Shown in pieces: positions 1-64,000 of a DNA stretch of 64,000 nucleotides. The DNA is taken from the NCBI RefSeq assembly GCF_039697315.1, contig NZ_CP155619.1, forward strand, positions 5,580,001 to 5,644,000, given 5' to 3'. The position numbers and the translations under genes are program-made. The notes under the pieces are model-generated. The model was not told the DNA's origin and ran no database searches. It saw only the letters and a program-made list of their open reading frames with translations. The stretch's first letter is position 1. Each line of letters opens with the position of its first letter. This DNA comes from Pseudomonas abietaniphila (lineage in GTDB: Bacteria; Pseudomonadota; Gammaproteobacteria; Pseudomonadales; Pseudomonadaceae).

Positions 1-76
1 CAGCGGGTCATTCCTCAGCTGGCAGCCTACTCATAGACTATTGCGTTGTAATGAAAGTCACAGCACAGGCGAAATG

Positions 77-94
77 AATGTACACCTGTGCACT
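77..94. promoter_or_regulatory. Imperfect palindrome resembling a FabR/DesT operator
   Basis: An imperfect 8-2-8 palindrome whose halves read AATGTACA and TGTGCACT. It agrees at 12 of 16 positions with the FabR-type fatty-acid operator AGCGTACA-N2-TGTACGCT, as I remember it. In P. aeruginosa the gene beyond this hybrid kinase is fabA, which belongs to that type of regulon. The gene to the left is outside the window, so the assignment is weak. Confidence 0.22.
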
Positions 95-155
95 GAAATT
101 TTCCGTCCGCGCGTCGGCGCAGTTCGATCACGGCACACAAGACTGCCGCAATTTA

Positions 156-2081
156 TCATTTATCGCCAGTCGCAGATGCCTTAAAGGTCAGCCAACGCTG
201 TAAAACCTGCTGTAAATCAGTACGTTTGAACGGTTTGGCGAGGTAATCGTTCATGCCTGCCGCCAGGCATATGTCGCGATCACCGTGCCGGGCGTTGGCG
301 GTCAGGGCGATGATCGGCAGCGTTTCAAGCCCCGGTAGCTGGCGAATTCTGCGGGTGGCTTCGTAGCCATCCATGACCGGCAAGCGGCAATCCATCAGGA
401 TCAACGCGTATTTTTCCTGGCTGGCCATGCTCACGGCTTGCGCGCCATCCCCCGCGACACTCACCTGAAGCCCGAGGCTGCGCAGCATGGCTTCAACCAC
501 CGTGCGGTTGACCGGGTTGTCCTCGACCAGTAACACACAGCCATCGCGTTCCTGGGGAATTTCGCCGACCGCGCCCGGTTGCGGGGCGGGTTCTTCCTGC
601 TGGACCCGTTGCAGCGGAATCTCCAGATGGAACACCGAGCCCAGTCCCTCGCTGCTTTCTGCGTACAGCGATCCGCCCATCCGTTCCGCCAGATTGCGCG
701 CGATCGGCAGACCCAGCCCGGTCCCGCCGTAGCGCCTTGAAATAGAGTTGTCGGCCTGCTGGAACGCGTCGAACATGGACTCCAGCAGTTCCGGAGAAAT
801 ACCGATCCCGCTGTCGCGCACCGCGCAGGTAAAGAGAATGTGTTGCGCGTCACTCTGACGCCAGGCGGTTTCGACCCGCACGCTGCCGAACTCGGTAAAT
901 TTCAGCGCGTTGCCGATCAGGTTGACCAGGATCTGGCGGATACGCGTCGGGTCACCTTTGACGCGCAGCAGATCCAGCCCAGGCTGCACATCCAGTTCGA
1001 GCGCCAGGCCCCGCTGTTGCGCATTGTGGGCAAACGCCTGAACCGAGGTCGCAATCAGGTCGGCCAGGTTGAACGAAATGTTTTCCAGCTCCAGCGCGTC
1101 ACGCTCGAAGCGGGAGAAGTCGAGGATGTCGTTGATCACCCGCAACAGGTGCTCGGTGGACTCGGTGGCCAAGGCGGAATATTCAGCCTGCTCCTCGGTC
1201 ATCTTCGTCGTTTCCATCAACTGCAGCATGCCGAGCACACCATTCATCGGCGTGCGCAGCTCATGGCTCATCATCGCCAGAAACTCGGACTTCGCGCGGT
1301 TGGCGCGCTCCGCCTCTTCGCGGGTTCTGATCAACTCGTCCATGGCTTGTTTCTGTTCACGACTGGCTTTCTCCAGGCCCAGCGCCAGGTTGTTGATATG
1401 GCGGGCAAGATCGCCCAGTTCGGCGTCGTCGGCCACCGGCAAGGGGGTGGTGTAGTCACCGTGCTGGATGGCCTTGACCGCATCGCTCATGGCACTGATG
1501 GGCTGAGACAGGCTGAGGGACAGGCGTCTGGCCAGGATGTAGGTAAAGAGGAGGGCAAACAACGCAAGGATCCCGGCCTTCAACAGGATTTCCTGTTCGC
1601 GCAGGTTGAACGCCTCGCTGGACATGCCCACCAGCACGCGCCCCAGATAGTCTTCGACGGGGACGCTGGCCATGTCGTCGCTTTCGTCCAGGCGATTGCC
1701 GTCCTGCTTGACCTGTTGCAGGCGGATGGGTGCCTGAAAGATTTCCATCTGCCGCGAATGCGCCCCGTCGGGCGCTTGCTCGACGTGCACCAGCACTTTG
1801 CCAGTGTTGTCCTGAACCTCGAGGAAGCGCACGTGGGGCGTGCTCATGGTGGCTCTCATCAGGCTCTCGAGGACGTCGTTGTTGCCCACGATCACGCCAT
1901 ATTCCGACGCCGGCGCCAGCTGGTTCGCGATCAACTGGCCGGTGTGGTTGAGCTCCTGACGCAGGTCCTGAATGCGCACTACGGTAAAGAAGCTGATCAA
2001 TAACAGCGTCAGCAGCAGGGCCGGGCCCAGACTGAGAATTTGCGTGCGGGTGCTGATGTTCCAGCCACGTTGTGTCGTCAT
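156..2081 (-). CDS. Hybrid sensor histidine kinase, PA1611-like
   Basis: A 641-residue inner-membrane hybrid kinase. Residues 15-36 and about 168-184 are membrane segments flanking a periplasmic sensor domain of roughly 130 residues. A HAMP linker (about 185-238), a HisKA box with phospho-acceptor His273 (MSHELRTPMNG) and an HATPase domain (GTGLGLPI) follow. The C-terminal receiver has probable phospho-acceptor Asp564. There is no C-terminal Hpt domain, so an external Hpt protein is needed. The domain order and the position beside gpsA match P. aeruginosa PA1611, which signals through HptB and binds RetS. That partner assignment is inferred from neighbourhood. The gene is transcribed away from gpsA. 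Confidence 0.9.
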   Translation of the reverse strand: MTTQRGWNISTRTQILSLGPALLLTLLLISFFTVVRIQDLRQELNHTGQLIANQLAPASEYGVIVGNNDVLESLMRATMSTPHVRFLEVQDNTGKVLVHVEQAPDGAHSRQMEIFQAPIRLQQVKQDGNRLDESDDMASVPVEDYLGRVLVGMSSEAFNLREQEILLKAGILALFALLFTYILARRLSLSLSQPISAMSDAVKAIQHGDYTTPLPVADDAELGDLARHINNLALGLEKASREQKQAMDELIRTREEAERANRAKSEFLAMMSHELRTPMNGVLGMLQLMETTKMTEEQAEYSALATESTEHLLRVINDILDFSRFERDALELENISFNLADLIATSVQAFAHNAQQRGLALELDVQPGLDLLRVKGDPTRIRQILVNLIGNALKFTEFGSVRVETAWRQSDAQHILFTCAVRDSGIGISPELLESMFDAFQQADNSISRRYGGTGLGLPIARNLAERMGGSLYAESSEGLGSVFHLEIPLQRVQQEEPAPQPGAVGEIPQERDGCVLLVEDNPVNRTVVEAMLRSLGLQVSVAGDGAQAVSMASQEKYALILMDCRLPVMDGYEATRRIRQLPGLETLPIIALTANARHGDRDICLAAGMNDYLAKPFKRTDLQQVLQRWLTFKASATGDK

Positions 2082-2386
2082 GGCCTGATTCCGGCTTTCG
2101 TGGGCTGCTTCATGTGAAGCGGCTCACGCAATAGAGACGGTGCAGGTGCACGGGTGTGCCATGGAATCGAATCTCATCGGGAAAGCGACCTCACAATAGC
2201 TCATCGGATGGGTTGCGGAATTTTCATCCGGGGCGCGCATCTTAACCGAGCTGTAGGTAATTTCATTGTGAAGAGTAGGGCTTCGGCGAGATGCGTGCCG
2301 CTGTCGTGTTTTGCCGCTGGTGGCGAGCCCGGCGCTCCGTATAATGCAGCCATCGCCAGTTCTGATGGCTCTAGATGGATTGTTTT

Positions 2387-3412
2387 ATGACCCAACAGCA
2401 ACCGATCGCAGTTCTGGGTGGTGGCAGCTTCGGGACAGCCGTGGCCAACCTGCTGGCCGAGAATGGCCACCGGGTCCTGCAGTGGATGCGTGATCCCGAA
2501 CAGGCTGAGGCGATCCGCGTCAACCGCGAGAACCCGCGCTATCTCAAGGGCATCAAGGTGCTCGAAGGGGTCGAACCGGTCACCGACCTGCAGCGCGCAT
2601 TGAGCGACAGCCAGCTGGTCTTCGTGGCATTGCCTTCCAGCGCGCTGCGCAGCGTGCTGACACCGCATGTCGATTTGCTGACGGGCAAGATGCTGGTCAG
2701 CCTGACCAAAGGCATCGAAGCCCAGACCTTCAAGCTGATGAGCGAGATCCTCGAAGACATCGCGCCGCAAGCGCGCATCGGTGTGCTGTCAGGGCCCAAC
2801 CTTGCACGGGAAATCGCCGAGCACGCGCTGACCGCCACGGTGGTCGCCAGTGAGGACGAGGAGCTTTGCCGTGAGGTCCAGGCGGCGCTGCATGGCCGTA
2901 CCTTCCGCGTGTATGCCAGCGCCGACCGGTTTGGCGTGGAACTGGGCGGGGCCCTGAAGAACGTCTATGCCATTATTTCCGGCATGGCCGTGGCGCTGGG
3001 CATGGGCGAGAACACCAAAAGCATGTTGATTACCCGCGCGCTGGCGGAAATGACCCGTTTCGCGGTCAGCCAGGGCGCAAACCCGATGACCTTCCTGGGC
3101 CTTGCCGGGGTGGGGGATCTGATCGTGACCTGTTCGTCGCCGAAGAGCCGCAATTATCAGGTGGGTTTCGCACTGGGTCAGGGGCTGAGCCTGGATGAAG
3201 CCGTGACCCGGCTGGGCGAGGTGGCAGAAGGCGTGAATACGCTTAAAGTGCTCAAGGTCAAGGCGCAGGAATTGCAGGTTTACATGCCTTTGGTCGCCGG
3301 GCTGCATGCGATTCTCTTTGAGGGCCGCACGCTGGAGCAGGTCATCGAGCTGTTGATGCGGGCGGAACCCAAGACTGACGTCGATTTCATCTCGACCAGC
3401 GGTTTCAACTGA
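2387..3412 (+). CDS. gpsA: NAD(P)H-dependent glycerol-3-phosphate dehydrogenase
   Basis: Reduces dihydroxyacetone phosphate to sn-glycerol-3-phosphate, the backbone for phospholipid synthesis, in the cytosol. The N-terminal Rossmann motif is [12 protein letters not shown]. The family substrate region [12 protein letters not shown] follows, and the C-terminal domain contains [15 protein letters not shown] place the start at 2387 ([13 protein letters not shown]), giving 341 residues, the usual length in the genus. An in-frame ATG at 2375 would add four residues, and neither site has a strong ribosome-binding site. It heads a rightward run of short housekeeping genes. Confidence 0.95.
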
Positions 3413-3439
3413 TTTCATTGCCCATCCGTTTTCACGTCC

Positions 3440-3796
3440 ATGGAGAAGCCCTTGAACGAGTCAAAACTCAAGCAACACGAATCGATTCTGCTGCGCATCC
3501 TGTGGATGCTGGTGTTTTTAGTGGTCTGGCAGGTGGCCGAGCTTGTCCTGGCGGTCGTGGTGCTGGTGCAACTGGCGTACCGGTTGTTCTATGGGGCGCC
3601 CAGCCTGAGCCTGATGTCTTTCGGGGACAGCCTGAGCCAGTTTCTGGCGCAGATCGGTCGTTTCGGCACCTTCCACACCGATCAGAAACCCTGGCCATTC
3701 GCCGACTGGCCGGCACCGCGTCCGCCGGAAGGGGAAGCGCCCCACACCGTTCCCGCCGCCGCGCACCCGGTTCGCGATGAGGAACCGAAGCTATGA
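3440..3796 (+). CDS. DUF4389 family membrane protein
   Basis: A 118-residue protein with one long hydrophobic stretch at about residues 18-48 (ILLRILWMLVFLVVWQVAEL...), an amphipathic segment, and a proline-rich acidic tail. It resembles the DUF4389 proteins found between gpsA and sixA in pseudomonads. Its function is unknown. The stop overlaps the sixA start in an ATGA, so the two are probably translationally coupled. Confidence 0.8.
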   Translation: MEKPLNESKLKQHESILLRILWMLVFLVVWQVAELVLAVVVLVQLAYRLFYGAPSLSLMSFGDSLSQFLAQIGRFGTFHTDQKPWPFADWPAPRPPEGEAPHTVPAAAHPVRDEEPKL

Positions 3797-4251
3797 AAGT
3801 GTGGATTCTGCGTCACGGTGAGGCTCAGAACCGGGCGCGCACGGACGCTGAACGTGAACTGACGGACCACGGCCGCGAAGAAGTGCTGAGCAGTGCGGCG
3901 CATCTGCTGGGCCAGCCGTTGCGCTGGATCATCGCGAGCCCCTATGTGCGTGCGCAGCAGACAGCGGAACTGGTGCGCCAGGCCCTCGGGTTTACCGATG
4001 CGGTGGTCACGGTGCCTTGGCTGACCCCGGACAGCGACCCACGCAAGGCGCTGTCCAACCTGGACCTGTACGCCTCGGACAACGTATTGATCGTCAGCCA
4101 TCAGCCGCTGGTGGGTTCGCTGATTGGTCTGTCGGTGCATGGCAATCTGCAAACCGCTGAGCCGATGCACACCGCCAGCCTGGCCGAGCTGGAAGCAGAT
4201 TTCCCGCTGGCGGGTGCGATGGAGTTGGTCAGCGTTCGGCATCCCGTCTGA
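3793..4251 (+). CDS. sixA: Phosphohistidine phosphatase SixA
   Basis: A 152-residue histidine-phosphatase-superfamily enzyme. It opens with the catalytic RHG motif (MKVWILRHGEAQN, His8) and has the second catalytic histidine in the VSHQP motif. SixA proteins remove phosphate from phosphohistidine, in E. coli acting on ArcB and on the nitrogen PTS protein NPr. The short length without a capping domain fits SixA rather than a phosphoglycerate mutase. The gene overlaps the DUF4389 gene by 4 bp. Its target in this organism cannot be read from the sequence. Confidence 0.85.
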   Translation: MKVWILRHGEAQNRARTDAERELTDHGREEVLSSAAHLLGQPLRWIIASPYVRAQQTAELVRQALGFTDAVVTVPWLTPDSDPRKALSNLDLYASDNVLIVSHQPLVGSLIGLSVHGNLQTAEPMHTASLAELEADFPLAGAMELVSVRHPV

Positions 4252-4319
4252 GCTGCGACCGTTTCACCAGCAGGCGTCTGCCCCAATCGATCGTGCAACT
4301 TCAATAACAAGGACAAACC

Positions 4320-4763
4320 ATGAGCCTATGGCGTGCAACACCCAATCTTGATGCCCTCAATTCGATGCAGAAAAACACCATTGGCGAGATGCTCGACATT
4401 CGTTTCGAGGCCTTTGACGAACAATCCCTGACCGCCAGCATGGTGGTCGATCATCGCACGCATCAGCCTTACGGATTGCTGCACGGCGGCGCATCGGTGG
4501 TACTGGCGGAAACCGTGGGTTCGTCGGCCAGCTATCTGGTCATCGACACCAGCAAGTACTTCTGCGTCGGGCTTGAAATCAACGCCAATCACCTGCGCGG
4601 CTTGCGCAGCGGTCGGGTGACGGCGGTGGCGCACCCCGTGCATATCGGCCGTACCACCCACGTCTGGGACATCCGCCTGACCAGCGACGAAGGCAAGGCC
4701 AGTTGCATCTCCCGGCTGACGGTCGCGGTCGTTCCCCATGGTGAGCAGCCGCCCGCACGCTGA
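4320..4763 (+). CDS. Hotdog-fold thioesterase (PaaI/YdiI type)
   Basis: A 147-residue single hotdog domain. The catalytic signature HGGASVVLAETVGSSAS surrounds the long central helix, with the glutamate that serves as nucleophile or base in the 4HBT-II family. Such enzymes hydrolyse aryl- or acyl-CoA thioesters. The neighbourhood matches the PA1618 region. Possible substrates include 1,4-dihydroxy-2-naphthoyl-like, benzoyl or medium-chain acyl-CoAs, and the sequence does not decide between them. An AAGGACAAACC stretch before the ATG supplies a ribosome-binding site. Confidence 0.85.
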   Translation: MSLWRATPNLDALNSMQKNTIGEMLDIRFEAFDEQSLTASMVVDHRTHQPYGLLHGGASVVLAETVGSSASYLVIDTSKYFCVGLEINANHLRGLRSGRVTAVAHPVHIGRTTHVWDIRLTSDEGKASCISRLTVAVVPHGEQPPAR

Positions 4764-4876
4764 TCGTGCGTGCGCATGACCGGAGTGTCATCGCCGATGG
4801 CAGTTCCGGTCATTGCCGCGTCACCCCGCGGCTGCGCACAATTGCCGCCTGTTCAAGGTTCTCTGGATGCGCCGGC

Positions 4877-5710
4877 ATGACCCAACCTGTGTTTTTCGCT
4901 CACGCCAATGGCTTCCCCTCTGCAACCTACGGCAAGTTGTTCGCCGCGCTGGGTGATGAGTTTCAGGTGAAGCACCTGGATCAGCACGCCCATGACCCGC
5001 GTTTTCCGGTGACGGATAATTGGCCCAATTTGGTGGACGAGCTGGTTCACCACTTGCGCGAACAGCCGCAGCCGGTGTGGGGTGTGGGGCATTCACTGGG
5101 CGGTGTGTTGCATTACCATGCCGCCTTGCGCCATCCCGAGCTGTACCGTGGCGTGGTCATGCTCGACTCACCGGTCCTGACCCGTTTCGACCAATGGATG
5201 ATCCGTGCCGCCAAGCGGTTTGGCTTCATCGACCGCATTACGCCTGCCGGTCGTACGCTTGGACGCCGCGAAGTGTTCAGCGATCTGGACGCCGCGCGCC
5301 GTTACTTTTCTGGGAAAAATTTGTTCCGTCGGTTCGACCCTGAGTGTTTTGAAGCGTATCTGCTGCACGGTTTGCAGCCCGATGGTGAGCAGTTGCGCCT
5401 GCGCTTCGATCCGGCCACCGAGATCAGCATTTATCGCAGCGTGCCGCACACCAGCCCTGGAATGGCGCGTCATTTGCGAGTGCCGCTGGCGATGGTCCGC
5501 GGCGAGCACAGCGACGTGGTGCGCCGGCATCACGCGATGTCAGTGAAAAGCATGCGCGAAGGCGAGTATCTTTCGGTACCGGGCGGGCACATGTTTCCGC
5601 TCGAGCACCCAGAGGATACCGCGCAGATGCTCAAGAACCTGTTCTCTCGCTGGTCCGCTCGCAGTCGCGCCGCCAACGACCTGCTGGCTGGCCAGCGAGC
5701 CCGCGCATGA
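4877..5710 (+). CDS. Alpha/beta hydrolase
   Basis: A 277-residue alpha/beta-hydrolase. The start is placed at 4877 (MTQPVFFAHANGFPS) because residues upstream in the same frame look non-coding. Visible features are the oxyanion segment HANGFPSATY, the nucleophile elbow GHSLG (Ser73) and the late catalytic histidine in GGHMFPLEHP. The substrate is unknown. Its stop overlaps the start of the next hydrolase in an ATGA, so the pair is probably one translational unit. Confidence 0.85.
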   Translation: MTQPVFFAHANGFPSATYGKLFAALGDEFQVKHLDQHAHDPRFPVTDNWPNLVDELVHHLREQPQPVWGVGHSLGGVLHYHAALRHPELYRGVVMLDSPVLTRFDQWMIRAAKRFGFIDRITPAGRTLGRREVFSDLDAARRYFSGKNLFRRFDPECFEAYLLHGLQPDGEQLRLRFDPATEISIYRSVPHTSPGMARHLRVPLAMVRGEHSDVVRRHHAMSVKSMREGEYLSVPGGHMFPLEHPEDTAQMLKNLFSRWSARSRAANDLLAGQRARA

Positions 5711-6561
5711 GCTGTTCTGTCGAAGAGGTGCGTTTGAGTCTGCCGCACATCGAGCTGGCGGCGCATTTGTTCGGGCCGCAGGACGGTCTTCCAGTGATTG
5801 CCTTGCACGGGTGGCTTGATAACGCCAACAGCTTTGCGCGTCTGGCACCCAAGCTCAAAGGCCTGCGGATTCTGGCACTGGACATGGCGGGCCACGGTCA
5901 TTCCGATCACCGCCCTGCAGGCGCCGGATACGGCCTGCCGGACTACGCCCACGACGTGTTGCAGGTGGCTCAGCAGATGGGCTGGGAGCGGTTTTCGCTG
6001 CTCGGGCATTCATTGGGCGCCATCGTTTCGGTGATCATCGCGGGTGCATTGCCTGAACGCATCAACCGTCTGGCCTTGATCGACGGCCTGATTCCGCCGC
6101 TGGGCGAGCCTGAAGGCGCCGCTGAGCGTATGGGCGCGGCGCTGCAGGCGCAACTGACGCAATCGAGCAAGCGCAAACCGGTTTATGCGGACATGGATCG
6201 CGCGGTCGAGGCGCGGATGAAAGGCGTGGTCGCGGTCAGTCGCGAGGCGGCCGAATTGCTGGCTCAGCGTGGCTTGATGCCGGTGCCTGGCGGTTACACC
6301 TGGCGCAGCGACAGCCGACTGACCCTGGCGTCGGCGACGCGTCTGACCCGCGCTCAGGCGCTGTCCTTCGTCAACGCAGTCCGCTGTCCGGCGCAGCTGG
6401 TGGTGGCGGAGGAGGGCATGCTGGCGCAGAACAAAGCGCTGCTGGAGAGTGTGCCGTTCGAGGTGACGGCATTGCCGGGCGGGCATCATCTGCACCTCAA
6501 TGACGAGGCGGGTGCATCCGCTGTTGCAGACTGTTTCAATCGGTTCTTCGCCGTTCCTTGA
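5707..6561 (+). CDS. Alpha/beta hydrolase
   Basis: A 284-residue alpha/beta-hydrolase with HGWLDNANSF near the oxyanion hole, AGHGHSDHR after strand 4, nucleophile elbow GHSLG (Ser102) and catalytic His in GGHHLHL. It resembles the proteins annotated near PA1622 in pseudomonads, which have no firm substrate. It is coupled by ATGA to the preceding hydrolase but differs from it in sequence, so a recent tandem duplication is unlikely. Confidence 0.85.
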   Translation: MSCSVEEVRLSLPHIELAAHLFGPQDGLPVIALHGWLDNANSFARLAPKLKGLRILALDMAGHGHSDHRPAGAGYGLPDYAHDVLQVAQQMGWERFSLLGHSLGAIVSVIIAGALPERINRLALIDGLIPPLGEPEGAAERMGAALQAQLTQSSKRKPVYADMDRAVEARMKGVVAVSREAAELLAQRGLMPVPGGYTWRSDSRLTLASATRLTRAQALSFVNAVRCPAQLVVAEEGMLAQNKALLESVPFEVTALPGGHHLHLNDEAGASAVADCFNRFFAVP

Positions 6562-6699
6562 CTTGCGCAACGCAACTGTCGAGGCTGGGCGGGTTGAAAC
6601 AGGAGACTGCATGATGGACCACCGCCCACGCCCGACGATTTCACCTTCCCGCACGCCGCACCATTGTGCGGCATTTGTTTGCCACCCGAATTTCACCCC

Positions 6700-7530
6700 A
6701 TGAGCGCCCCTATGCATTTATCACGTGCGCTGGGGATGCTGCTGTGCCTGTCCGTTTACGCCAATGTCAGTCAGGCGGCGGATGTTACCGGCAGTCAGGA
6801 CTTTGCCAATCTGCCACGACCGACGGATGCCGAGATCGTCGATTATCGGCCAGCCGCCGAGCTTGAACGTAACTACCCGATGGGCTCCATTCGCAAGATC
6901 AGCGGCCAGTTGCGTTTCGATGGCCAGGTCTCGTCGCGGGGCAACGCGACCTCCGTGACCTATGAATTACCGCCTGAACGCTCCGCCGACGAGGCGTTTA
7001 CCGCTGCCCGTGAAGCGTTGCAGAAGCAGAACGCCCAGCTGTTGTTCTGGTGCCAGGCGCGTGACTGTGGTGAAAGCAGCCTGTGGGCCAACGAGGTGTT
7101 CGGCAATTCCAGGCTCTACGGTGCCGACAGCGGGCAGGCGTATTTACTGCTGCGCCTTGCCGCACCGGACAACGACACCCTGGTCGCGCTGTACAGCATC
7201 ACGCGGGGTAATCGCCGGGCGTATCTGCACGTTGAGCAATTTCAGGCCAGCGCGCCGCTCGGGGAGTTGCTGCCCACGTCGGCGACCCTGCTGCGGGAGC
7301 TGAAAAGCTCGGGCGATTTGAACCTGCCCATGCTCACTGGTGCACCCGCCGAGCCGTGGATCACGTTGTTGTCACGTGGACTTAACCTGGACAGCACGAT
7401 TCGCGTGACGCTCTCCGGCGCGCAGAACGATGCCTGGCGCGATGCGCTGGTCAGCAAAGGCGTTCGCGCGGCGCGGCTGGAGTCGGGCAGTGCACAGACG
7501 TCGGGACTGACCCTTGAACTGATTCGCTGA
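6700..7530 (+). CDS. DUF4892 family secreted protein
   Basis: A 276-residue protein with a signal peptide (about residues 1-27, ending near SQAADVTG). The mature part starts with a GSQDFANLPRPTDAEIVDY segment typical of DUF4892 and contains a conserved CQARDCGESSLWANEVFG block with two cysteines that could form a disulfide. The C-terminal third may be a peptidoglycan- or ligand-binding region, but I see no decisive motif. A second in-frame ATG lies at 6712. Function unknown; it is probably periplasmic. Confidence 0.75.
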   Translation: MSAPMHLSRALGMLLCLSVYANVSQAADVTGSQDFANLPRPTDAEIVDYRPAAELERNYPMGSIRKISGQLRFDGQVSSRGNATSVTYELPPERSADEAFTAAREALQKQNAQLLFWCQARDCGESSLWANEVFGNSRLYGADSGQAYLLLRLAAPDNDTLVALYSITRGNRRAYLHVEQFQASAPLGELLPTSATLLRELKSSGDLNLPMLTGAPAEPWITLLSRGLNLDSTIRVTLSGAQNDAWRDALVSKGVRAARLESGSAQTSGLTLELIR

Positions 7531-7629
7531 GACGCGCTCTATCAGAAGCGTTTCAGTGGGCCATGGGGCGAGCCGCAAGGTTCGCCGTTATGCTCATCAT
7601 CTTGACTCCCTTAATCTGCGGAATAATCC

Positions 7630-8682
7630 ATGCTCAATAACGATCGCCTGTTGGTGCAGATTCTTCTGCTGGCGTTGCTCGGTGCGTGTTTGTGGGTGAT
7701 GGCTCCCTTCTGGTCGGCGCTGTTCTGGGGCGCAGTGCTGGCGTTTGCCAGTTGGCCGCTGATGCGCCTGTTGACCCGTGCGCTCAAAGGACGCGAGTCG
7801 CTCGCGGCAGGCATCCTCACCCTGGGGTGGATGCTGCTGGTGGCGGCACCGCTGGTGTGGCTGGGTTTCAACCTGGCGGATCATGTGCGCGACGCCACGG
7901 CCTTCGTGAAGGACGTGCAGGTCGACGGACTGCCAGATCCACCGACCTGGCTGGCCAGCATTCCCTTTGTCGGCGAACGGCTGGTGGGGTACTGGACGAC
8001 GATCGACCAGCAGGGCGCGGCCATGCTGGCCAGCGTCAAACCGTATCTGGGACAGGTCGGCAACTGGCTGCTGGCGCGCAGCGCGCAGATCGGCGGCGGC
8101 ATTCTCGAACTGACCCTGAGCCTGGTGTTCGTGTTCTTTTTCTATCGCGACGGGCCGCGTCTGGCAGCATTCGTGCTCAGCCTGCTGGAGCGGCTGATCG
8201 GTGATCGCGCGCAGTACTACGTCGATCTGGTGGCCGGGACCGTACAACGCGTGGTCAACGGGGTGATCGGCACGGCGGCGGCTCAGGCGGTGCTGGCGTT
8301 GATCGGTTTTCTGATCGCGGGTGTGCCCGGTGCGCTGGTGCTGGGGATCGGGACCTTTCTGCTGAGTCTGGTGCCGATGGGCCCGCCGCTGATCTGGATT
8401 CCGGCCACGGCCTGGCTGGCCTGGAAGGGTGAGTACGGGATGGCGATCTTCCTCGGCTTGTGGGGGACGTTCATCGTCAGCGGCGTCGATAACGTGCTCA
8501 AGCCTTACCTGATCAGCCGCGGCGGCAACCTGCCGTTGGTGATCGTGCTGTTAGGCGTGTTCGGTGGCTTGCTGGCGTTCGGCTTCATCGGTCTGTTCAT
8601 CGGTCCGACGTTGCTGGCAGTGGCCTACAGCTTGTTGCTCGATTGGGTGGGTGACAGTCGGGCGCGGCAATTGCCGAAGTAG
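7630..8682 (+). CDS. AI-2E family transporter (PerM/UPF0118)
   Basis: A 350-residue polytopic inner-membrane protein with about seven to eight hydrophobic segments. These include an N-terminal pair, a long soluble loop around 90-150, and the family's C-terminal block with SGVDNVLKPYLISRGGNLP and GFIGLFIGPTLLA. Some family members export autoinducer-2 and others act as Na+/H+ antiporters. Nothing here shows which applies. It ends the rightward run and is followed by a strong hairpin terminator shared with the convergent gene. Confidence 0.88.
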   Translation: MLNNDRLLVQILLLALLGACLWVMAPFWSALFWGAVLAFASWPLMRLLTRALKGRESLAAGILTLGWMLLVAAPLVWLGFNLADHVRDATAFVKDVQVDGLPDPPTWLASIPFVGERLVGYWTTIDQQGAAMLASVKPYLGQVGNWLLARSAQIGGGILELTLSLVFVFFFYRDGPRLAAFVLSLLERLIGDRAQYYVDLVAGTVQRVVNGVIGTAAAQAVLALIGFLIAGVPGALVLGIGTFLLSLVPMGPPLIWIPATAWLAWKGEYGMAIFLGLWGTFIVSGVDNVLKPYLISRGGNLPLVIVLLGVFGGLLAFGFIGLFIGPTLLAVAYSLLLDWVGDSRARQLPK

Positions 8683-8699
8683 GCGAGAGCGCACTCTCA

Positions 8700-8738
8700 A
8701 AACCGCCGTCGGGCTATGTCCGGCGGCGGTTTTTTGTT
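8700..8738. terminator. Bidirectional intrinsic terminator
   Basis: A perfect 8-bp stem, AACCGCCG (8701-8708) with CGGCGGTT (8724-8731), is followed by a T-run on the plus strand. On the minus strand it is followed by four T residues. It sits between convergent genes and probably ends both. Confidence 0.85.
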
Positions 8739-8739
8739 T

Positions 8740-9486
8740 TCAGGCAGACGTACTGACGTATTTACCGGCCGTCGCGCTGCTGTTGAGGTTATAGCGATCG
8801 CTCAACGCCGCGACCATGCGGTTCAAGGCTTCAGTGGCCTGCGTCGTGGTCTGTTGCTGGCGGCTGCTGTCGGGCGTCATCGCGGCGGTCAATTCGTCGG
8901 CGGTGATGCTGCCGTCGCCGTCACTGTCCAAGCTGCTGAACAGATCGCTGGAATCCTGCGCGGGCGGTGGAGGCGGCGGTTGCTGTGTCTGCAGGCTGGC
9001 GGTCAGTTCGTCGAGGCTGACGTTGCCGTCCTGGTTGGTGTCCAGCGCATCGAACACTTGGGTGCTGTCGGCGCTGCTGTCCGAGCTGCTCAGCGCGGCG
9101 GTCAGTTCGTCACTGCTGACATTGCCATCACCGTCGGTGTCCAGGGCGCTGAGCAGGTCCTGCGCTTCATCGGCGGCGGAGCCTGCGTCCGTCTGCATGG
9201 GAGGCGGTGGCAGTGGGGTCATTGACGCCAGTTCGTCGGCATCCAGACTGTCGTCGTCATTACTGTCGAGGTCACTGAACGCTTTGCTCAAGCTGACGGT
9301 GATGCCGCCTTTGGAATCAGACGTCAGGGCCGAACTCAATTCGTCCTTGTCGATGCTGCCGTCGCCGTTGGTGTCGAGTTTCTTCAGCAATTCGTCGGCG
9401 AACTTCTTGCTGTTTGTGGTGCTGGTTGTACTGCTTGAGCTGACGTAACTGGAATAACTGCTGCTGCCGCTGACGCCTGTGATCAT
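8740..9486 (-). CDS. EF-hand calcium-binding protein, XopAW-like
   Basis: A 248-residue acidic protein with five canonical EF-hand loops starting at Asp38, Asp74, Asp116, Asp149 and Asp187, each 12 residues long and ending in Glu (for example DTNGDGSIDKDE). Serine/threonine-rich and polyproline linkers (PLPPPP, QPPPPPP) separate them. There is no signal peptide and no membrane segment. The N-terminus MITGVSGSSSYSSYVSSSS is low-complexity and serine-rich, as in secretion-system substrates. The best family match I recall is the XopAW/EF-hand group of Xanthomonas and Pseudomonas. A role in calcium binding or buffering is certain only at motif level. Confidence 0.8.
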   Translation of the reverse strand: MITGVSGSSSYSSYVSSSSTTSTTNSKKFADELLKKLDTNGDGSIDKDELSSALTSDSKGGITVSLSKAFSDLDSNDDDSLDADELASMTPLPPPPMQTDAGSAADEAQDLLSALDTDGDGNVSSDELTAALSSSDSSADSTQVFDALDTNQDGNVSLDELTASLQTQQPPPPPPAQDSSDLFSSLDSDGDGSITADELTAAMTPDSSRQQQTTTQATEALNRMVAALSDRYNLNSSATAGKYVSTSA

Positions 9487-9620
9487 CGGACTGACTCCCC
9501 ATCAGATGGATAAAACCGGCTCAGTGCACCGGCTTATGCAGCGTCTACGGGGCGCGTGTCGTGGGTATGTGGGGTTTGTAACGAGGGGCTTACGCAGGCG
9601 GGGCATGCATCGAGTTCACC

Positions 9621-9712
9621 CTGTGGGAGCGAATTCATTCGCGATACGGTGACGAATCTGACGCGGATGTACTGGATGTACCGGCCTCTCGCGAATGAAT
9701 TCGCTCCCACAG
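9621..9712. repeat. REPIN (inverted REP doublet)
   Basis: A 92-bp element with inverted ends CTGTGGGAGCGAATTCATTC and the matching GAATGAATTCGCTCCCACAG. The two half-palindromes surround about 50 bp of less conserved sequence. This is the common Pseudomonas REPIN layout, mobilised in trans by RAYT transposases. It lies between the EF-hand gene and the sensor-kinase gene. Confidence 0.9.
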
Positions 9713-9743
9713 AAACAGGCATTCGGCTCAAGCCGTCAGGGTT

Positions 9744-10847
9744 TCAGATTCGTGGCAGGTCCAGCACGGCTGTCAGACCGCCGCCCGGTGTCTCTTCCAG
9801 GCGAAGGTCGCCGCCCATGCGTCGGGCCGCTTCGCGGGCGATGGTCATGCCAATGCCGACGCCGCCCGAATTACGGTTGCGCGAGCCTTCGACCCGGTAA
9901 AAAGGCTCAAACACCGCTTCGCGCAGGTTGGCAGGAATACCGGGGCCACTGTCGACCACGCGCACCACCAGGCGGTCGCTGGCGTCTTCAATCATCACCC
10001 TGGCGTGCCCCGCGTAGCGCAGTGCGTTGTCGATCAGGTTGTTCAGGCAGGACCGCAGGGCCATGGGCTGCGATTTGAGGGGGCGACACGTGCCGCTGGC
10101 CTGCACGTCGTCGCCATTGTCCTGAGCGTTTTCGGTGAGCGATTCGATCAAGGCCTGCACATCGAAGTACTGCAGGGCTTCGCTGGTGCGCTGCTCGTTC
10201 AGGTAGGTCAGGGTCGCGTCGAGCATGGCGATCATGTCGTTCAGATCCTGGGTCATCTGCCCGTGCAGCTTGGGCTCTTCGATTTGCTCGACGCGCAACT
10301 TCAGCCGCGCCAACGGTGTGCGCAGATCATGGGAAACGGCGGCGAGCATGCGCCCACGTTGTTGTACCTGTTCGCGGATGCGTTCCTGCATGAGGTTAAA
10401 GGTCAGGGCCGCCTGACGGGCTTCGCGCGGACCATTGAGCGACAGCGGCAGGCTGTCGAGGTTTTCACTGAGGCGCTCCGCTGCCTCGCTCATGCGACGG
10501 ATCGGCCGGCTCAGTGCCTTGGCGCCGAACCAGGCGGCGATCACCAGGCTGATCAGTTGAAACAGCAGGGGAATAAACGGAACCCCCAGAATCGGCGGGC
10601 GTCCGGGCGGGGGTGGTGGCGGGCGCAAGGCGTCCATCGCGCTGTCTGCAAGCGTGCCGTCCTGCCGGGCAGGAGGCGGTGGTTGCGGGGGATGCCCGGA
10701 TTGCCCGGACTCCCAGCGCGCGTCGGGCGGTGGCATCTTCGGCCCGTAGTAGTGAAACCAGGCGAAGGCGAGCAGGTGTGCCAGGATGATCGCCAGCAGC
10801 GCACCCCCGAACAATCGGGCAAACAGTGTGTCGGCGGAGCGGATCAA
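9744..10847 (-). CDS. EnvZ-like sensor histidine kinase
   Basis: A 367-residue inner-membrane kinase. There are membrane helices at about 8-32 and 88-108. The short periplasmic loop between them is unusually rich in proline (residues 38-62 and 75-85). A HAMP domain (about 110-160), HisKA with His173 (VSHDLRTPLARL) and an HATPase with DSGPGIPANLREAVFEPF and GVGIGMTIA follow. It overlaps the upstream response-regulator gene by 4 bp. The signal is unknown. It belongs to the EnvZ/RstB class. Confidence 0.9.
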   Translation of the reverse strand: MIRSADTLFARLFGGALLAIILAHLLAFAWFHYYGPKMPPPDARWESGQSGHPPQPPPPARQDGTLADSAMDALRPPPPPPGRPPILGVPFIPLLFQLISLVIAAWFGAKALSRPIRRMSEAAERLSENLDSLPLSLNGPREARQAALTFNLMQERIREQVQQRGRMLAAVSHDLRTPLARLKLRVEQIEEPKLHGQMTQDLNDMIAMLDATLTYLNEQRTSEALQYFDVQALIESLTENAQDNGDDVQASGTCRPLKSQPMALRSCLNNLIDNALRYAGHARVMIEDASDRLVVRVVDSGPGIPANLREAVFEPFYRVEGSRNRNSGGVGIGMTIAREAARRMGGDLRLEETPGGGLTAVLDLPRI

Positions 10848-11596
10848 CCAATATCCCTGGCGTCGAACATATAGCCTTCGCCACGTACGGTCTTGATCAG
10901 TTGCGGGGACTTGGGGTCGTCACCGAGTTTTTGCCTGAGGCGCGACACCAGCAGGTCGATGCTGCGATCGAACGCTTCGATCGAGCGGCCACGTGCAGCA
11001 TCCAGCAATTGCTCGCGGTTGAGGACGCGACGCGGGCGTTCCAGGAAGACCCGCAGCAACCGGAACTCGGCGTTGGAGAGCGGCACGACCAGCCCGTCCG
11101 GCGCGGTCAACTGGCGCAATACGCTGTTCAGGCGCCAGTTGTCGAAACGCAAGGTGGTGCGTTCTTCGGTGCGGTCGTCACGGACGCGGCGCAGGATGGT
11201 CTGGATCCGGGCCACCAGCTCACGGGGCTCGAACGGCTTGGCCATGTAGTCGTCGGCTCCCAGTTCCAGACCGATGATGCGATCGGTGGGTTCGCAACGG
11301 GCGGTCAGCATCAGGATGGGAATATCCGACGAACTGCGCAGCCAGCGGCACAGTGACAGGCCGTCTTCGCCCGGCAGCATCAGGTCCAGCACGACGACGT
11401 CGTAGGTTTCTTCTGCCAGTGCTTCTCGCATGGCGTTGCCATCGGTCACGCCGGTGCTCTGGATATTGAAGCGTGCCAGGTAATCGCACAGCAATTCGCG
11501 GATGGGGACATCGTCATCGACGATCAGCGCGCGGGTGGTCCATCGGCGCTCGTCAGCCTGTGCGTTGGCGGTATTGCTGTCTGAGGTTGTCTGCAT
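10844..11596 (-). CDS. OmpR-family response regulator
   Basis: A 250-residue regulator with an extended N-terminus of about 20 residues. The receiver contains the acidic patch VDDD, phospho-acceptor Asp71 (VVVLDLMLPGEDG) and the conserved Lys in AKPFEPRELVAR. It ends in an OmpR-type winged helix (residues about 155-245, SNAEFRLLRVFLERP...VRGEGYMF). It is cotranscribed with, and overlaps, the sensor kinase. Its proximity to kdp does not by itself link it to potassium; kdpDE lies further right. Confidence 0.92.
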   Translation of the reverse strand: MQTTSDSNTANAQADERRWTTRALIVDDDVPIRELLCDYLARFNIQSTGVTDGNAMREALAEETYDVVVLDLMLPGEDGLSLCRWLRSSSDIPILMLTARCEPTDRIIGLELGADDYMAKPFEPRELVARIQTILRRVRDDRTEERTTLRFDNWRLNSVLRQLTAPDGLVVPLSNAEFRLLRVFLERPRRVLNREQLLDAARGRSIEAFDRSIDLLVSRLRQKLGDDPKSPQLIKTVRGEGYMFDARDIG

Positions 11597-11873
11597 GTTG
11601 CTGCCGCCATGTGATGCCGCCGGGGTGGGCCGCGGGTAAGTAACGACGCTGCCATGCTACTTCGCTGGCGAGCGGGGCGGAAGGGTGAGGGGGGCAGGTG
11701 TCGGTGGATTGTCGTGAATGTATCAAGAAATGTACAAGGATCGGGTTTCGGCGTTGCGCTGGGCTTTTCTGGCATCGGGGTTGTGGGTTTATCTGTTATC
11801 CAGGGTGGCGCTGATAGGTTTGGTTCTGCCTAACGGCAGAACAAATGCCCGCACCACCGCAAATACGGATATT

Positions 11874-11977
11874 GATCGTTCCCACGCTCCGCGTGGGGAT
11901 GCATCGCAAGACGCTCTGCGTCCAAGTCGACGCGGAGCGTCAATCGGTGCGTTACCACGCGGAGCGTGGGAACGATC
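11874..11977. repeat. Inverted intergenic repeat, GATCGTTCCCACGCTC family, copy 1
   Basis: About 104 bp with ends GATCGTTCCCACGCTCCGCG and the exact complement at the right side, plus an inner repeat GACGCGGAGCGTC. A second copy with the same ends and length lies at 58252-58355. It is a dispersed hairpin family, distinct from the GTGGGAGC REPINs. Confidence 0.88.
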
Positions 11978-12061
11978 AAAAATAACCCCGGATCTATCCT
12001 CCAAACCAAGCCCCAGTGTAAATCCGCTTTTTACGGCCTCCGGTCCAACAAAACCGCCAGT

Positions 12062-12115
12062 CTTTACGCTTTCTTTATGCCCCGAACCCCCTCTCGGTCT
12101 CGTTCCTTTACACCC
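12062..12115 (+). promoter_or_regulatory. Candidate KdpE-binding T-rich elements
   Basis: Two T-rich blocks, CTTTACGCTTTCTTTATGCC (12062-12081) and TCCTTTACACCC (12104-12115), lie about 55-110 bp before kdpF. They resemble the T-tract plus TTTACACC signature of the E. coli KdpE site. The match is by eye only. Confidence 0.3.
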
Positions 12116-12169
12116 TGCGTGAGGACAATTCCTACACACGGCAATCGCCGTATGACGGAGAGTTTTTTC

Positions 12170-12265
12170 ATGAGCGTTCTGGATGGGGTGTCACTGCTGT
12201 TGGCGGCAGGGTTGTTCGTGTACTTGCTGGTCGCGCTGCTGCGTGCCGGCCGGGTCGAGGAGTGA
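12170..12265 (+). CDS. kdpF: Potassium-transporting ATPase subunit KdpF
   Basis: A 31-residue single-span membrane peptide (MSVLDGVSLLLAAGLFVYLLVALLRAGRVEE). Its length and sequence pattern match KdpF, the small subunit that stabilises the KdpFABC complex. A GGAG lies 9 bp upstream of the ATG. Its end provides the GAGGAG ribosome-binding site for kdpA. Confidence 0.93.
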   Translation: MSVLDGVSLLLAAGLFVYLLVALLRAGRVEE

Positions 12266-12270
12266 CGGCC

Positions 12271-13965
12271 ATGCACAGTTATGACTATCTGCTGATTCTG
12301 GCCTTCTTCGCGCTGGTGCTGCTGCCCGCGCCACTGCTGGGCCGTTTTTATTACAACGTCATGGAAGGCAACCGCACGTTTCTAACCCCGGTCATGGGTC
12401 CGGTCGAGCGCGTGTGTTATCGCCTGTCGGGCGTCGACCCCAAGGTCGAGCAAAACTGGAAAACCTACACACTGGCCCTGCTGGCGTTCAACCTGGCGGG
12501 TTTTGTCGCGTTGTTTGCGATCTTGCTGTTCCAGGGCGCCTTGCCGCTTAACCCCCAAGGCTTGCCGGGGATGGAGTGGTCGCTGGCGTTCAACACGGCG
12601 ATGAGTTTCGTCACCAACACCAACTGGCAGAGCTACAGCGGCGAAGCCTCGCTGAGCTACCTCAGCCAGATGGCCGGGCTGACCGTTCAGAACTTCGTCA
12701 GTGCGGCCACGGGTATTGCGGTGCTGGTTGCGTTTTGCCGGGGCATCGGTCGTCGTTCGACACAGAATCTCGGTAACTTCTGGACCGACATGACCCGTGC
12801 GACCCTTTATGGGCTGCTGCCGTTGTGCATCATCATGGCGCTGTTTCTGGTCTGGCAGGGCGTGCCACAGACGTTCGCTCACTATGTCGACGCTATAACC
12901 CTGCAAGGCGCCGACCAGACTATTCCACTGGGCCCGGCTGCCAGCCAGATCGCGATCAAGCAACTGGGTACCAACGGCGGTGGCTTCTTCGGGGTCAACT
13001 CGGCGCATCCGTTCGAGAACCCGACCGCGTGGAGCAACCTGTTCGAACTGGTGTCGATCATCCTGATCCCGGTAGCGCTGGTGTTCACCTTCGGCCACTA
13101 CGTCAAAGACATGCGTCAGAGCCGCGCCATCGTGGCCTGCATGTTCGTGCTGTTCCTGATCGGTGGTGCGACTGCGCTGTGGGCTGAATACCAATCCAAC
13201 CCCGCGCTGAACATTGCATCGGTCGAGCAGACCGCGCCGATGGAAGGCAAGGAAACCCGCTTCGGCACCACCGCGACAGTGCTCTGGGCGACGGCCACAA
13301 CAGCCGCATCCAACGGTTCGGTCAACGGCATGCATGACAGCCTTAACCCGCTGACCGGCATGGTCGCCCTGGCGAACATGATGGTCGGTGAGGTGATCTT
13401 TGGCGGCGTCGGTGCCGGTCTCTACGGCATGTTGTTGAACGTGCTGATCGCGGTGTTCCTGGCCGGTCTGATGATTGGCCGTACCCCGGAATACCTGGGC
13501 AAGAAGCTGCAGGCGCGAGAGGTGAAGCTGCTGGTCGCGACCCTGATCGTGATGCCGGTCGGCGTGTTGGTGTTCGGTGCGCTGGCGGCCTCGTTGCCAG
13601 GCCCGGCGGGTGCTGTGAGCAACCCGGGTGCCCACGGTTTCAGTCAGTTGCTTTACACCTACACCTCGGCCACGGCCAACAACGGCTCGGCGTTCGGCGG
13701 TTTCAGCGCCAACACCCTGTTCCACAACCTGATGCTCAGCCTGTCGATGTTCATCGGCCGCTTCGGCTACATCCTGCCGGTGCTGGCGTTGGCGGGCAGT
13801 CTGGCGGCGAAGAAGACGGCGCCTCTGGGCCAGAACAGCTTCCCGACCCATGGCCCGCTGTTCGTCACACTGCTGACCGTGACCATCCTGCTGGTGGGCG
13901 GCCTGACTTTCCTGCCGACCCTGGCGTTGGGCCCGATCGCCGAACACTTGAGCCTGGGCTTCTGA
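12271..13965 (+). CDS. kdpA: Potassium-transporting ATPase channel subunit KdpA
   Basis: The K+-translocating subunit of KdpFABC, in the inner membrane. It has about ten hydrophobic segments. Four pore-loop regions of the SKT type are visible: TNTNWQSYSGE, GTNGGGFFGVNSAHPFENP, ATTAASNGSVNGM and ATANNGSAFGGF. The start is placed at 12271 (MHSYDYLLILAFF), preceded by GAGGAG at 12257-12262, giving 564 residues. A GTG at 12262 overlapping the kdpF stop is an alternative. kdpB follows 10 bp after the stop. Confidence 0.96.
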   Translation: MHSYDYLLILAFFALVLLPAPLLGRFYYNVMEGNRTFLTPVMGPVERVCYRLSGVDPKVEQNWKTYTLALLAFNLAGFVALFAILLFQGALPLNPQGLPGMEWSLAFNTAMSFVTNTNWQSYSGEASLSYLSQMAGLTVQNFVSAATGIAVLVAFCRGIGRRSTQNLGNFWTDMTRATLYGLLPLCIIMALFLVWQGVPQTFAHYVDAITLQGADQTIPLGPAASQIAIKQLGTNGGGFFGVNSAHPFENPTAWSNLFELVSIILIPVALVFTFGHYVKDMRQSRAIVACMFVLFLIGGATALWAEYQSNPALNIASVEQTAPMEGKETRFGTTATVLWATATTAASNGSVNGMHDSLNPLTGMVALANMMVGEVIFGGVGAGLYGMLLNVLIAVFLAGLMIGRTPEYLGKKLQAREVKLLVATLIVMPVGVLVFGALAASLPGPAGAVSNPGAHGFSQLLYTYTSATANNGSAFGGFSANTLFHNLMLSLSMFIGRFGYILPVLALAGSLAAKKTAPLGQNSFPTHGPLFVTLLTVTILLVGGLTFLPTLALGPIAEHLSLGF

Positions 13966-13975
13966 GGACTGAATC

Positions 13976-16054
13976 ATGAATATGCAAGCTCCTGTAACAA
14001 AGAGTCCTGCCACAAGCGCCGACCAACAGCCGACTGCCGCACCGGTCAAGACCGGCTTTGCAGATCTCTGGCGTCCGGCGTTGATCCAGGCGTTCGTCAA
14101 ACTCGATCCGCGCCAGTTGCAGCGCGCGCCGGTGATGCTGGTCGTTGAACTGACGGCCATTCTCACTACGATTCTGTGCCTGATCCCCAACCCGGCCGTG
14201 CCGACGTTCGTTGCGGTACAGATTGCCGTCTGGCTGTGGTTCACCGTGTTGTTCGCCAACTTTGCCGAAGCCTTGGCCGAAGGTCGCGGCAAGGCTCGCG
14301 CTGACAGCCTCAAGGCCGGTACTGAAGGCCTGAAAGCGCGTTTGCAAGGCGCCACTGGCGGCTTTCTGATGGTCAATGCCAGCACCCTGCGCAAGGGTGA
14401 TGTGGTGCGCGTCGAAGCGGGGGAGTTGATCCCCGGTGACGGTGAGGTCATCGAAGGCATTGCCGCCGTCAACGAAGCAGCGATCACGGGCGAATCCGCG
14501 CCGGTGATCCGCGAGTCAGGCGGCGATCGCTCGGCGGTCACCGGCAACACGCGTCTGGTGTCTGACTGGCTGCTGGTGCGCATCAGCGCCAACCCTGGCG
14601 AGTCGACCCTGGACCGCATGATTGCGTTGGTAGAAGGCGCCAAACGCCAAAAGACTCCCAACGAAGTCGCGCTGGACATCCTGCTGATCGGCTTGACCCT
14701 GATCTTCCTGCTGGTGGTGGTGACCCTGCAGCCATTCGCCCATTTCGCAGGCGGCAACCTGCCGCTGGTGTTCCTGGTCGCGCTGCTGGTCACGCTGATT
14801 CCGACCACCATCGGCGGCCTGCTGTCGGCCATCGGTATCGCCGGGATGGACCGTCTGGTGCGCCTGAACGTCATCGCCAAATCCGGCCGTGCGGTTGAAG
14901 CAGCGGGCGACGTCCATGTGCTGCTGCTGGACAAGACCGGCACCATCACCTTCGGTAACCGTCGTTGCGCAGCGGTGTACGCAGCGCCTGGGATCACCGC
15001 CAAAGAGCTGGGTGAGGGCGCATTGCTGGCGTCGCTGGCTGACGACACAGCGGAAGGTAAATCGATTGTCGAGTACCTGCGTGCGCTGCACCCGATGATC
15101 GAGCCGGCGCCGAGCCAGCTGACTGCGGTGCCATTCAGCGCCGAAACCCGATTGTCGGGCGTCGACTACGACGGTCGGGTGTATCGCAAAGGTGCTGTGG
15201 ATTCGCTGCTCAAATTCCTGGGCCGTGATCGCAGCGATCTGCCGCTGACCCTGTCGCGGGAAATCGACAAGATCGCCAAGACCGGCGGCACGCCGTTGCT
15301 GGTGTGCGGCGACGGCAAATTGCTGGGCGCCATTCACCTCAAGGACGTGGTCAAGCCGGGTATTCGTGAGCGTTTCGAAGAGTTGCGCAAACTGGGCATT
15401 CGCACCGTCATGGTGACCGGTGACAACCCGCTCACCGCCGCTGCGATCGCTGCCGAGGCCGGTGTTGACGACGTGCTGGCCGAGGCCACCCCAGAGAAGA
15501 AACTGGAGCGCATTCGTCAGGAGCAGAACGACGGTCGTCTGGTGGCGATGTGTGGCGACGGTGCCAACGACGCCCCGGCGCTGGCTCAGGCCGACGTCGG
15601 CATGGCGATGAACGATGGTACGCAAGCGGCCCGCGAGGCGGCCAACATGGTCGACCTGGACAGCGATCCGACCAAGCTGCTGGACGTGGTCCAGATCGGC
15701 AAGGAATTGCTGGTCACCCGAGGCGCACTGACGACCTTCTCGATTGCGAACGACGTGGCCAAGTATTTCGCGATTCTGCCGGCGCTGTTCGCGGCCATCT
15801 ACCCGCAGTTGGGCGTGCTGAACGTCATGCACCTGGCCAGCCCGCAGAGCGCGATTCTCTCGGCCATCGTGTTCAACGCATTGATCATCGTCGTGCTGAT
15901 TCCGTTGGCGCTGCGTGGCGTGCGGGTTCAGGCGGCCAGCGCCGCGCACCTGCTGCGTCGCAACCTGCTGATCTACGGTCTGGGCGGCATCGTCGTACCG
16001 TTTGTGGGCATCAAGCTGATCGACATGCTGCTCACCGGGCTGCATCTGGTTTAA
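13976..16054 (+). CDS. kdpB: Potassium-transporting ATPase ATP-binding subunit KdpB
   Basis: A 692-residue P-type ATPase that energises K+ uptake. It shows the actuator motif TGES (171-174), phosphorylation motif DKTGTIT with Asp319, the nucleotide-domain sequence around [16 protein letters not shown], and the hinge motif [23 protein letters not shown]. The N-terminal 25 residues are a variable extension. It has the full family length and no missing catalytic residue. It lies between kdpA and kdpC in the operon. Confidence 0.97.
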
Positions 16055-16121
16055 GGGTCACGGCACTGCCTGCGCTGCGGGCGAACGATCGTCCGCAGCG
16101 CCTAACTTGATTGAGGATTGA

Positions 16122-16685
16122 ATGATGTCCAGTGTATTGCGTCCGGCTGTGAGCCTGATCGTTCTGATGACCCTGATCACCGGCGTGGCTTATCCGCTGG
16201 TGGTCACCGGGGTCGCCCAGGTCGCGTTCCCGGAACAGGCCAACGGCAGCCTGGTGTATGACGATCAGGATAAGGTCCGGGGATCGGAACTGATCGCCCA
16301 GAATTTCACCGGAGAAGGGTGGTTCCATTCGCGTCCGTCAGCGGGCGCCTATGCGACCGTCTCCAGCGGTGCGAGCAACCTGTCGCCGAGCAACCCTGCC
16401 TTGGCGACGCGGATCACCGATGATGCGACCAAAGAGAAGGTTGATAATCAAGGGCCCGTGCCGTTGAACCTGCTGACCACCTCGGGCAGTGGTCTTGACC
16501 CGCATCTTTCTCCTGACGCGGCGGAATATCAGGTTGCGCGGATCGCGGCAGCCCGTAATCTGCCACGCGATTCGGTGCAAAAGCTGATTGCGGCCAACAC
16601 CTACAGCCCGCTGATCGGGCCGCCGGTGGTGAACGTCCTGGCTTTGAATCAGAGCCTGGAAGCGCTACCGTCACAGTCAAGATAA
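16122..16685 (+). CDS. kdpC: Potassium-transporting ATPase subunit KdpC
   Basis: A 187-residue membrane-anchored periplasmic subunit that raises the ATP affinity of KdpB. An N-terminal helix (about residues 9-32) is followed by the family motifs [22 protein letters not shown] and [16 protein letters not shown]. The gene begins with ATGATG, so the start may be one codon later. It is the last structural gene, 210 bp before kdpD. Confidence 0.96.
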
Positions 16686-16694
16686 ACACCGGCC

Positions 16695-16846
16695 CTGTAG
16701 GAGCGTGGCTTGTCCCGCGATCTGCTGCGAAGCAGTAGTAAAACCAAGCGCCTGTGTAGTGTTAGACACACAACAACGATGCACTTGCTGCCGGTTCCCG
16801 GCAGTTCGCGGGACAAGTTGAAGCGCCACCCCGGCAGCTCCTACAG
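16695..16846 (+). repeat. Long REPIN-like element between kdpC and kdpD, copy 1
   Basis: About 152 bp bounded by CTGTAGGAGC and GCTCCTACAG. Inner inverted halves read CTTGTCCCGCGA and TCGCGGGACAAG. The core (GATCTGCTGCGAAG...CTTGCTGCCGGTTCCCGG) is shared with the reverse-oriented copy at 33792-33940. It separates the transporter genes from the sensor genes. Confidence 0.85.
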
Positions 16847-16894
16847 TGATGAGCGGCAGTACAACAACGTCATCAACGCAACAGGACAACCATC

Positions 16895-19552
16895 GTGAAC
16901 ACAAACAGCCGTGCTGACGCCTTGCTGGCCAATCTGCCCAGGGATGACCGTGGGCGGCTGAAGGTGTTTCTCGGCGCCGCGCCCGGCGTGGGCAAGACCT
17001 TCGCCATGCTTCAGGCGGCGCACACCCAAATGCGTCAGGGCGTTTCGTTGCTGGTCGGCGTTGTCGAGACCCACGGCCGCGCCGAAACCGAAGCCTTGCT
17101 GGGCGGCCTGCCGCAATTGCCGATGCTGCGCTCCGAATACCGGGGCGTGATGCTCGAAGAAATGGACCTCGACGGTTTGCTGCGCGCCAAACCGAAGCTG
17201 GTACTGGTCGACGAACTCGCCCACAGCAACGCACCGGGCAGCCGTCACGCCAAACGCTGGCAGGATATTCAGGAACTGCTCTCAGCCGGTATCGACGTCT
17301 ACACCACGGTCAATGTTCAGCACCTGGAAAGCCTTAACGATCAGGTGCGCGGCATCACCGGTGTGCAGGTGCGCGAAACCTTGCCGGACTGGGTGCTGCA
17401 GGAAGCCTACGAACTGGTGCTGATCGACCTGCCGCCCCGCGAGCTGCTGGAGCGGCTGCGCGACGGCAAGGTCTACGTGCCGGAACAGGCGAGGGCGGCC
17501 ATCGATGCATTTTTTACCCAGACCAACCTGACCGCGCTGCGCGAACTGGCCATGCAAACCGCCGCCGCACAGGTGGATAACGATCTGGCGCTGGGGTATC
17601 GGCAGTTGGGCCAGTCCGCGCCCGCGGTGCGCGGCCGGCTGCTGGTCGGTGTGGATGGCGACGCGCAGGCTGAACGGCTCGTGCGTCATGCCAGTCGCGT
17701 GGCACAGCGCAGGCACCTGCCGTGGAGCCTGGTGCACGTTGACAATGGCCGGTTTTTCGATGAACTGGCGCGCACGCGTTTGCAGAATGCGCAGCAACTG
17801 GCGGAACGGCTTGGCGGGGAAGTGGTGGTGCTGCGCGCCCCGGAAGTCGCGAAAACCCTGATTCAGCACGCCGCCGAACGTCGCGCCAGCCTGGTGCTGG
17901 TGGGGCAGTCACGGCCTTTGCTGCGTCGTCGGGTGTTCGGCGGCGGGCTGGCGGCACGTTTACTGCGCAACGCCCACGGCCTGGAGATCAACGTGCTGGA
18001 CAGCGAGGCCCGTGCCGACCAGCCACGCTCGTCCACGCCCCGTGCGCTGCAATGGTTCGATTACCTGCTGGCGGTGGTGGCAACGGTCGGTGCCAGTGCC
18101 CTGGCGTGGGCGGTGTCCAGCGTGCTGGCGTTGCCCAACATCTCACTGGTGTTTCTGGCGGCGGTGTTGTTGGTGGCGGTGCGCAGCAGCGTCGGGCCCG
18201 CGATGGTCTGCTCGGTGCTGTCGTTTCTGGCGTATGACTTTCTGTTCATTCCGCCGAATTTCTCCCTGAGCATTCAGCGCGAGGAAGACGTGCTGACCTT
18301 GCTGTTTTTCCTGATGATGGCCGCGTTGACGGGCAATCTCGCCGCGCGCCAGCGTCGACAATTGCAGGCGTTGCGCGATACCCAGCAAGAAACCAGCGAA
18401 CTGCTCGACCTGTCCAAACGACTGACCGCCGCAACAGATCGCCAGGCGGTGCTCAGCGCTGCCGAACAGCATCTGGCGGGCTGGAAAGAGTTACAGGTCT
18501 GCGTGCTCGACAGTGACAAGCAGCAGGGCTGGAAGGTTGAAGCAGGCGGCTCGGTCGAATTCTCCGAATTTGAGCGCGCGGCGGCAGACTGGGCCTGGCA
18601 GCACGGCCAACCTGCGGGCAGGGGTACCGGGACATTGCCGTCGGGCGATTGGTGGTGGCTGCCGCTGTGGGTCGACGATGCGCCGCTGGCGCTATTGGGC
18701 GTCAAACCGAAAGAAGGCGAGGCGTTCAGTCCCCAGCGTCGGCGGCTGTTGACGGCGTTGAGCCAACCACTGGGACAGGCGCTGGCCCGCGCACGACTCG
18801 CCGAAGACCTGGAAGCGGCGCGTCTGCATGGGGAAACCGAGCAACTGCGCAGTGCATTGCTGGCCTCGGTGTCTCACGACCTGCGCACGCCGTTGACGGC
18901 CATGCGCGGCAGCATCGACAGCCTGTTGGCGTTGGGCGAGGCCATTCCGCTGGAGGATCGCCGAGAACTGCTGGAAGGTACGCGCGATGAGGCCGAGCGC
19001 CTGGACCGTTACATCCAGAACTTGCTGGACATGACTCGACTCGGCCACGGCGCATTGAAGCTGGCGCGCGACTGGGTGTCGCCGGGGGACATCGTCGGCA
19101 GCACCTTGAACCGGCTGCGTGCGGTACTGTCGCCGTTGCAGGTCAGCACCGATCTGCCCGCGGACCTGCCGTTGCTGTACGTTCATGCCGCGCTGATCGA
19201 GCAGGCGCTGATCAATGTGGTGGAAAACGCCGCGCGTTTTTCGCCGGCTCACGGCCGTTTGCAGATGCAGGTGAGCGCAACCCACGATGAACTGATCTTT
19301 GCCGTCAGCGACGAAGGCCCGGGCATACCGGAGGCCGAGCGGGCGAAGATCTTCGACATGTTTTACACCGCTGCGCGCGGTGACCGGGGCGGACAGGGCA
19401 CAGGGCTCGGGCTTGCGATCTGTCAGGGCATGGTCGGGGCGCACGGTGGGCGTATCAGCGTGGGTGACGGCATCGAAGGCAGGGGCACGTGCATCAGCCT
19501 GCATCTGCCGTTGCAGGCACAGCCTCAGGCAGAAATGGAGCAAGCAGTTTGA
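16895..19552 (+). CDS. kdpD: Osmosensitive potassium channel histidine kinase KdpD
   Basis: An 885-residue sensor kinase for low potassium and turgor. The N-terminal KdpD domain has a Walker A motif GAAPGVGKT (27-35). A universal-stress-protein domain follows (about 245-375), then four clustered membrane helices (about 390-485), a GAF-like domain, HisKA with His661 (VSHDLRTPLTAMRG) and the HATPase (DEGPGIPEAERAKIFDMF, GTGLGLAICQGM). It has full family length. A REPIN-like repeat lies between it and kdpC, so its level relative to kdpFABC may be set there. Confidence 0.97.
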   Translation: MNTNSRADALLANLPRDDRGRLKVFLGAAPGVGKTFAMLQAAHTQMRQGVSLLVGVVETHGRAETEALLGGLPQLPMLRSEYRGVMLEEMDLDGLLRAKPKLVLVDELAHSNAPGSRHAKRWQDIQELLSAGIDVYTTVNVQHLESLNDQVRGITGVQVRETLPDWVLQEAYELVLIDLPPRELLERLRDGKVYVPEQARAAIDAFFTQTNLTALRELAMQTAAAQVDNDLALGYRQLGQSAPAVRGRLLVGVDGDAQAERLVRHASRVAQRRHLPWSLVHVDNGRFFDELARTRLQNAQQLAERLGGEVVVLRAPEVAKTLIQHAAERRASLVLVGQSRPLLRRRVFGGGLAARLLRNAHGLEINVLDSEARADQPRSSTPRALQWFDYLLAVVATVGASALAWAVSSVLALPNISLVFLAAVLLVAVRSSVGPAMVCSVLSFLAYDFLFIPPNFSLSIQREEDVLTLLFFLMMAALTGNLAARQRRQLQALRDTQQETSELLDLSKRLTAATDRQAVLSAAEQHLAGWKELQVCVLDSDKQQGWKVEAGGSVEFSEFERAAADWAWQHGQPAGRGTGTLPSGDWWWLPLWVDDAPLALLGVKPKEGEAFSPQRRRLLTALSQPLGQALARARLAEDLEAARLHGETEQLRSALLASVSHDLRTPLTAMRGSIDSLLALGEAIPLEDRRELLEGTRDEAERLDRYIQNLLDMTRLGHGALKLARDWVSPGDIVGSTLNRLRAVLSPLQVSTDLPADLPLLYVHAALIEQALINVVENAARFSPAHGRLQMQVSATHDELIFAVSDEGPGIPEAERAKIFDMFYTAARGDRGGQGTGLGLAICQGMVGAHGGRISVGDGIEGRGTCISLHLPLQAQPQAEMEQAV

Positions 19553-19610
19553 TCGCGCACCGGGTTACGCTGGTGTACGGTAATGGGAAATCATGGGTAA
19601 CGGGAAAAGC

Positions 19611-20300
19611 ATGAACCAGGCGGCAACCATTCTGGTGATCGATGACGAGCCGCAGATTCGCAAGTTTCTGCGCATCAGCCTGTCGTCACAAGGCTACAAG
19701 GTCCTGGAGGCCGGCACAGGGACGGAAGGGCTGAGCCAGGCGGCGCTGAACAAGCCTGATCTGCTGGTGCTTGACCTTGGCTTGCCCGACATGGACGGTC
19801 AGGACGTCCTGGCGCAGTTTCGCGAGTGGTCGGCGGTCCCTGTGCTGGTGCTGTCGGTCCGAGCCAGCGAAGGTGAAAAGGTGCGCGCACTGGATTCCGG
19901 CGCCAACGACTACGTGACCAAGCCGTTCGGTATTCAGGAGTTTCTCGCGCGGATTCGGGCCTTGCTGCGTCAGGCACCGGAGACGGGGCAGGTGGAGTCG
20001 GCGTTGGTGATCGGTCCGTTGACCGTCGATCTGGCGTATCGACGCGTCATGCTGGACGCCGTCGAGGTTGCCCTCACGCGCAAGGAGTACGCGGTGCTGG
20101 CGCAGCTGGCGCGGCATCCGGGGCGGGTCATCACCCAGCAGCAACTGCTCAAGGACATCTGGGGGCCGACCCATGTCGATGACACCCACTACTTGCGCAT
20201 CGTGGTCGGGCATCTGCGTCAGAAACTTGCGGATGACCCTGCCGCACCCCGGTTTATCGTGACCGAGGCGGGGGTGGGGTATCGGTTGGTGGAGAGCTGA
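19611..20300 (+). CDS. kdpE: KDP operon response regulator KdpE
   Basis: An OmpR-family activator of kdpFABC. With the start at 19611 (MNQAATILVIDDEPQIR) it has 229 residues. The receiver has phospho-acceptor Asp55 (LLVLDLGLPDMDG) and Lys in TKPFGIQEFLARI. The C-terminal winged helix includes LTRKEYAVLAQLARHPG and GVGYRL. An in-frame ATG at 19593 would add six residues. It lies 58 bp after kdpD and is read with it. Confidence 0.96.
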   Translation: MNQAATILVIDDEPQIRKFLRISLSSQGYKVLEAGTGTEGLSQAALNKPDLLVLDLGLPDMDGQDVLAQFREWSAVPVLVLSVRASEGEKVRALDSGANDYVTKPFGIQEFLARIRALLRQAPETGQVESALVIGPLTVDLAYRRVMLDAVEVALTRKEYAVLAQLARHPGRVITQQQLLKDIWGPTHVDDTHYLRIVVGHLRQKLADDPAAPRFIVTEAGVGYRLVES

Positions 20301-20375
20301 TTTCCGGGTCAAAAGAGAAAAGCGCGTTGCGCGATTAGGTCCAGAACAGTCTGGTGCAGGCTGAATATATCCCCG

Positions 20376-20464
20376 GTGGGAGTTAGCTTGCTGACGAATA
20401 CGTCGTGTCAGGTATATCAATGGTGATTGACACACCGCCTTCGTCAGCAAGCTAACGCCTACAG
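20376..20464. repeat. REPIN after kdpE
   Basis: About 89 bp. TTAGCTTGCTGACGAA and its complement TTCGTCAGCAAGCTAA form the arms, and TGTCAGGTA...TTGACACACCG lies inside. It sits between the convergent kdpE and patatin genes and may also act as a transcript-end hairpin. Confidence 0.85.
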
Positions 20465-20514
20465 GTTTGCGGCAGTCAGAAATCTCTCACTCCCGCCACT
20501 ATTCGCTATTTCCC

Positions 20515-21579
20515 TCAATGCTCCCGCTCATAGCGATCCAGCGTGTCGCGCGCGATTTCGCGGCCGAGGGCGATGAGCTCCGGTGCTTTGTAGAATTCGA
20601 AGAAGCGGCACACGCGCTTGGGGACGTTGATCAGGATGTCCGGCGGGTAACCGGCGATCTTGTACTGCGCCAATGACGTCTGCATCACCTCGAAACTCTG
20701 GTTGATCAGGTCCAGCAGGGATGCGGGGCCCACGTTGTCGACGATGATCGATCCACTGGCAGACTTTGGCGCACCCGCCGCCTGGGGTGCTGCCGCCGGT
20801 TGCTGACCCTGCGGGTCGGCGGATTCCGGGTCGCTGCCACCCAGCCAGGGATTGGACGGCAAGGTGGCGGCGGTCGCCTTGAGGCTGTCCTGTTCGAGTC
20901 GCAAGACATCATCGCCCGCCACGTCCATTTTGCGACGAAACGGCAAGTGCGAACCGATGGAGCTGATCAGGCTGTCGAAGCGCTTTTTCACGGCAGGCGG
21001 GCGCTCGATCACGGGCAACTGGTACTGCTTCTGGTTGGTCGAGTTGAGGTTGACGGCCACGATCAGGTCGCAGTGGCTGGACACCACCGGCACGATCGGC
21101 AACGGGTTGAGCAGACCGCCGTCCACCAGGGTGCGGTTGCCCTGAACCACCGGCGTGAACAGGCTGGGAATCGCGGCCGAGGCGCGCATGGCCGAGTGCA
21201 GGTTGCCTTCCTGGAACCAGATTTCCTGTTGGTTGGTCAGGTCGGTGGCCACGGCGGTGTAGGGAATGCGCAGGTCCTCGATATTGATCTCACCGACGAT
21301 CTCGCGAATCTGCCCGAAGACTTTCTCCCCACGAATGGCCCCAAGCCGAAAGCTGACGTCCACCAGGCGCAACACATCCAGATAATCCAGGCTCTCGATC
21401 CAGGCTTTGTATTCGGGCAGTTTTCCTGCGGCGTAGATCCCGCCAATCACTGCGCCCATCGAGCAGCCAGCGATGCAGGCAATGTCATAACCCCGGCGTT
21501 CCAACTCTTCGATGACCCCAATGTGCGCATATCCCCTGGCACCCCCGGAACCCAAGACCAGCGCAATTCTTTTTTTCAT
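20515..21579 (-). CDS. Patatin-like phospholipase family protein, RssA-like
   Basis: A 354-residue patatin-fold lipid hydrolase. The oxyanion-hole motif is GSGGARGYAHIG (residues 10-21), the nucleophile motif GCSMG has Ser40, and the catalytic dyad partner is Asp153 in DGGLLNP. The first ~230 residues match RssA/YchK proteins. The C-terminal ~120 residues include a proline/alanine-rich linker (about 255-275) and a helical tail. There is no signal peptide, so it is probably cytosolic or membrane-peripheral. Confidence 0.88.
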   Translation of the reverse strand: MKKRIALVLGSGGARGYAHIGVIEELERRGYDIACIAGCSMGAVIGGIYAAGKLPEYKAWIESLDYLDVLRLVDVSFRLGAIRGEKVFGQIREIVGEINIEDLRIPYTAVATDLTNQQEIWFQEGNLHSAMRASAAIPSLFTPVVQGNRTLVDGGLLNPLPIVPVVSSHCDLIVAVNLNSTNQKQYQLPVIERPPAVKKRFDSLISSIGSHLPFRRKMDVAGDDVLRLEQDSLKATAATLPSNPWLGGSDPESADPQGQQPAAAPQAAGAPKSASGSIIVDNVGPASLLDLINQSFEVMQTSLAQYKIAGYPPDILINVPKRVCRFFEFYKAPELIALGREIARDTLDRYEREH

Positions 21580-21803
21580 GTACAGGCTCCCCGTTGCAAT
21601 GGTTCTACCCTACGCCCAAGGCCGCAGCGATTCATCTGGTCTTTGTCGAGAATCTCCCACGCCGTCGCGCACGAACGTGCGGATGTCGGCGTTGCCTGCG
21701 AAAAATGCCGGTATCTTTTTTGGATGGCGGATGTAATCTTAATGCGCGGGCAGGTGGCTGTGCTGTCCGGCCCTACTCATTTTCAAGCAGAAGGAGTCAC
21801 CCG

Positions 21804-22196
21804 ATGCCCTTGGTCAGAATCGACGTTGCTGCTCAAACCTCTTCCGACACCGTTACGGCGATTGGCGATGTCATCTACGAAGCGATGCTCAGCACGGCCA
21901 ATGTGCCTGAACACGACAAGTTCCAGATCGTCCATCGCCATGCTTCGGAAGAACTGGTTTACCCGGCGGCGGGGTATCTGGGCGTGACGTACACCCCAAA
22001 CATCGTGTTCATCCAGATTACCTGGAACGAGGGGCGAAGCATCGACGTCAAGAAAGCGTTCTACAAGGCCGTGGCGCAGGGGATTCACGACCGGACCGGG
22101 CTACGACAGGAAGACATCTGGATCAACCTGGTCGAGGTCAAACGCGAAAACTGGTCGTTCGGCAACGGCGACATGCAGTACGCCCCGAAGGACTGA
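21804..22196 (+). CDS. Tautomerase family protein
   Basis: A 130-residue member of the tautomerase/4-oxalocrotonate tautomerase superfamily of the longer type. Removal of the initiator Met would expose the catalytic Pro (MPLVRIDV). The rest (SDTVTAIGDVIYEAM, GIHDRTGLRQEDIWINLVEVKRENWSFGNGDMQY) follows the family pattern. An AAGGAG lies 8 bp before the ATG. The substrate is unknown. It appears monocistronic. Confidence 0.88.
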   Translation: MPLVRIDVAAQTSSDTVTAIGDVIYEAMLSTANVPEHDKFQIVHRHASEELVYPAAGYLGVTYTPNIVFIQITWNEGRSIDVKKAFYKAVAQGIHDRTGLRQEDIWINLVEVKRENWSFGNGDMQYAPKD

Positions 22197-22359
22197 TCAA
22201 TACCCGCGCCCACGCGCGGACGCGGGCGGCAGATCACAAGGCGTTCATGATCAACGCCGACGATAGAAATCGATAGGCTCGGACGGCCGAGTGTGGCACT
22301 TTTGCATCGCCGGGCCGTCAAAGCCGCATCATCGATTTCCATTGTTGAGGTAACACCGC

Positions 22360-22638
22360 ATGAAAGCCTGGATCTGCCTGCCTTTGCTTGCCCTCGTTCT
22401 CACAGGCTGCGCTGGTAAAACCGCCTACCGCGACACCTGCGCCACGAATCTGGATGCCGCCTGGCATGAGCTGGATCTGGCCAAGGCGGAAGGTTTCGCC
22501 GGTACGGTCAGCTACTCGAAAGCCTTGTCGTTGCTGACAGGCGCCAAGACCCAGCAGCAATTCGAGGCGTTCGAGGGCTGTTCCGAGAAAGCCGAGAAAG
22601 CCCGTTTCTATATCCGTGAGTCCCGCGCCGGTCGGTAA
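22360..22638 (+). CDS. Small lipoprotein of unknown function
   Basis: A 92-residue protein with a lipoprotein signal (MKAWICLPLLALVLTGCAG) whose lipobox LTGC puts lipidated Cys17 at the mature N-terminus. The mature part is short, charged and helical and has two further cysteines (DTCATN, EGCSEK) that may pair. It has no recognisable enzymatic motif. Confidence 0.75.
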   Translation: MKAWICLPLLALVLTGCAGKTAYRDTCATNLDAAWHELDLAKAEGFAGTVSYSKALSLLTGAKTQQQFEAFEGCSEKAEKARFYIRESRAGR

Positions 22639-22663
22639 CTCGGGTCGGGTGCCACGTCATTCT

Positions 22664-22755
22664 CTGTGGGCGCGAATTTATTCGCGAGAGGCCGGTCCAG
22701 GCGCAGTAGCTTGATTGCCTGATCCATCTCATCGCGAATGAATTCGCGCCCACAG
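22664..22755. repeat. REPIN
   Basis: A 92-bp element with ends CTGTGGGCGCGAATTTATTC and GAATGAATTCGCGCCCACAG, closely related to the copy at 9621-9712. It lies between the lipoprotein gene and the moxR gene. Confidence 0.9.
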
Positions 22756-22933
22756 TGTTTTCATCCGCTGGAATTCTCTGATCAATCAGCGAGCCTTCAC
22801 CTCCCGTAACAAATAGTCCCCAATCGCTTCATCCGCTCTGGCGAAAAGGCCTACGCTGAATTTAAAGTGGCGACACGTCTGGCATCTTCTGCAGTCCTAC
22901 TAGCCATGAGCAGTCGCCTGGGGAGGCTTTCCA

Positions 22934-23851
22934 ATGGGCAGAAAACTGGATGCTTGTCTAAACGCGATCAATGAAGTGGTGCTGGGCAAGGAGCCCCAGG
23001 TTCGTCTGGCCATGACGTGTCTGCTGGGCGGCGGCCATCTGTTGATCGAAGATTTGCCCGGCATGGGCAAAACCACGCTCAGTCACACGCTGGCGCGGGT
23101 ATTGGGGTTGAGTTTTCAGCGCATTCAGTTCACTTCCGACCTGCTGCCGGGGGATATTCTCGGCACCTCGATCTTTGACCGGGAAACCGGCCAGTTCACC
23201 TTTCATCCCGGACCGATCTTCGCCGAACTGGTGCTGGCCGACGAGATCAACCGGGCGACACCGAAAAGCCAGAGCGCCCTGCTCGAAGCGATGGAGGAGG
23301 GTCAGGTGACCATCGAGGGTGCAACCCGTCTGTTGCCGGATCCCTTTTTTGTCATCGCCACGCAAAACCCGTTCAGCCAGGGTGGCACGTTTGCTTTACC
23401 CGAGTCGCAACTGGACCGGTTTCTGATGCGCTTGTCACTGGGCTATCCGGCGCGCTCGGCGGAAAAGGCCTTGCTGTTGGGCGAATCGCGACGCGAGTTA
23501 TTACCGCGCATCGAGCCGATTCTCGACCACACTGAACTGGCCGCCCTGCAGGAAGAGGTGCGTCGGGTCCGGGCGAGCGATGCACTGGTGGATTACGTGC
23601 TGCGGTTGGTGGATGCGACGCGCAGCCAACCGCAATTTGCCTACGGATTGTCGCCTAGGGCGAGCCTGGCGATTCTGTCCGCTGCGCGGGCGTGGGCGCT
23701 GTTGGTCGGGCGTGATTACGTGATACCTGAAGACGTTCAGGCGATTTTGCCGGCGGTGATTGGCCATCGCCTGCGCGAGCGTTCCGATCCGACCGGGCAC
23801 GGCGGCGGAGCGTTGGTTCAATGGCTGCTGCGTGAGGTGCCGGTGCTTTGA
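22934..23851 (+). CDS. MoxR-family AAA+ ATPase
   Basis: A 305-residue AAA+ ATPase. Walker A is DLPGMGKT (40-47), Walker B LVLADEINRATPKSQ (about 99-113), sensor 1 FVIATQNPFSQGGTF, and arginine-finger and sensor-2 regions follow. MoxR proteins act as chaperones that mature partner complexes. The partner here is probably the DUF58 protein encoded next, whose start overlaps this stop in TGATG. A GGAGG precedes the ATG. Confidence 0.92.
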   Translation: MGRKLDACLNAINEVVLGKEPQVRLAMTCLLGGGHLLIEDLPGMGKTTLSHTLARVLGLSFQRIQFTSDLLPGDILGTSIFDRETGQFTFHPGPIFAELVLADEINRATPKSQSALLEAMEEGQVTIEGATRLLPDPFFVIATQNPFSQGGTFALPESQLDRFLMRLSLGYPARSAEKALLLGESRRELLPRIEPILDHTELAALQEEVRRVRASDALVDYVLRLVDATRSQPQFAYGLSPRASLAILSAARAWALLVGRDYVIPEDVQAILPAVIGHRLRERSDPTGHGGGALVQWLLREVPVL

Positions 23852-24804
23852 TGCCACAGTTGAAACCGGTCTGGCAGCGCTGGGTGGGACGTCGTATTCC
23901 CCCGGCGTCGCGGATCGAGCTGGATCACCGCCGAATCTTCATACTGCCGACCCGGGTCGGCGGTACGTACGCGTTGGTGCTGTTTTTACTGTTACTGGTG
24001 TCGATCAATTACCAGAACAGCCTGGCCTATGGTCTGACCTTCCTCATGGTGTCGGTGGGGATCCTTGCGATCCTCCACACGTATCGCAACTTCAGCGGCC
24101 TGATCCTCAGCGCCAGCAATGCCCGTTCGGTGTTCGTCGGGGAGCCGGTGCAATTGCGCCTGCGGCTGGAAAGCAGCTCCAGCGGTCATCAGGCCATCGC
24201 GCTGGGCTGGGACAGCGAGCAACTGGAACAGACCGATGTCGATCCCGAGCGTCAGGTCGAAGTCGCATTGACGTTGCCCGCCGTTCATCGGGGGTGGTTG
24301 CGGGCGCCGCGTCTGCGGGTTGAAAGCGTGTTTCCGTTAGGTATTTTTCGCGCCTGGAGCTGGCTCGACCTGGAACAGACGGTGCTGATCTATCCGCGCC
24401 CGGTGCCCGGCAGCATGCCGTTGCTGAAAGGGGTGCAACCTCATGCCGAAGATGACGGTCAGGCCACGCAGGGGCAGGGCGTCGATGACTATCAGGGGCT
24501 GCGCGCGTGGCAGCCCGGCGATTCGATGCGCCGCATGCACTGGAAAGCCTGGTCGCGCGGGCAGGGGCTGATGGTCAAGGAGTTCACCGACCTCAGCGGT
24601 CACGACTTGTGTCTGGATTTCATGGCGTTGGGCGGCGACATCGAAGAGCGCCTGTCGCGCCTGTGTTACTGGGTGCTGGAATTGTCCCAGCGTCAGCAAC
24701 CGTTCGCCTTGCGCCTGCCGGGTTTTCTGTCCGCCGTGGACAGCGGAGACGCACACCGTGAAGCCTGTTTGCGGCAATTGGCGCTCTACGGCGTGCGGGC
24801 ATGA
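23851..24804 (+). CDS. DUF58 domain-containing protein
   Basis: A 317-residue protein with two N-terminal membrane helices (about 27-70) and a C-terminal DUF58 region with the signature GVDDYQGLRAWQPGDSMRRMHWKAWSR, which contains the conserved R-x-W block. DUF58 proteins accompany MoxR ATPases and usually carry a VWA-like fold. The start is at the ATG inside TGATG (23851). It forms an operon with moxR upstream and tgpA 13 bp downstream. Confidence 0.9.
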   Translation: MPQLKPVWQRWVGRRIPPASRIELDHRRIFILPTRVGGTYALVLFLLLLVSINYQNSLAYGLTFLMVSVGILAILHTYRNFSGLILSASNARSVFVGEPVQLRLRLESSSSGHQAIALGWDSEQLEQTDVDPERQVEVALTLPAVHRGWLRAPRLRVESVFPLGIFRAWSWLDLEQTVLIYPRPVPGSMPLLKGVQPHAEDDGQATQGQGVDDYQGLRAWQPGDSMRRMHWKAWSRGQGLMVKEFTDLSGHDLCLDFMALGGDIEERLSRLCYWVLELSQRQQPFALRLPGFLSAVDSGDAHREACLRQLALYGVRA

Positions 24805-24817
24805 GCATGAGGTGGTC

Positions 24818-26818
24818 ATGACGTCGACCCATCTTGCCCAACCGATTCCGCGCGTCAGCCTGAACTGGCTGTTGATCGCCCAGGCACTGGTCATCGTACC
24901 GTTCGCGCTGCACATTCCCGTTTCCCTGATCGTCTTGTGGCTGGCCTGCACGTTCTGGCGCATCCAGATCTTCCGCATGCGCGTGCCGATGCCGGGCACC
25001 TGGGTCAAGTCGGGTTTGCTGGTGGGAACAGCGGGCGGGATCTTTCTCGCGCGGGGCAGTCTGGTCGGGCTGGATGCCGGGGCGGCGCTGCTTATTGCTG
25101 CGTTCATCCTGAAAATGCTGGAGATGCAGACCCGGCGCGACGCGCTGGTGCTGATTTTCCTGGGGTTCTTTTGCGTTGCCGTGGGCTATCTGTTCGAGGA
25201 CGCGATGCTTTGGGGGCTGTTCACGCTGCTGCCGATTGCGACCTTGCTGGCCGCGCTGATCGGGCTGCAACAATCGGCGGTGTCCAGTAAACCTGCGAGC
25301 ACCTTGATGCTGGCGGTCAAGCTGCTGTTGCAGGCGGTGCCGCTGATGCTGTTGTTGTTTCTGTTCTTTCCGCGCCTGGATCCGTTGTGGTCGCTGCCGC
25401 AACCCAGCAACAAGGCGCTCACAGGGCTGTCCGACAGCATGGCGCCGGGCGACATCGCCGAATTGAGCAAGTCCGCTGCCCTGGTGTTCAGGGCCAGTTT
25501 CGAGGGGGCCACGCCGCCGCGCAATCAGCAGTACTGGCGGGGCCTGACACTGGAGCAGTTCGACGGCCGGCGCTGGTCGCAATCCTCCCGCGCGCAAGTG
25601 CCGGATGCGCCTGACTGGCACAGGGGAGGCGAAAAGCTCAGTTACAGCATTGTCATGGAACCGACCGGCAAACCGTGGCTGATGGCCCTGGATGTCGGTG
25701 AGGTCGAACTGGCCGGCGTTCGCCAGATGAGCGATTTTCGCTGGCAGCGGCGACGCCCGATCGATCAGTCGATGCTTTACAGCGTCACGTCCTGGCCGGA
25801 TGCCGTGCGTGAAACCGTCCTGAACGAAGGCGGGCGGATGCAGAACTTGCAACTGCCCGCCAAGGGCAACCCTGAGACGCGCGAGTTCGCCGCCGATCTG
25901 CACCGCCGCTACGGCAAACCCGACGCGCTGGTGGACGCGCTGCTGTCTTACTTCACCGGGCAGCCTTTCCATTACACCCTCAAACCGCCCGCGCTGGGTC
26001 CCAACAGCATCGATGACTTTCTGTTCGGCAGCCGCGCCGGATTCTGCGCCCATTACGCAGGCGCAATGACTTACGTGCTGCGGGCCGCAGGCATTCCCGC
26101 GCGGGTGGTGGCCGGCTATCAGGGCGGCGAGCTGAACCCGGATGGCAACTACATCAGCGTGCGCCAGTTCGACGCTCACGCTTGGGTGGAATACTGGCAG
26201 GCGGGCGTTGGCTGGCGCAGTGTCGATCCAACGGCCGCCGTGGCACCTGCCCGGATCGAGCAAGGCCTGGAGCAGGCGCTGGCCGCCGATGAAGATTTCC
26301 TGGCGGACTCACCGATGTCGGCGCTGCGTTATCGGCATCTGGCCTGGCTCAATTCGATTCGCTTGAGTTGGGATAACCTCAACTACGGCTGGCAGCGCTG
26401 GGTCCTCGGCTATCAGGGACAGCAACAACTGCAGGTGCTGGGCCGCTGGTTCTCCGGGTTCCAGGCGCCGGTCTTTGCCGGGGGCGCAGTGGTCATCCTC
26501 GGGTTGATCGCGTTGTGGCTGTTCAAGCCGTGGCGACGGGAAAGCGATTCGCAACTCCGTTTGTTCAACGCTTTCGAACGACTGCTGGCGCGCCATGGTC
26601 TCAGACGTCAACAGGGCGAAGGCGCGCAAGCGTTCGCCGCGCGTGCTGCCCAGCGTTTTCCGACCCATGCGGACGCCATCGAAGGTTTTGCCCGCGAGTT
26701 CGAAGCGCAACGTTATGCCGGCGTTTCCGGTTCGGCCGCCCAATTGCGTCGACGTTTGAAATACCTGCGTCGCAGCTTGCCCTGGCGCCTGTCGGCAGTG
26801 AAGGACAGGCAGCGTTAA
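24818..26818 (+). CDS. tgpA: Transglutaminase-like protease TgpA
   Basis: A 666-residue inner-membrane protein. Five or six helices lie in residues 15-185. A large periplasmic transglutaminase-core domain follows, with catalytic triad Cys410 (GSRAGFCAHYAGAM), His454 (FDAHAWVEYW) and Asp470 (GWRSVDPTAAV). A final helix (about 560-585) and a DUF4129-type cytosolic tail complete it. The P. aeruginosa homologue (PA2873) is essential. MoxR, DUF58 and TgpA are encoded together, as in that species. The start is set at 24818; upstream codons in frame overlap the DUF58 gene. Confidence 0.93.
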   Translation: MTSTHLAQPIPRVSLNWLLIAQALVIVPFALHIPVSLIVLWLACTFWRIQIFRMRVPMPGTWVKSGLLVGTAGGIFLARGSLVGLDAGAALLIAAFILKMLEMQTRRDALVLIFLGFFCVAVGYLFEDAMLWGLFTLLPIATLLAALIGLQQSAVSSKPASTLMLAVKLLLQAVPLMLLLFLFFPRLDPLWSLPQPSNKALTGLSDSMAPGDIAELSKSAALVFRASFEGATPPRNQQYWRGLTLEQFDGRRWSQSSRAQVPDAPDWHRGGEKLSYSIVMEPTGKPWLMALDVGEVELAGVRQMSDFRWQRRRPIDQSMLYSVTSWPDAVRETVLNEGGRMQNLQLPAKGNPETREFAADLHRRYGKPDALVDALLSYFTGQPFHYTLKPPALGPNSIDDFLFGSRAGFCAHYAGAMTYVLRAAGIPARVVAGYQGGELNPDGNYISVRQFDAHAWVEYWQAGVGWRSVDPTAAVAPARIEQGLEQALAADEDFLADSPMSALRYRHLAWLNSIRLSWDNLNYGWQRWVLGYQGQQQLQVLGRWFSGFQAPVFAGGAVVILGLIALWLFKPWRRESDSQLRLFNAFERLLARHGLRRQQGEGAQAFAARAAQRFPTHADAIEGFAREFEAQRYAGVSGSAAQLRRRLKYLRRSLPWRLSAVKDRQR

Positions 26819-26839
26819 CTGACACCATAGGAGTGCCTC

Positions 26840-27619
26840 ATGTCTGCCATGGTCGATCACTTGATCGCCGAGATTCTCAGCCTCAACGTCAAGTTGCTGG
26901 CGTGTCATGCGCGCCTAGTCGCGTCCACGGACAGTGAGGCGCTGCATGATCTGCGCACCACTGTCCGGCGTCTGCGCAGCGTGCTTCGGCCCCTGCGCGG
27001 GTTGCCAGGCATGGAGCAGGTCGAGGAGGCTGCCAAAGGGGTGGGTGACCTCACGACGCCCCTGCGCGACATGCAGGTGCTGGCCGCTTACCTGCGCGTG
27101 CAGGGTATGGATCAGGCGGCCGTCAAACGGGAGAAGTATCTCGCGACAGCCTGCCCTCGGGTCGCCAGCTCGGCTGAGCTCAATCGCTTGTTCGGGGTGC
27201 TGGACCAGCTTCCTTCCTTTCTGCGCGCGCAACAGCGCCATGGTCTGCTCAAGAAGCTGCGCCAACGCATCGAAAAGCGCATGGACAAGCAGTGGAAGAC
27301 CCTGCGTGAAGCCATGGCGGATCCCGCCCATGATCGACACCGTCTGCGGTTATTGATCAAGCGCGTCCGGTATGCGGCCGAAGCGTATCCCGAACTGAGC
27401 CACCAGCCAGACGGCATGCAGAAGCGCCTTAAATCGGCCCAAGGTGCGCTGGGTGACTGGCATGACCATCTGCAATGGCTGGCGCAGGCTGTGCAGCAAG
27501 CCGATCTGGCGCCCTGCGTCGCCGGTTGGGAACTGGGGATTCTGCGCGCCGAAGAGAAGTCCGACAAAGCGCTGGAGCGGCTGTTTCACGCCTGCTTTGG
27601 TGACGCGCCTGCACATTGA
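26840..27619 (+). CDS. CHAD domain-containing protein
   Basis: A 259-residue all-helical protein. The conserved CHAD histidine and basic residues are visible in LHDLRTTVRRLRSVLRPLRG, in HRLRLLIKRVRYAAEAYPEL and in LGDWHDHLQWL. CHAD domains bind inorganic polyphosphate, so association with polyphosphate granules is likely; this is family knowledge. No CYTH triphosphatase domain is attached. It lies 21 bp after tgpA with an AGGAG ribosome-binding site. Confidence 0.85.
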   Translation: MSAMVDHLIAEILSLNVKLLACHARLVASTDSEALHDLRTTVRRLRSVLRPLRGLPGMEQVEEAAKGVGDLTTPLRDMQVLAAYLRVQGMDQAAVKREKYLATACPRVASSAELNRLFGVLDQLPSFLRAQQRHGLLKKLRQRIEKRMDKQWKTLREAMADPAHDRHRLRLLIKRVRYAAEAYPELSHQPDGMQKRLKSAQGALGDWHDHLQWLAQAVQQADLAPCVAGWELGILRAEEKSDKALERLFHACFGDAPAH

Positions 27620-27728
27620 TCCCGATCAGGCCGCAGGATTGGCGCAAATGAGCGCTGTCCTGTGGCCGATGCCTCGATAAGATCCTGCACTTCACTCACC
27701 GATTCGTTGGCTGCCACATGGAGTGCGC

Positions 27729-28523
27729 ATGACATTCTCCCAATTGCTCGAAGCCGTTCGCGATAATCCGCAGTCGGTGACCATTCCCGCATCGTGGTCT
27801 CAGGGCCGTTCGTGTTTCGGGGGCCTGATCGCGGCGCTGCAGTTCGAGGCCATGCGCGCGAAGGTGCCGGTCGATCGGCCGGTTCGTTCACTGGCGATCT
27901 GTTTCGTCGGCCCTCCGGCGATCGACACGCCGATTTCATTCGACGTCGAAATCCTGCGCGAGGGCAAAGCGGTCAGTCAGGTGCTGGGGCGTGCCGTGCA
28001 GAATGGCGAAACCGTGACATTGATTCAGGGCAGCTTCGGCGCACCTCGCGAATCGATGATTGCGGTTGACGCCGAACCTGCGCCTGCGCTCAAACCCGTG
28101 GAGGATGTCCCGGCATTCCCGTTCATTCCCGGGGTGATGCCTGAATACCTGCGTTTTATCGACATGCGCTGGGCGTTGGGCGGTCTGCCGTACACCCACA
28201 CGAAATCGCCGGCCATTGGGGGCTACGCGCGTTTGAAGGATGTTGAGGAGGAGAAACTGACCGAGGCGCATCTGCTCGCGCTCGTCGACAGCTGGCCGCC
28301 TGCCGTATTGCCGCACCTGAATAAGCCGGCGCCGGGCAGTTCGCTGACCTGGACCATCGAGTTTGTGCAGCCTTTGCCTGAGCTGACGACCCGTGACTGG
28401 ACGCAATACAAGGCGGTGATCGAGCACGCGCGTGACGGTTACGGCCACGTGGCAGCTGGATTGTGGACGCCAAAAGGGGAGCTGGTTGCAATCAGCCGTC
28501 AGACCGTGACGGTGTTCGGATAG
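27729..28523 (+). CDS. Acyl-CoA thioesterase, TesB-like double hotdog
   Basis: A 264-residue protein with two hotdog repeats, of the TesB/4HBT_3 type. Useful landmarks are SWSQGRSCFGGLIAALQFEAM in the first half and the second-half segment LVDSWPPAVLPHLNKPAPGSSLTWTIEF. It probably hydrolyses medium- or long-chain acyl-CoA. The start is at 27729 (MTFSQLLEAV). A terminator-like hairpin lies between it and the convergent small gene. Confidence 0.85.
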   Translation: MTFSQLLEAVRDNPQSVTIPASWSQGRSCFGGLIAALQFEAMRAKVPVDRPVRSLAICFVGPPAIDTPISFDVEILREGKAVSQVLGRAVQNGETVTLIQGSFGAPRESMIAVDAEPAPALKPVEDVPAFPFIPGVMPEYLRFIDMRWALGGLPYTHTKSPAIGGYARLKDVEEEKLTEAHLLALVDSWPPAVLPHLNKPAPGSSLTWTIEFVQPLPELTTRDWTQYKAVIEHARDGYGHVAAGLWTPKGELVAISRQTVTVFG

Positions 28524-28584
28524 ACGCCGCGATGTTGCACCGCAAGCATTTCAATTCGGGAACTCAATACGTGAGTCGCCCACC

Positions 28585-28614
28585 CGCCCGAGACCTTACT
28601 GGCCTCGGGTTTTG
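28585..28614. terminator. Intrinsic terminator after the thioesterase gene
   Basis: CCCGAG (28587-28592) pairs with CTCGGG (28604-28609) and is followed by TTTT. It overlaps the last codons of the convergent small gene on the opposite strand. Confidence 0.65.
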
Positions 28615-28817
28615 ATGGCCTGCGCGGCGACCAGACCCAGCACGCCGATGGCGGCAGACGTCACGCTGGCACTCAGGGCGCCGTCGAGCAAGAGCAGGCC
28701 TGAGACGATCGACAGCGGAAACGCCAGGGACGACAGCACCAGATTGGACGGCAGGCCGGATTTGTTGGCGGCCGCGAAGAAGTCTTCAAGGTGCAGGTTG
28801 GTAATGAACTTGGGCAT
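28596..28817 (-). CDS. Small hydrophobic protein of unknown function
   Basis: A 73-residue protein with a polar N-terminus (MPKFITNLHLEDFFAAANKSGLPSN) and two hydrophobic stretches (about 27-45 and 48-66). It probably sits in the inner membrane. A GAGG precedes the ATG. I do not recognise the family. The sequence is well formed, and hydropathy and codon use favour a real gene. Confidence 0.6.
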   Translation of the reverse strand: MPKFITNLHLEDFFAAANKSGLPSNLVLSSLAFPLSIVSGLLLLDGALSASVTSAAIGVLGLVAAQAIKTRGQ

Positions 28818-28945
28818 GATGATGACCTCGCAATGCCTGAATAAGAACCGTTTTCGATGGGTTCAGAATAGGCCCGCAACCGTGGGACGGCGAATCGAGG
28901 TTTGCTATCGGTGTGATAGGCGGCATGGGGGAAAGGTAATGGGTC

Positions 28946-30265
28946 TTACCTCGTCACCTTCAACTGCCCGATGGCCGTATTCAGTTCGCCCGCCAAGGTC
29001 GCCAGTTCATCGCTGGTACTGGCCGAGTCGACGGTCTGGCGCACCGTCCGTTCGGTGACGTCGCGGATGCTGACCACCGCGCGATTCATTTCTTCAGCCA
29101 CCTGACTTTGCTGCTGCGCGGCCACCGCAATCTGGGTGTTGCTCTCACGCATTTGCGCGACCGCTTCGGTGATCGCTGCCAGTGCTTGCCCGGCTTCCCG
29201 CGCCTGCTGTACGCAGTCGTCGGCCTTGTACGAACTCTCCTGCATGAAGTCCACGGCATCGCGAGTGCCGGACTGCAGGTCCGACACCATGGTCGTGATT
29301 TCGTCGGTCGAGGTTTGCACACGTCTGGCCAGGTTGCGCACCTCATCGGCGACCACCGCGAATCCACGGCCCATTTCGCCGGCCCGTGCGGCTTCGATAG
29401 CGGCGTTGAGCGCCAGCAGGTTGGTTTGTTCGGCGATGCTGTGAATCACGCTGACCACGCTGTTGATCTTCTGGCTGTCCTCGGCAAGGCGCTGGATCAT
29501 GCTGGCCGTTTGCTGCACGCCATTGGACAGCCCGGAAATCGACGCCTGCACCCGGTCTACCACCTCTTTACCACTGCCTGCGAGCGTGTCGGCATGTTGT
29601 GACTGGTCGCGGGTGGCGCTGGCGTGCTGGGCGATGTGATAGACGGTGGCGGTCATCTCGTTGATGGCGGTGGCGACCTGATCCGTTTCGCTCTGCTGGC
29701 CCAACATGCCCTGACGGACATCGCTCATGCCTGAGGCCAGATGCACCGCACCTTGATCCAGACGCGCCGCCGATTGCGCCACGGTGCCAACGATGCGTTG
29801 ATAGCCCGCCTGCATGGCATTGAAGGCTTTGGCCATCTGTCCGACCTCGTCTTCACCGGCCAGCGGCACTCGGGCGGACAGGTCGCCACTGCGCTCGACG
29901 TGCAGCATCACGTCCTTGAGGGTGTTGAGGTGAGTCAGCAGGAAGCGGATCAACAGTTGTGAGGCCCCGAGCATGATGAGCATCAGCACGAACACGGCGA
30001 TGGCGTAATGGCCGGCGTGCTCGGCCAGCAGTTGGTCGAACGAAGGAGGTGCGGCGAGGGGCGGGAGGCTTGGAGCTGCTTGCCCGCCAGGCCACGCCGC
30101 CAGCAGCTGTTGCCGGGCCTGATGAAACGCTTCGGCGTCGTCGGCTCGGGCGCGTTGTTCGATATGAAGGGCGTAAAGCACCAGCAGCAGGGTGGTGATG
30201 AACGCGACGGCGTTAACCGCCCAGAACTTGTATTTCAGCGAGATGTTGCTCAACCAGCGGCCCAT
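28946..30265 (-). CDS. Methyl-accepting chemotaxis protein
   Basis: A 439-residue chemoreceptor, with the start placed at [15 protein letters not shown] (30265). Two membrane helices (about 16-38 and 84-108) flank a very short periplasmic segment of about 45 residues, too small for a standard ligand-binding domain. A HAMP domain (about 108-160) and a signalling domain follow. The hairpin tip reads [38 protein letters not shown]. It resembles PA2867, which also lies near tgpA. It may sense membrane or energy state rather than a periplasmic ligand; that is inference. Confidence 0.9.
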
Positions 30266-30346
30266 GAGAAAGCTCTTCTGTGAGTTGCACGTGTCGGCGA
30301 TGACACGTGGCAAGGCAAGGTGCCAGCATTCTCTCAGGGGAACCGG

Positions 30347-31201
30347 TCAGTCGCGTTGATCTGGATCAATGTCCGAATCCAGCTCGATCGCCGATGATTC
30401 GATCACCGGTAACGAGAAGAACGCGCGGGCGCATGCCGTCGTATGAGCGGCAACGTCGGCTTCGGTTTCCCCGCGGTGCAGCGCGACTTCGCGCAGTACT
30501 TCGGGAAGGTACGCCGGCTCATTGCGCCCGTTTTTCGGCTTGGGGCGCAGGCTGCGAGGCAGCAGGTAGGGGGCGTCGCTTTCCAGCATCAAACGGCCAC
30601 GAGGGATGTCGCGCACCAGCGGGTGCAGGTGAGTGCCTCTTCGCTCGTCGCAGATCCAGCCGGTGATACCAATGTGCAGGTCCATGTCCAGGTAACTGAA
30701 CAGCGCGCGCTTCTCCCCGGTGAAGCAATGCACCACCGCAGCCGGCAATTGATCCCGATAATCCCGCAAGATCGCCAACAGCCGTTGATCGGCATCGCGT
30801 TCGTGCAGGAACACGGGCAACTGAAGGGCGACCGCGAGGGCCAGGTGCGCTTCAAGGACCTTTTCCTGTTGCGGGCGGGGCGAGAAATCGCGGTTGAAAT
30901 CCAGTCCGCATTCACCAACGGCACACACTCGATTTTCTTTTAACAAGGCATGCAACTGTTTCTCGGTCTCGACGGTCCAACCGCTCGCCGAATGGGGGTG
31001 TACCCCGGCGGTGCTGAACAACCGCTGGCCGCTTTCGTCCAGTTGGCGGCACATCTGCAACGCCTGTTCGCTGCCTTCGACGCTGGTGCCGGTGAGGATC
31101 AATTGAGCCACGCCCGCAGCGTAGGCCCGGTCGAGAACATCCCGCTCTTTGGCGGCGAAGCTTGGGTTGGTCAGGTTGACGCCGATGTCGATTAGTTGCA
31201 T
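30347..31201 (-). CDS. tatD: TatD-family metal-dependent hydrolase
   Basis: A 284-residue TIM-barrel metal hydrolase. Metal ligands are visible in a modified N-terminal IDIGVNLTN (in place of HxH, as in true TatD), [37 protein letters not shown] and [11 protein letters not shown]. TatD has 3'-5' DNase activity and has been linked to DNA repair. The pattern fits E. coli TatD better than its paralogues YcfH and YjjV. Confidence 0.9.
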
Positions 31202-31388
31202 GGTGCACCTCAGGCCGGAGGCCGAGAAGAATACCAGAGCGATTGAAGCGATAAAAAAACAAGCAGTCTCAACTGCTTATAATTATTAGATCCCTGTGAT
31301 GTTGTTGGCTGCAGAACCCGTCTGCGGCACGTGCGCCTGCCCAACACAGACTTCAAGCCCGTTTTTTCGGCATTTTCCCGGAGCGTCA

Positions 31389-32810
31389 ATGATCCGAGCC
31401 TCGCTGATCTCGTTGCTGTGCCTGTTGCTGGTCCCCACCCACGCCAGCGCGCGCCCCGCCGGACCACCGGTCGTGATCAAGAAAACCCAGATCCGTGACC
31501 TTGCCGCCATTCGCAGCAGCAAAGTGCTTCGCGTATTGGTCAACCAGAGCCGCAACAGTTCCGGCGAAGTGCAGGGTGAGCCCATCGGCGTGGAGTATCG
31601 CCGTCTGCAAGCGTTCGAAAAGTACCTCAACGGTCACGCCAGAGATGGCCAGAAAGTCTCCATCAAACTGATTCCCAAAGCCAAGGACCAACTGCTTGCC
31701 GCGCTGCAGCGCGGGGAAGGCGACATGGTCGCACCCGGCGAACTGCTCGATGCCAGTGCCGCGCATTATGTCGATGCCACGGAGCCGGTGGTCAGCCATG
31801 TGCCGCTGGTGGTGGTCGGGGTGCGTGGCGAACGCAGTTTCAAACACCCGGAACAGCTCTCGGGCCGCACGCTGATGCTCGCCAATGGCAGCGCGGCTGA
31901 CGAGGCCATTGTTCAACTCAACCAGAAACTGGCGTTGCGCAAGTTGCCGCCGGTGAAGATCGAATGGGTGGATCCCAGTCTTGCCGTCGAAGACGTGCTG
32001 GAGATGGTTGAGGCGGGTATCTATCACCTGACCGTGGTTGAGCGGCCAATTGCCGAGCGCTGGGCGCGGGTCATGCCCAAGCTGCGGATTGACCGTTCGG
32101 TGGCCTTGAGCGATCCCGGCGACATGAACTGGTATGTGCGCAAGGATGCCGTGATGCTGCATGCCACGGTCGACCGCTTCCTAGAGACCTACGAGCCGCC
32201 GGCGAATCAGGATGTGGCGTTCCAGAAAGCCTACAAGGACCTTTACCGCGTTCATTACCCGCTGGCCCGCGAAGACCGCCAGCGTCTGGAAAAACTGCGC
32301 CCGACCCTGCAACGTCACGCCGATGCACAAAAGATGGACTGGCTTGACCTCGCCGCGCTGGCGTTCAAAGAGTCAGCGCTCAATCCGGTGGCGAAGGGTG
32401 GCAGCGGCGCAACGGGGCTGTTGCAGATCACCCCGTCGGCGGCGCAGCGGGTGGGGGTGGACAACATTCATGATGTCGATGGCAACGTGCAGGCCGCGAG
32501 CAAATACCTGGCGATGATCCGACGCAAGTTTTTTGCCAGTCCGAAAATCAATGAACGCGAGCGGATGGCGTTCACGCTGGCAGCCTACAACCTTGGGCCT
32601 GAGCGGGTGCAAGCGATGCGCACTGAGGCAAAGCGTCAGGGCCTGAACCCCAATCAGTGGTTTTTTCAGGTCGAGCGCGTGGCGATGGAGCAGGTGGGGA
32701 TGAACGTGGTGAGCTACGTTAACAGTGTGAATAAGTACTACCTGGCCTATGACCAGGAGCGCAGTTCACTGGAGAGTCCATCCGCACGGAAGGTGGCGGT
32801 AAGAGAATAA
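31389..32810 (+). CDS. MltF-like lytic transglycosylase with solute-binding domain
   Basis: A 473-residue secreted protein with a signal peptide (about 1-21, ending at HASA). Residues about 45-270 form a family-3 solute-binding domain, and about 300-460 an SLT transglycosylase domain with catalytic Glu328 (AFKESALNP) and GSGATGLLQITP. It cleaves peptidoglycan glycosidic bonds, forming anhydromuropeptides. There is no lipobox, so it is soluble or loosely bound in the periplasm. The start at 31389 gives a clean signal peptide. Similar two-domain proteins near tgpA in P. aeruginosa are called MltF2. Confidence 0.9.
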   Translation: MIRASLISLLCLLLVPTHASARPAGPPVVIKKTQIRDLAAIRSSKVLRVLVNQSRNSSGEVQGEPIGVEYRRLQAFEKYLNGHARDGQKVSIKLIPKAKDQLLAALQRGEGDMVAPGELLDASAAHYVDATEPVVSHVPLVVVGVRGERSFKHPEQLSGRTLMLANGSAADEAIVQLNQKLALRKLPPVKIEWVDPSLAVEDVLEMVEAGIYHLTVVERPIAERWARVMPKLRIDRSVALSDPGDMNWYVRKDAVMLHATVDRFLETYEPPANQDVAFQKAYKDLYRVHYPLAREDRQRLEKLRPTLQRHADAQKMDWLDLAALAFKESALNPVAKGGSGATGLLQITPSAAQRVGVDNIHDVDGNVQAASKYLAMIRRKFFASPKINERERMAFTLAAYNLGPERVQAMRTEAKRQGLNPNQWFFQVERVAMEQVGMNVVSYVNSVNKYYLAYDQERSSLESPSARKVAVRE

Positions 32811-32910
32811 TCGAATTAATCGATGCTTATGACGCGTTTTTTGCGATTTTCATATTTGTTAATCCGATTATCATGGCGCCAATCCTTCTTACCAAATGGA
32901 ATTAAATGCC

Positions 32911-33348
32911 ATGAACGCTACTCTCAAATCGCTGTTCTCCACTCGCGCCGGTTACGGCATCGCTGTCCTGCGCATTATCGTCGGCATCATTTTCATGGCT
33001 CACGGTAGCCAGAAACTGTTCGGCATGTTCGGCGGCTACGGCCTTGAAGGGACGGGTCAGTACATGGCCAGTCTGGGGCTGAACCCCGGTTACCTGATGG
33101 CGCTGTTGTCGGGCAGTGCGGAATTTTTCGGCGGCCTGGCGTTGTTCCTGGGCCTGCTTGTACGCCCTGCGGCGGTCGTGTTGATCGTAATGTTGGTGGT
33201 GGCGATTCTTTCGGTCCACATTCACAACGGTTTGTTCATGGCCAATAACGGGTTTGAGTTCGGTCTGGCGTTGCTGGGTGCTGCGATTGCGGTGTTGATC
33301 GAGGGCGCCGGGCGGGTGTCGCTGGATCGGTTGATTGCCAGCAAGTAA
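32911..33348 (+). CDS. DoxX family membrane protein
   Basis: A 145-residue protein with four hydrophobic helices. The first contains GIAVLRIIVGIIFMAHGSQKLFGMFGGYG, the classic DoxX signature. Related proteins are linked to quinol oxidase subunits or to redox stress, but most are unassigned. The start is at 32911 (MNATLKSLF). A strong terminator follows 22 bp after the stop. Confidence 0.88.
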   Translation: MNATLKSLFSTRAGYGIAVLRIIVGIIFMAHGSQKLFGMFGGYGLEGTGQYMASLGLNPGYLMALLSGSAEFFGGLALFLGLLVRPAAVVLIVMLVVAILSVHIHNGLFMANNGFEFGLALLGAAIAVLIEGAGRVSLDRLIASK

Positions 33349-33369
33349 CGGCTAGCGGTTTTTCTGAAG

Positions 33370-33401
33370 AATCCCGGTCTTTTGAGATCGGGATTTTTTT
33401 T
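33370..33401 (+). terminator. Intrinsic terminator after doxX
   Basis: ATCCCGGTC (33371-33379) pairs with GATCGGGAT (33386-33394) with one G-U pair and a 6-nt loop. It is followed by an eight-residue T-run. Confidence 0.9.
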
Positions 33402-33470
33402 GGGATGCTTTTTTGTGTTTTGGTTGGCGGTGAATGTCTGTTGTCTGTGTTGGCGCTGATGGGGCCTGGC

Positions 33471-33697
33471 TAACGCCAGACCTGTTTCGCCTTCGGCGAG
33501 TTACTTGATAACCCCAAGTAACCAAGGGTCCAGGCTCCCGGCTTGGCGACTCCTTCGTCGTCGTTCCTTCACTCCGGCGACGCTCCGTGGGCACGCCGCC
33601 ATCGGCCATCCATGGCCGGGGGCGGCTCTCGCGGCATCCATGCCGCTCGGCCCACTGCGCTTCGCCTGCGTTCAGCCTGCACCCAAGTCGCGTTTTG
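33471..33697 (+). repeat. Dispersed intergenic repeat, copy A
   Basis: About 225 bp containing TTCGCCTTCGGCGAGTTACT, the inverted pair TTACTTG...CAAGTAA, AACCAAGGGTC, CTCCGTGGGC and GCGTTCAGCCTGCACCC. A shorter reverse-strand copy is at 58377-58524. Similar blocks are scattered in many Pseudomonas genomes as I remember them. Confidence 0.75.
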
Positions 33698-33791
33698 TGG
33701 TGCCAGACCTGCTGCGGTATGAAGATCAAAAGCCACAGCGCGCTTTGCGCTGCTTAGATTCCACACCTCACTCGTTGAATAAACATGAAAC

Positions 33792-33940
33792 CTGTAGGAG
33801 CGCGCTTGCCCGCGATCTGCCGGGAACCGGCAGCAAATCCTGTGTCTGCGGTTTACCTGACACTGCCGAGGTGTTTGGCCTTACTACTACTTCGCAGCAG
33901 ATCGCGGGCAAGATGAAACGCCACCCCGGTCGCTCCCACG
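33792..33940 (-). repeat. Long REPIN-like element, copy 2
   Basis: About 149 bp with ends CTGTAGGAGC and GCTCCCAC. The inner arms are CTTGCCCGCGATCTGC and GCAGATCGCGGGCAAG. On the minus strand its core aligns with the element between kdpC and kdpD (16695-16846), including the CTGCCGGTTCCCGGCAG hairpin. Confidence 0.85.
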
Positions 33941-34114
33941 CCCTCCGGGCAGAAGCAGAGCAGGGCAGCAACCTTGCTCACTGTTCGCCTGGCCCTGGCT
34001 CTTGATGCAGCAGCAGTCCCGCTGCCATCTGATGCGACTCGGGTCCAGGCTGGGTGGAGGCGACGCGCAGCGCGCTTTTTATCCCTGATTCCGAGAAAAG
34101 CCACCCACCACCAA

Positions 34115-34144
34115 TTGACAATCCCCAAGCCGCTTCTCTAGGAT
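34115..34144 (+). promoter_or_regulatory. Sigma70-type promoter
   Basis: A perfect -35 hexamer TTGACA (34115-34120) is separated by 18 bp from TAGGAT (34139-34144), which has four of six -10 consensus bases. The expected start point is near 34151, the first base of the candidate riboswitch. Confidence 0.65.
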
Positions 34145-34149
34145 GCCGC

Positions 34150-34228
34150 TCATGCGCCGATTTAAACAGCTACTTGCGGGGCGCCTGATGTCGTGAAAAC
34201 GCCGTCGAAATTCCGCTAAAGCGCTGGT
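34150..34228 (+). promoter_or_regulatory. Candidate SAM-II-type riboswitch (H-type pseudoknot)
   Basis: Helix P1 pairs GCGCC (34154-34158) with GGCGC (34180-34184). The loop after P1 reads GATTTAAA (34159-34166), the conserved SAM-II L1 motif. P2a pairs CAGC (34167-34170) with GCTG (34223-34226). P2b pairs GCGG (34176-34179, directly before P1 3') with CCGC (34213-34216). CTTGC precedes the P1 3' strand, and GCTAAAG (34215-34221) matches the conserved L3 region. These elements occur in the SAM-II order, which I know from alphaproteobacterial metX/metA leaders. The second loop is long (28 nt). The element would start at +1 of the promoter at 34115-34144. Confidence 0.55.
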
Positions 34229-34235
34229 TCGGTGT

Positions 34236-34270
34236 TGCCTCTCACCGCTGCCCAGCGGAACACTGAGGCA
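34236..34270 (+). promoter_or_regulatory. Nested hairpin before the orphan gene
   Basis: TGCCTC (34236-34241) pairs with GAGGCA (34265-34270), enclosing CCGCT (34245-34249) paired with AGCGG (34254-34258). The outer stem covers the only GAGG before the ATG at 34284. It could be the expression platform of the candidate riboswitch. The GAGG is 15 bp from the ATG, so its role as ribosome-binding site is uncertain. Confidence 0.4.
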
Positions 34271-34283
34271 GAGAAAACACACG

Positions 34284-34601
34284 ATGAGCATTCAATCCAA
34301 TCCGCGCCCCCTCGTTCGTCTGGCGCCTATCGCCAGTCAATTCAATCGCCGTAATCCCAAAATCCTGCTGGGCGGTTCCCATCAGCCTACGCTGTTGCGG
34401 TACCTCGATGGCTGGCCCCGTCGTCAGAACGGCCCCCATGCGTTTCTCATCCAGTTCATCGACGCCAACGAATCCCTTGAACGCTTCACCAATGACCAGT
34501 TTGACCTGGCCGTCGTGCAGGCGCCTTGCGCCGAGCATGCAGACGCGGTGATCCGGCATCTGACGCGCATTGCCCGCCAGGGGCTGATCACGCGTTGCTG
34601 A
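34284..34601 (+). CDS. Orphan 105-residue protein, possible minimal Rossmann-like fold
   Basis: I do not recognise the family. The predicted pattern alternates strands and helices: KILLGGS, a helix through LLRYLDGW, HAFLIQFID, FDLAVVQ, a helix through ADAVIRHLTRIA, and GLITR. The segment FTNDQFDLAVVQ...LTRIARQGLIT loosely recalls the second half of MetW and other class I methyltransferases, but a clear glycine-rich SAM-binding motif is missing. It is the first gene after the candidate SAM-II element. The next gene is convergent, so it is monocistronic. Start at the ATG at 34284. Confidence 0.6.
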   Translation: MSIQSNPRPLVRLAPIASQFNRRNPKILLGGSHQPTLLRYLDGWPRRQNGPHAFLIQFIDANESLERFTNDQFDLAVVQAPCAEHADAVIRHLTRIARQGLITRC

Positions 34602-34736
34602 TGAAGGGGTTCTAAGGTAATTCACGCCAGACTGGCGCACGGCCAGGCCGCGTACAGGACAATCGACGACGTTTGTTCAGGTCGACGTAGATTCAAATCG
34701 TAGGGAAGCGGCGGGAGGGGGAGTGACTCTCTTCTG

Positions 34737-34763
34737 GCGTTTACCCTCGACTTCAGTAAACGC
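34737..34763. terminator. Perfect hairpin between convergent genes
   Basis: GCGTTTAC (34737-34744) and GTAAACGC (34756-34763) form a perfect 8-bp stem with an 11-nt loop between the convergent orphan gene and MDR gene. There is no T-run, so termination is only a guess. Confidence 0.35.
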
Positions 34764-34830
34764 CCATATGCGATACAGACCGCTCGGCAGCAGGGCGCGG
34801 CCGCGCGGTGGTGAGGTAACTGCAAACGTT

Positions 34831-35847
34831 TCAGCGCACCATTAGCACCACGCGACCCCGGACCGGATCATCGTCCAGATGGTTATGCGCCTTGCCGAAT
34901 TGCTCGAATGGCCAGGTGCGATGGATGTCCGGCTTGAGCAGGCCCTGAACGGTCAGTTCATTGATCGTCTCCAGCGCGCGCTTCATTGCAGGCCCATCCT
35001 GCTCGATACCCAGTTCAGGTTTGCCGGTGAAATTCTCCAGGCAATGCACGAAGAAACGCATGTTCTTCCGGAAAGCCTGCAATGCCGGGAACGGCGTCTT
35101 GTTGCCGCCGCGCAAGCCATACAACACGAGGCTGCCGCGTGGGGCGAGGACGTCGCCGAGCATCGACATCTGCATGCCGCCAAAGCCGTCGAACACCGCC
35201 TCGATACCTTGACCTTTGGTCAGTGCTTCGATGCGCAGGCAAATGTCGTCTTCCTCGGTCACGATCACACGCTCGGCGCCATTGGCCAGCAGGTATTCGC
35301 GGTCCTCGGCATGTTGGGTCGCCGCGATGACACGTAGGCCCAGCGCCTTGCCCAGCTGCACGAAGGCAATACCGGGGCTGTAGGCCGCGTCGGTCACCAG
35401 CACGGTCTGGCCGGGTTGCACCTTGGCCAGCTCGACGAAGGCGAAGTACGCCAGCAGCATCGGCGTGTAGTGAACGCTCGCCTCGACCGGGGTCAGGGCG
35501 TCGGGGTAACGGGTCAGCGCGTTGCGCGGAACCAGCACATGGTCGCCGCACACCGGGTAATCGTTGGCGCTCATGGCCTTGAAGCTGGCGACTTTATCGC
35601 CCACTTTCAGGTCGGTCACGTCGCTGCCGACGGCTTCAACGATGCCGGCCATTTCGCTGCCGATACCCGCAGGCAACTGGACGTTGGTCAGGGCAAGGTT
35701 CTGCCGCCACAACACATCGTCCCAGCTGATACCGATGGCTTCGGCACGAACCAGCACTTCCTGTGGACCCGGCAAGCGGTCAGGTTGCTCCTCGCAGCTG
35801 AGCACATCGGCTTTGCCGAAGCGGTGAAATTTGATGGCGCGGGACAT
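34831..35847 (-). CDS. Zinc-independent MDR-family oxidoreductase
   Basis: A 338-residue medium-chain dehydrogenase/reductase of the quinone-oxidoreductase type. The N-terminal GroES-like domain has DVLWRQ and GSEMAGIVEAVGSDV. The structural and catalytic zinc ligands of alcohol dehydrogenases (GHE and the four-cysteine lobe) are missing. The Rossmann part reads VLVTDAAYSPGIAFVQLGKALGLRVIA, a departure from the usual GxGxxG. It probably reduces quinones or enones with NADPH. The start at 35847 has a GAGG 8 bp upstream. Confidence 0.85.
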   Translation of the reverse strand: MSRAIKFHRFGKADVLSCEEQPDRLPGPQEVLVRAEAIGISWDDVLWRQNLALTNVQLPAGIGSEMAGIVEAVGSDVTDLKVGDKVASFKAMSANDYPVCGDHVLVPRNALTRYPDALTPVEASVHYTPMLLAYFAFVELAKVQPGQTVLVTDAAYSPGIAFVQLGKALGLRVIAATQHAEDREYLLANGAERVIVTEEDDICLRIEALTKGQGIEAVFDGFGGMQMSMLGDVLAPRGSLVLYGLRGGNKTPFPALQAFRKNMRFFVHCLENFTGKPELGIEQDGPAMKRALETINELTVQGLLKPDIHRTWPFEQFGKAHNHLDDDPVRGRVVLMVR

Positions 35848-36058
35848 TTCCAACCTCGTCTCATGTGATTAAGGATGTAATGACTGTATCGACGCAGGGC
35901 TATTCACACTATTTCTCTCTGTCGATACCCGACATGTCCGATATCAATTGCGATCTCGGGAACTGTCGATAGGGCACGGACGGGCGCACGCCGGGCCGTG
36001 TGGGTTTATGATTCGGGCGCGGGATACCCATCACCTTTTTGAACACCGGGGACTGACT

Positions 36059-36529
36059 ATGTCGTGTGATGTGCGCTTCAAACAGGCGTGTGAGCAGTTG
36101 GGTTATGACTTCGACGGTGAGATCAGGATTGGCGGCAATTACGTGCCACTGGTCCGTCATGAGGATCAGATTTACATCAGTGGGCAGATTCCTCGCGTTG
36201 GCGACACGGTGGCCGTCATGGGGCGGGCCGGTGCTGATGTCACGCTGGAACAGGCGCAATTGGGCGCGAAAATCAGCGCCTTGCGCGCCATTGCGTTGCT
36301 GCAGCGCAGCCTGGGCAGCCTCGACAAGATCAGGCGCGTGCTGCGCATGACCCTCTTCGTGCAATGCACCGACACCTTCACTCAGCAGAGCGAAGTGGCC
36401 GATGGTGCGTCCGAGTTGTTGTTCTTCGTGTTCGGTGAGGTAGGCGCGCACACCCGCAGCTCGGTCGGGGTGTATCAGTTGCCGAAGAATGCCACGGTGG
36501 AGATGGACCTGATTGCCGTCGCCGAGTAA
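36059..36529 (+). CDS. RidA family protein
   Basis: A 156-residue YjgF/YER057c/UK114-family protein of the longer type. Landmarks are YISGQIPRVGD, LGAKISALRAIALLQ, VLRMTLFVQCTDTFTQQSEVADGASELL and RSSVGVYQLPKNATVEMDLIAVA, where the conserved Arg binds carboxylates. RidA proteins deaminate reactive enamine or imine intermediates. This long group may serve other pathways. Start at 36059. Confidence 0.9.
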   Translation: MSCDVRFKQACEQLGYDFDGEIRIGGNYVPLVRHEDQIYISGQIPRVGDTVAVMGRAGADVTLEQAQLGAKISALRAIALLQRSLGSLDKIRRVLRMTLFVQCTDTFTQQSEVADGASELLFFVFGEVGAHTRSSVGVYQLPKNATVEMDLIAVAE

Positions 36530-36579
36530 CCAGGCTTATTCAGCTCTGTGTGGGGGAAGGCTTCGATTGGGTCTGCGGC

Positions 36580-37482
36580 TCATTTCCCCCATGCCGCCAA
36601 CACAGACTCCACAAAATGCCTGACCTTGGGCAGGCGATAGCGGTCCTGCGGGTACATCAGCCACAGCGAGCGACTCGGGGGTTGATAACTCTGCAGAAGC
36701 GGCACCAGCCTGCCGCTCTCCAGGTCTTCGCTGATCAGTACGTCCGGCAGCATCGTCACGCCCATGCCAGCCAGTGCGGCCTGGCGCAGCGCTGGCGTGC
36801 TGTTGACGATCATGGGTCCGGACACCGGGATTTCCATCACGCCTTCAGGACCGGTGAGTTTCCATAGTTTATCGGCTGCTCGCCAGTCGTCACCGGCCGG
36901 GTAAGCGAACGAGAGGCAGCTGTGGGCGCGCAGGTCGTCTGCCGTCAGGGGCGTTCCGCGCCGTTCGAGGTAAGCCTTGGAGGCGCAGATGGTCAGCGTG
37001 TAGTCATTTAGCGGGCGTGCGATCAGCGCAGACGATTCGAGATTGCCCAGGCGAATGGCGGCGTCGAACCCGTGCTCCACGAGGTCCATCGACTGGTTAC
37101 TCAGCACCACCTCGACTTTGATTTCCGGGTAGCGCAAGACGAAATCGCTGAGCATCGGCGACAAGCGTTCGGCACCGAACGCCGGTGGTGCGGTGATGCG
37201 CAACGTCCCGCTGGGTTCGGTCTGCAGGTGTTCGGCCATGCGTTCGGAATCTGCCACCAAGCCCAGCACCTCTACGCACCGACGGTAGTACTGAACACCG
37301 AATTCCGTGAGGTTCTGTCGACGGGTCGTACGTTGCAACAGGCTGACCCCGAGTCGTTGCTCCAGCGCTTTCAGGTGATTGCCGACCATCGTGGTGGACA
37401 TTTCGCACTGCCGCGCCGCCGCCGTCATGCTGCCGCTCTCGACCACGCTGACGAACACGTTCATTGCCTGAAGGACGTCCAT
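36580..37482 (-). CDS. LysR-family transcriptional regulator
   Basis: A 300-residue regulator. The N-terminal helix-turn-helix is at about residues 2-60 (LQAMNVFVSVVESGSMTAAARQCEMSTTMVGNHLKALEQRLG). The C-terminal substrate-binding domain resembles the CrgA/DmlR-type group (FDAAIRLGNLESSALIARPL). It is divergent from the class III aminotransferase gene with a 99-bp shared promoter region, so it probably regulates that gene and itself. The inducer is unknown. Confidence 0.9.
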   Translation of the reverse strand: MDVLQAMNVFVSVVESGSMTAAARQCEMSTTMVGNHLKALEQRLGVSLLQRTTRRQNLTEFGVQYYRRCVEVLGLVADSERMAEHLQTEPSGTLRITAPPAFGAERLSPMLSDFVLRYPEIKVEVVLSNQSMDLVEHGFDAAIRLGNLESSALIARPLNDYTLTICASKAYLERRGTPLTADDLRAHSCLSFAYPAGDDWRAADKLWKLTGPEGVMEIPVSGPMIVNSTPALRQAALAGMGVTMLPDVLISEDLESGRLVPLLQSYQPPSRSLWLMYPQDRYRLPKVRHFVESVLAAWGK

Positions 37483-37581
37483 TATCAAGCCCTGCTTTAA
37501 AGTAACTCAAGAAAGGCGCTCTTTATACAACAAATCGGGTTAACGATACTGGCTTCACTGAACCGTGATGGAGCAATGGAC

Positions 37582-38751
37582 ATGACCGCCGCCTGCCTGA
37601 TGAACACTTACAAACCGCTGCCCTTGAGCTTCGTCAGAGGTGAGGGCGCGCGACTTTGGGACGACAGCGGTCGCCAGTATCTGGACGCTGTGGCGGGCGT
37701 GGCGGTGACCAATGTCGGGCACAGTCACCCGTGGATCGTCTCGGCGATCAGCGAACAGGCCGGTTTGCTGCTGCATACCTCCAATCATTACCGCATCGAC
37801 TGGCAACAACGGCTCGCCGCGAAGCTCACACAGCTGTCCGGGCTGGAACAGGTGTTTTTCAACAACTCGGGCGCTGAAGCTAATGAGACGGCGCTCAAGC
37901 TGGCTCGTTTGTACGGCTGGGCAAAAGGGATCGAGCAACCGCTGGTGCTGGTGATGGAAAACGCCTTTCATGGGCGCACGCTGGGTACTTTGTCGGCCAG
38001 CGACAATGGCGCAGTGCGCCTGGGGTATCAGCCGATGTCCGGGGAGTTCGTCAAAGTGCCGTTCGGCGACATGGACGCGATCAGACAGGCTGCACGGACT
38101 TACGGCGATCGCATCGTCGCGGTGCTGCTCGAGCCGGTTCAAGGCGAGGGCGGCGTCACGCTGCCGCCGCCGGGTTATTTGAAAGCCGTGCGGGCTCACT
38201 GCAGCCAGAACGGCTGGCTGATGATCCTCGATGAAATCCAGACCGGCATCGGCCGCACCGGGCACTGGTTTGCGTTTCAGCACGAAGGCATCGTGCCGGA
38301 CGTCATGACCCTGGCCAAGGCGCTGGGCAACGGCATCCCGATCGGCGCCTGCCTGGCGTCCGCCGCGGTGGCGAGATTGTTCACGCCGGGCAGTCATGGC
38401 AGCACGTTCGGCGGCAATCCGCTGGCATGCCGGGTGGGCTGCACGGTGCTGGATATCGTCGAACAGCAAGGTCTGTTGAACAATGCGGCAGGTCAGGGCG
38501 AACGGCTCCTGACACGTTTGCGTGAGGTGCTGGCCGGGCATCCCGATGTGTTGCACATTCGCGGGCTGGGTTTGATGGTCGGCATCGAGCTGACCCGACC
38601 CATTCGTGACCTGTGCCTGACCGCCGCCCAGGACCACGGTGTGCTGATCAACGTCACGCGCGGACACACCATCCGGCTGTTGCCGCCGTTGATCATTGAT
38701 GAAGGGGATGTGGAGCGGATCGTCAGCGGCGTAGTGGGGGCGTTGGGATAG
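37582..38751 (+). CDS. Class III aminotransferase, acetylornithine transaminase type
   Basis: A 389-residue PLP enzyme of the ArgD group. The cofactor phosphate region is [16 protein letters not shown], with [20 protein letters not shown] (Asp to the pyridine nitrogen), Schiff-base Lys246 ([14 protein letters not shown]) and [14 protein letters not shown]. It probably exchanges amino groups between acetyl- or succinylornithine and 2-oxoglutarate, but related paralogues accept other omega-amines. The start at 37582 is 8 bp from GGAG; the earlier ATG at 37576 is too close to it. It sits divergently from the LysR gene. Confidence 0.88.
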
Positions 38752-38858
38752 TCGACGGGCTGCGCCTGGCTGGATGCCGTGGAAGCCTGGCTAACACACC
38801 GGGTCCCACGGCCCTGCGCCGGCTCAAAAACAGTGACTGAGTGGCGTTGGAAGAGCGG

Positions 38859-40094
38859 CTACTTCGCGGACAAGTTCATGATCATTGCCACCGTCAAGTA
38901 CAGCCTGGGTGCGATGCTCGACAGGTCGGCGTATTCGTCGTCGGCGTGCAATCCGGCGCCGACCACGCCCATGGTTTCCAGCACGGCAGGCTTCTGGCTG
39001 TCAGGCACGTACGCGTATCCGGCGTCGGTGCCGAAACGCATGGCGATCGGTTCGAGGGTGCGGCCGATCTTGCCGTACAGCGTCTGGGCGGTTTTCGCGA
39101 GGCCTTCCGACGCGGGGTTCTTCACCAGCGGTGGGCGACCTTTGTCGAGGCGAAAACTCACTTCCGTTCCGTCGATCAGCTTGTTCTGCACGATGCGTTG
39201 ACCGTCAGCCAGCACGCGGTCCGACTCGCTCAGGTCCGAATAGCGCATGTCGCCTTCGGCCGCTGCGCTGGAAGGGATGATGTTGCGCTTCTCGCCGCCC
39301 TTGATCAGCGTCCAGTTCACCGTCGTGCCTTTGGCCTGATCGCCAAGATCTTTAAGTTGAACCAGTTGATGGGCCAGTTCCATCGCCGCGTTGCGCCCGG
39401 CTTCAGGCGCGGAGCCTGCATGCGAGGACTTGCCTTTCACGTCCACGAACACTCCGTTGATGCCGTTGGTGGCGACGGTGACGGCGTCTTTGTCGGGCGG
39501 TTCGTACGAGAACACGTAGTCATGTTTTTTCGCCAGATCGGCGATGATTTTCTTCGAGCCCGACGAGCCTGTTTCTTCGTCCGGGTTGAACAACACGGTG
39601 ATGGTGCCGAAGTCCTTGAACTTCTGATCCTGCAGCAGCTTGAGCGAGTGCAGCACCATGGCCACGCCGCCTTTCGCGTCGGCCACACCGGGGCCGTAGG
39701 CGTGCTGACCATCAACGCGGAACGGCCGTTTCGCCGCAGTGCCGGGTCCGAACACGGTGTCGTAGTGAATCATCAGCAAAAAGGTTTTAGTCCCGTTGCC
39801 CTTGATCGTGCCGACGATGTTGTCGCCTGCCGAGGGCGTGGCCGGTGTGGTTTCGACGGTCGCCCCCAGTGCCTTGAGCCGTTCGACCAGCACCGCGCTG
39901 ACCGTCTTCAGTCCTGCGGCTTGTCCTGTGCCAGTGTCGATGTCCACCAGTTGTTTGACGGTTGCAAGGTAAGGGGTCTGTTCGGCTTCGGCTTTTTTGA
40001 GCAGTTGATCGGGCGGCAGGTCGGCGGCGAACGCCAGTGAGCAGAGCAGAGAGGCGGCGACCGCGGTCGCCAGAGAGGTACGTCGAACGAGCAT
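38859..40094 (-). CDS. M20 metallopeptidase, glutamate carboxypeptidase-like
   Basis: A 411-residue secreted enzyme with signal peptide MLVRRTSLATAVAASLLCSLAFA. Di-zinc ligands are visible in MIHYDTVFGPG, GPGVADAKGGVAM, FNPDEETGSSG and GLHADDEYAD. The lid domain has GKSSHAGSAPEAGRNA. The sequence is close in pattern to Pseudomonas carboxypeptidase G2, which removes C-terminal glutamate from folates. The true substrate may be other N-acyl-glutamates. The start at 40094 has GAGGGA upstream. Confidence 0.88.
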   Translation of the reverse strand: MLVRRTSLATAVAASLLCSLAFAADLPPDQLLKKAEAEQTPYLATVKQLVDIDTGTGQAAGLKTVSAVLVERLKALGATVETTPATPSAGDNIVGTIKGNGTKTFLLMIHYDTVFGPGTAAKRPFRVDGQHAYGPGVADAKGGVAMVLHSLKLLQDQKFKDFGTITVLFNPDEETGSSGSKKIIADLAKKHDYVFSYEPPDKDAVTVATNGINGVFVDVKGKSSHAGSAPEAGRNAAMELAHQLVQLKDLGDQAKGTTVNWTLIKGGEKRNIIPSSAAAEGDMRYSDLSESDRVLADGQRIVQNKLIDGTEVSFRLDKGRPPLVKNPASEGLAKTAQTLYGKIGRTLEPIAMRFGTDAGYAYVPDSQKPAVLETMGVVGAGLHADDEYADLSSIAPRLYLTVAMIMNLSAK

Positions 40095-40204
40095 GCTGGA
40101 TCCCTCAGATGGTGTGCGAGTCATCTTCTGATACCTGAGCGGCCCGGCTCGTTCCCTGATGTCTGCAGACAGGCTCGCGTCATCGCTGACGCGAACCTTC
40201 CAGG

Positions 40205-41158
40205 TCAAGGCTGAAGCGAGGGCACAACCTGGGCGGGCGCCCCGGCAACCTGCTGCAACGCAGGCCGAAGCGCCGAGTCTTCCAGCTTCACGGGGGCCGA
40301 CCTGACGGCGCCATCAAGGCTGCGGTAGCGCACGTACGTGTCGCTTGAGGACAGCACTTGACCTCGCTCCACATGGCGTTGGCCATTGATCACGTAACGA
40401 ATGGTCTGTTCGCGTCCCGCGTTGCCTTGTGCCTGCAGGTCCTGAGCCAGGACTTTCATCGACTCATCGATACTGGCGTTCAGCACCGTGGTCACGTTCG
40501 CCAGATCGAGCTGGCCGTCGTCGATGCACGACGTTCCACATCGCCGGAACGACTGGCTGAAGACCTCAATACGCGCGTGATAGAGCGCCGAGCCGGCGAT
40601 GTCCTGAAGCTCGACTTCGTTGAGCAGACTGAAGCTGCCACGGTCGGGCGCCAAAACGATGCTGGGGCGAACCACGAGCCGGCCGGCGATCGAATTCTGC
40701 GCTTGCTTGAGACCCGCTTCAGCGCTCGCTTGCCGGTAACGCTGCTGCAACTGGTTATCGAGGGGATTACCCGCCAGCAACGATGCCATTGGCTTGGCGT
40801 CTTTTTCGGCTTCACTGCGGGCGTTGCTCTCAAGCGCGCCACTGCCCATTTGCGAGTGAAGCGCGCCCAGCACCAGGAGTCCGGCAAGTCCCGCACCGTG
40901 CGCCGCATTGGCAGCGTTCTGGCTGGTCTGCTGGGCGGCCATCGCGGTCTTGGCGTCAATCACCATCGAGGCGGTGACGAAGTCCTTCGCCGGCATCTGC
41001 ACGTCAACCTGCAGCCCGTGATCGTTGATGTAACGCATCGCAGCAGGGTCGTTGAAGCTTCGTGATGGCGCCGGGGACTGGGCGCAACCGCCCAGCATCA
41101 GCCCGAGTGCCGCCCCTATGCCAATGTGCAGGCCTGTCCTTAGGCTCAAGCGCTTCAT
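40205..41158 (-). CDS. Putative lipoprotein of unknown function
   Basis: A 317-residue protein with a lipobox (AALGLMLGGCAQSP, Cys25). The mature part has an alanine-rich helical stretch (about 70-100) and a glutamine-rich region (about 134-150), then a beta-rich C-terminal half with a CGTSC motif. It has no enzymatic signature. It overlaps the following (upstream) lipoprotein gene by ATGA, so the two form an operon and may form a complex. Confidence 0.72.
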   Translation of the reverse strand: MKRLSLRTGLHIGIGAALGLMLGGCAQSPAPSRSFNDPAAMRYINDHGLQVDVQMPAKDFVTASMVIDAKTAMAAQQTSQNAANAAHGAGLAGLLVLGALHSQMGSGALESNARSEAEKDAKPMASLLAGNPLDNQLQQRYRQASAEAGLKQAQNSIAGRLVVRPSIVLAPDRGSFSLLNEVELQDIAGSALYHARIEVFSQSFRRCGTSCIDDGQLDLANVTTVLNASIDESMKVLAQDLQAQGNAGREQTIRYVINGQRHVERGQVLSSSDTYVRYRSLDGAVRSAPVKLEDSALRPALQQVAGAPAQVVPSLQP

Positions 41159-41856
41159 TTATTGAACGCAGACAGGATTTGTTGACGGCTGCCATCCAGC
41201 GCCTGGTAGAAGGCATTGGACAGGTTGCTGTAACCCGGCTGGTCCCATTCACCCTGCGCAGGCTGCACCACGACAAACGGCTTGTACCACACCAGTCGGC
41301 TGTCCTTCGGATCGACCAGCATGCCAATCCCGCCGACTTGAGGGGTAGGAACGCTGGTCGGCACGACGCTGTAGTAACTGCGGAATGCACCGGTGGTGGT
41401 ATAGGAAATCAACAGAACGCGGTCTACGCCGTATTTGCTTTTCAGGTCACTGATGTTGCGCGCCAGGTAGCCTTCGCGCTTTTCTGTTTCTTTGAATTTT
41501 GTCAGGTCGATCGCATCGGGAATGCGCTTGGCGTTGAGGCCTTTGGCTTTCAGGCTGGCGACCACTTCATCCGGCAGGCTTTCAAGGTCGTGCAATTCCC
41601 AGGCGCTGACCTGATCGCTGAGCTTGCTGTTCACGCCTTTGTTGATCGCCAGATCCAGCAGCCCCTGATTGCCGGTCAATGCCAGTTGTGGCGCTGGCAG
41701 CGGGCTCAAGGCGACGCCGATGATGGGGTCCTTGTCATTCCAGAATTGGGCGTCGAGGTCGATGGGTTTCTGGACGAAGCTGGAGCAGCCGGTCAGAACG
41801 GCGGAAGCGGACAGCAAAACGAAGACAAGGCTGTAGCGGATGAGGCGAGCGATCAT
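41155..41856 (-). CDS. Putative lipoprotein of unknown function
   Basis: A 233-residue protein with lipobox SAVLTGCSSF (Cys24). The mature part contains a central DLKSKYGVDRVLLISYTTTGAFRSYYSVVPTS segment suggesting a mixed alpha/beta fold like those of some envelope-assembly lipoproteins. No catalytic motif is visible. It is the first gene of a two-gene unit with the lipoprotein at 40205. Confidence 0.72.
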   Translation of the reverse strand: MIARLIRYSLVFVLLSASAVLTGCSSFVQKPIDLDAQFWNDKDPIIGVALSPLPAPQLALTGNQGLLDLAINKGVNSKLSDQVSAWELHDLESLPDEVVASLKAKGLNAKRIPDAIDLTKFKETEKREGYLARNISDLKSKYGVDRVLLISYTTTGAFRSYYSVVPTSVPTPQVGGIGMLVDPKDSRLVWYKPFVVVQPAQGEWDQPGYSNLSNAFYQALDGSRQQILSAFNK

Positions 41857-42073
41857 GGGCAAATCCCTTTGAGTGGGTCGAACTTTCTGATGTCATGATG
41901 ATGGCGTATTGCGGGTGGCATAGTGCCATAACTTGTGATTATTTGGCGCCAATTTTTTGATGAGCGGTCGTCCGTACCCATCCTGCGAACGAGACGACAG
42001 TGGTGTGACGGGCTTTCATACGCCGATGGCCGTAGAATCCTGCCTCTGAAATTGGGTTTTTGAGGTTGCAGAG

Positions 42074-44437
42074 GTGGAATTACAGCAGGGCTTCGTCCTG
42101 ACTCGGCATTGGCGCGACACCGACGCGGGGACGGAGGTCGAATTCTGGCTGGCAACCGATCGCGGGCCCAGGCGCCTGCGGTTGCAGCCGCAGATCTCCA
42201 CCGCCTTCATTCCCGAACAGCACCGCGAGCGTGCCGAAGCGGTGCTGCGCAACGAGAAGGGCGTCGAACTCAGGCCGCTGGAACTGTGCGATTTTCGCCA
42301 TCGTCCCGTTCTGGGGTTGTACACCCGCCAGCATCGCCAACTGATGAACCTGGAAAAAGACCTGCGCCGTGCCAGCGTCGACGTCTACGAAGCCGATGTG
42401 CGTCCGCCCGAGCGTTACTTGATGGAACGCTTCATCACCGCGCCGGTGCAGTTCAGTGGCACACCGGACGCTCAGGGCGTGCTGCTCGACGCGCAGATGA
42501 GACCGGCCCCGGACTACCGACCGACGTTGAGGCTCGTGTCGCTGGACATCGAGACCACCGAGCGTGGCGAGCTGTATTCCATCGCGCTGGAAGGCTGCGG
42601 TGAGCGTCAGGTGTACATGCTCGGGCCGGCCAATGGCGATGTCTCTCAGGTCGATTTCAAGTTCGATTACTGCGACAGCCGCGAAGGGTTGCTGGAAAAA
42701 CTCAATGAATGGCTGGCGCTGCACGATCCCGACGCGATCATTGGCTGGAACGTGGTGCAGTTCGACCTGCGCGTGCTGCACGAGCACGCCCGGCGCCTGA
42801 ATGTACCGTTGCGCCTGGGGCGCGACGGTGAGGCCATGGGCTGGCGCGAGCATGGGGCGCGCAACAACCACTATTTTGCCTCGGCGGCGGGGCGTTTGAT
42901 CATCGACGGTATCGAGGCGCTGCGGTCGGCAACCTGGAGTTTCCCCTCGTTCAGTCTGGAGAATGTCGCGCAGACGCTGCTGGGCGAAGGCAAGGCGATC
43001 AACAATCCGTACCAGCGCATGGACGAGATCAACCGCATGTTCGCCGAGGACAAGCCGTCGCTGGCGCGTTACAACCTCAAGGACTGCGAACTGGTCACGC
43101 GGATTTTCGAGAAAACCGAGCTGCTGACGTTTCTCCTGGAGCGCGCCACGGTGACCGGATTGCCCGCCGACCGCAGCGGAGGTTCGGTCGCGGCATTCGA
43201 GCATTTGTACATGCCCTTGATGCATCGCCAGGGGTTCGTCGCGCCGAATCTGGGCGAGCGGATGCCGGAGGCCAGTCCCGGTGGTTTTGTCATGGATTCG
43301 CGCCCCGGTCTGTACGAGTCGGTGCTGGTGCTGGACTACAAAAGTCTGTATCCGTCGATCATCCGCAGCTTTCTTATCGATCCGGTGGGCTTGATTGAAG
43401 GCCTCAAACATCCGGATGACAGTGACTCGGTTGAGGGCTTTCGCGGCGCGCGGTTCTCGCGCACCCGGCACTGTCTGCCGTCGATCGTTTCACGGGTAGC
43501 CGAAGGTCGCGAAGCGGCTAAACGCGAGCGCAACGCACCGCTTTCGCAAGCGTTGAAAATCATCATGAACGCGTTCTACGGGGTGCTCGGCTCCAGTGGC
43601 TGTCGCTTCTTCGACACCCGTCTGGCCTCGTCGATCACCCTGCGCGGGCATCAGATCATGCGTCAGACTCGCCAGCTCATCGAAGCGCAGGGTTACGAGG
43701 TTATTTACGGCGACACGGACTCCACGTTCGTCTGGCTCAAACGTCCCCACGGCCAGGAAGAAGCGGCGCAGATCGGCAAGGCGCTGGTCAAGGGCGTGAA
43801 CGACTGGTGGCGCGAGCATCTGCGTGACGTCTATCAGCTGGAAAGCGCGCTGGAGCTGCAATTCGAAACCCACTTCAAACGCTTCCTCATGCCTACCATA
43901 CGAGGGGCCGAGGAGGGCAGCAAAAAGCGCTATGCCGGCCTCGTCACACGGTCCAACGGCGAGGACGAAATGGTCTACAAAGGCCTGGAAACCGTGCGCA
44001 CCGACTGGTCGCCCCTGGCGCAGGCCTTCCAGCAGGAGCTGTATCTGCGCATCTTCAACCGGCGTCCCTATCAGGATTACGTGCGCGACTACGTGCGTCG
44101 GACGCTCGCGGGGGAACTGGACGATCAACTGATCTACCGCAAACGCCTTCGCCGCCCGCTGGACGACTACGAACGCAACGTGCCGCCCCACGTGCGCGCC
44201 GCGCGAATCGCTGACGCGTACAACCACGAGCATGGCCGGCCTCTGCAATACCAGAATCGCGGGTGGATCAGCTACGTGATCAGCGTCGCAGGCCCCGAAC
44301 CCCTGGAAGTGCGCAGCGCACCGATCGACTACGACCACTACATTACCCGGCAACTGCAACCGATTGCCGACGCGATCCTGCCGTTCGTGGACGACGATTT
44401 CGAAACGCTGATCGGTGGGCAGATGGGGTTGTTTTGA
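42074..44437 (+). CDS. polB: DNA polymerase II (family B)
   Basis: A 787-residue family-B polymerase used in repair and restart. The 3'-5' exonuclease motifs are present: Exo [12 protein letters not shown], Exo II around [12 protein letters not shown], and Exo [12 protein letters not shown]. Polymerase motifs are [23 protein letters not shown] and [10 protein letters not shown]. It starts with GTG (42074) behind a TGAGGT. E. coli polB is SOS-induced, but I see no convincing LexA box upstream here. Confidence 0.95.
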
Positions 44438-44457
44438 AGTGGGTGACCTCCCGGGGG

Positions 44458-44484
44458 CTTTCGCGAGCAAGCTCGCTCCCACAG
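44458..44484. repeat. Solitary REP half-element
   Basis: The sequence CGCGAGCAAGCTCGCTCCCA within these bases is a single GTGGGAGC-type REP with no matching left half. Confidence 0.75.
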
Positions 44485-44522
44485 ATTCTGGGACTGCCAC
44501 GGCATCTGGGTCTGCCCGCTAC

Positions 44523-44633
44523 CTGTAGGAGACGTCGGAGGTTACGACGGCAGCGAATGCGGTGTGTCAGTCAACGGTGATGTCACTGGTCCACCGCCTT
44601 CGCCACTGTCGTAACCTCCAGCAGCTCCCACAG
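44523..44633. repeat. REPIN array, unit 1
   Basis: A 111-bp unit. Outer ends are CTGTAGGAG and CTCCCACAG, and inner arms GGAGGTTACGACGGCAG / CACTGTCGTAACCTCC. It shares its length and most positions with units 2 and 3. Confidence 0.92.
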
Positions 44634-44714
44634 GTCTTACGGCAGCTACAGGTTCTGGGTCTGCCCGGTTGAGAGGTCTTGAGGCAGCAACAGATTCTGT
44701 GGTCTACCCGCTCC

Positions 44715-44825
44715 CTGTAGGAGACGTCGGAGGTTACGACGGCAGCGAATGCGGTGGGTCAGTCACCGTTAATGTCACTGGTCCACCGCATTCGCCACTG
44801 TCGTAACCTCCAGCAGCTCCCACAG
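44715..44825. repeat. REPIN array, unit 2
   Basis: A 111-bp unit almost identical to unit 1 and starting 192 bp after it. Confidence 0.92.
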
Positions 44826-44863
44826 GTTGTGTGGTGGCCACGACCTCTGGGTCTACCCGGTCC

Positions 44864-44974
44864 ATGTAGGAGACGTCGGAGGTTACGACGACAACGAATG
44901 CTGTGGGTCAGACACCGTTGATGTCACTGCCGCATCGCATTCGCCACTGCCGTAACCTCCAGCAGCTCCCACAG
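44864..44974. repeat. REPIN array, unit 3
   Basis: A 111-bp unit starting 149 bp after unit 2, more diverged in its centre (GACGACAACG). Confidence 0.92.
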
Positions 44975-45010
44975 GTTCTGGGACTGCCACGACATCTGGG
45001 CTTACCCGGT

Positions 45011-45067
45011 CTAGGTGGGAGACGTCGGAGGTTACGACGGCAGCGAATGCTGTGTGTCAGTCACAGT
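45011..45067. repeat. REPIN array, truncated unit 4
   Basis: Only the left half of the unit remains, from TAGGTGGGAGACGTCGG to GTGTGTCAGTCACAG, beginning about 147 bp after unit 3. Its right half has been replaced by unrelated sequence near the TPR lipoprotein gene end. Confidence 0.85.
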
Positions 45068-45099
45068 TTTCATGGTTGATCCCACACGCGGCTTTGTGG

Positions 45100-45786
45100 T
45101 TAGGGGAGGGTGATCCTGTACTCGTCCAGCTTGGCCTTCTGCTCCGCCAGCACGTACTTCTTGTTGGCAATCTGCGAGAACTTCACAAAGTCGGCCTTGG
45201 CGTCGTCCTTGTCGCCCAGATGGTCGTAGGCGATCCCGCGTGCGTAGTAACCCCAGGCGTAGTCCGGTTGGCGCTGAAGGCCGGTGCTGAAAGCTTCGGC
45301 TGCTTCTCGGTATTGACCCAGGTCCGTGAGCGCAAGGCCCAGATGGTAGTAGGTCGGCATGTGGAAGCCAGAACCCTTGCCAGCTTCACCCAACCCGTTG
45401 TCGAGGTTGTACTGCACCAGCTCGAGGGCTTTTTTCGGGTTGCCGGCGCCACGGTACATGTAACTCAAATCCAGGTTGTCGCGTGGGTCGGGCTTGACCG
45501 CCAGCTGCATGGATTTTTCCTTGGCAGTCACGGCTTCGGGAAAGCGCTTCAGGTTGTTATAGGCATCAGCCTGTACCGCGTAGATCACGCTTTGCAGTGA
45601 GGTGGGAAGCGCATTTTTCTGCAGGCACAATTCACCTTCTTGCAGCACCAGCGTGTAATTTTCGGCTTTTGACGCTTGAAGCTGATTACGGCAGTGAGCC
45701 AGGTTGGCTTTCTGCGGGTTCTGCATCCCGGCACACCCGGTGAGGATGACGGAGCAGGCGATCAATGCGGGCCAGCGAGCAGTCAT
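45100..45786 (-). CDS. TPR-containing lipoprotein
   Basis: A 228-residue protein with lipobox CSVILTGCAGM (Cys19). Tetratricopeptide repeats are visible, for example YYHLGLALTDLGQYREAAEAFSTGLQRQPDYAWGYYARGIAYDHLGD. TPRs mediate protein contacts, so it is probably an outer-membrane-anchored scaffold. The start at 45786 (MTARWPALIACS) gives a standard lipoprotein signal. It follows the secreted-protein gene at 45801 by 14 bp in one operon. Confidence 0.78.
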   Translation of the reverse strand: MTARWPALIACSVILTGCAGMQNPQKANLAHCRNQLQASKAENYTLVLQEGELCLQKNALPTSLQSVIYAVQADAYNNLKRFPEAVTAKEKSMQLAVKPDPRDNLDLSYMYRGAGNPKKALELVQYNLDNGLGEAGKGSGFHMPTYYHLGLALTDLGQYREAAEAFSTGLQRQPDYAWGYYARGIAYDHLGDKDDAKADFVKFSQIANKKYVLAEQKAKLDEYRITLP

Positions 45787-45800
45787 GAAAAACATCCTTG

Positions 45801-46466
45801 TCAGTCCAGCAGGTGGGCGTTGAGGTCAGGGCGATAGACCTGCAACAGCGGCGCGGTCACGGTGCCTTGTAGCGAGCAGAACACGGTGGTGTGTCCGGCA
45901 AGCGGCGGTTTACTGTCACCTGTGTCAACCATCAGCACCCGGTCAACAAAACCAAATGGCGTGGCGACGCCGGGACCGGTCAGCCCCTGGGTGCGCCATT
46001 GGCCGATCGGGTCACCAACGCGGCGAATTTCTGCGCGGGTAATGGCTTTGCCCTGAGTCACGAAACGCGCGTTATCAACGATCAGCGGCTTGAGTTTTGC
46101 GGCAACTTCCTGCGGTGTGCCATCGGCCACGAACCCCCAGAACAGGAAGTTTCCGACGTCTTTAATGGTCTCGGCCTGGTTGTAGTAGCCGACCATGCGC
46201 ACGCCGTTGATGGTCAGGGGCGTTTCGAAGTGTTGGTACGTGCCGCCTTCCTGCAGCGGACTCATGATAGTCGGCGCCTTGACCGAGCCATAATCGCTCA
46301 GTCGCAGGGTGTCGGCAGGCAGTCGGGCGTCGCGCAGGCTTTCGAAGAAACGCGCATCACAACGTGAGAATTCAGTGAACAGTTGTTCAGGCGTGGTGAC
46401 GGTCTGGGCATGGGCCGTGGAGGCAACGGCGAGCAGGGCAACGCCGGTAAAAAGAGGGCGGAACAT
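45801..46466 (-). CDS. Secreted protein of unknown function
   Basis: A 221-residue protein with signal peptide MFRPLFTGVALLAVASTAHAQ. The mature part has two cysteines (FSRCDARFF, VFCSLQG) that could form a disulfide. It has no known motif. It is cotranscribed with the TPR lipoprotein. Confidence 0.7.
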   Translation of the reverse strand: MFRPLFTGVALLAVASTAHAQTVTTPEQLFTEFSRCDARFFESLRDARLPADTLRLSDYGSVKAPTIMSPLQEGGTYQHFETPLTINGVRMVGYYNQAETIKDVGNFLFWGFVADGTPQEVAAKLKPLIVDNARFVTQGKAITRAEIRRVGDPIGQWRTQGLTGPGVATPFGFVDRVLMVDTGDSKPPLAGHTTVFCSLQGTVTAPLLQVYRPDLNAHLLD

Positions 46467-46615
46467 TTAAATCATCCGTGACGGGGAAAAGGAGTCTGTC
46501 GGCCTCCGGGTCGCGAACTTTAACGAAAGAGGCTTGGCGAGAGGGGGCATGGTTGCAGAAACGCCCCGTTAAGAACCTCGATGGCGATCATCCAGATCGC
46601 CATCGAGGGTTTGCA

Positions 46616-47959
46616 TTATTTCGCGCCAGACAGCGCTGGCGACTTGTTCACCCGCTCTGCGGGCACCGTCAGAATCAACAGGCCGCCGACCACCAACACA
46701 ACGACCATCAACCACACGGCGGACTCGGTGTTGCCGCTCAGTTGTTTGGCGTAGCCCACCAGATACGGGCCAAGAAAACCGGCGAGGTTGGCGAAGGAGT
46801 TGATCAGTGCGATCCCGGCGGCGGCCGCCGCGCCTCCCAGGATGGCGGTTGGCAGGTTCCAGAACAGCGCCGGAATGGCGAGGATCCCCATATTGGCGAT
46901 GCACAGCGCGAAGATGCCCAGCGTCGGGTTGTGTTGCCAGACGATCGACAGGCTCAGACCGATTGCGCCCAGGGCGTACAACAGCATCAAGTGCAGGCGG
47001 CGCTCGCCGGTGCGGTCTGAATGACGGCTGACCAGAATCATGCTGACGACGGCAAAGAGGCTCGGCAGTGCCGACATCAGGCCGATGCTCAGGTCGTTCT
47101 TGACCCCCATGTTGTTGATCAGCGTCGGCATCCAGAAGCCCAGGCCGTACATGGCGAAAATGTCGCAAAAGAAAATCAGGCTCATGACCTGCACCAGCCG
47201 GTTGCCGAACAACACGCGCAAGGACATGTGGCTCTTCTGCTGCGACTCGGCGTCGATCAGCGTTTTCACATGGTGCCGCTCTTCAGGGGAAAGCCATTTC
47301 GCCGACTGCACGTTGTTGTCGAGCTTGGTCACCACCAACATCGCAATCAACACCGTCGGAATGGCTTCGATGATGAACAGCCATTTCCACGCCGCCAGCC
47401 CACCGACCCCTTGCATGGTTTGCAGGATAAGCCCCGAAATCGGCCCGCCGATGAACCCGGCCAGGGCGAGGGCGATGTAAAACACGCCCATGATCCGACC
47501 GCGTCGTTGCGACGGAAACCACAGGGTCAGGTAATAGATAACCCCGGGAATGAAGCCCGCTTCGGCAACCCCCAGCAGAAAGCGCACCAGATAAAACTGC
47601 CACGGCGAACTGACGAACATCGTCAGCGCGGAAATAATGCCCCAGGTCGCCATGATCCGCGCGATCCACAGGCGCGCGCCCACCTTGTGCAAAATCACAC
47701 TGCTCGGCACTTCGAACAGGAAGTAACCGAGAAAGAACACGCCTGCGCCAAACCCGTATACCGCGTCGCTGAAGCCCAGTTCCTGAGCCATGTGCAGCTT
47801 GGCGAAGCCGACGTTGACCCGATCGATTGACGCAGCCAGATACCCCAGCATCAGGATGGGCAAAAGGCGCCAGGCGATCTTGCGAAAGAGGGTGTCTTCG
47901 TAAGTGGCAGCACCTGCCACTGTCCCCGCTGACGGGGATGCGCTGTGTGTGGTGTTCAT
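46616..47959 (-). CDS. MFS transporter, anion:cation symporter family
   Basis: A 447-residue major-facilitator with twelve predicted helices. The family signature ASIDRVNVGFAKLHMAQELGFSDAVYGFGAGVFFLGYFLFEVPS matches the ACS group (phthalate, tartrate, glucarate and similar anion transporters). A cytosolic loop between helices 6 and 7 is at about 215-260. It lies 70 bp after the amidohydrolase-2 gene in the same direction and probably imports the acidic substrate of the locus. Confidence 0.9.
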   Translation of the reverse strand: MNTTHSASPSAGTVAGAATYEDTLFRKIAWRLLPILMLGYLAASIDRVNVGFAKLHMAQELGFSDAVYGFGAGVFFLGYFLFEVPSSVILHKVGARLWIARIMATWGIISALTMFVSSPWQFYLVRFLLGVAEAGFIPGVIYYLTLWFPSQRRGRIMGVFYIALALAGFIGGPISGLILQTMQGVGGLAAWKWLFIIEAIPTVLIAMLVVTKLDNNVQSAKWLSPEERHHVKTLIDAESQQKSHMSLRVLFGNRLVQVMSLIFFCDIFAMYGLGFWMPTLINNMGVKNDLSIGLMSALPSLFAVVSMILVSRHSDRTGERRLHLMLLYALGAIGLSLSIVWQHNPTLGIFALCIANMGILAIPALFWNLPTAILGGAAAAAGIALINSFANLAGFLGPYLVGYAKQLSGNTESAVWLMVVVLVVGGLLILTVPAERVNKSPALSGAK

Positions 47960-48029
47960 GTTCTGGCCTTTTTCTTGGAGTTATCGGGTGCAGAGCGTTA
48001 ACGGGGTTAAACGGTGATCCGTGAAGGCA

Positions 48030-48953
48030 TCACATTCGATAAAAAGCACGGGCGTTGTTGGCGAAGATGTTGTCGACAGCGACTTGATCCAGGTCGGACA
48101 CGGCATCGAGTACGCCCGCGAACAGCGTTTCGAAACGGGCGCTCAAGCCCGAGACCGGCAAGTTGCTGGCGAACACCGCGCGCTCGCTGCCGAAGATCGA
48201 CAGTGCGTCGCGCAGGACCTGACGATTGGAGACCGGGTCCCAGCGGCCACCGCGCAAGCCCAGTTCCGAGAGCTTCACGTAGACGTTGGGCGCGTCCGCC
48301 AACGCTTCCATCCCTTCGCGCCACGCCGCCAGACCTTCTTCGGAACGGTCCAGCGGCAGGCCGGTGTGATTGAGGATGATGCGAATGCCGGGAAACTGCT
48401 TCGCCACATCTGCGGCTTCCAGCAGGTGCCAGAAGGGCACACGCAGGTCCCAAGACAATCCGAAGTTTTCCAGCTGCGACAGCCCTTCTAGCCAGGCGGG
48501 ATCCTGGAGGGTGCCTGGCTGGCCTTGCACTGAAATACCCGGCGCTGAAGCCGTGACCGGTTTGGAGCGGATGCCACGCACGTGCGCAAAGGCCGTGTGT
48601 GCGGTCAGCACCTCGATCAGGTCGGGCTGGGTGAACGACACGTGTGGCACCAGCACCGTCGGCAGGCCGGTGCGTTCGCGCAACTGATGCAGCCACCGGG
48701 TCTCTTCAACCTGCTGGGTGCGCGAGCGCTCCGCCTCGATGTGCACCGTGCCCACGATGCGATAGCCCTCGGTGTCCGCGCGGTAGTCGTCTGGCAAATA
48801 GTTACGGCGAAGTTGTTCGTACGGTCCTAGGAAAAACTGCTCGCCCAGATAATCCTGCTGCAACCACGGATAGTTGCCTTGGGACAGATCCCAGCAATGA
48901 TGATGCGCGTCGATCACCTCAAGGGTGCGCGGATCGCGGCGGTCGGGGTTCAT
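48030..48953 (-). CDS. Amidohydrolase-2 family protein (lactonase-like)
   Basis: A 307-residue TIM-barrel hydrolase of the group that includes 2-pyrone-4,6-dicarboxylate lactonase and L-rhamnono/fucono-lactonases. Landmarks are VIDAHHHCWD, VGTVHIEAE, IRIILNHTGLPLD, VYVKLSELG and FASNLPVSG. The last replaces the usual SD-P motif with SN-P, as in some lactonase-type members. The start is placed at 48953 (MNPDRRDPRTLEVIDAH). It shares a divergent 228-bp promoter region, with paired GCTAGC sites, with the GGT-family gene. Confidence 0.85.
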   Translation of the reverse strand: MNPDRRDPRTLEVIDAHHHCWDLSQGNYPWLQQDYLGEQFFLGPYEQLRRNYLPDDYRADTEGYRIVGTVHIEAERSRTQQVEETRWLHQLRERTGLPTVLVPHVSFTQPDLIEVLTAHTAFAHVRGIRSKPVTASAPGISVQGQPGTLQDPAWLEGLSQLENFGLSWDLRVPFWHLLEAADVAKQFPGIRIILNHTGLPLDRSEEGLAAWREGMEALADAPNVYVKLSELGLRGGRWDPVSNRQVLRDALSIFGSERAVFASNLPVSGLSARFETLFAGVLDAVSDLDQVAVDNIFANNARAFYRM

Positions 48954-49130
48954 GATCTGCACACGTCAGTGCGGGCGGGAGGAGTGAAGCGAAGCATGAC
49001 AATGACCTCGATGACTGACTTGTTGTTATGGGATGAATATGGAGGCGTTCGTCATGCCGAACCAATGAGTATTTGAGACCCCTGGATAACGAGGGGTTAT
49101 AGCGACACTTCACGGCATACCTTTTGCTTT

Positions 49131-49158
49131 GCTAGCTACCAGAAAATAAATAGCTAGC
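49131..49158. promoter_or_regulatory. Paired GCTAGC operator, site 1
   Basis: Two GCTAGC palindromes at 49131-49136 and 49153-49158, with centres 22 bp apart (two helical turns). The right one is flanked as ATAGCTAGCAATA. It lies 23 bp before the GGT-family start, in the shared divergent promoter region. The same arrangement occurs at 57611-57637. Confidence 0.6.
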
Positions 49159-49181
49159 AATATGCACAAGGACCCTCATTC

Positions 49182-50753
49182 ATGATTGCGACTTCACTCC
49201 GTGCGGTGATCACCACTCCCCATGCCGAGGCCAGTGCTGCCGGGCTGCGTATTCTCGAGGCCGGAGGGACGGCTATCGATGCAATGCTGGCTGCCAGCGC
49301 AATGCTCAGTGCCGTTTTCCCGCACATGACCGGGCTGGGCGGCGATGCGCTGTGGATGATCCACGACCGCAAGGTGCGCACCATCGTGGGGATCGGGCAG
49401 GCAGGCATGCGCTTGCCTGACGCGGGGAGCATAGGGTTGCGGGGACCGAGTTCGGTGGCTAGCACTGCCGGTGCGTTGGCCAGCTGGCAGACGGCGGCCA
49501 ATATCAGCCGACATGAGTGGGGTTCGCGCTTCGGTTGGGCTGACGTGCTCGGTGACGCGGCAATGATGGCGGACCAGGGCGTGCCGGTGTCGCAGTCTCA
49601 ATTGTTCTGGCAAACGTTGCGCCAGCCATTGATCGAGCAGTTGCCGGACTTGCACTCGCTGTGCCGCACAGAAGGCCGCTGGATGCGCGAGGGCGATGTG
49701 TTGCGTCAGCCGGCGCTGGCGAACACCTTGCGGCATCTCGCGCATCATGGCGTCGAGGACTTCTATCGGGGCGAACTCGCGACTGCCTTTGGCGAGGCAT
49801 TCGGGCGGTTGGGGTGTGGGCTGACCCAAGCTGATTTGCGTGCGACCCAGGCGCCGGAGGTGGCGCCGATTTCAGTGCGTTACCGTCAGGGAGAGTTGTT
49901 CAACGTCGCGCCGCCGAGTCAGGGCCTGTACACCTTGCAGGCAATGGGTGCGTTGCAGCACAAGTCGCTGGCGGGGATCGGCAATGGCAGCGCGGCTTAT
50001 TACCACCTGTTGGTGGAGGCGATCAAACAGGGCCTGCTGCGTCGTAACGCGGAGCTGTGCGACCCCTCGCACAGTGACTGGAACTTCGCGGCCAGCCTTT
50101 CCCCCGACAGCACTCGATCCTATGCCGCGGCGATAGACGATCAGCGGGCCTCGCCCTGGAACGAACCGGGTCGTCCGGCCGACACCATCTGGATGGCGGC
50201 CACGGACCAGGAAGGCCGCACTGCATGTCTGATCCAGAGCCTGTTTCATGACTTCGGCTCCGGTTGCATCCTGGGTGACACGGGCGTGCTTTGGCAGAAC
50301 CGCGCGGCGGGCTTCAATGCCGACCTCGCGCATGTCAACGGTTGGGCGCCCGGCAAGCGTCCGGCGCACACGCTCAACCCGTCCAGCTATCTGGCGGATG
50401 ACGGCCGCCGATTCTTCTTCGGAACCCAGGGCGGCGACGGTCAGCCACAGACCCAGATGGTGCTTGCCACGCAGTTGATCGATTACCGCCAGCCCGTTGA
50501 TCGTGCGCTGCGCATGCCGCGTTTTCTGTTGGGTCGCAGCTTTTTCGACAGCACGGACAACCTGAAACTGGAAAGCGATATCAGCCCCGACAGCGTTGCG
50601 GGGTTGGCAGAGCGGGGCCATGAAGTGGAACTGATCCCGGCGCAAAGCCCGATGACAGGCCATGCAGGGATCATCAGCATCGAACGCGACGGTTTGCTTC
50701 ACGCCATGCACGATCCCCGTGGCGAGGGGGTCGGGTTGGGGCTGAAGGCATAG
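49182..50753 (+). CDS. Gamma-glutamyltransferase-family hydrolase, oxamate-amidohydrolase-like
   Basis: A 523-residue Ntn-hydrolase precursor. Autocleavage would occur before Thr335 (RPADTIWMAATDQEGR), giving a large and a small subunit. The following block CLIQSLFHDFGSG and TGVLWQNRAAGF resembles HpxW oxamate amidohydrolases of purine/allantoin pathways more than classical GGT, which has THxxxxDxxGN here. There is no signal peptide, so it is cytosolic, unlike periplasmic GGT. It is followed by the GntR gene in the same direction. The substrate is probably a small amide or gamma-glutamyl compound. Confidence 0.85.
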   Translation: MIATSLRAVITTPHAEASAAGLRILEAGGTAIDAMLAASAMLSAVFPHMTGLGGDALWMIHDRKVRTIVGIGQAGMRLPDAGSIGLRGPSSVASTAGALASWQTAANISRHEWGSRFGWADVLGDAAMMADQGVPVSQSQLFWQTLRQPLIEQLPDLHSLCRTEGRWMREGDVLRQPALANTLRHLAHHGVEDFYRGELATAFGEAFGRLGCGLTQADLRATQAPEVAPISVRYRQGELFNVAPPSQGLYTLQAMGALQHKSLAGIGNGSAAYYHLLVEAIKQGLLRRNAELCDPSHSDWNFAASLSPDSTRSYAAAIDDQRASPWNEPGRPADTIWMAATDQEGRTACLIQSLFHDFGSGCILGDTGVLWQNRAAGFNADLAHVNGWAPGKRPAHTLNPSSYLADDGRRFFFGTQGGDGQPQTQMVLATQLIDYRQPVDRALRMPRFLLGRSFFDSTDNLKLESDISPDSVAGLAERGHEVELIPAQSPMTGHAGIISIERDGLLHAMHDPRGEGVGLGLKA

Positions 50754-50884
50754 CGGTGCCGATGGTTAAACGACCACCGCACGCCGGGTTTGCCGTGCCT
50801 CGGGCACTGGCGGATAATGCTGCCCGTTGCCCCGCCCGCCACCCCTGCGCGCGGCAGAAGGTTTTCTGCAGAAACGAGGAATGG

Positions 50885-51577
50885 ATGGGCTTGAGCACTG
50901 TCACCGCCAAACAGCTTGAGGTTCAGCGCATCGTCGATGCGTTGTACAAGGCCATTGCCCAGCACCGCCTGCCGCCCGGCACACGGTTGATCGAAGCGCA
51001 GATCGTCGAAACCCTGCACGCCAACCGCAACCATGTGCAGGCCGCGTTGCAGCGCCTGGCCTTGCAGAAGGTGGTCACCATCGAGGCCAACCGTGGCGCG
51101 ATGGTGTCGCAGCCGACGGCCAAGGAGGCGCGGGATATCTTCAGCGCCCGACGCGCCATTGAGCGCGCGATCGTCGAGTCCATCACCCCGGCGATCATGC
51201 GCAAGCAGCGCCAGCGCATCGCAACCCACATGAACAACGAGCGCAAGGCCACCAACGACACCGACCGCCGGGCGATCGTGCGTGAGCTGAGCGAGTTTCA
51301 CCTGATGCTCGGCGCCATCTGCGGCAACAGCGTGCTCAGCGATATACTCGGCAACCTGATGGTGCGCAGTTCGCTGATCGTGGCGTTGTATCAGCGCAAC
51401 GACGTGCCGTCCTGCGCGTCGGACGAGCATCAACAGATCATCACTGCCCTTGAAGAAGGCGACCATGAGAAGGCCGTTGCCGTGATGCTCGAGCATCTGG
51501 ATGAGCTGGAAGGGCAGCTGGCGCTGGAAGCGTCGGCGCCTGAAGAGTTCAACCTCAAGCAAGCGTTGAGTGACTGA
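50885..51577 (+). CDS. GntR-family regulator, FadR/FCD subgroup
   Basis: A 230-residue regulator. The N-terminal winged helix-turn-helix spans about residues 10-75 (IVDALYKAIAQHRLPPGTRLIEAQIVETLHANRNHVQAALQRLA). The all-helical FCD domain has metal-ligand-type residues in EFHLMLGAICGN and DEHQQIITALEEGD. It starts at 50885 behind GAGGAATGG. It lies inside the catabolic locus and is the likely ligand of the paired GCTAGC sites at 49131 and 57611. The effector is probably the pathway substrate. Confidence 0.9.
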   Translation: MGLSTVTAKQLEVQRIVDALYKAIAQHRLPPGTRLIEAQIVETLHANRNHVQAALQRLALQKVVTIEANRGAMVSQPTAKEARDIFSARRAIERAIVESITPAIMRKQRQRIATHMNNERKATNDTDRRAIVRELSEFHLMLGAICGNSVLSDILGNLMVRSSLIVALYQRNDVPSCASDEHQQIITALEEGDHEKAVAVMLEHLDELEGQLALEASAPEEFNLKQALSD

Positions 51578-51620
51578 AGACGGCGTCTGATCGAAGCCAC
51601 TCGCTTGATAAAAAAATCAC

Positions 51621-51714
51621 CTGTGGGAGTGAGCTTGCTCACGAACGCGTCATTCGATGCGCGGGAGATGGGGTGGATGGACCGGCCCTTTCGTGAGCAA
51701 GCTCACTCCCACAG
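51621..51714. repeat. REPIN overlapping the end of the amidohydrolase gene
   Basis: 94 bp with ends CTGTGGGAGTGAGCTTGCTC and GAGCAAGCTCACTCCCACAG. Its right 12 bases include the last codons and stop of the gene at 51703-53016. Confidence 0.9.
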
Positions 51715-53016
51715 GGCATCCCCGACCTGCGGAATTGAGCCCCAAACTCGCGTTGAGTGAGTGATGTCAGTGCTGAAACACGTGTCTGAGCCATCGGGTA
51801 TGAGCAACCGGCCTTGCGGCCGCTCAAACGTTCGCTTCCCGTGCTTGTAGCCCATCAGTGGTGCGCTGATTTCAGCAATGACTGCGGCAGGTGAGGCGGC
51901 ATCGAAGACGATGAAGTCTGCGTTGCAGCCCGGCGTCAGCCCGTAATCTTTCAAGCGGAGCATTCGCGCAGACTCGCTCGAGACCCAGCCCATGCACTGC
52001 AGCAACTCCGCCGCCGTGCCCATCTGGCTGACGTTGGCGAACAGGTTGGCCTGGCGCACCAATGAGGCGTCGCCGTAGGGCGTGAACGGGTTGCCGATGT
52101 TGTTGGTCGACACCGAACAGGTGACCCCGCATGCGTGCAGGTGCGCCAGCGGTGCGAGGCCTCGAGGCTTGTTGTGAAAGTGCTCGCGGCCGGTCAGGAA
52201 CAGGTCGGTGCTTGGCAAACAGGTCACTTGCACGCCGGCTTCGGCGAGACGTATCCCCAACCCGATCAACGTTTCCATCGGCAACGTCGACAGCTTGGTG
52301 ACGTGCCCGACGGTTACCCGCCCACCCCAGTTGTGTTGCTCCGTGCAGCGCGCGACGTGCTCGATGGTCATCCCTTGGGGGTTGAGATCGAAGTCCAGGT
52401 GCAGGTCCAGATCGCAGTCGTATTCCATGGCGAGTTCGAACAATCGGTCGATCTGTGCCAGCGGATCGTTGTCGGTATAAGGGCAGCCGCCCAGCACCGA
52501 CGCGCCATTCTCCAGGCCGTAACGCAAGAGCGCCTCGGTGCCGGGATTGTTGAGCATGCCTTCCTGCGGAAATACGCAGATCTCAAGCGTGATTGCCCAC
52601 GCGTAATCGGCCTGCAAGCGGCGGATCGCATTGAAGCCGGTCAAGCCAATCTGCGGGTCCAGCTCGACATGGGTGCGCATGTGGGTGGTGCCTTGCAGGA
52701 TCGCCTTGTCCAGCACCTGCCTTCCGCGCTGATACACATCCTGCTCGGTGAATTCAGCCTTGGCGGCACGTGTCTGTTGCACGGCTTCGGCCAGGGTGCC
52801 CGCCTGCAACTGGCAGCGCTGCATGATGCAGGCCTTGTCCAGGTGGATGTGGGTTTCGATCAACCCGGGCAGCAGCAGTTGACCCTTAAGATCGAGGGTT
52901 TCACAGGTCGTGATATCCCGACTCAGTGCTTCGACGAAGCGTCCGTTCTCAACGTAAAGCGTTGCGAGGCCGGACGCTTCGCCCACGCGGGCATGAGTAA
53001 TGATCAAGGCGTTCAT
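51703..53016 (-). CDS. Cytosine-deaminase-like amidohydrolase
   Basis: A 437-residue metal-dependent TIM-barrel hydrolase. Metal ligands are His56 and His58 (ETHIHLDKA), His206 (LDLHLDFDLNP) and His238 (GHVTKLS). The position of the usual metal/catalytic Asp reads STNNIGNPF, with Asn305. Relatives include cytosine deaminase and AtzC. The start codon overlaps the fused ABC gene in ATGA, so this is the last gene of the importer operon. The C-terminal tail QVGDALWE runs into the REPIN, which supplies the stop codon. Confidence 0.82.
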   Translation of the reverse strand: MNALIITHARVGEASGLATLYVENGRFVEALSRDITTCETLDLKGQLLLPGLIETHIHLDKACIMQRCQLQAGTLAEAVQQTRAAKAEFTEQDVYQRGRQVLDKAILQGTTHMRTHVELDPQIGLTGFNAIRRLQADYAWAITLEICVFPQEGMLNNPGTEALLRYGLENGASVLGGCPYTDNDPLAQIDRLFELAMEYDCDLDLHLDFDLNPQGMTIEHVARCTEQHNWGGRVTVGHVTKLSTLPMETLIGLGIRLAEAGVQVTCLPSTDLFLTGREHFHNKPRGLAPLAHLHACGVTCSVSTNNIGNPFTPYGDASLVRQANLFANVSQMGTAAELLQCMGWVSSESARMLRLKDYGLTPGCNADFIVFDAASPAAVIAEISAPLMGYKHGKRTFERPQGRLLIPDGSDTCFSTDITHSTRVWGSIPQVGDALWE

Positions 53017-55505
53017 GCGCAGGCTCCTTCGCCCAGATAGGCCGCAGCCAGTTCAGTGTCTTCGCGCAGTTCGGCGGCGCTGCCGGACTTGATCACGCAG
53101 CCGGTTTCCAGAACATACGCACGGTCGGCGACTTGCAGCGCAAGGTTGGCCATCTGGTCCACCAGCAACAGTGTCACGCCTTCGTCGCGCAGGGCGGCCA
53201 GCGCGTCATACAGTTCGCCAATCATCGACGGCGACAGGCCCAGCGACGGTTCGTCCAGCAGCAGGATTTTCGGTTTCGCCATCAGTCCGCGACCCACCGC
53301 GACCATCTGTTGTTCGCCGCCCGAAAGCAGGCCGGCCGGGCTGTCGATCCGGTCACGCAAACGCGGGAAACGCGTGAGGATCGCTTCGATTTCCGCCTCG
53401 GCATCGAACGCTTCGCGCCGTGAATAACCACCCAGCAGCAGGTTGTCGCGCACGCTCAGGTACGGGAACACCTGACGACCTTCGGGGACCAGCGCCAGGC
53501 CCTGTCCCGCGATGCTGCTGGCGCTGGCCTGTTCGATGTTTTCGTTGTCCAGCAGGATGCTGCCGCCTGACGCACGATGCAGGCCCGCCAGGCACTGCAG
53601 GATGCTCGATTTGCCCGCGCCGTTGGCGCCGAGAATCGCCACCAGCTCGCCGGGGTTGACCACTAGATTGACCTTGTTCACCACGGGCGCTGCACCGTAG
53701 TCGATGACCAGATCCTTCACGTACAGGCGCGCGTCGTGACTGCCGTTCCAGGCTTCATCGCGGGGTGTCGCCTGATACTCGGTTCCGCCGAGGTAGGCGG
53801 CGATCACTCGCTCGTTCTGCTGCACTTCCAGCGGCGTGCCGACCGTGATCGGCTTGCCCGCGTCCAGCACCAGCAGGCGTTCGGACACCGACATGACCAG
53901 CGCCATGTCGTGCTCGACCAGCATCACAGTCAGACCATAGCCAGCCAGTTGCTTCAACAGGATCGCCAAGGCATCGGTGTCACGGCGGCTCAAGCCCGCA
54001 GCGGGTTCATCCAGCAGCAACACCGAAGGCGCCGTTGCCAGCGCCCGGGCAATTTCCACCAGGCGACGGTCGACGTGGGGGAGGTCGTCGGCGGCGATGT
54101 TCACCGCGCCGCGATAGCCCACCAGTGCCAGCAAGTCCAGTGCAAGCGAGCGTTGCCCGGCGGTGGCGCGATTGAAGATAAAACCCAGACGGCCTTTCTG
54201 CATCGCCACCAGCACGTTGTCCAGCACCGACATCTCGCCGAACAGCTGGGTGGTCTGGTAGGTCCGTGCGATCCCGGCGCGAGCCGTTTTCCAGGCGGGC
54301 AATCCGGCCAGCGGCTGGCCGAGTTCGATCTGTCCACTGTCCGGGGTGTAGAAGCCGCTGATCATGTTCAGCACCGTCGTTTTGCCCGCGCCGTTGGGAC
54401 CGATGATGCTGGTGATGCTCCCGGCCGGCGCGTGCAAACTGACGCCCTGCGCCGCCTGCACGCCGCCGAAACGGATGCCGATGTCGCGAATGTGCAGGCC
54501 ATCGCCCTGCGCGCGAGTGCTCAGGAAGTCAGCCATGCGTTTAGCGTTGATCTGGCCCGGCGGCGTCAGTAGCGTCGGTTTGATCCAGCGACGGGCGAGG
54601 GAGCCAAGCAGGCCGTTGGGGGCGATCCACAGCACCACCAGCAGCAACACCGAGAAAATCAGCAGGCGGTATTCGGCGAAATCCGACAGCAGTTCCGGCA
54701 CCAGCACGATCAGCAAGGCGCCGAGCACCGGGCCGAACAAGGTGCCGCTGCCGCCGACAATCACAGCCAGTACGAACAGAATCGATTGTGAAAACGGAAA
54801 CGACTCCGGGTTGATGAACATCAACAACGGGGCCAGCAAGGCGCCGGCCAGTCCCGTGAGCAGCGCTGACAGTGCGAAGGCCAGGGTTTTGCTCACGACC
54901 GGATTGAACCCCAGCGAGCGCGCAGCGATTTCCGACGCCTTCACCGCCCGCATTGCCTTGCCCCAGCCACTGTGGTGCACGCGCTGGTAAAACGCCAATG
55001 CGCCGATCATCAGGGCGGTGGCGATCAACGCCAGCAAGATCGACGGGTCCATGCCCGCAAACGCCGGCAACGGGATACCCATCAGCCCATTCGAACCGCC
55101 TGTGACGTCACGCCATTCGATCAGGCTGTGGTGCACGACAAACGAGAACGCGATGGTGATCATCGCCAGATAGGGGCCGGTGACGCGCAGCGCGGGAATG
55201 GCCAGCAACGCGCCGACACCACCGGCCACCACGCCCGCCGCTGGAACCGCCAGCCACAGCGGCAAGCCCGCGAGGGTCATCAATGCCGAGACGTAGGCGC
55301 CGATGGCATAGAAGGCGATGTGGCCGAAGGAGATTTGTCCGCTCAGGCCGATCAATACATTGAGGCCGATACCGACCACGGCGGCCAGTGCACACAGGGT
55401 GAAGACCAGCAGGGAATAGCTGTCGAGTGTGAAGATCGCAATCACGCTGACAAGGGCCAGCACGGCGATGGACGCAGGGCCTAACAGGGGTTTCATGTCT
55501 TTCAT
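53013..55505 (-). CDS. Fused branched-chain-type ABC transporter: LivM-LivG-LivF
   Basis: An 830-residue single chain. Residues about 10-305 are a LivM-type permease (GLNVLIGLSGQISFGHIAFYAIGAYV). Residues about 335-575 are a LivG-type ATPase with Walker A GPNGAGKT (369-376), Walker B LLLDEP (496-501) and H-loop VEHDM. Its ABC signature is degenerate (LPHVD, 475-479). Residues about 594-830 are a LivF-type ATPase with Walker A GANGAGKS (626-633), signature LSGGE (727-731) and DEP (751-753). Both junctions are continuous in frame. It overlaps livH upstream and the amidohydrolase downstream, by 4 bp each. Confidence 0.92.
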   Translation of the reverse strand: MKDMKPLLGPASIAVLALVSVIAIFTLDSYSLLVFTLCALAAVVGIGLNVLIGLSGQISFGHIAFYAIGAYVSALMTLAGLPLWLAVPAAGVVAGGVGALLAIPALRVTGPYLAMITIAFSFVVHHSLIEWRDVTGGSNGLMGIPLPAFAGMDPSILLALIATALMIGALAFYQRVHHSGWGKAMRAVKASEIAARSLGFNPVVSKTLAFALSALLTGLAGALLAPLLMFINPESFPFSQSILFVLAVIVGGSGTLFGPVLGALLIVLVPELLSDFAEYRLLIFSVLLLVVLWIAPNGLLGSLARRWIKPTLLTPPGQINAKRMADFLSTRAQGDGLHIRDIGIRFGGVQAAQGVSLHAPAGSITSIIGPNGAGKTTVLNMISGFYTPDSGQIELGQPLAGLPAWKTARAGIARTYQTTQLFGEMSVLDNVLVAMQKGRLGFIFNRATAGQRSLALDLLALVGYRGAVNIAADDLPHVDRRLVEIARALATAPSVLLLDEPAAGLSRRDTDALAILLKQLAGYGLTVMLVEHDMALVMSVSERLLVLDAGKPITVGTPLEVQQNERVIAAYLGGTEYQATPRDEAWNGSHDARLYVKDLVIDYGAAPVVNKVNLVVNPGELVAILGANGAGKSSILQCLAGLHRASGGSILLDNENIEQASASSIAGQGLALVPEGRQVFPYLSVRDNLLLGGYSRREAFDAEAEIEAILTRFPRLRDRIDSPAGLLSGGEQQMVAVGRGLMAKPKILLLDEPSLGLSPSMIGELYDALAALRDEGVTLLLVDQMANLALQVADRAYVLETGCVIKSGSAAELREDTELAAAYLGEGACA

Positions 55506-56371
55506 ACTTTCACCAGTGCCTGGCTGCCAAACAGGCCGTTGGGACGAATCGCCAAGGCAAGAATCACCAGTGCGAAGGTAAAGATCTGGGTAAACGCCGA
55601 GCCGAAATACAGGGTGATCAGCGCTTCGGTCAGGCCGAACAGCAGCCCGGCCCCGAACACGCCGCCGGCGCTGGAGATGCCGCCGAGAATCGCCACCGCG
55701 AAGGCCTTGAGGCCGAACAACATGCCCATCTCGGCGTTGACGCTGAACAGCGGGGCGATCAGCAGACCTGCGATGGCCGCGAACACCGTCGAAACCGCAA
55801 AGGCGATGGCCACCACGCGATTGACGTTGATGCCCATCAGCATCGCTGCCTTGGGGTTCTGCACGCAGGCCTCCAGCACCTTGCCCAGACGCGTGTAGCG
55901 GCGCACCAGGAACAGCGCAAGGGCGATGGCCGCGCCCATCAACGGAATCAGCAGCTGCAAGGCGCCGATGCCGTTGCCGAACACCTCGACCTTGAGGTTC
56001 ACCAGGCTGCTTTCAAATTGACGCGGCTCTTTGCCAAAGGTGAACAGCGCCAGGTTGTCCACCAGGATGCCGCCCGCCACCGTCGCCATCAGCCAGGCTT
56101 GGGAGCCACGGCTGTGGAACGGCCGCACCAGCCACCGTTCGATCACCAGGCCGTACAGCGCGCTGAGCAACAGTGTCAGCGGCAGCGCCAGCCACAGCGA
56201 TAAACCCCACGTGATGCACAGCGTGTAGCCCAGCACGGCGCCGACCATCATCGCGCTGCCCTGAGCGAAGTTGACGGTGCGCGAGACCACATAGGTCAGG
56301 TGAAAGCCCAGGGCGAGCAGGGCGTACATGCTGCCCAGACCGAGGCCGGTGACGATGGCGGCGGTAAACAT
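55502..56371 (-). CDS. Branched-chain-type ABC permease, LivH-like
   Basis: A 289-residue inner-membrane permease with about eight hydrophobic helices. It shows the family block RTVNFAQGSAMMVGAVLGYTL near the N-terminus and VAILGGISSAGGVFGAGLLFGLTEAL in the second half. It would pair with the permease part of the fused protein. Start overlap with the fused gene is ATGA. It follows the binding-protein gene by 34 bp. Confidence 0.93.
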   Translation of the reverse strand: MFTAAIVTGLGLGSMYALLALGFHLTYVVSRTVNFAQGSAMMVGAVLGYTLCITWGLSLWLALPLTLLLSALYGLVIERWLVRPFHSRGSQAWLMATVAGGILVDNLALFTFGKEPRQFESSLVNLKVEVFGNGIGALQLLIPLMGAAIALALFLVRRYTRLGKVLEACVQNPKAAMLMGINVNRVVAIAFAVSTVFAAIAGLLIAPLFSVNAEMGMLFGLKAFAVAILGGISSAGGVFGAGLLFGLTEALITLYFGSAFTQIFTFALVILALAIRPNGLFGSQALVKV

Positions 56372-56405
56372 GGCGTGATTCCTTAGCGTGCGGTGATGGC
56401 GTCAA

Positions 56406-57593
56406 TCAAGGCTTGAGCGGGACAATCTGGTCGCCGACGAAATGGGTGAACACGTAGTCGTCCGGCCCCAGTGCGTCATGTTTCTGTGCCGTGAACGGCT
56501 GCTTGTAATCCTTGATCAGGCCGTCGTAGTCGGTGATGCCGTAGAAGCCGTCGCGTACGGCTTTGCCGTCGGTGCTGCCCGCCTTTTCGATGGCCAGTGC
56601 GCTGAGGTGCAAGGCGTCATAGGCGTTGGCGATGCCGACCGCGGGTGTCACGTCCGCCAGGGTCTTGATCTGTGGGTAGGCAGTCTTCAACGAGGCCAGC
56701 AGGGCGTCGCCTTTGGCGTTGTTGTGCTCGGTGAACACGTACGTCTGGATGAAGTGCACGCGCGAGGCGCTCGGTCCAGCCAGTTCGCCGAAACGTCCAC
56801 CCGCAGGGCCCCAGTGCGACACCACCGGCACGTCCCAACCCATGCGGTCCAGTGACTTGACCACCTGCGCCGAGGGGCCGACGTTGCCGACCATCAGCAG
56901 GGTGTCGGCGCCTGCATTTTTCAATCGGGTCAATTGCGGGACCACGTCCAGATCGCTGTCCTGAATGCGCTCGACACCGGCATTCTCAAGACCGCGTTTC
57001 TCCAGCGCGCGTTTGAAGCCAGCCTCGTTGGATTCGCCCCAGGGATTGTTGATGAGGATCATCCCCGGCTTCTTCATGCCCTGGTCAGCGCCATATTTCA
57101 CCAGCGCTTCGTCAACGAGTTCGTCGACGGCCGAGACGCGGAACACGTAGTTATCCGCTGCGCAATTTTCGGTGATCTTGGTCCCGGCCGCCCAGATGCC
57201 CATGAACGGGACTTTCAGCTGGTTCGCCAAAGGCACGATGGCCAGCGAAACCGGCGTGTCGAGGCCGCCGAACAGCACGGTGACCTTCTCCCGCTGAATC
57301 AGCTCGCGGGCGGCGAGCATGCCTTTGGACGGGTTGCTTTCATCGTCCCGGCGCACCAGTTCCAGCGGGCGCCCCAACACCCCGCCGTGGGCATTGACCT
57401 CATCGATGGCCATGGTCAGACCACGGGTCAAGGCTTCCCCGGATTTCGCAGACTGCCCGGAGAGCGCCGCTACCAGACCGACTTTGATCGGCGGTTCTGC
57501 CGCCTGGGCGCCGGTGGACATCGCAAGGGTCAGAGAGAAGGCCGCAGCCGTGGGGGACAACAGACGCTGCAGGGTTGGAAGCCGGAATGACAT
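56406..57593 (-). CDS. ABC transporter substrate-binding protein, LivK-like
   Basis: A 395-residue periplasmic binding protein of the peripla_BP_6 group, with a signal peptide about 31 residues long (ending TGAQAAE). The mature part starts IKVGLVAALSGQSAKSGEALTRGLTMAIDEVNAHGGVLGRPLELVRRDDES, the usual LivK-like opening. The ligand may be an amide or heterocycle rather than leucine, given its operon partners. A CAGGAGC lies before the ATG. It is the first gene of the importer operon. Confidence 0.92.
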   Translation of the reverse strand: MSFRLPTLQRLLSPTAAAFSLTLAMSTGAQAAEPPIKVGLVAALSGQSAKSGEALTRGLTMAIDEVNAHGGVLGRPLELVRRDDESNPSKGMLAARELIQREKVTVLFGGLDTPVSLAIVPLANQLKVPFMGIWAAGTKITENCAADNYVFRVSAVDELVDEALVKYGADQGMKKPGMILINNPWGESNEAGFKRALEKRGLENAGVERIQDSDLDVVPQLTRLKNAGADTLLMVGNVGPSAQVVKSLDRMGWDVPVVSHWGPAGGRFGELAGPSASRVHFIQTYVFTEHNNAKGDALLASLKTAYPQIKTLADVTPAVGIANAYDALHLSALAIEKAGSTDGKAVRDGFYGITDYDGLIKDYKQPFTAQKHDALGPDDYVFTHFVGDQIVPLKP

Positions 57594-57610
57594 GGGTAAC
57601 GCTCCTGATT

Positions 57611-57637
57611 GCTAGCACTTGTAAAATTATTGCTAGC
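57611..57637. promoter_or_regulatory. Paired GCTAGC operator, site 2
   Basis: GCTAGC at 57611-57616 and at 57632-57637, with centres 21 bp apart and the flank ATTGCTAGCA shared by both. It lies in the divergent region between the binding-protein gene and the NTF2-like gene. It matches the pair at 49131-49158. Confidence 0.6.
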
Positions 57638-57780
57638 AAGTAGGATGCCAGTCCAAAGACGCCTTGAAAGCGCAGGTTGCGGCCATCATCGCCCGTGATA
57701 TCGCTCCAAATTAAGGCGCTTCGCACCACGTAGAGGCATACGGACCGTCAGCGGTCATCATCGAGTCAGGAGAGCGGGTT

Positions 57781-58179
57781 ATGTCAGAAGTGAATAAAGA
57801 CGTTCAGATTGTTAGCAATTTTCTTGAGGCTTCGATGGCACCGGACCCGGTCCGCGCCGCGACTTTCATGAGCGACGACGTGAAGATTACATTTACCGGC
57901 GGGCGCGCCATGCCCGATCCGCAAACCATCACCGCGTTCAACGGTTCGCGCTATGCGTGGGTGAAAAAGGCACTGGGCAATTTCGACTGGATGGACCGGG
58001 GTGATCACACCGTGGTGTATTCCAACGGCACCCTGTACGGCGAATGGCCGGACGGCCGCAGCTTTTCCGGTAACCGTTACCTGGACCGGTTTGAAGTGCG
58101 CAATGGCAAGATCACCCGGATGGACGTGTGGAATGACAGCGCGGAATGGATGCTGATGCCTGAGATTGGTAAGGCCTGA
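57781..58179 (+). CDS. NTF2-like/SnoaL-type protein
   Basis: A 132-residue cone-shaped NTF2-like fold protein. Landmarks are VSNFLEASMAPDPVRAATFMSDDVKITFTGGRAMPDP at the start and the WPDGRSFSGNRYLDRFEVRNGKITRMDVWNDSAEWML strand region. Such proteins are small isomerases, hydrolases or assembly factors. In purine/oxamate loci an NTF2-like protein (HpxZ/AtzH) often accompanies a GGT-type amidohydrolase. It shares the divergent promoter region with the importer. Start at 57781 behind AGGAG. Confidence 0.8.
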   Translation: MSEVNKDVQIVSNFLEASMAPDPVRAATFMSDDVKITFTGGRAMPDPQTITAFNGSRYAWVKKALGNFDWMDRGDHTVVYSNGTLYGEWPDGRSFSGNRYLDRFEVRNGKITRMDVWNDSAEWMLMPEIGKA

Positions 58180-58223
58180 GAATAACGTTCGTAGGCCAAA
58201 GCGCATCGAAAAACAAAATCAAC

Positions 58224-58250
58224 AGCAGGAGCAGGAGCAGGAGCAAGAGC
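58224..58250. repeat. AGCAGG hexamer microsatellite
   Basis: About four and a half tandem copies of AGCAGG, the last with one change (AGCAAG). It abuts the left end of the inverted repeat at 58252. Confidence 0.85.
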
Positions 58251-58251
58251 T

Positions 58252-58355
58252 GATCGTTCCCACGCTCCGCGTGGTAACGCATCGAGTGACGCTCCGCGTC
58301 GACGTGGACGCGGAGCGTCTTGCCATGCATTCCCACGCAGAGCGTGGGAACGATC
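58252..58355. repeat. Inverted intergenic repeat, GATCGTTCCCACGCTC family, copy 2
   Basis: 104 bp, the same length as the copy at 11874-11977, with ends GATCGTTCCCACGCTCCGCG and GCGTGGGAACGATC and an inner GACGCTCCGCGTC. Confidence 0.88.
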
Positions 58356-58376
58356 AAAGCATCGGATATTGCGACT

Positions 58377-58524
58377 CGGGTGCAGGCTGAACGCAGGCGG
58401 CGGGCCCACGGAGTGTCGCCGAAGTGAAGGTACCTGGACGAAGTCGGGCCAAACCGGGAGCTTCAGACCCTTGGTTACTTGGGGTTATCAAGTGACCCGG
58501 CGAAGGCGGAACAGTTTGGCCGTT
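58377..58524 (-). repeat. Dispersed intergenic repeat, copy B
   Basis: Read on the minus strand it matches copy A (33471-33697) through TTCGCCGGGTCACTTGATAA, CCCAAGTAACCAAGGGTC, CACTCCGTGGGC and GCGTTCAGCCTGCACCC. It lacks about 75 bp of the right middle part of copy A. Confidence 0.75.
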
Positions 58525-58762
58525 AGGACAAACCCGGCCCGCGCCGCGCAAAAAAAACCGGATAAGGCACACAATCCAGGAGCGGCTCACCACTTCTCGC
58601 CAACCTCAAACCCCTGCACAAAAAATATTTCTCATCCGCATGGAATAAACCCCCTTCGACAAACGTTTACCTTCACTGCCCACACCAATCGGTGACAGCA
58701 GCGGGAGCCTGGAAGGTTTCTGGCGTTTGCTCCCTACTCGAAAAACAATCAAGGAGTTCACC

Positions 58763-59143
58763 ATGCTGAAGAACATCATCCTCACCGCCGCCGTGGCCCT
58801 GACCTGCGCTTCCAGCCTCGCGTTTGCAGCCAGCCCGGCGATGACCGGCAAGACCGACAAAGGCGAAGTGCTCACCGATCACAAGGGCATGACTTTGTAC
58901 ACCTTCACCAAAGACAGCGCCGGTAAGTCAGCCTGCAACGGCGACTGCGCCAAAGCCTGGCCGCCGTTGATGGCCGGTGCTGACGCGAAAACCGAGGGCA
59001 AGTACACGGTGGTGACCCGAGACGACGGCAGCAAACAGTGGGCCTACAACGGTATGCCGCTCTACACCTGGACCAAGGACACCAAGGCGGGCGACACCAC
59101 CGGTGACGGCTTCAAAGACATGTGGAAAGTCGCTAAACCGTAA
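58763..59143 (+). CDS. Secreted repeat protein, COG4315 type
   Basis: A 126-residue protein with a signal peptide (about 1-24, LAFAAS). Two motifs of the YxFxxD kind are visible: LYTFTKDSAGKSACNGDCAKAWPPL and LYTWTKDTKAGDTTGDGF. Two cysteines, CNGDC, sit in the first repeat. It belongs to the conserved secreted proteins with a Tyr-x-[FWY]-x-x-D repeat. The function is unknown. Confidence 0.88.
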   Translation: MLKNIILTAAVALTCASSLAFAASPAMTGKTDKGEVLTDHKGMTLYTFTKDSAGKSACNGDCAKAWPPLMAGADAKTEGKYTVVTRDDGSKQWAYNGMPLYTWTKDTKAGDTTGDGFKDMWKVAKP

Positions 59144-59192
59144 GCGCGAACCGGGTTTCACGCCTGCGGGATCCAGCGATATTTGATGGAAG

Positions 59193-59223
59193 AAAGGGCG
59201 ACTGCAACTGGTCGCCTTTTTCA
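59193..59223 (+). terminator. Intrinsic terminator
   Basis: GGCGAC (59197-59202) pairs with GTCGCC (59211-59216), followed by a five-base T-run. It ends the gene at 58763 before the rbs promoter. Confidence 0.85.
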
Positions 59224-59234
59224 TATCTGGAAAA

Positions 59235-59259
59235 GCAAGCGCTTGCGTGAAACGTTTCA
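59235..59259. promoter_or_regulatory. Tandem LacI-family operators of the rbs operon
   Basis: Two perfect 12-bp palindromes with a central CG step: GCAAGCGCTTGC (59235-59246) and TGAAACGTTTCA (59248-59259), centres 13 bp apart. The second has the AAACGTTT core of E. coli RbsR/PurR operators. They overlap a plausible -35/-10 pair (TTGCGT at 59244, TAGAGT at 59267). RbsR from the right end of the window is the likely binder. Confidence 0.7.
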
Positions 59260-59333
59260 GCTGTTCTAGAGTGTTTCGAATTGATTCTCCAAAGCAGTTC
59301 CCGAGCGCCGCCCGATCACGAGGTGGCCCAGGC

Positions 59334-59346
59334 ATAAAAACAAAAA
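59334..59346 (+). promoter_or_regulatory. A-rich Hfq/Crc-type motif before the rbsA leader ORF
   Basis: ATAAAAACAAAAA fits the AAN-repeat (AANAANAA) bound by Hfq/Crc during catabolite repression in Pseudomonas. It lies just before the GAGGATACAC ribosome-binding site of the upstream ORF. Confidence 0.45.
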
Positions 59347-59361
59347 GCCTCGAGGATACAC

Positions 59362-59445
59362 ATGAACAGTTTGCCTGCTCTGTCTTCACGCGTTTTCATG
59401 GCGCCTGACGCACTACCTATCCACGCTGCGGACGCTCGGTCATGA
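59362..59445 (+). CDS. Short upstream ORF overlapping rbsA
   Basis: A 27-residue frame ([27 protein letters not shown]) starting at an ATG with GAGG 7 bp upstream. Its TGA overlaps the rbsA ATG in ATGA. rbsA itself has no separate ribosome-binding site nearby, so it may rely on re-initiation. The peptide has no homology that I recognise. Whether it is translated is inferred. Confidence 0.45.
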
Positions 59446-60992
59446 GCGCCGTCCTCGCTGAGTCGCCGATGCCCGTGCTGGAAATGGCCGCCATTTCCAA
59501 GACCTTCAACGGCCTGCGCGTGCTCAAAAATGTCGCCCTCAAAGTCTATGCCGGTGAAGTCCATGCACTGATGGGCGAGAACGGCGCGGGCAAATCGACC
59601 CTGATGAAAATCCTCTCCGGCGCCTATCAGGCCGATGCCGGTGGCGAGATTCGCGTGGGTGGTCGGACGTTACCGGCGTTCGATCCGCTGACTGCGAAAG
59701 CCCAGGGCATTGCGGTGATCTATCAGGAGCTGAGCCTGTGCCCGAACCTCAGCGTCGCGGAGAACATTTACCTCGGGCGTGAGTTACGTCGGGGCTGGAG
59801 CATCGACCGCAAGGGGATGGAGGCGGGGTGCACCGATGTGCTGGCACGACTGGGCGCCGACTTCAAACCCTCGACCAAGGTCAGCGTGCTGTCGATTGCC
59901 GAGCGCCAATTGGTGGAGATTGCCCGCGCGCTTCACGCCGAGGCGAAGATTCTGGTGATGGACGAACCGACCACGCCGTTGTCTTCCCGCGAAACCGATC
60001 GCCTGTTCGCGTTGATCAAGCAACTACGTGATCAGGGCCTGGCGATCATCTACATCAGCCATCGCATGGCCGAAATCTACGAGTTGTCGGACCGGGTGTC
60101 GGTGCTGCGCGACGGTGAGTACGTCGGCATGCTGGCGCGTGACGCGTTGTCGGCGGATGCGCTGGTCAAGATGATGGTCGGCCGAGACCTGTCCGGTTTC
60201 TACAAGAAAGAACACGCGCCGTATGACCCTGGCGAAGTGGTGATGCGCGTGCGCGACATGGCCGATGGCAAGCGGGTGAAACCCTGCAGCTTCGATCTGC
60301 ACGCGGGTGAAGTACTGGGCATCGCCGGGTTGGTCGGGGCAGGGCGCACGGAGCTGGCACGCCTGATCTTCGCGGCCGATCCACGCACCTCTGGCAGCCT
60401 TGAAGTCGCGGGCAAACCCGTGCCGGAGCTGCGTAATCCCACCGACGCGATTCGGGCCGGCGTGGTGTATCTCACGGAGGATCGCAAGGCCCAGGGCCTG
60501 TTCCTCGACATGAGCGTGCGCGACAACATCAACGTCTGTGCCTGCGTGCCGGACGCTCATGCCGGCGGTGTGCTGGATCGTGGGCGCGGCGCGCAACGGG
60601 CAGTCGAGGCGATCCGGTCACTGTCGATTCGCGTGGCGTCGGGCAAGGTCAACGTTGGTGCGTTGTCCGGCGGTAACCAACAGAAGGTGCTGCTGGCACG
60701 GTTGCTGGAAGTCAAACCTCATGTGCTGATTCTCGACGAGCCGACCCGCGGTGTGGACATCGGCTCGAAGTCCGAGATCTACCGGATCATCAACGAACTG
60801 GCCAAGGCCGGGGTCGGTATCGTGGTGATTTCCAGTGAGTTGCCGGAGATCATCGGCACCTGTGACCGCGTGCTGATCATGCGTGAAGGGCAACTGGTGG
60901 CGGAAGTCGGCGGCGCGTCGGGGCAAGAGATTTCTCAGGAACGGATCATCGATCTGGCGACTGGGGGTGAGCAGGTGGCTGTTCAAGCCTGA
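59442..60992 (+). CDS. rbsA: Ribose ABC transporter ATPase RbsA
   Basis: A 516-residue double-ATPase of a sugar importer. The first half has Walker [10 protein letters not shown], a signature-like [12 protein letters not shown] and DEPTTPLS. The second has a degenerate Walker A ([10 protein letters not shown]), true signature [15 protein letters not shown] and [10 protein letters not shown]. This asymmetry is normal for RbsA. The start at 59442 is coupled to the upstream ORF; 59469 is an alternative. A REPIN separates it from rbsC. Confidence 0.95.
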
Positions 60993-61007
60993 AACAACGG
61001 CAGTCCC

Positions 61008-61117
61008 CTGTAGGAGCTGACCGAGGTTACGAGGCCTGCGAAGCGGTGTGTCAGCCAATGAAGATAGTGGATCAGCTACCGCATCGCAGGCCTCCTAACG
61101 TCGGTCAGCTCCTACAG
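61008..61117. repeat. REPIN between rbsA and rbsC
   Basis: 110 bp with ends CTGTAGGAGCTGACCGAGG and CGGTCAGCTCCTACAG and inner arms GCGATGCGGTAG/GAAGCGGTGTG-type blocks. It shares GAGGTTACGA and GTGTGTCAG with the array at 44523-45067. It lies inside a transcription unit. Confidence 0.88.
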
Positions 61118-61142
61118 TGACCGTGTCATTGACACTTTCTAC

Positions 61143-61157
61143 AACAATAAAAGGAGG
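61143..61157 (+). promoter_or_regulatory. Hfq/Crc-type AANAANAA motif at rbsC
   Basis: AACAATAA (61143-61150) is an exact AANAANAA and runs directly into the AAGGAGG ribosome-binding site of rbsC. Hfq/Crc bound there would block translation. Confidence 0.55.
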
Positions 61158-61164
61158 CCAGGCC

Positions 61165-62157
61165 ATGAGTCTGACCCTGGAAAACTCGCCAAGCGTGGCG
61201 GCCATCAGCAAGCGTGAACGTGTGCGCGAGCTGATGCGTACCATAGGCATGCTGCCGGTGCTGATCCTGCTTCTGGTGGGCTTCGCGCTGATGACCGACA
61301 GTTTCATGAGTTGGCAGAACCTGTCGATCATCACCCAGCAGGCCTCGGTCAACGTGGTGCTGGCAGCGGGCATGACCTTTGTCATTCTCACCGCCGGCAT
61401 TGACCTGTCGGTCGGCGCGATCCTGGCAGCCTCTGCAGTCGTGGCTTTGCAAGCGTCGATGTCGCCGCAGTGGGGCATGCTCGGGATTTTCGCCGGAGTC
61501 GGGTTTGGCTTGCTGCTGGGCCTGGTGAACGGTGGGTTGATCGCCTTCATGCGCCTGCCGCCGTTCATTGTCACCTTGGGTGCTCTGACTGCCATGCGTG
61601 GCTTGGCGCGTCTGCTGGCGGACGACAAGACGGTCTTCAACCCTGATCTGCCCTTCGCGTTTATCGGCAACGACTCGGTGCTCGGCGTGCCGTGGCTGGT
61701 GATCATTGCGGTGGCCGTGATCGCCATTTCCTGGTTCATCCTGCGCCGCACGGTCATGGGCGTGCAGATCTATTCGGTGGGCGGCAACCCCGAAGCCGCG
61801 CGGCTGTCCGGGATCAAGGTGTGGAAAGTGCTGCTGTTCGTCTATGCCGTGTCCGGCGCGCTGGCCGGACTGGGCGCCGTCATGAGCGCGTCGCGACTGT
61901 TTGCCGCCAACGGCCTGCAATTGGGGCAGTCCTACGAGCTGGACGCCATCGCAGCGGTGATTCTTGGCGGCACCAGTTTTACCGGTGGCGTCGGCACCAT
62001 TGGCGGCACGCTGATCGGCGCGCTGATCATTGCAGTGTTGACCAACGGCCTGGTGCTGCTTGGCGTGTCGGACATCTGGCAGTACATCATCAAAGGCATC
62101 GTGATCATCGGCGCGGTGGCCCTTGACCGCTATCGTCAGTCCGGTGCGCGAACCTGA
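61165..62157 (+). CDS. rbsC: Ribose ABC transporter permease RbsC
   Basis: A 330-residue inner-membrane permease with about eight to ten helices. The family block VLAAGMTFVILTAGIDLSVGAILAASAVV and AAVILGGTSFTGGVGTIGGTLIGALIIAVLTNGLVLLGV are clear. The start at 61165 (MSLTLENSPSVAAISKRE) has AAGGAGG 8 bp upstream. It follows rbsA across a REPIN. Confidence 0.95.
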   Translation: MSLTLENSPSVAAISKRERVRELMRTIGMLPVLILLLVGFALMTDSFMSWQNLSIITQQASVNVVLAAGMTFVILTAGIDLSVGAILAASAVVALQASMSPQWGMLGIFAGVGFGLLLGLVNGGLIAFMRLPPFIVTLGALTAMRGLARLLADDKTVFNPDLPFAFIGNDSVLGVPWLVIIAVAVIAISWFILRRTVMGVQIYSVGGNPEAARLSGIKVWKVLLFVYAVSGALAGLGAVMSASRLFAANGLQLGQSYELDAIAAVILGGTSFTGGVGTIGGTLIGALIIAVLTNGLVLLGVSDIWQYIIKGIVIIGAVALDRYRQSGART

Positions 62158-62197
62158 TTCATCGCTTTGGCGTCACGCGTTTCAAACTATGGCTCTG

Positions 62198-62210
62198 ACA
62201 ATAATCACAA
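62198..62210 (+). promoter_or_regulatory. A-rich motif at rbsB
   Basis: ACAATAATCACAA lies before the GAGAG of rbsB. It matches AANAANAA with one mismatch (AATAATCA). It is the third such motif in the operon. Confidence 0.3.
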
Positions 62211-62220
62211 GAGAGAAATC

Positions 62221-63162
62221 ATGAACTTCAAACGCAAATTCCCTGCTGTCGTATCCCTGTGCCTGGCGGCGCTGTTGTCGCAAGGCGTCGAAGCCCGCGA
62301 ATTGAAATCGGTGGGCATCAGTCTGGGTTCGCTGGGCAATCCTTACTTCGTGACCCTGGCCGACGGTGCCAAGGCCAAGGCGCTGGAGATCAACCCCAAC
62401 GCCAAAGTGACCTCGGTGTCTGCCGACTATGACCTGAGCAAGCAGTTCTCGCAGATCGACAACTTCATCGCTGCCGGTGTGGACCTGATCCTGATCAACG
62501 CAGTCGATCCTAAAGCGATTGCCTCGGCGGTCAAGAAGGCACAGGCGGCCGGCATCAAAGTGGTTGCGGTGGACGTGAGCGCGGCGGGTGTCGATGCGAC
62601 GGTGCAGACCGACAACGTCGAGGCCGGCAAACTGGCCTGCCAGTTCATCGTCGACAAGCTCTCCGGCAAGGGCAATGTGATCATCGAGAACGGTCCTCAG
62701 GTCACCGCCGTGACCGACCGGGTCACGGGCTGCAAATCGGCCTTTGCCGCCGCACCGGACATCAAGGTGCTGTCGGACGATCAGGATGCCAAGGGCTCGC
62801 GCGACGGTGGCTTGAATGCCATGCAGGGTTACCTGACACGCTTCCCGAAAATCGACGGCCTGTTCGCGATCAACGACCCACAAGCCATTGGCAGTGACCT
62901 GGCAGCCAGGCAACTGAAACGCAGCGGCATCGTCATCACCTCGGTGGACGGGGCGCCGGACATCGAGCACGCGCTGAAATCCGAATCGTCGATACAGGCA
63001 TCGGCCAGTCAGGACCCTTGGGCCATGGCGCAACAAGCGGTGGTCATCGGCAATGACCTGCTCAATGACAAGAAACCGGCTGAAGCGGTGACCCAGCTCA
63101 CGCCGAAACTGATCACCCGCGACAACGTCGGTTCCTACACCGGCTGGTCGAGCAAGCGCTAA
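62221..63162 (+). CDS. rbsB: Ribose-binding periplasmic protein RbsB
   Basis: A 313-residue binding protein with signal peptide MNFKRKFPAVVSLCLAALLSQGVEA. The mature part has the family opening SVGISLGSLGNPYFVTLADGAKAKA and the sugar-contact regions DNFIAAGVDLILINAVDP and FAINDPQAIGSDLAA. It is placed third here (A-C-B), unlike the B-A-C order of P. aeruginosa as I remember it. Confidence 0.95.
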   Translation: MNFKRKFPAVVSLCLAALLSQGVEARELKSVGISLGSLGNPYFVTLADGAKAKALEINPNAKVTSVSADYDLSKQFSQIDNFIAAGVDLILINAVDPKAIASAVKKAQAAGIKVVAVDVSAAGVDATVQTDNVEAGKLACQFIVDKLSGKGNVIIENGPQVTAVTDRVTGCKSAFAAAPDIKVLSDDQDAKGSRDGGLNAMQGYLTRFPKIDGLFAINDPQAIGSDLAARQLKRSGIVITSVDGAPDIEHALKSESSIQASASQDPWAMAQQAVVIGNDLLNDKKPAEAVTQLTPKLITRDNVGSYTGWSSKR

Positions 63163-63191
63163 AACGCTAAATCAGACACACCGCCAAGAGA

Positions 63192-64000
63192 GTGAACGCA
63201 GTGGTCAAGATGGAGGATGTGGCGCGACGGGCCCGGGTGTCGACGTCGACGGTGTCCCACGTGCTCAACGGCACGCGCAAAGTCAGCCCGGAAACGGTGG
63301 ACGCGGTGCAGCAGGCGGTACGCGAGTTGGGGTACATCCCCAACACGCTGGCCCGCTCGCTGGCCCGCTCGCGCACCAATACCATTGGCGTAGCGATTTC
63401 GGCGCTGTCCAACCACTACTTCAGCGAGACCGTTCACGCCATCGAAACCGAGTGCGCGCGCCACGGCATCATGATGCTGTTCGTCGACACCCACGATGAT
63501 CCCGTGCATGAACTGCACGTGGTCAAGGCGCTGCATCACCGTCGGGTCGATGGCATCCTGCTTGCGCCGTCCAGCGATCCGCAGCACGCCGCGTTGGAGT
63601 ACCTGCAGGCCAACGCAATTCCCACCGTGCTGGTGGATCGCATGGCCACCGGAGGGTTCGATCAGGTCGGTGTGGAAAACCTGCAATCGACTCGCGAGCT
63701 GGTAGCGCATCTGATCGGTCACGGCCACCGGCGCATCGGCATGATTGCCGGGCACCGTGGGCTGAGCACCACCGAAGAGCGCATCGAAGGCTACCGTCAG
63801 GCGTTGGCGGATGGAGGCCTGGCGTTCGATGACGCGCTGCTGGTCGATGGCGAGTCCAACAGTGAGTCGGCACGGCTGGCCGCGCAGCAGTTGTTGGGGT
63901 TGCGTGCACCGCCGAGCGCGATCATGGCCGCCAATAACCTGATGACCATCGGTGCGATGCATGCGCTGCGGGACGCGAGGATCGCGGTGCCCGAGCAGAT
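63192..64000 (+). CDS. rbsR: LacI-family regulator of the ribose operon (partial)
   Basis: The 3' end is beyond the window; about 269 codons are present. The N-terminus MEDVARRARVSTSTVSHVLNGTRKVSPETVDAVQQAVRELGYIPNTLARSL is the LacI-type helix-turn-helix and hinge. The effector-binding domain follows (TNTIGVAISALSNHYFSE, RVDGILLAPSS, HRRIGMIAGHRG). In-frame starts are GTG 63192, GTG 63201 and ATG 63210; I choose 63192 for its AAGAG spacing. It lies 29 bp after rbsB and probably binds the palindromes before rbsA. Confidence 0.85.
   Translation, partial: MNAVVKMEDVARRARVSTSTVSHVLNGTRKVSPETVDAVQQAVRELGYIPNTLARSLARSRTNTIGVAISALSNHYFSETVHAIETECARHGIMMLFVDTHDDPVHELHVVKALHHRRVDGILLAPSSDPQHAALEYLQANAIPTVLVDRMATGGFDQVGVENLQSTRELVAHLIGHGHRRIGMIAGHRGLSTTEERIEGYRQALADGGLAFDDALLVDGESNSESARLAAQQLLGLRAPPSAIMAANNLMTIGAMHALRDARIAVPEQ

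Follow-up and report, generated by a model that had tools for sequence, protein, structure and literature searches.

A SAM-II-type riboswitch candidate with a hairpin-bearing loop upstream of a small MetW-like gene in Pseudomonadaceae

We describe an RNA element with SAM-II-type architecture at positions 34154-34226 (+ strand) of the window, the whole 64,000-nt stretch of Pseudomonas abietaniphila DNA that was analysed (contig NZ_CP155619.1, positions 5,580,001 to 5,644,000). The element is homologous to the SAM-II aptamers of other gammaproteobacteria, and it probably serves as a translational OFF-switch through which S-adenosylmethionine (SAM) controls a small MetW-like gene. SAM is very probably the compound that it senses. 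The best reading of the element is a new variant of the SAM-II class, and not a member of Rfam family RF00521 as curated. A preliminary description of this DNA had proposed a SAM-II-type riboswitch directly at a transcription start, and the evidence below supports most of that interpretation.

Architecture of the element

A sigma-70 type promoter (34115..34144, +) is formed by the -35 box TTGACA (34115-34120) and, after an 18-nt spacer, the -10 box TAGGAT (34139-34144), and it ends 9 nt before the first helix of a pseudoknot. In this helix, P1, the 5′ strand GCGCC (34154..34158) pairs with the 3′ strand GGCGC (34180..34184). Between the two strands lie loop L1 (GATTTAAA, 34159..34166), the 5′ strand of P2a (CAGC, 34167..34170), a bulge (TACTT, 34171..34175) and the 5′ strand of P2b (GCGG, 34176..34179). 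They are followed by a 28-nt loop L2 (34185..34212), the P2b 3′ strand CCGC (34213..34216), loop L3 (TAAAGC, 34217..34222) and the P2a 3′ strand GCTG (34223..34226), all on the + strand. Reading the sequence confirms every coordinate that had been given for the promoter and the three helices. Folding predicts a hairpin inside L2 (stems 34186-34190/34203-34207 and 34192-34194/34199-34201; z = -2.5), followed by the A-rich GAAATT.

The binding pocket in the SAM-II crystal structure is made of U10-12, U20, U21, G22, C23, G42, C43, U44 and A45-47, among which U11, U21, U44, A47 and G22 read the SAM (PMC3764141). The correspondence with the Pseudomonas element is one for one. The equivalents of U10-12 are 34161-34163 in L1, which also holds that of G8; U20/U21 are the last two T of the bulge (34174/34175); G22/C23 and G42/C43 fall in the two strands of P2b (34176/34177 and 34215/34216); and U44 to A47 are the TAAA of L3 (34217-34220).

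The promoter keeps its place among the 57 Pseudomonadaceae elements that we read. In 52 of them, P1 is preceded at a distance of 6-11 nt by TTGACA/TATAAT boxes with at most 4 mismatches, a level reached by 4.8% of random 60-mers drawn from the same loci; two of the other five have 5-mismatch promoters 7-8 nt before P1, and three have poor matches 27-31 nt away. A promoter directly before P1 is the usual SAM-II arrangement (Corbino et al., PMC1273637), and we infer that transcription starts just before P1.

Conservation within Pseudomonadaceae

When a 19-nt segment of the core was searched for with as many as 2 mismatches, it matched in 186 of 199 Pseudomonas genomes, and the reversed control gave 0 matches; the element is therefore not due to chance. 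The segment is single-copy in all but a few genomes, four of which have two each (G044, G077, G117 and G142), and one match (G192, locus L024) is a chance match. A covariance model built from 21 of the Pseudomonas pattern loci (alignment A1), called R1, located the element in all 14 of the remaining genomes, G192 and the 13 that the pattern had missed. Matches to the pattern or to R1 together span all 199 sampled genomes of the genus; of the other 185 pattern genomes, the element was read in 39 and is counted by its pattern in the remainder. R1 also matches four Pseudomonadaceae genomes outside Pseudomonas, three from one genus and one from another (G519, G523, G603 and G360). The 57 distinct elements read thus comprise 39 from pattern genomes, 14 found by R1 only and 4 from other genera.

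P1, GATTT in L1, TTGC, CCGC and TAAA are identical in 57/57 elements, as is the TT of the bulge, and the variation is found mainly in the length of L1, in P2a and in L2. Every nucleotide of the SAM-II pocket is kept in 57/57; the recognising expression itself required the pocket letters, and all the chosen loci passed it. The spacing from TTGC to the P1 3′ strand is two nucleotides in 174 of 177 elements among the matches listed, versus one nucleotide in 45 of the 51 other gammaproteobacterial loci caught.

Covariation and loop structure

Across 41 aligned elements, 99.2% of 533 cells are paired as judged from sequence. A double change occurs at one pair, the third position of P2a, in 6 sequences (G-C to A-U, turning CAGC/GCTG into CAAC/GTTG), and slid registers show none. 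Because P1 and P2b are invariant within Pseudomonadaceae, the family holds this single true double-change pair, and P2b is silent on covariation. The percentage paired, the double-change cells and the score each exceeded all 500 shuffles, which ignore relatedness; the count of double-change pairs was equalled or surpassed in 316 of the 500, and the number of pair types in all 500. The same P2a change is present both in the L057 group and in L139, whose L1 has the common length. In a larger, overlapping set (the 57 plus at least 120 loci, 176 caught among the matches listed), P2a reads CAGC/GCTG in 140, CAAC/GTTG in 13, GAGC/GCTG with three pairs in 13, and the wobble forms TAGC/GCTG and CAGC/GTTG in 6 and 1; the remaining three loci come from Chitinimonas and Parachitinimonas.

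Outside the family, P1 changes on both strands while keeping its five pairs: TCGCC/GGCGA, GTGTT/GACAC, GCGCT/AGCGC and TCACC/GGTGA in other gammaproteobacteria, and GTGGT/GCCAC in phylum-wide loci (best register chosen in each case). Compensatory change had been expected in all three helices among relatives. P2a bears this out, whereas P1 and P2b are constant within the family and P1 covaries only in the wider set.

L2 is 18-62 nt long across the 57 elements, with one or two hairpins predicted in every one (mean z = -2.68, and below -1 in 55). The suspicion of a long-loop variant, which had been raised by the 28-nt L2 of the window, was therefore well placed.

Covariance model searches

The whole window gave no match to Rfam at curated thresholds, and the region 33900-34500 returned only a junk match at E <= 10, with neither RF00521 nor the SAM-II long loops family RF01726 listed. 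The significant SAM-family score by which the preliminary description proposed to check its reading thus failed to appear for the window element even at this permissive limit. RF01726 was likewise not listed at E <= 10 for the relatives scanned; the elements of the Pseudomonas relatives scanned gave no score with RF00521 or any other Rfam family, and of the 12 Pseudomonadaceae listed in one RF00521 scan none matched.

The silence of RF00521 seems to reflect the reach of the model and not a missing core; the standard search misses the element because a hairpin has grown inside a loop. A second covariance model, R2, was built from 28 of 30 fetched RF00521 loci (alignment A2) of other gammaproteobacteria and contains no Pseudomonadaceae sequence. 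With filters off, its two best matches in the window are 34154-34204 (19.2 bits, E = 0.002) and 34207-34226 (13.3 bits, E = 0.067), which are the two halves of the element, split by the long L2. With default filters, R2 takes the whole core as a single match in L002 (22.3 bits, E = 6.4e-4), and it matches the element in all 44 Pseudomonadaceae loci tried, some of them partly (the weakest at about 13.5 bits, E = 0.13).

The form of L2 in Atopomonas hussainii (Pseudomonadaceae; L217) bridges the Pseudomonas element and ordinary SAM-II, as far as its sequence tells: nearly the same core carries a 10-nt L2. This short-loop form scores 54.6 bits with R2 (E = 1.3e-12) and 25.1 bits with RF00521, under the 36-bit cut-off for that family, which gave no match on the Pseudomonas element. 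The element probably began as an ordinary SAM-II and acquired a hairpin. A gammaproteobacterial SAM-II, of the kind standing before metZ, metK and metN-like genes, would have gained the hairpin in L2 and had its P2b lengthened to the present four pairs, more than most other gammaproteobacterial elements have.

Separately, a near-threshold TwoAYGGAY RNA (RF01731; 41.7 of 43 bits) lies upstream of the element in the window's genome (L002, 931-995, - strand).

Relatives in other gammaproteobacteria

RF00521 alone matched 105 of 274 genomes of the class at E <= 0.01, with 24 over the cut-off, and 0/14 control genomes. SAM-II elements in gammaproteobacteria have been in print since 2007-2009 (passages in PMC2258182 and PMC2704228). 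The preliminary description had called the class mostly described in alphaproteobacteria and Bacteroidetes; this understates its spread outside the alphaproteobacteria.

R1 produced a match at E <= 0.1 in 24 of the 274 class genomes, 22 of them outside Pseudomonadaceae. Its E-values are per genome, and about 27/274 would be expected by chance at this level versus the 24 observed; the matches in other genera are also weak singly (20-27 bits). We take these matches to be real because of their sequence, their Rfam calls and their genes, and not because of their number or score. All except L055 show GCGCCGATTTGA..CAGCTTGCGGGCGC..GCTAAAG or a close form. Rfam called SAM_alpha at the same site in 12 of 18 R1 loci scanned (E <= 10), three times over the cut-off (L048, L052 and L039); a neighbouring SAM_alpha copy lies over the cut-off in L051 and below it in L034, and no SAM_alpha call was made in L035, L038, L042 or L043. 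By eye, the genes 3′ of the R1 loci resemble metZ/metY in twelve cases, metK in two and metN in two others. Profile scores identify the gene after L037 as O-succinylhomoserine sulfhydrylase (metZ; 709.9 bits, cut-off 522) and that after L042 as metK (587.6 bits, cut-off 309.4); the gene after L035 has MetN as its best match, at 370.1 bits under a cut-off of 499.7. That relatives stand before metZ and metK supports SAM as the ligand.

Several further observations concern these loci. Of 15 loci searched, a set picked in part for tandems, 10 hold tandem SAM-II-like aptamers (L034, L046, L047, L051, L079, L091, L097, L154, L203 and L263; L079, L091 and L097 belonged to the R2 training set). Each pairs a canonical copy of 67-75 bits (R2) with a divergent second copy 93-172 nt downstream, of 21.8-55.9 bits. 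Such pairs, a terminator copy plus a divergent second one, in other gamma- and betaproteobacteria may be the source of translational forms. Matches below the cut-off to the Burkholderia sRNA Bp2_287 (RF02424) lie opposite SAM-II leaders in nine loci (L034, L043, L045, L046, L052, L053, L154, L203 and L263), and this family may describe the leader of a SAM-II element as read from the opposite strand. On one contig (G785:C1), two nearly identical copies separated by about 22 kb (L137 and L138) carry a SAM-II-like element with P1 TCACC/GGTGA before a regulator-like ORF, assigned by eye, in what is possibly a duplicated mobile region.

The downstream protein

The presumed target is an ORF of 105 aa (34284..34601, +), whose family has a typical size of about 102 aa. 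A profile of this small protein matches within 700 nt downstream of 57/57 Pseudomonadaceae elements and of 116 of 120 named elements among the matches listed, a set that overlaps the 57; it matches 0 of the 46 other gammaproteobacterial SAM-II loci caught. Three of the four exceptions are L154 (Parachitinimonas) and L203 (Chitinimonas), each with a different small protein, and L263 (Chitinimonas). The fourth is Atopomonas (L217), which by eye has a seemingly diverged relative of the small protein. In Chitinimonas taiwanensis (L203) and in L154, a second element stands before a small protein beginning MFDCL (112 and 114 aa), and the gene after it encodes a membrane protein that resembles, by eye, a MATE transporter.

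The small protein has no Pfam match at 1e-3. MetW matches at E <= 0.1 were obtained for 5 of 28 family members (best 0.0042), and hhalign aligned the protein to the MetW of the same genome over 43 columns (probability 77, E = 2e-5). The true metW lies elsewhere in the genome, and the target's resemblance to MetW is weak and partial, scoring 16.9 bits with the NCBIfam MetW model TIGR02081 against a cut-off of 189.5. NCBI records name the protein a class I SAM-dependent methyltransferase or a hypothetical protein. The usual glycine-rich SAM motif was not seen by eye in protein set A4, which makes catalysis doubtful. The protein is perhaps a helper of homoserine activation or of another methionine/SAM step.

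Proposed switching mechanism

Downstream of the aptamer, a putative anti-Shine-Dalgarno sequence GCCTC (34237..34241, +) is complementary to GAGGC (34265-34269) in the Shine-Dalgarno (SD) region GAGGCAGAG (34265..34273, +), and GCCTC and GAGG are both invariant in leader set A3. Three further pairings, all on the + strand, may connect these motifs to the aptamer: an alternative helix CGCTGG/CCAGCG (34222-34227/34252-34257), which would include the P2a 3′ strand; an ON hairpin CGGTG/CACCG (34230-34234/34243-34247), conserved and proposed with the help of fold energies, which has GCCTC in its loop; and an OFF hairpin CGCTG/CAGCG (34246..34257), which appears in predicted folds inside the SD-sequestering helix. 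In the proposed mechanism, when SAM is scarce, the P2a 3′ strand, as part of CGCTGG, would be free to pair with CCAGCG and to stack on the CGGTG/CACCG hairpin, whose loop would hold the anti-SD, and the small gene would be translated. When SAM is bound, L1 and L3 would close on P2 and P2a would sequester GCTG. CAGCG would then pair locally with CGCTG, and GCCTC would pair with GAGGC, masking the SD and turning translation of the roughly 102-aa MetW-like protein OFF.

Folding of the 57 leaders yields energies in this direction. With the P2a 3′ strand held, the mean energy of the best fold that leaves GCCTC unpaired goes up from -17.0 to -14.4 kcal/mol, a cost of 2.6, and that of the unrestricted fold from -18.5 to -16.8, a cost of 1.7. 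In 38 of the 57 leaders, leaving P2a free gives a GCCTC-free fold that equals or exceeds the P2a-held fold in stability; an unpaired GCCTC serves here as a proxy for an open SD, although the SD may pair with other stretches. Among the 11 species printed, five (L004, L008, L010, L134 and L139) have the ON fold as their unrestricted optimum; in the window, the tail on its own favours pairing of TTCGGTGTT with AACACTGAG over the ON fold. In pseudoknot-free folds of the window leader the SD is paired with or without the aptamer strands held, and the predicted folds of this leader alone do not show a switch. With P2a held, GCCTC is unpaired in L002, L008 and L057, and the SD region then pairs with other stretches. 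We infer repression on SAM binding with help from the order of transcription and from the known habit of the class: to our knowledge, the SAM-II switches described so far repress.

The same folds bear on the opposite direction of control, in which SAM would stabilise P1, free TCGGTG from GCGCCGA and let the CGGTG hairpin hide the anti-SD, opening the SD. The pseudoknot-free minimum free energy fold of the window leader does pair GCGCCGA with TCGGTGT and the SD with GCCTC, and holding P2a leads to the CGGTG/CACCG hairpin in some species, including L002, though the SD there pairs elsewhere. However, P2a pairing competes with CGCTGG/CCAGCG, and the SD of the window stays paired even with the pseudoknot constrained; together with the repressing habit of the class, this makes an ON-switch unlikely. 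A SAM-II-derived fold might instead have changed its specificity, reading SAH or another adenosyl compound, or binding SAM so weakly that it is constitutive. Such a change could accompany a target that is no known methionine gene, an element that Rfam does not score and an unusually invariant core, but U11, U21, U44, A47 and G22, which read SAM, are all kept and relatives precede metZ and metK, and we regard it as quite improbable. Least probable, to the point of being hard to credit, is a leader structured for another purpose (a protein site, a small RNA or a leader peptide from the ATG at 34152) that resembles SAM-II by chance. Rfam has no match, and the reading frame of at least one database protein, P0050 (152 aa), runs across the RNA, its first codons passing through the aptamer from the ATG at P1 (34152 in the window). 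This upstream ATG is, however, absent in 10 of 29 loci printed (counted by eye), and the likeness to SAM-II covers all pocket positions, the helix order and the promoter placement, with an intermediate in existence. The extension of P0050 is probably a wrong start call, which helps to hide the RNA. Four database proteins (P0050, P0065, P0066 and P0100) are about 50 residues longer than the others. We retain the SAM-II-type OFF-switch as the preferred reading.

Discussion

The Pseudomonas element shares with SAM-II (RF00521, also called SAM_alpha or the metA element) the order of P1, P2a and P2b, GAUUU in L1, UUGC, GC-UAAA, a promoter a few nucleotides before P1 and the A-rich 3′ part of L2. 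It differs from SAM-II in its 18-62 nt L2 with one or two predicted hairpins, its 4-bp P2b, its position below Rfam detection and its target, which is no known met gene. In alpha- and betaproteobacteria, SAM-II is usually associated with terminators, according to passages of PMC2258182, whereas the Pseudomonas leader shows no terminator by eye and would act at translation. The SAM-II long loops family (RF01726), listed for Bacteroidetes and marine samples (PMC2864571), resembles it, by name and by that listing, as a SAM-II with longer loops, although its model does not score the Pseudomonas element at E <= 10. SAM-V of Pelagibacter has the SAM-II-type binding core in common with it; SAM-V is described as being without the final 3′ pairing element (PMC2704228), and we rejected this identity since P2a is present and covaries in the Pseudomonas element.

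Leyn et al. (2014; PMC4239095) describe in betaproteobacteria a metXZ leader element, a pseudoknot that precedes metX/metZ and is followed by a terminator. By its description it probably belongs to the same SAM-II group, and it differs from the Pseudomonas element in its control by a terminator. The passages of that paper available to us place SAM_alpha only in Rhizobiales and Rhodobacterales, and for eight Pseudomonadaceae genomes their methionine-regulon survey gives MetR, SahR and SAH riboswitches and no SAM_alpha. Searching the open literature by listings and passages, we found no paper on a SAM-II riboswitch in Pseudomonas.

On balance, we favour the view that the element represents a SAM-II subclass specific to Pseudomonadaceae, with one copy per genome and a hairpin-bearing L2, which descended from the usual gammaproteobacterial SAM-II and came to control a new MetW-like regulatory protein of about 102 aa. 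It would form a SAM-sensing branch of methionine control that does not appear in the available passages of the survey (PMC4239095). If this is true, Pseudomonas has a SAM riboswitch that the standard model missed, inserted hairpins are shown to be able to hide a riboswitch from Rfam searches, and an unstudied protein becomes a probable part of methionine/SAM homeostasis.
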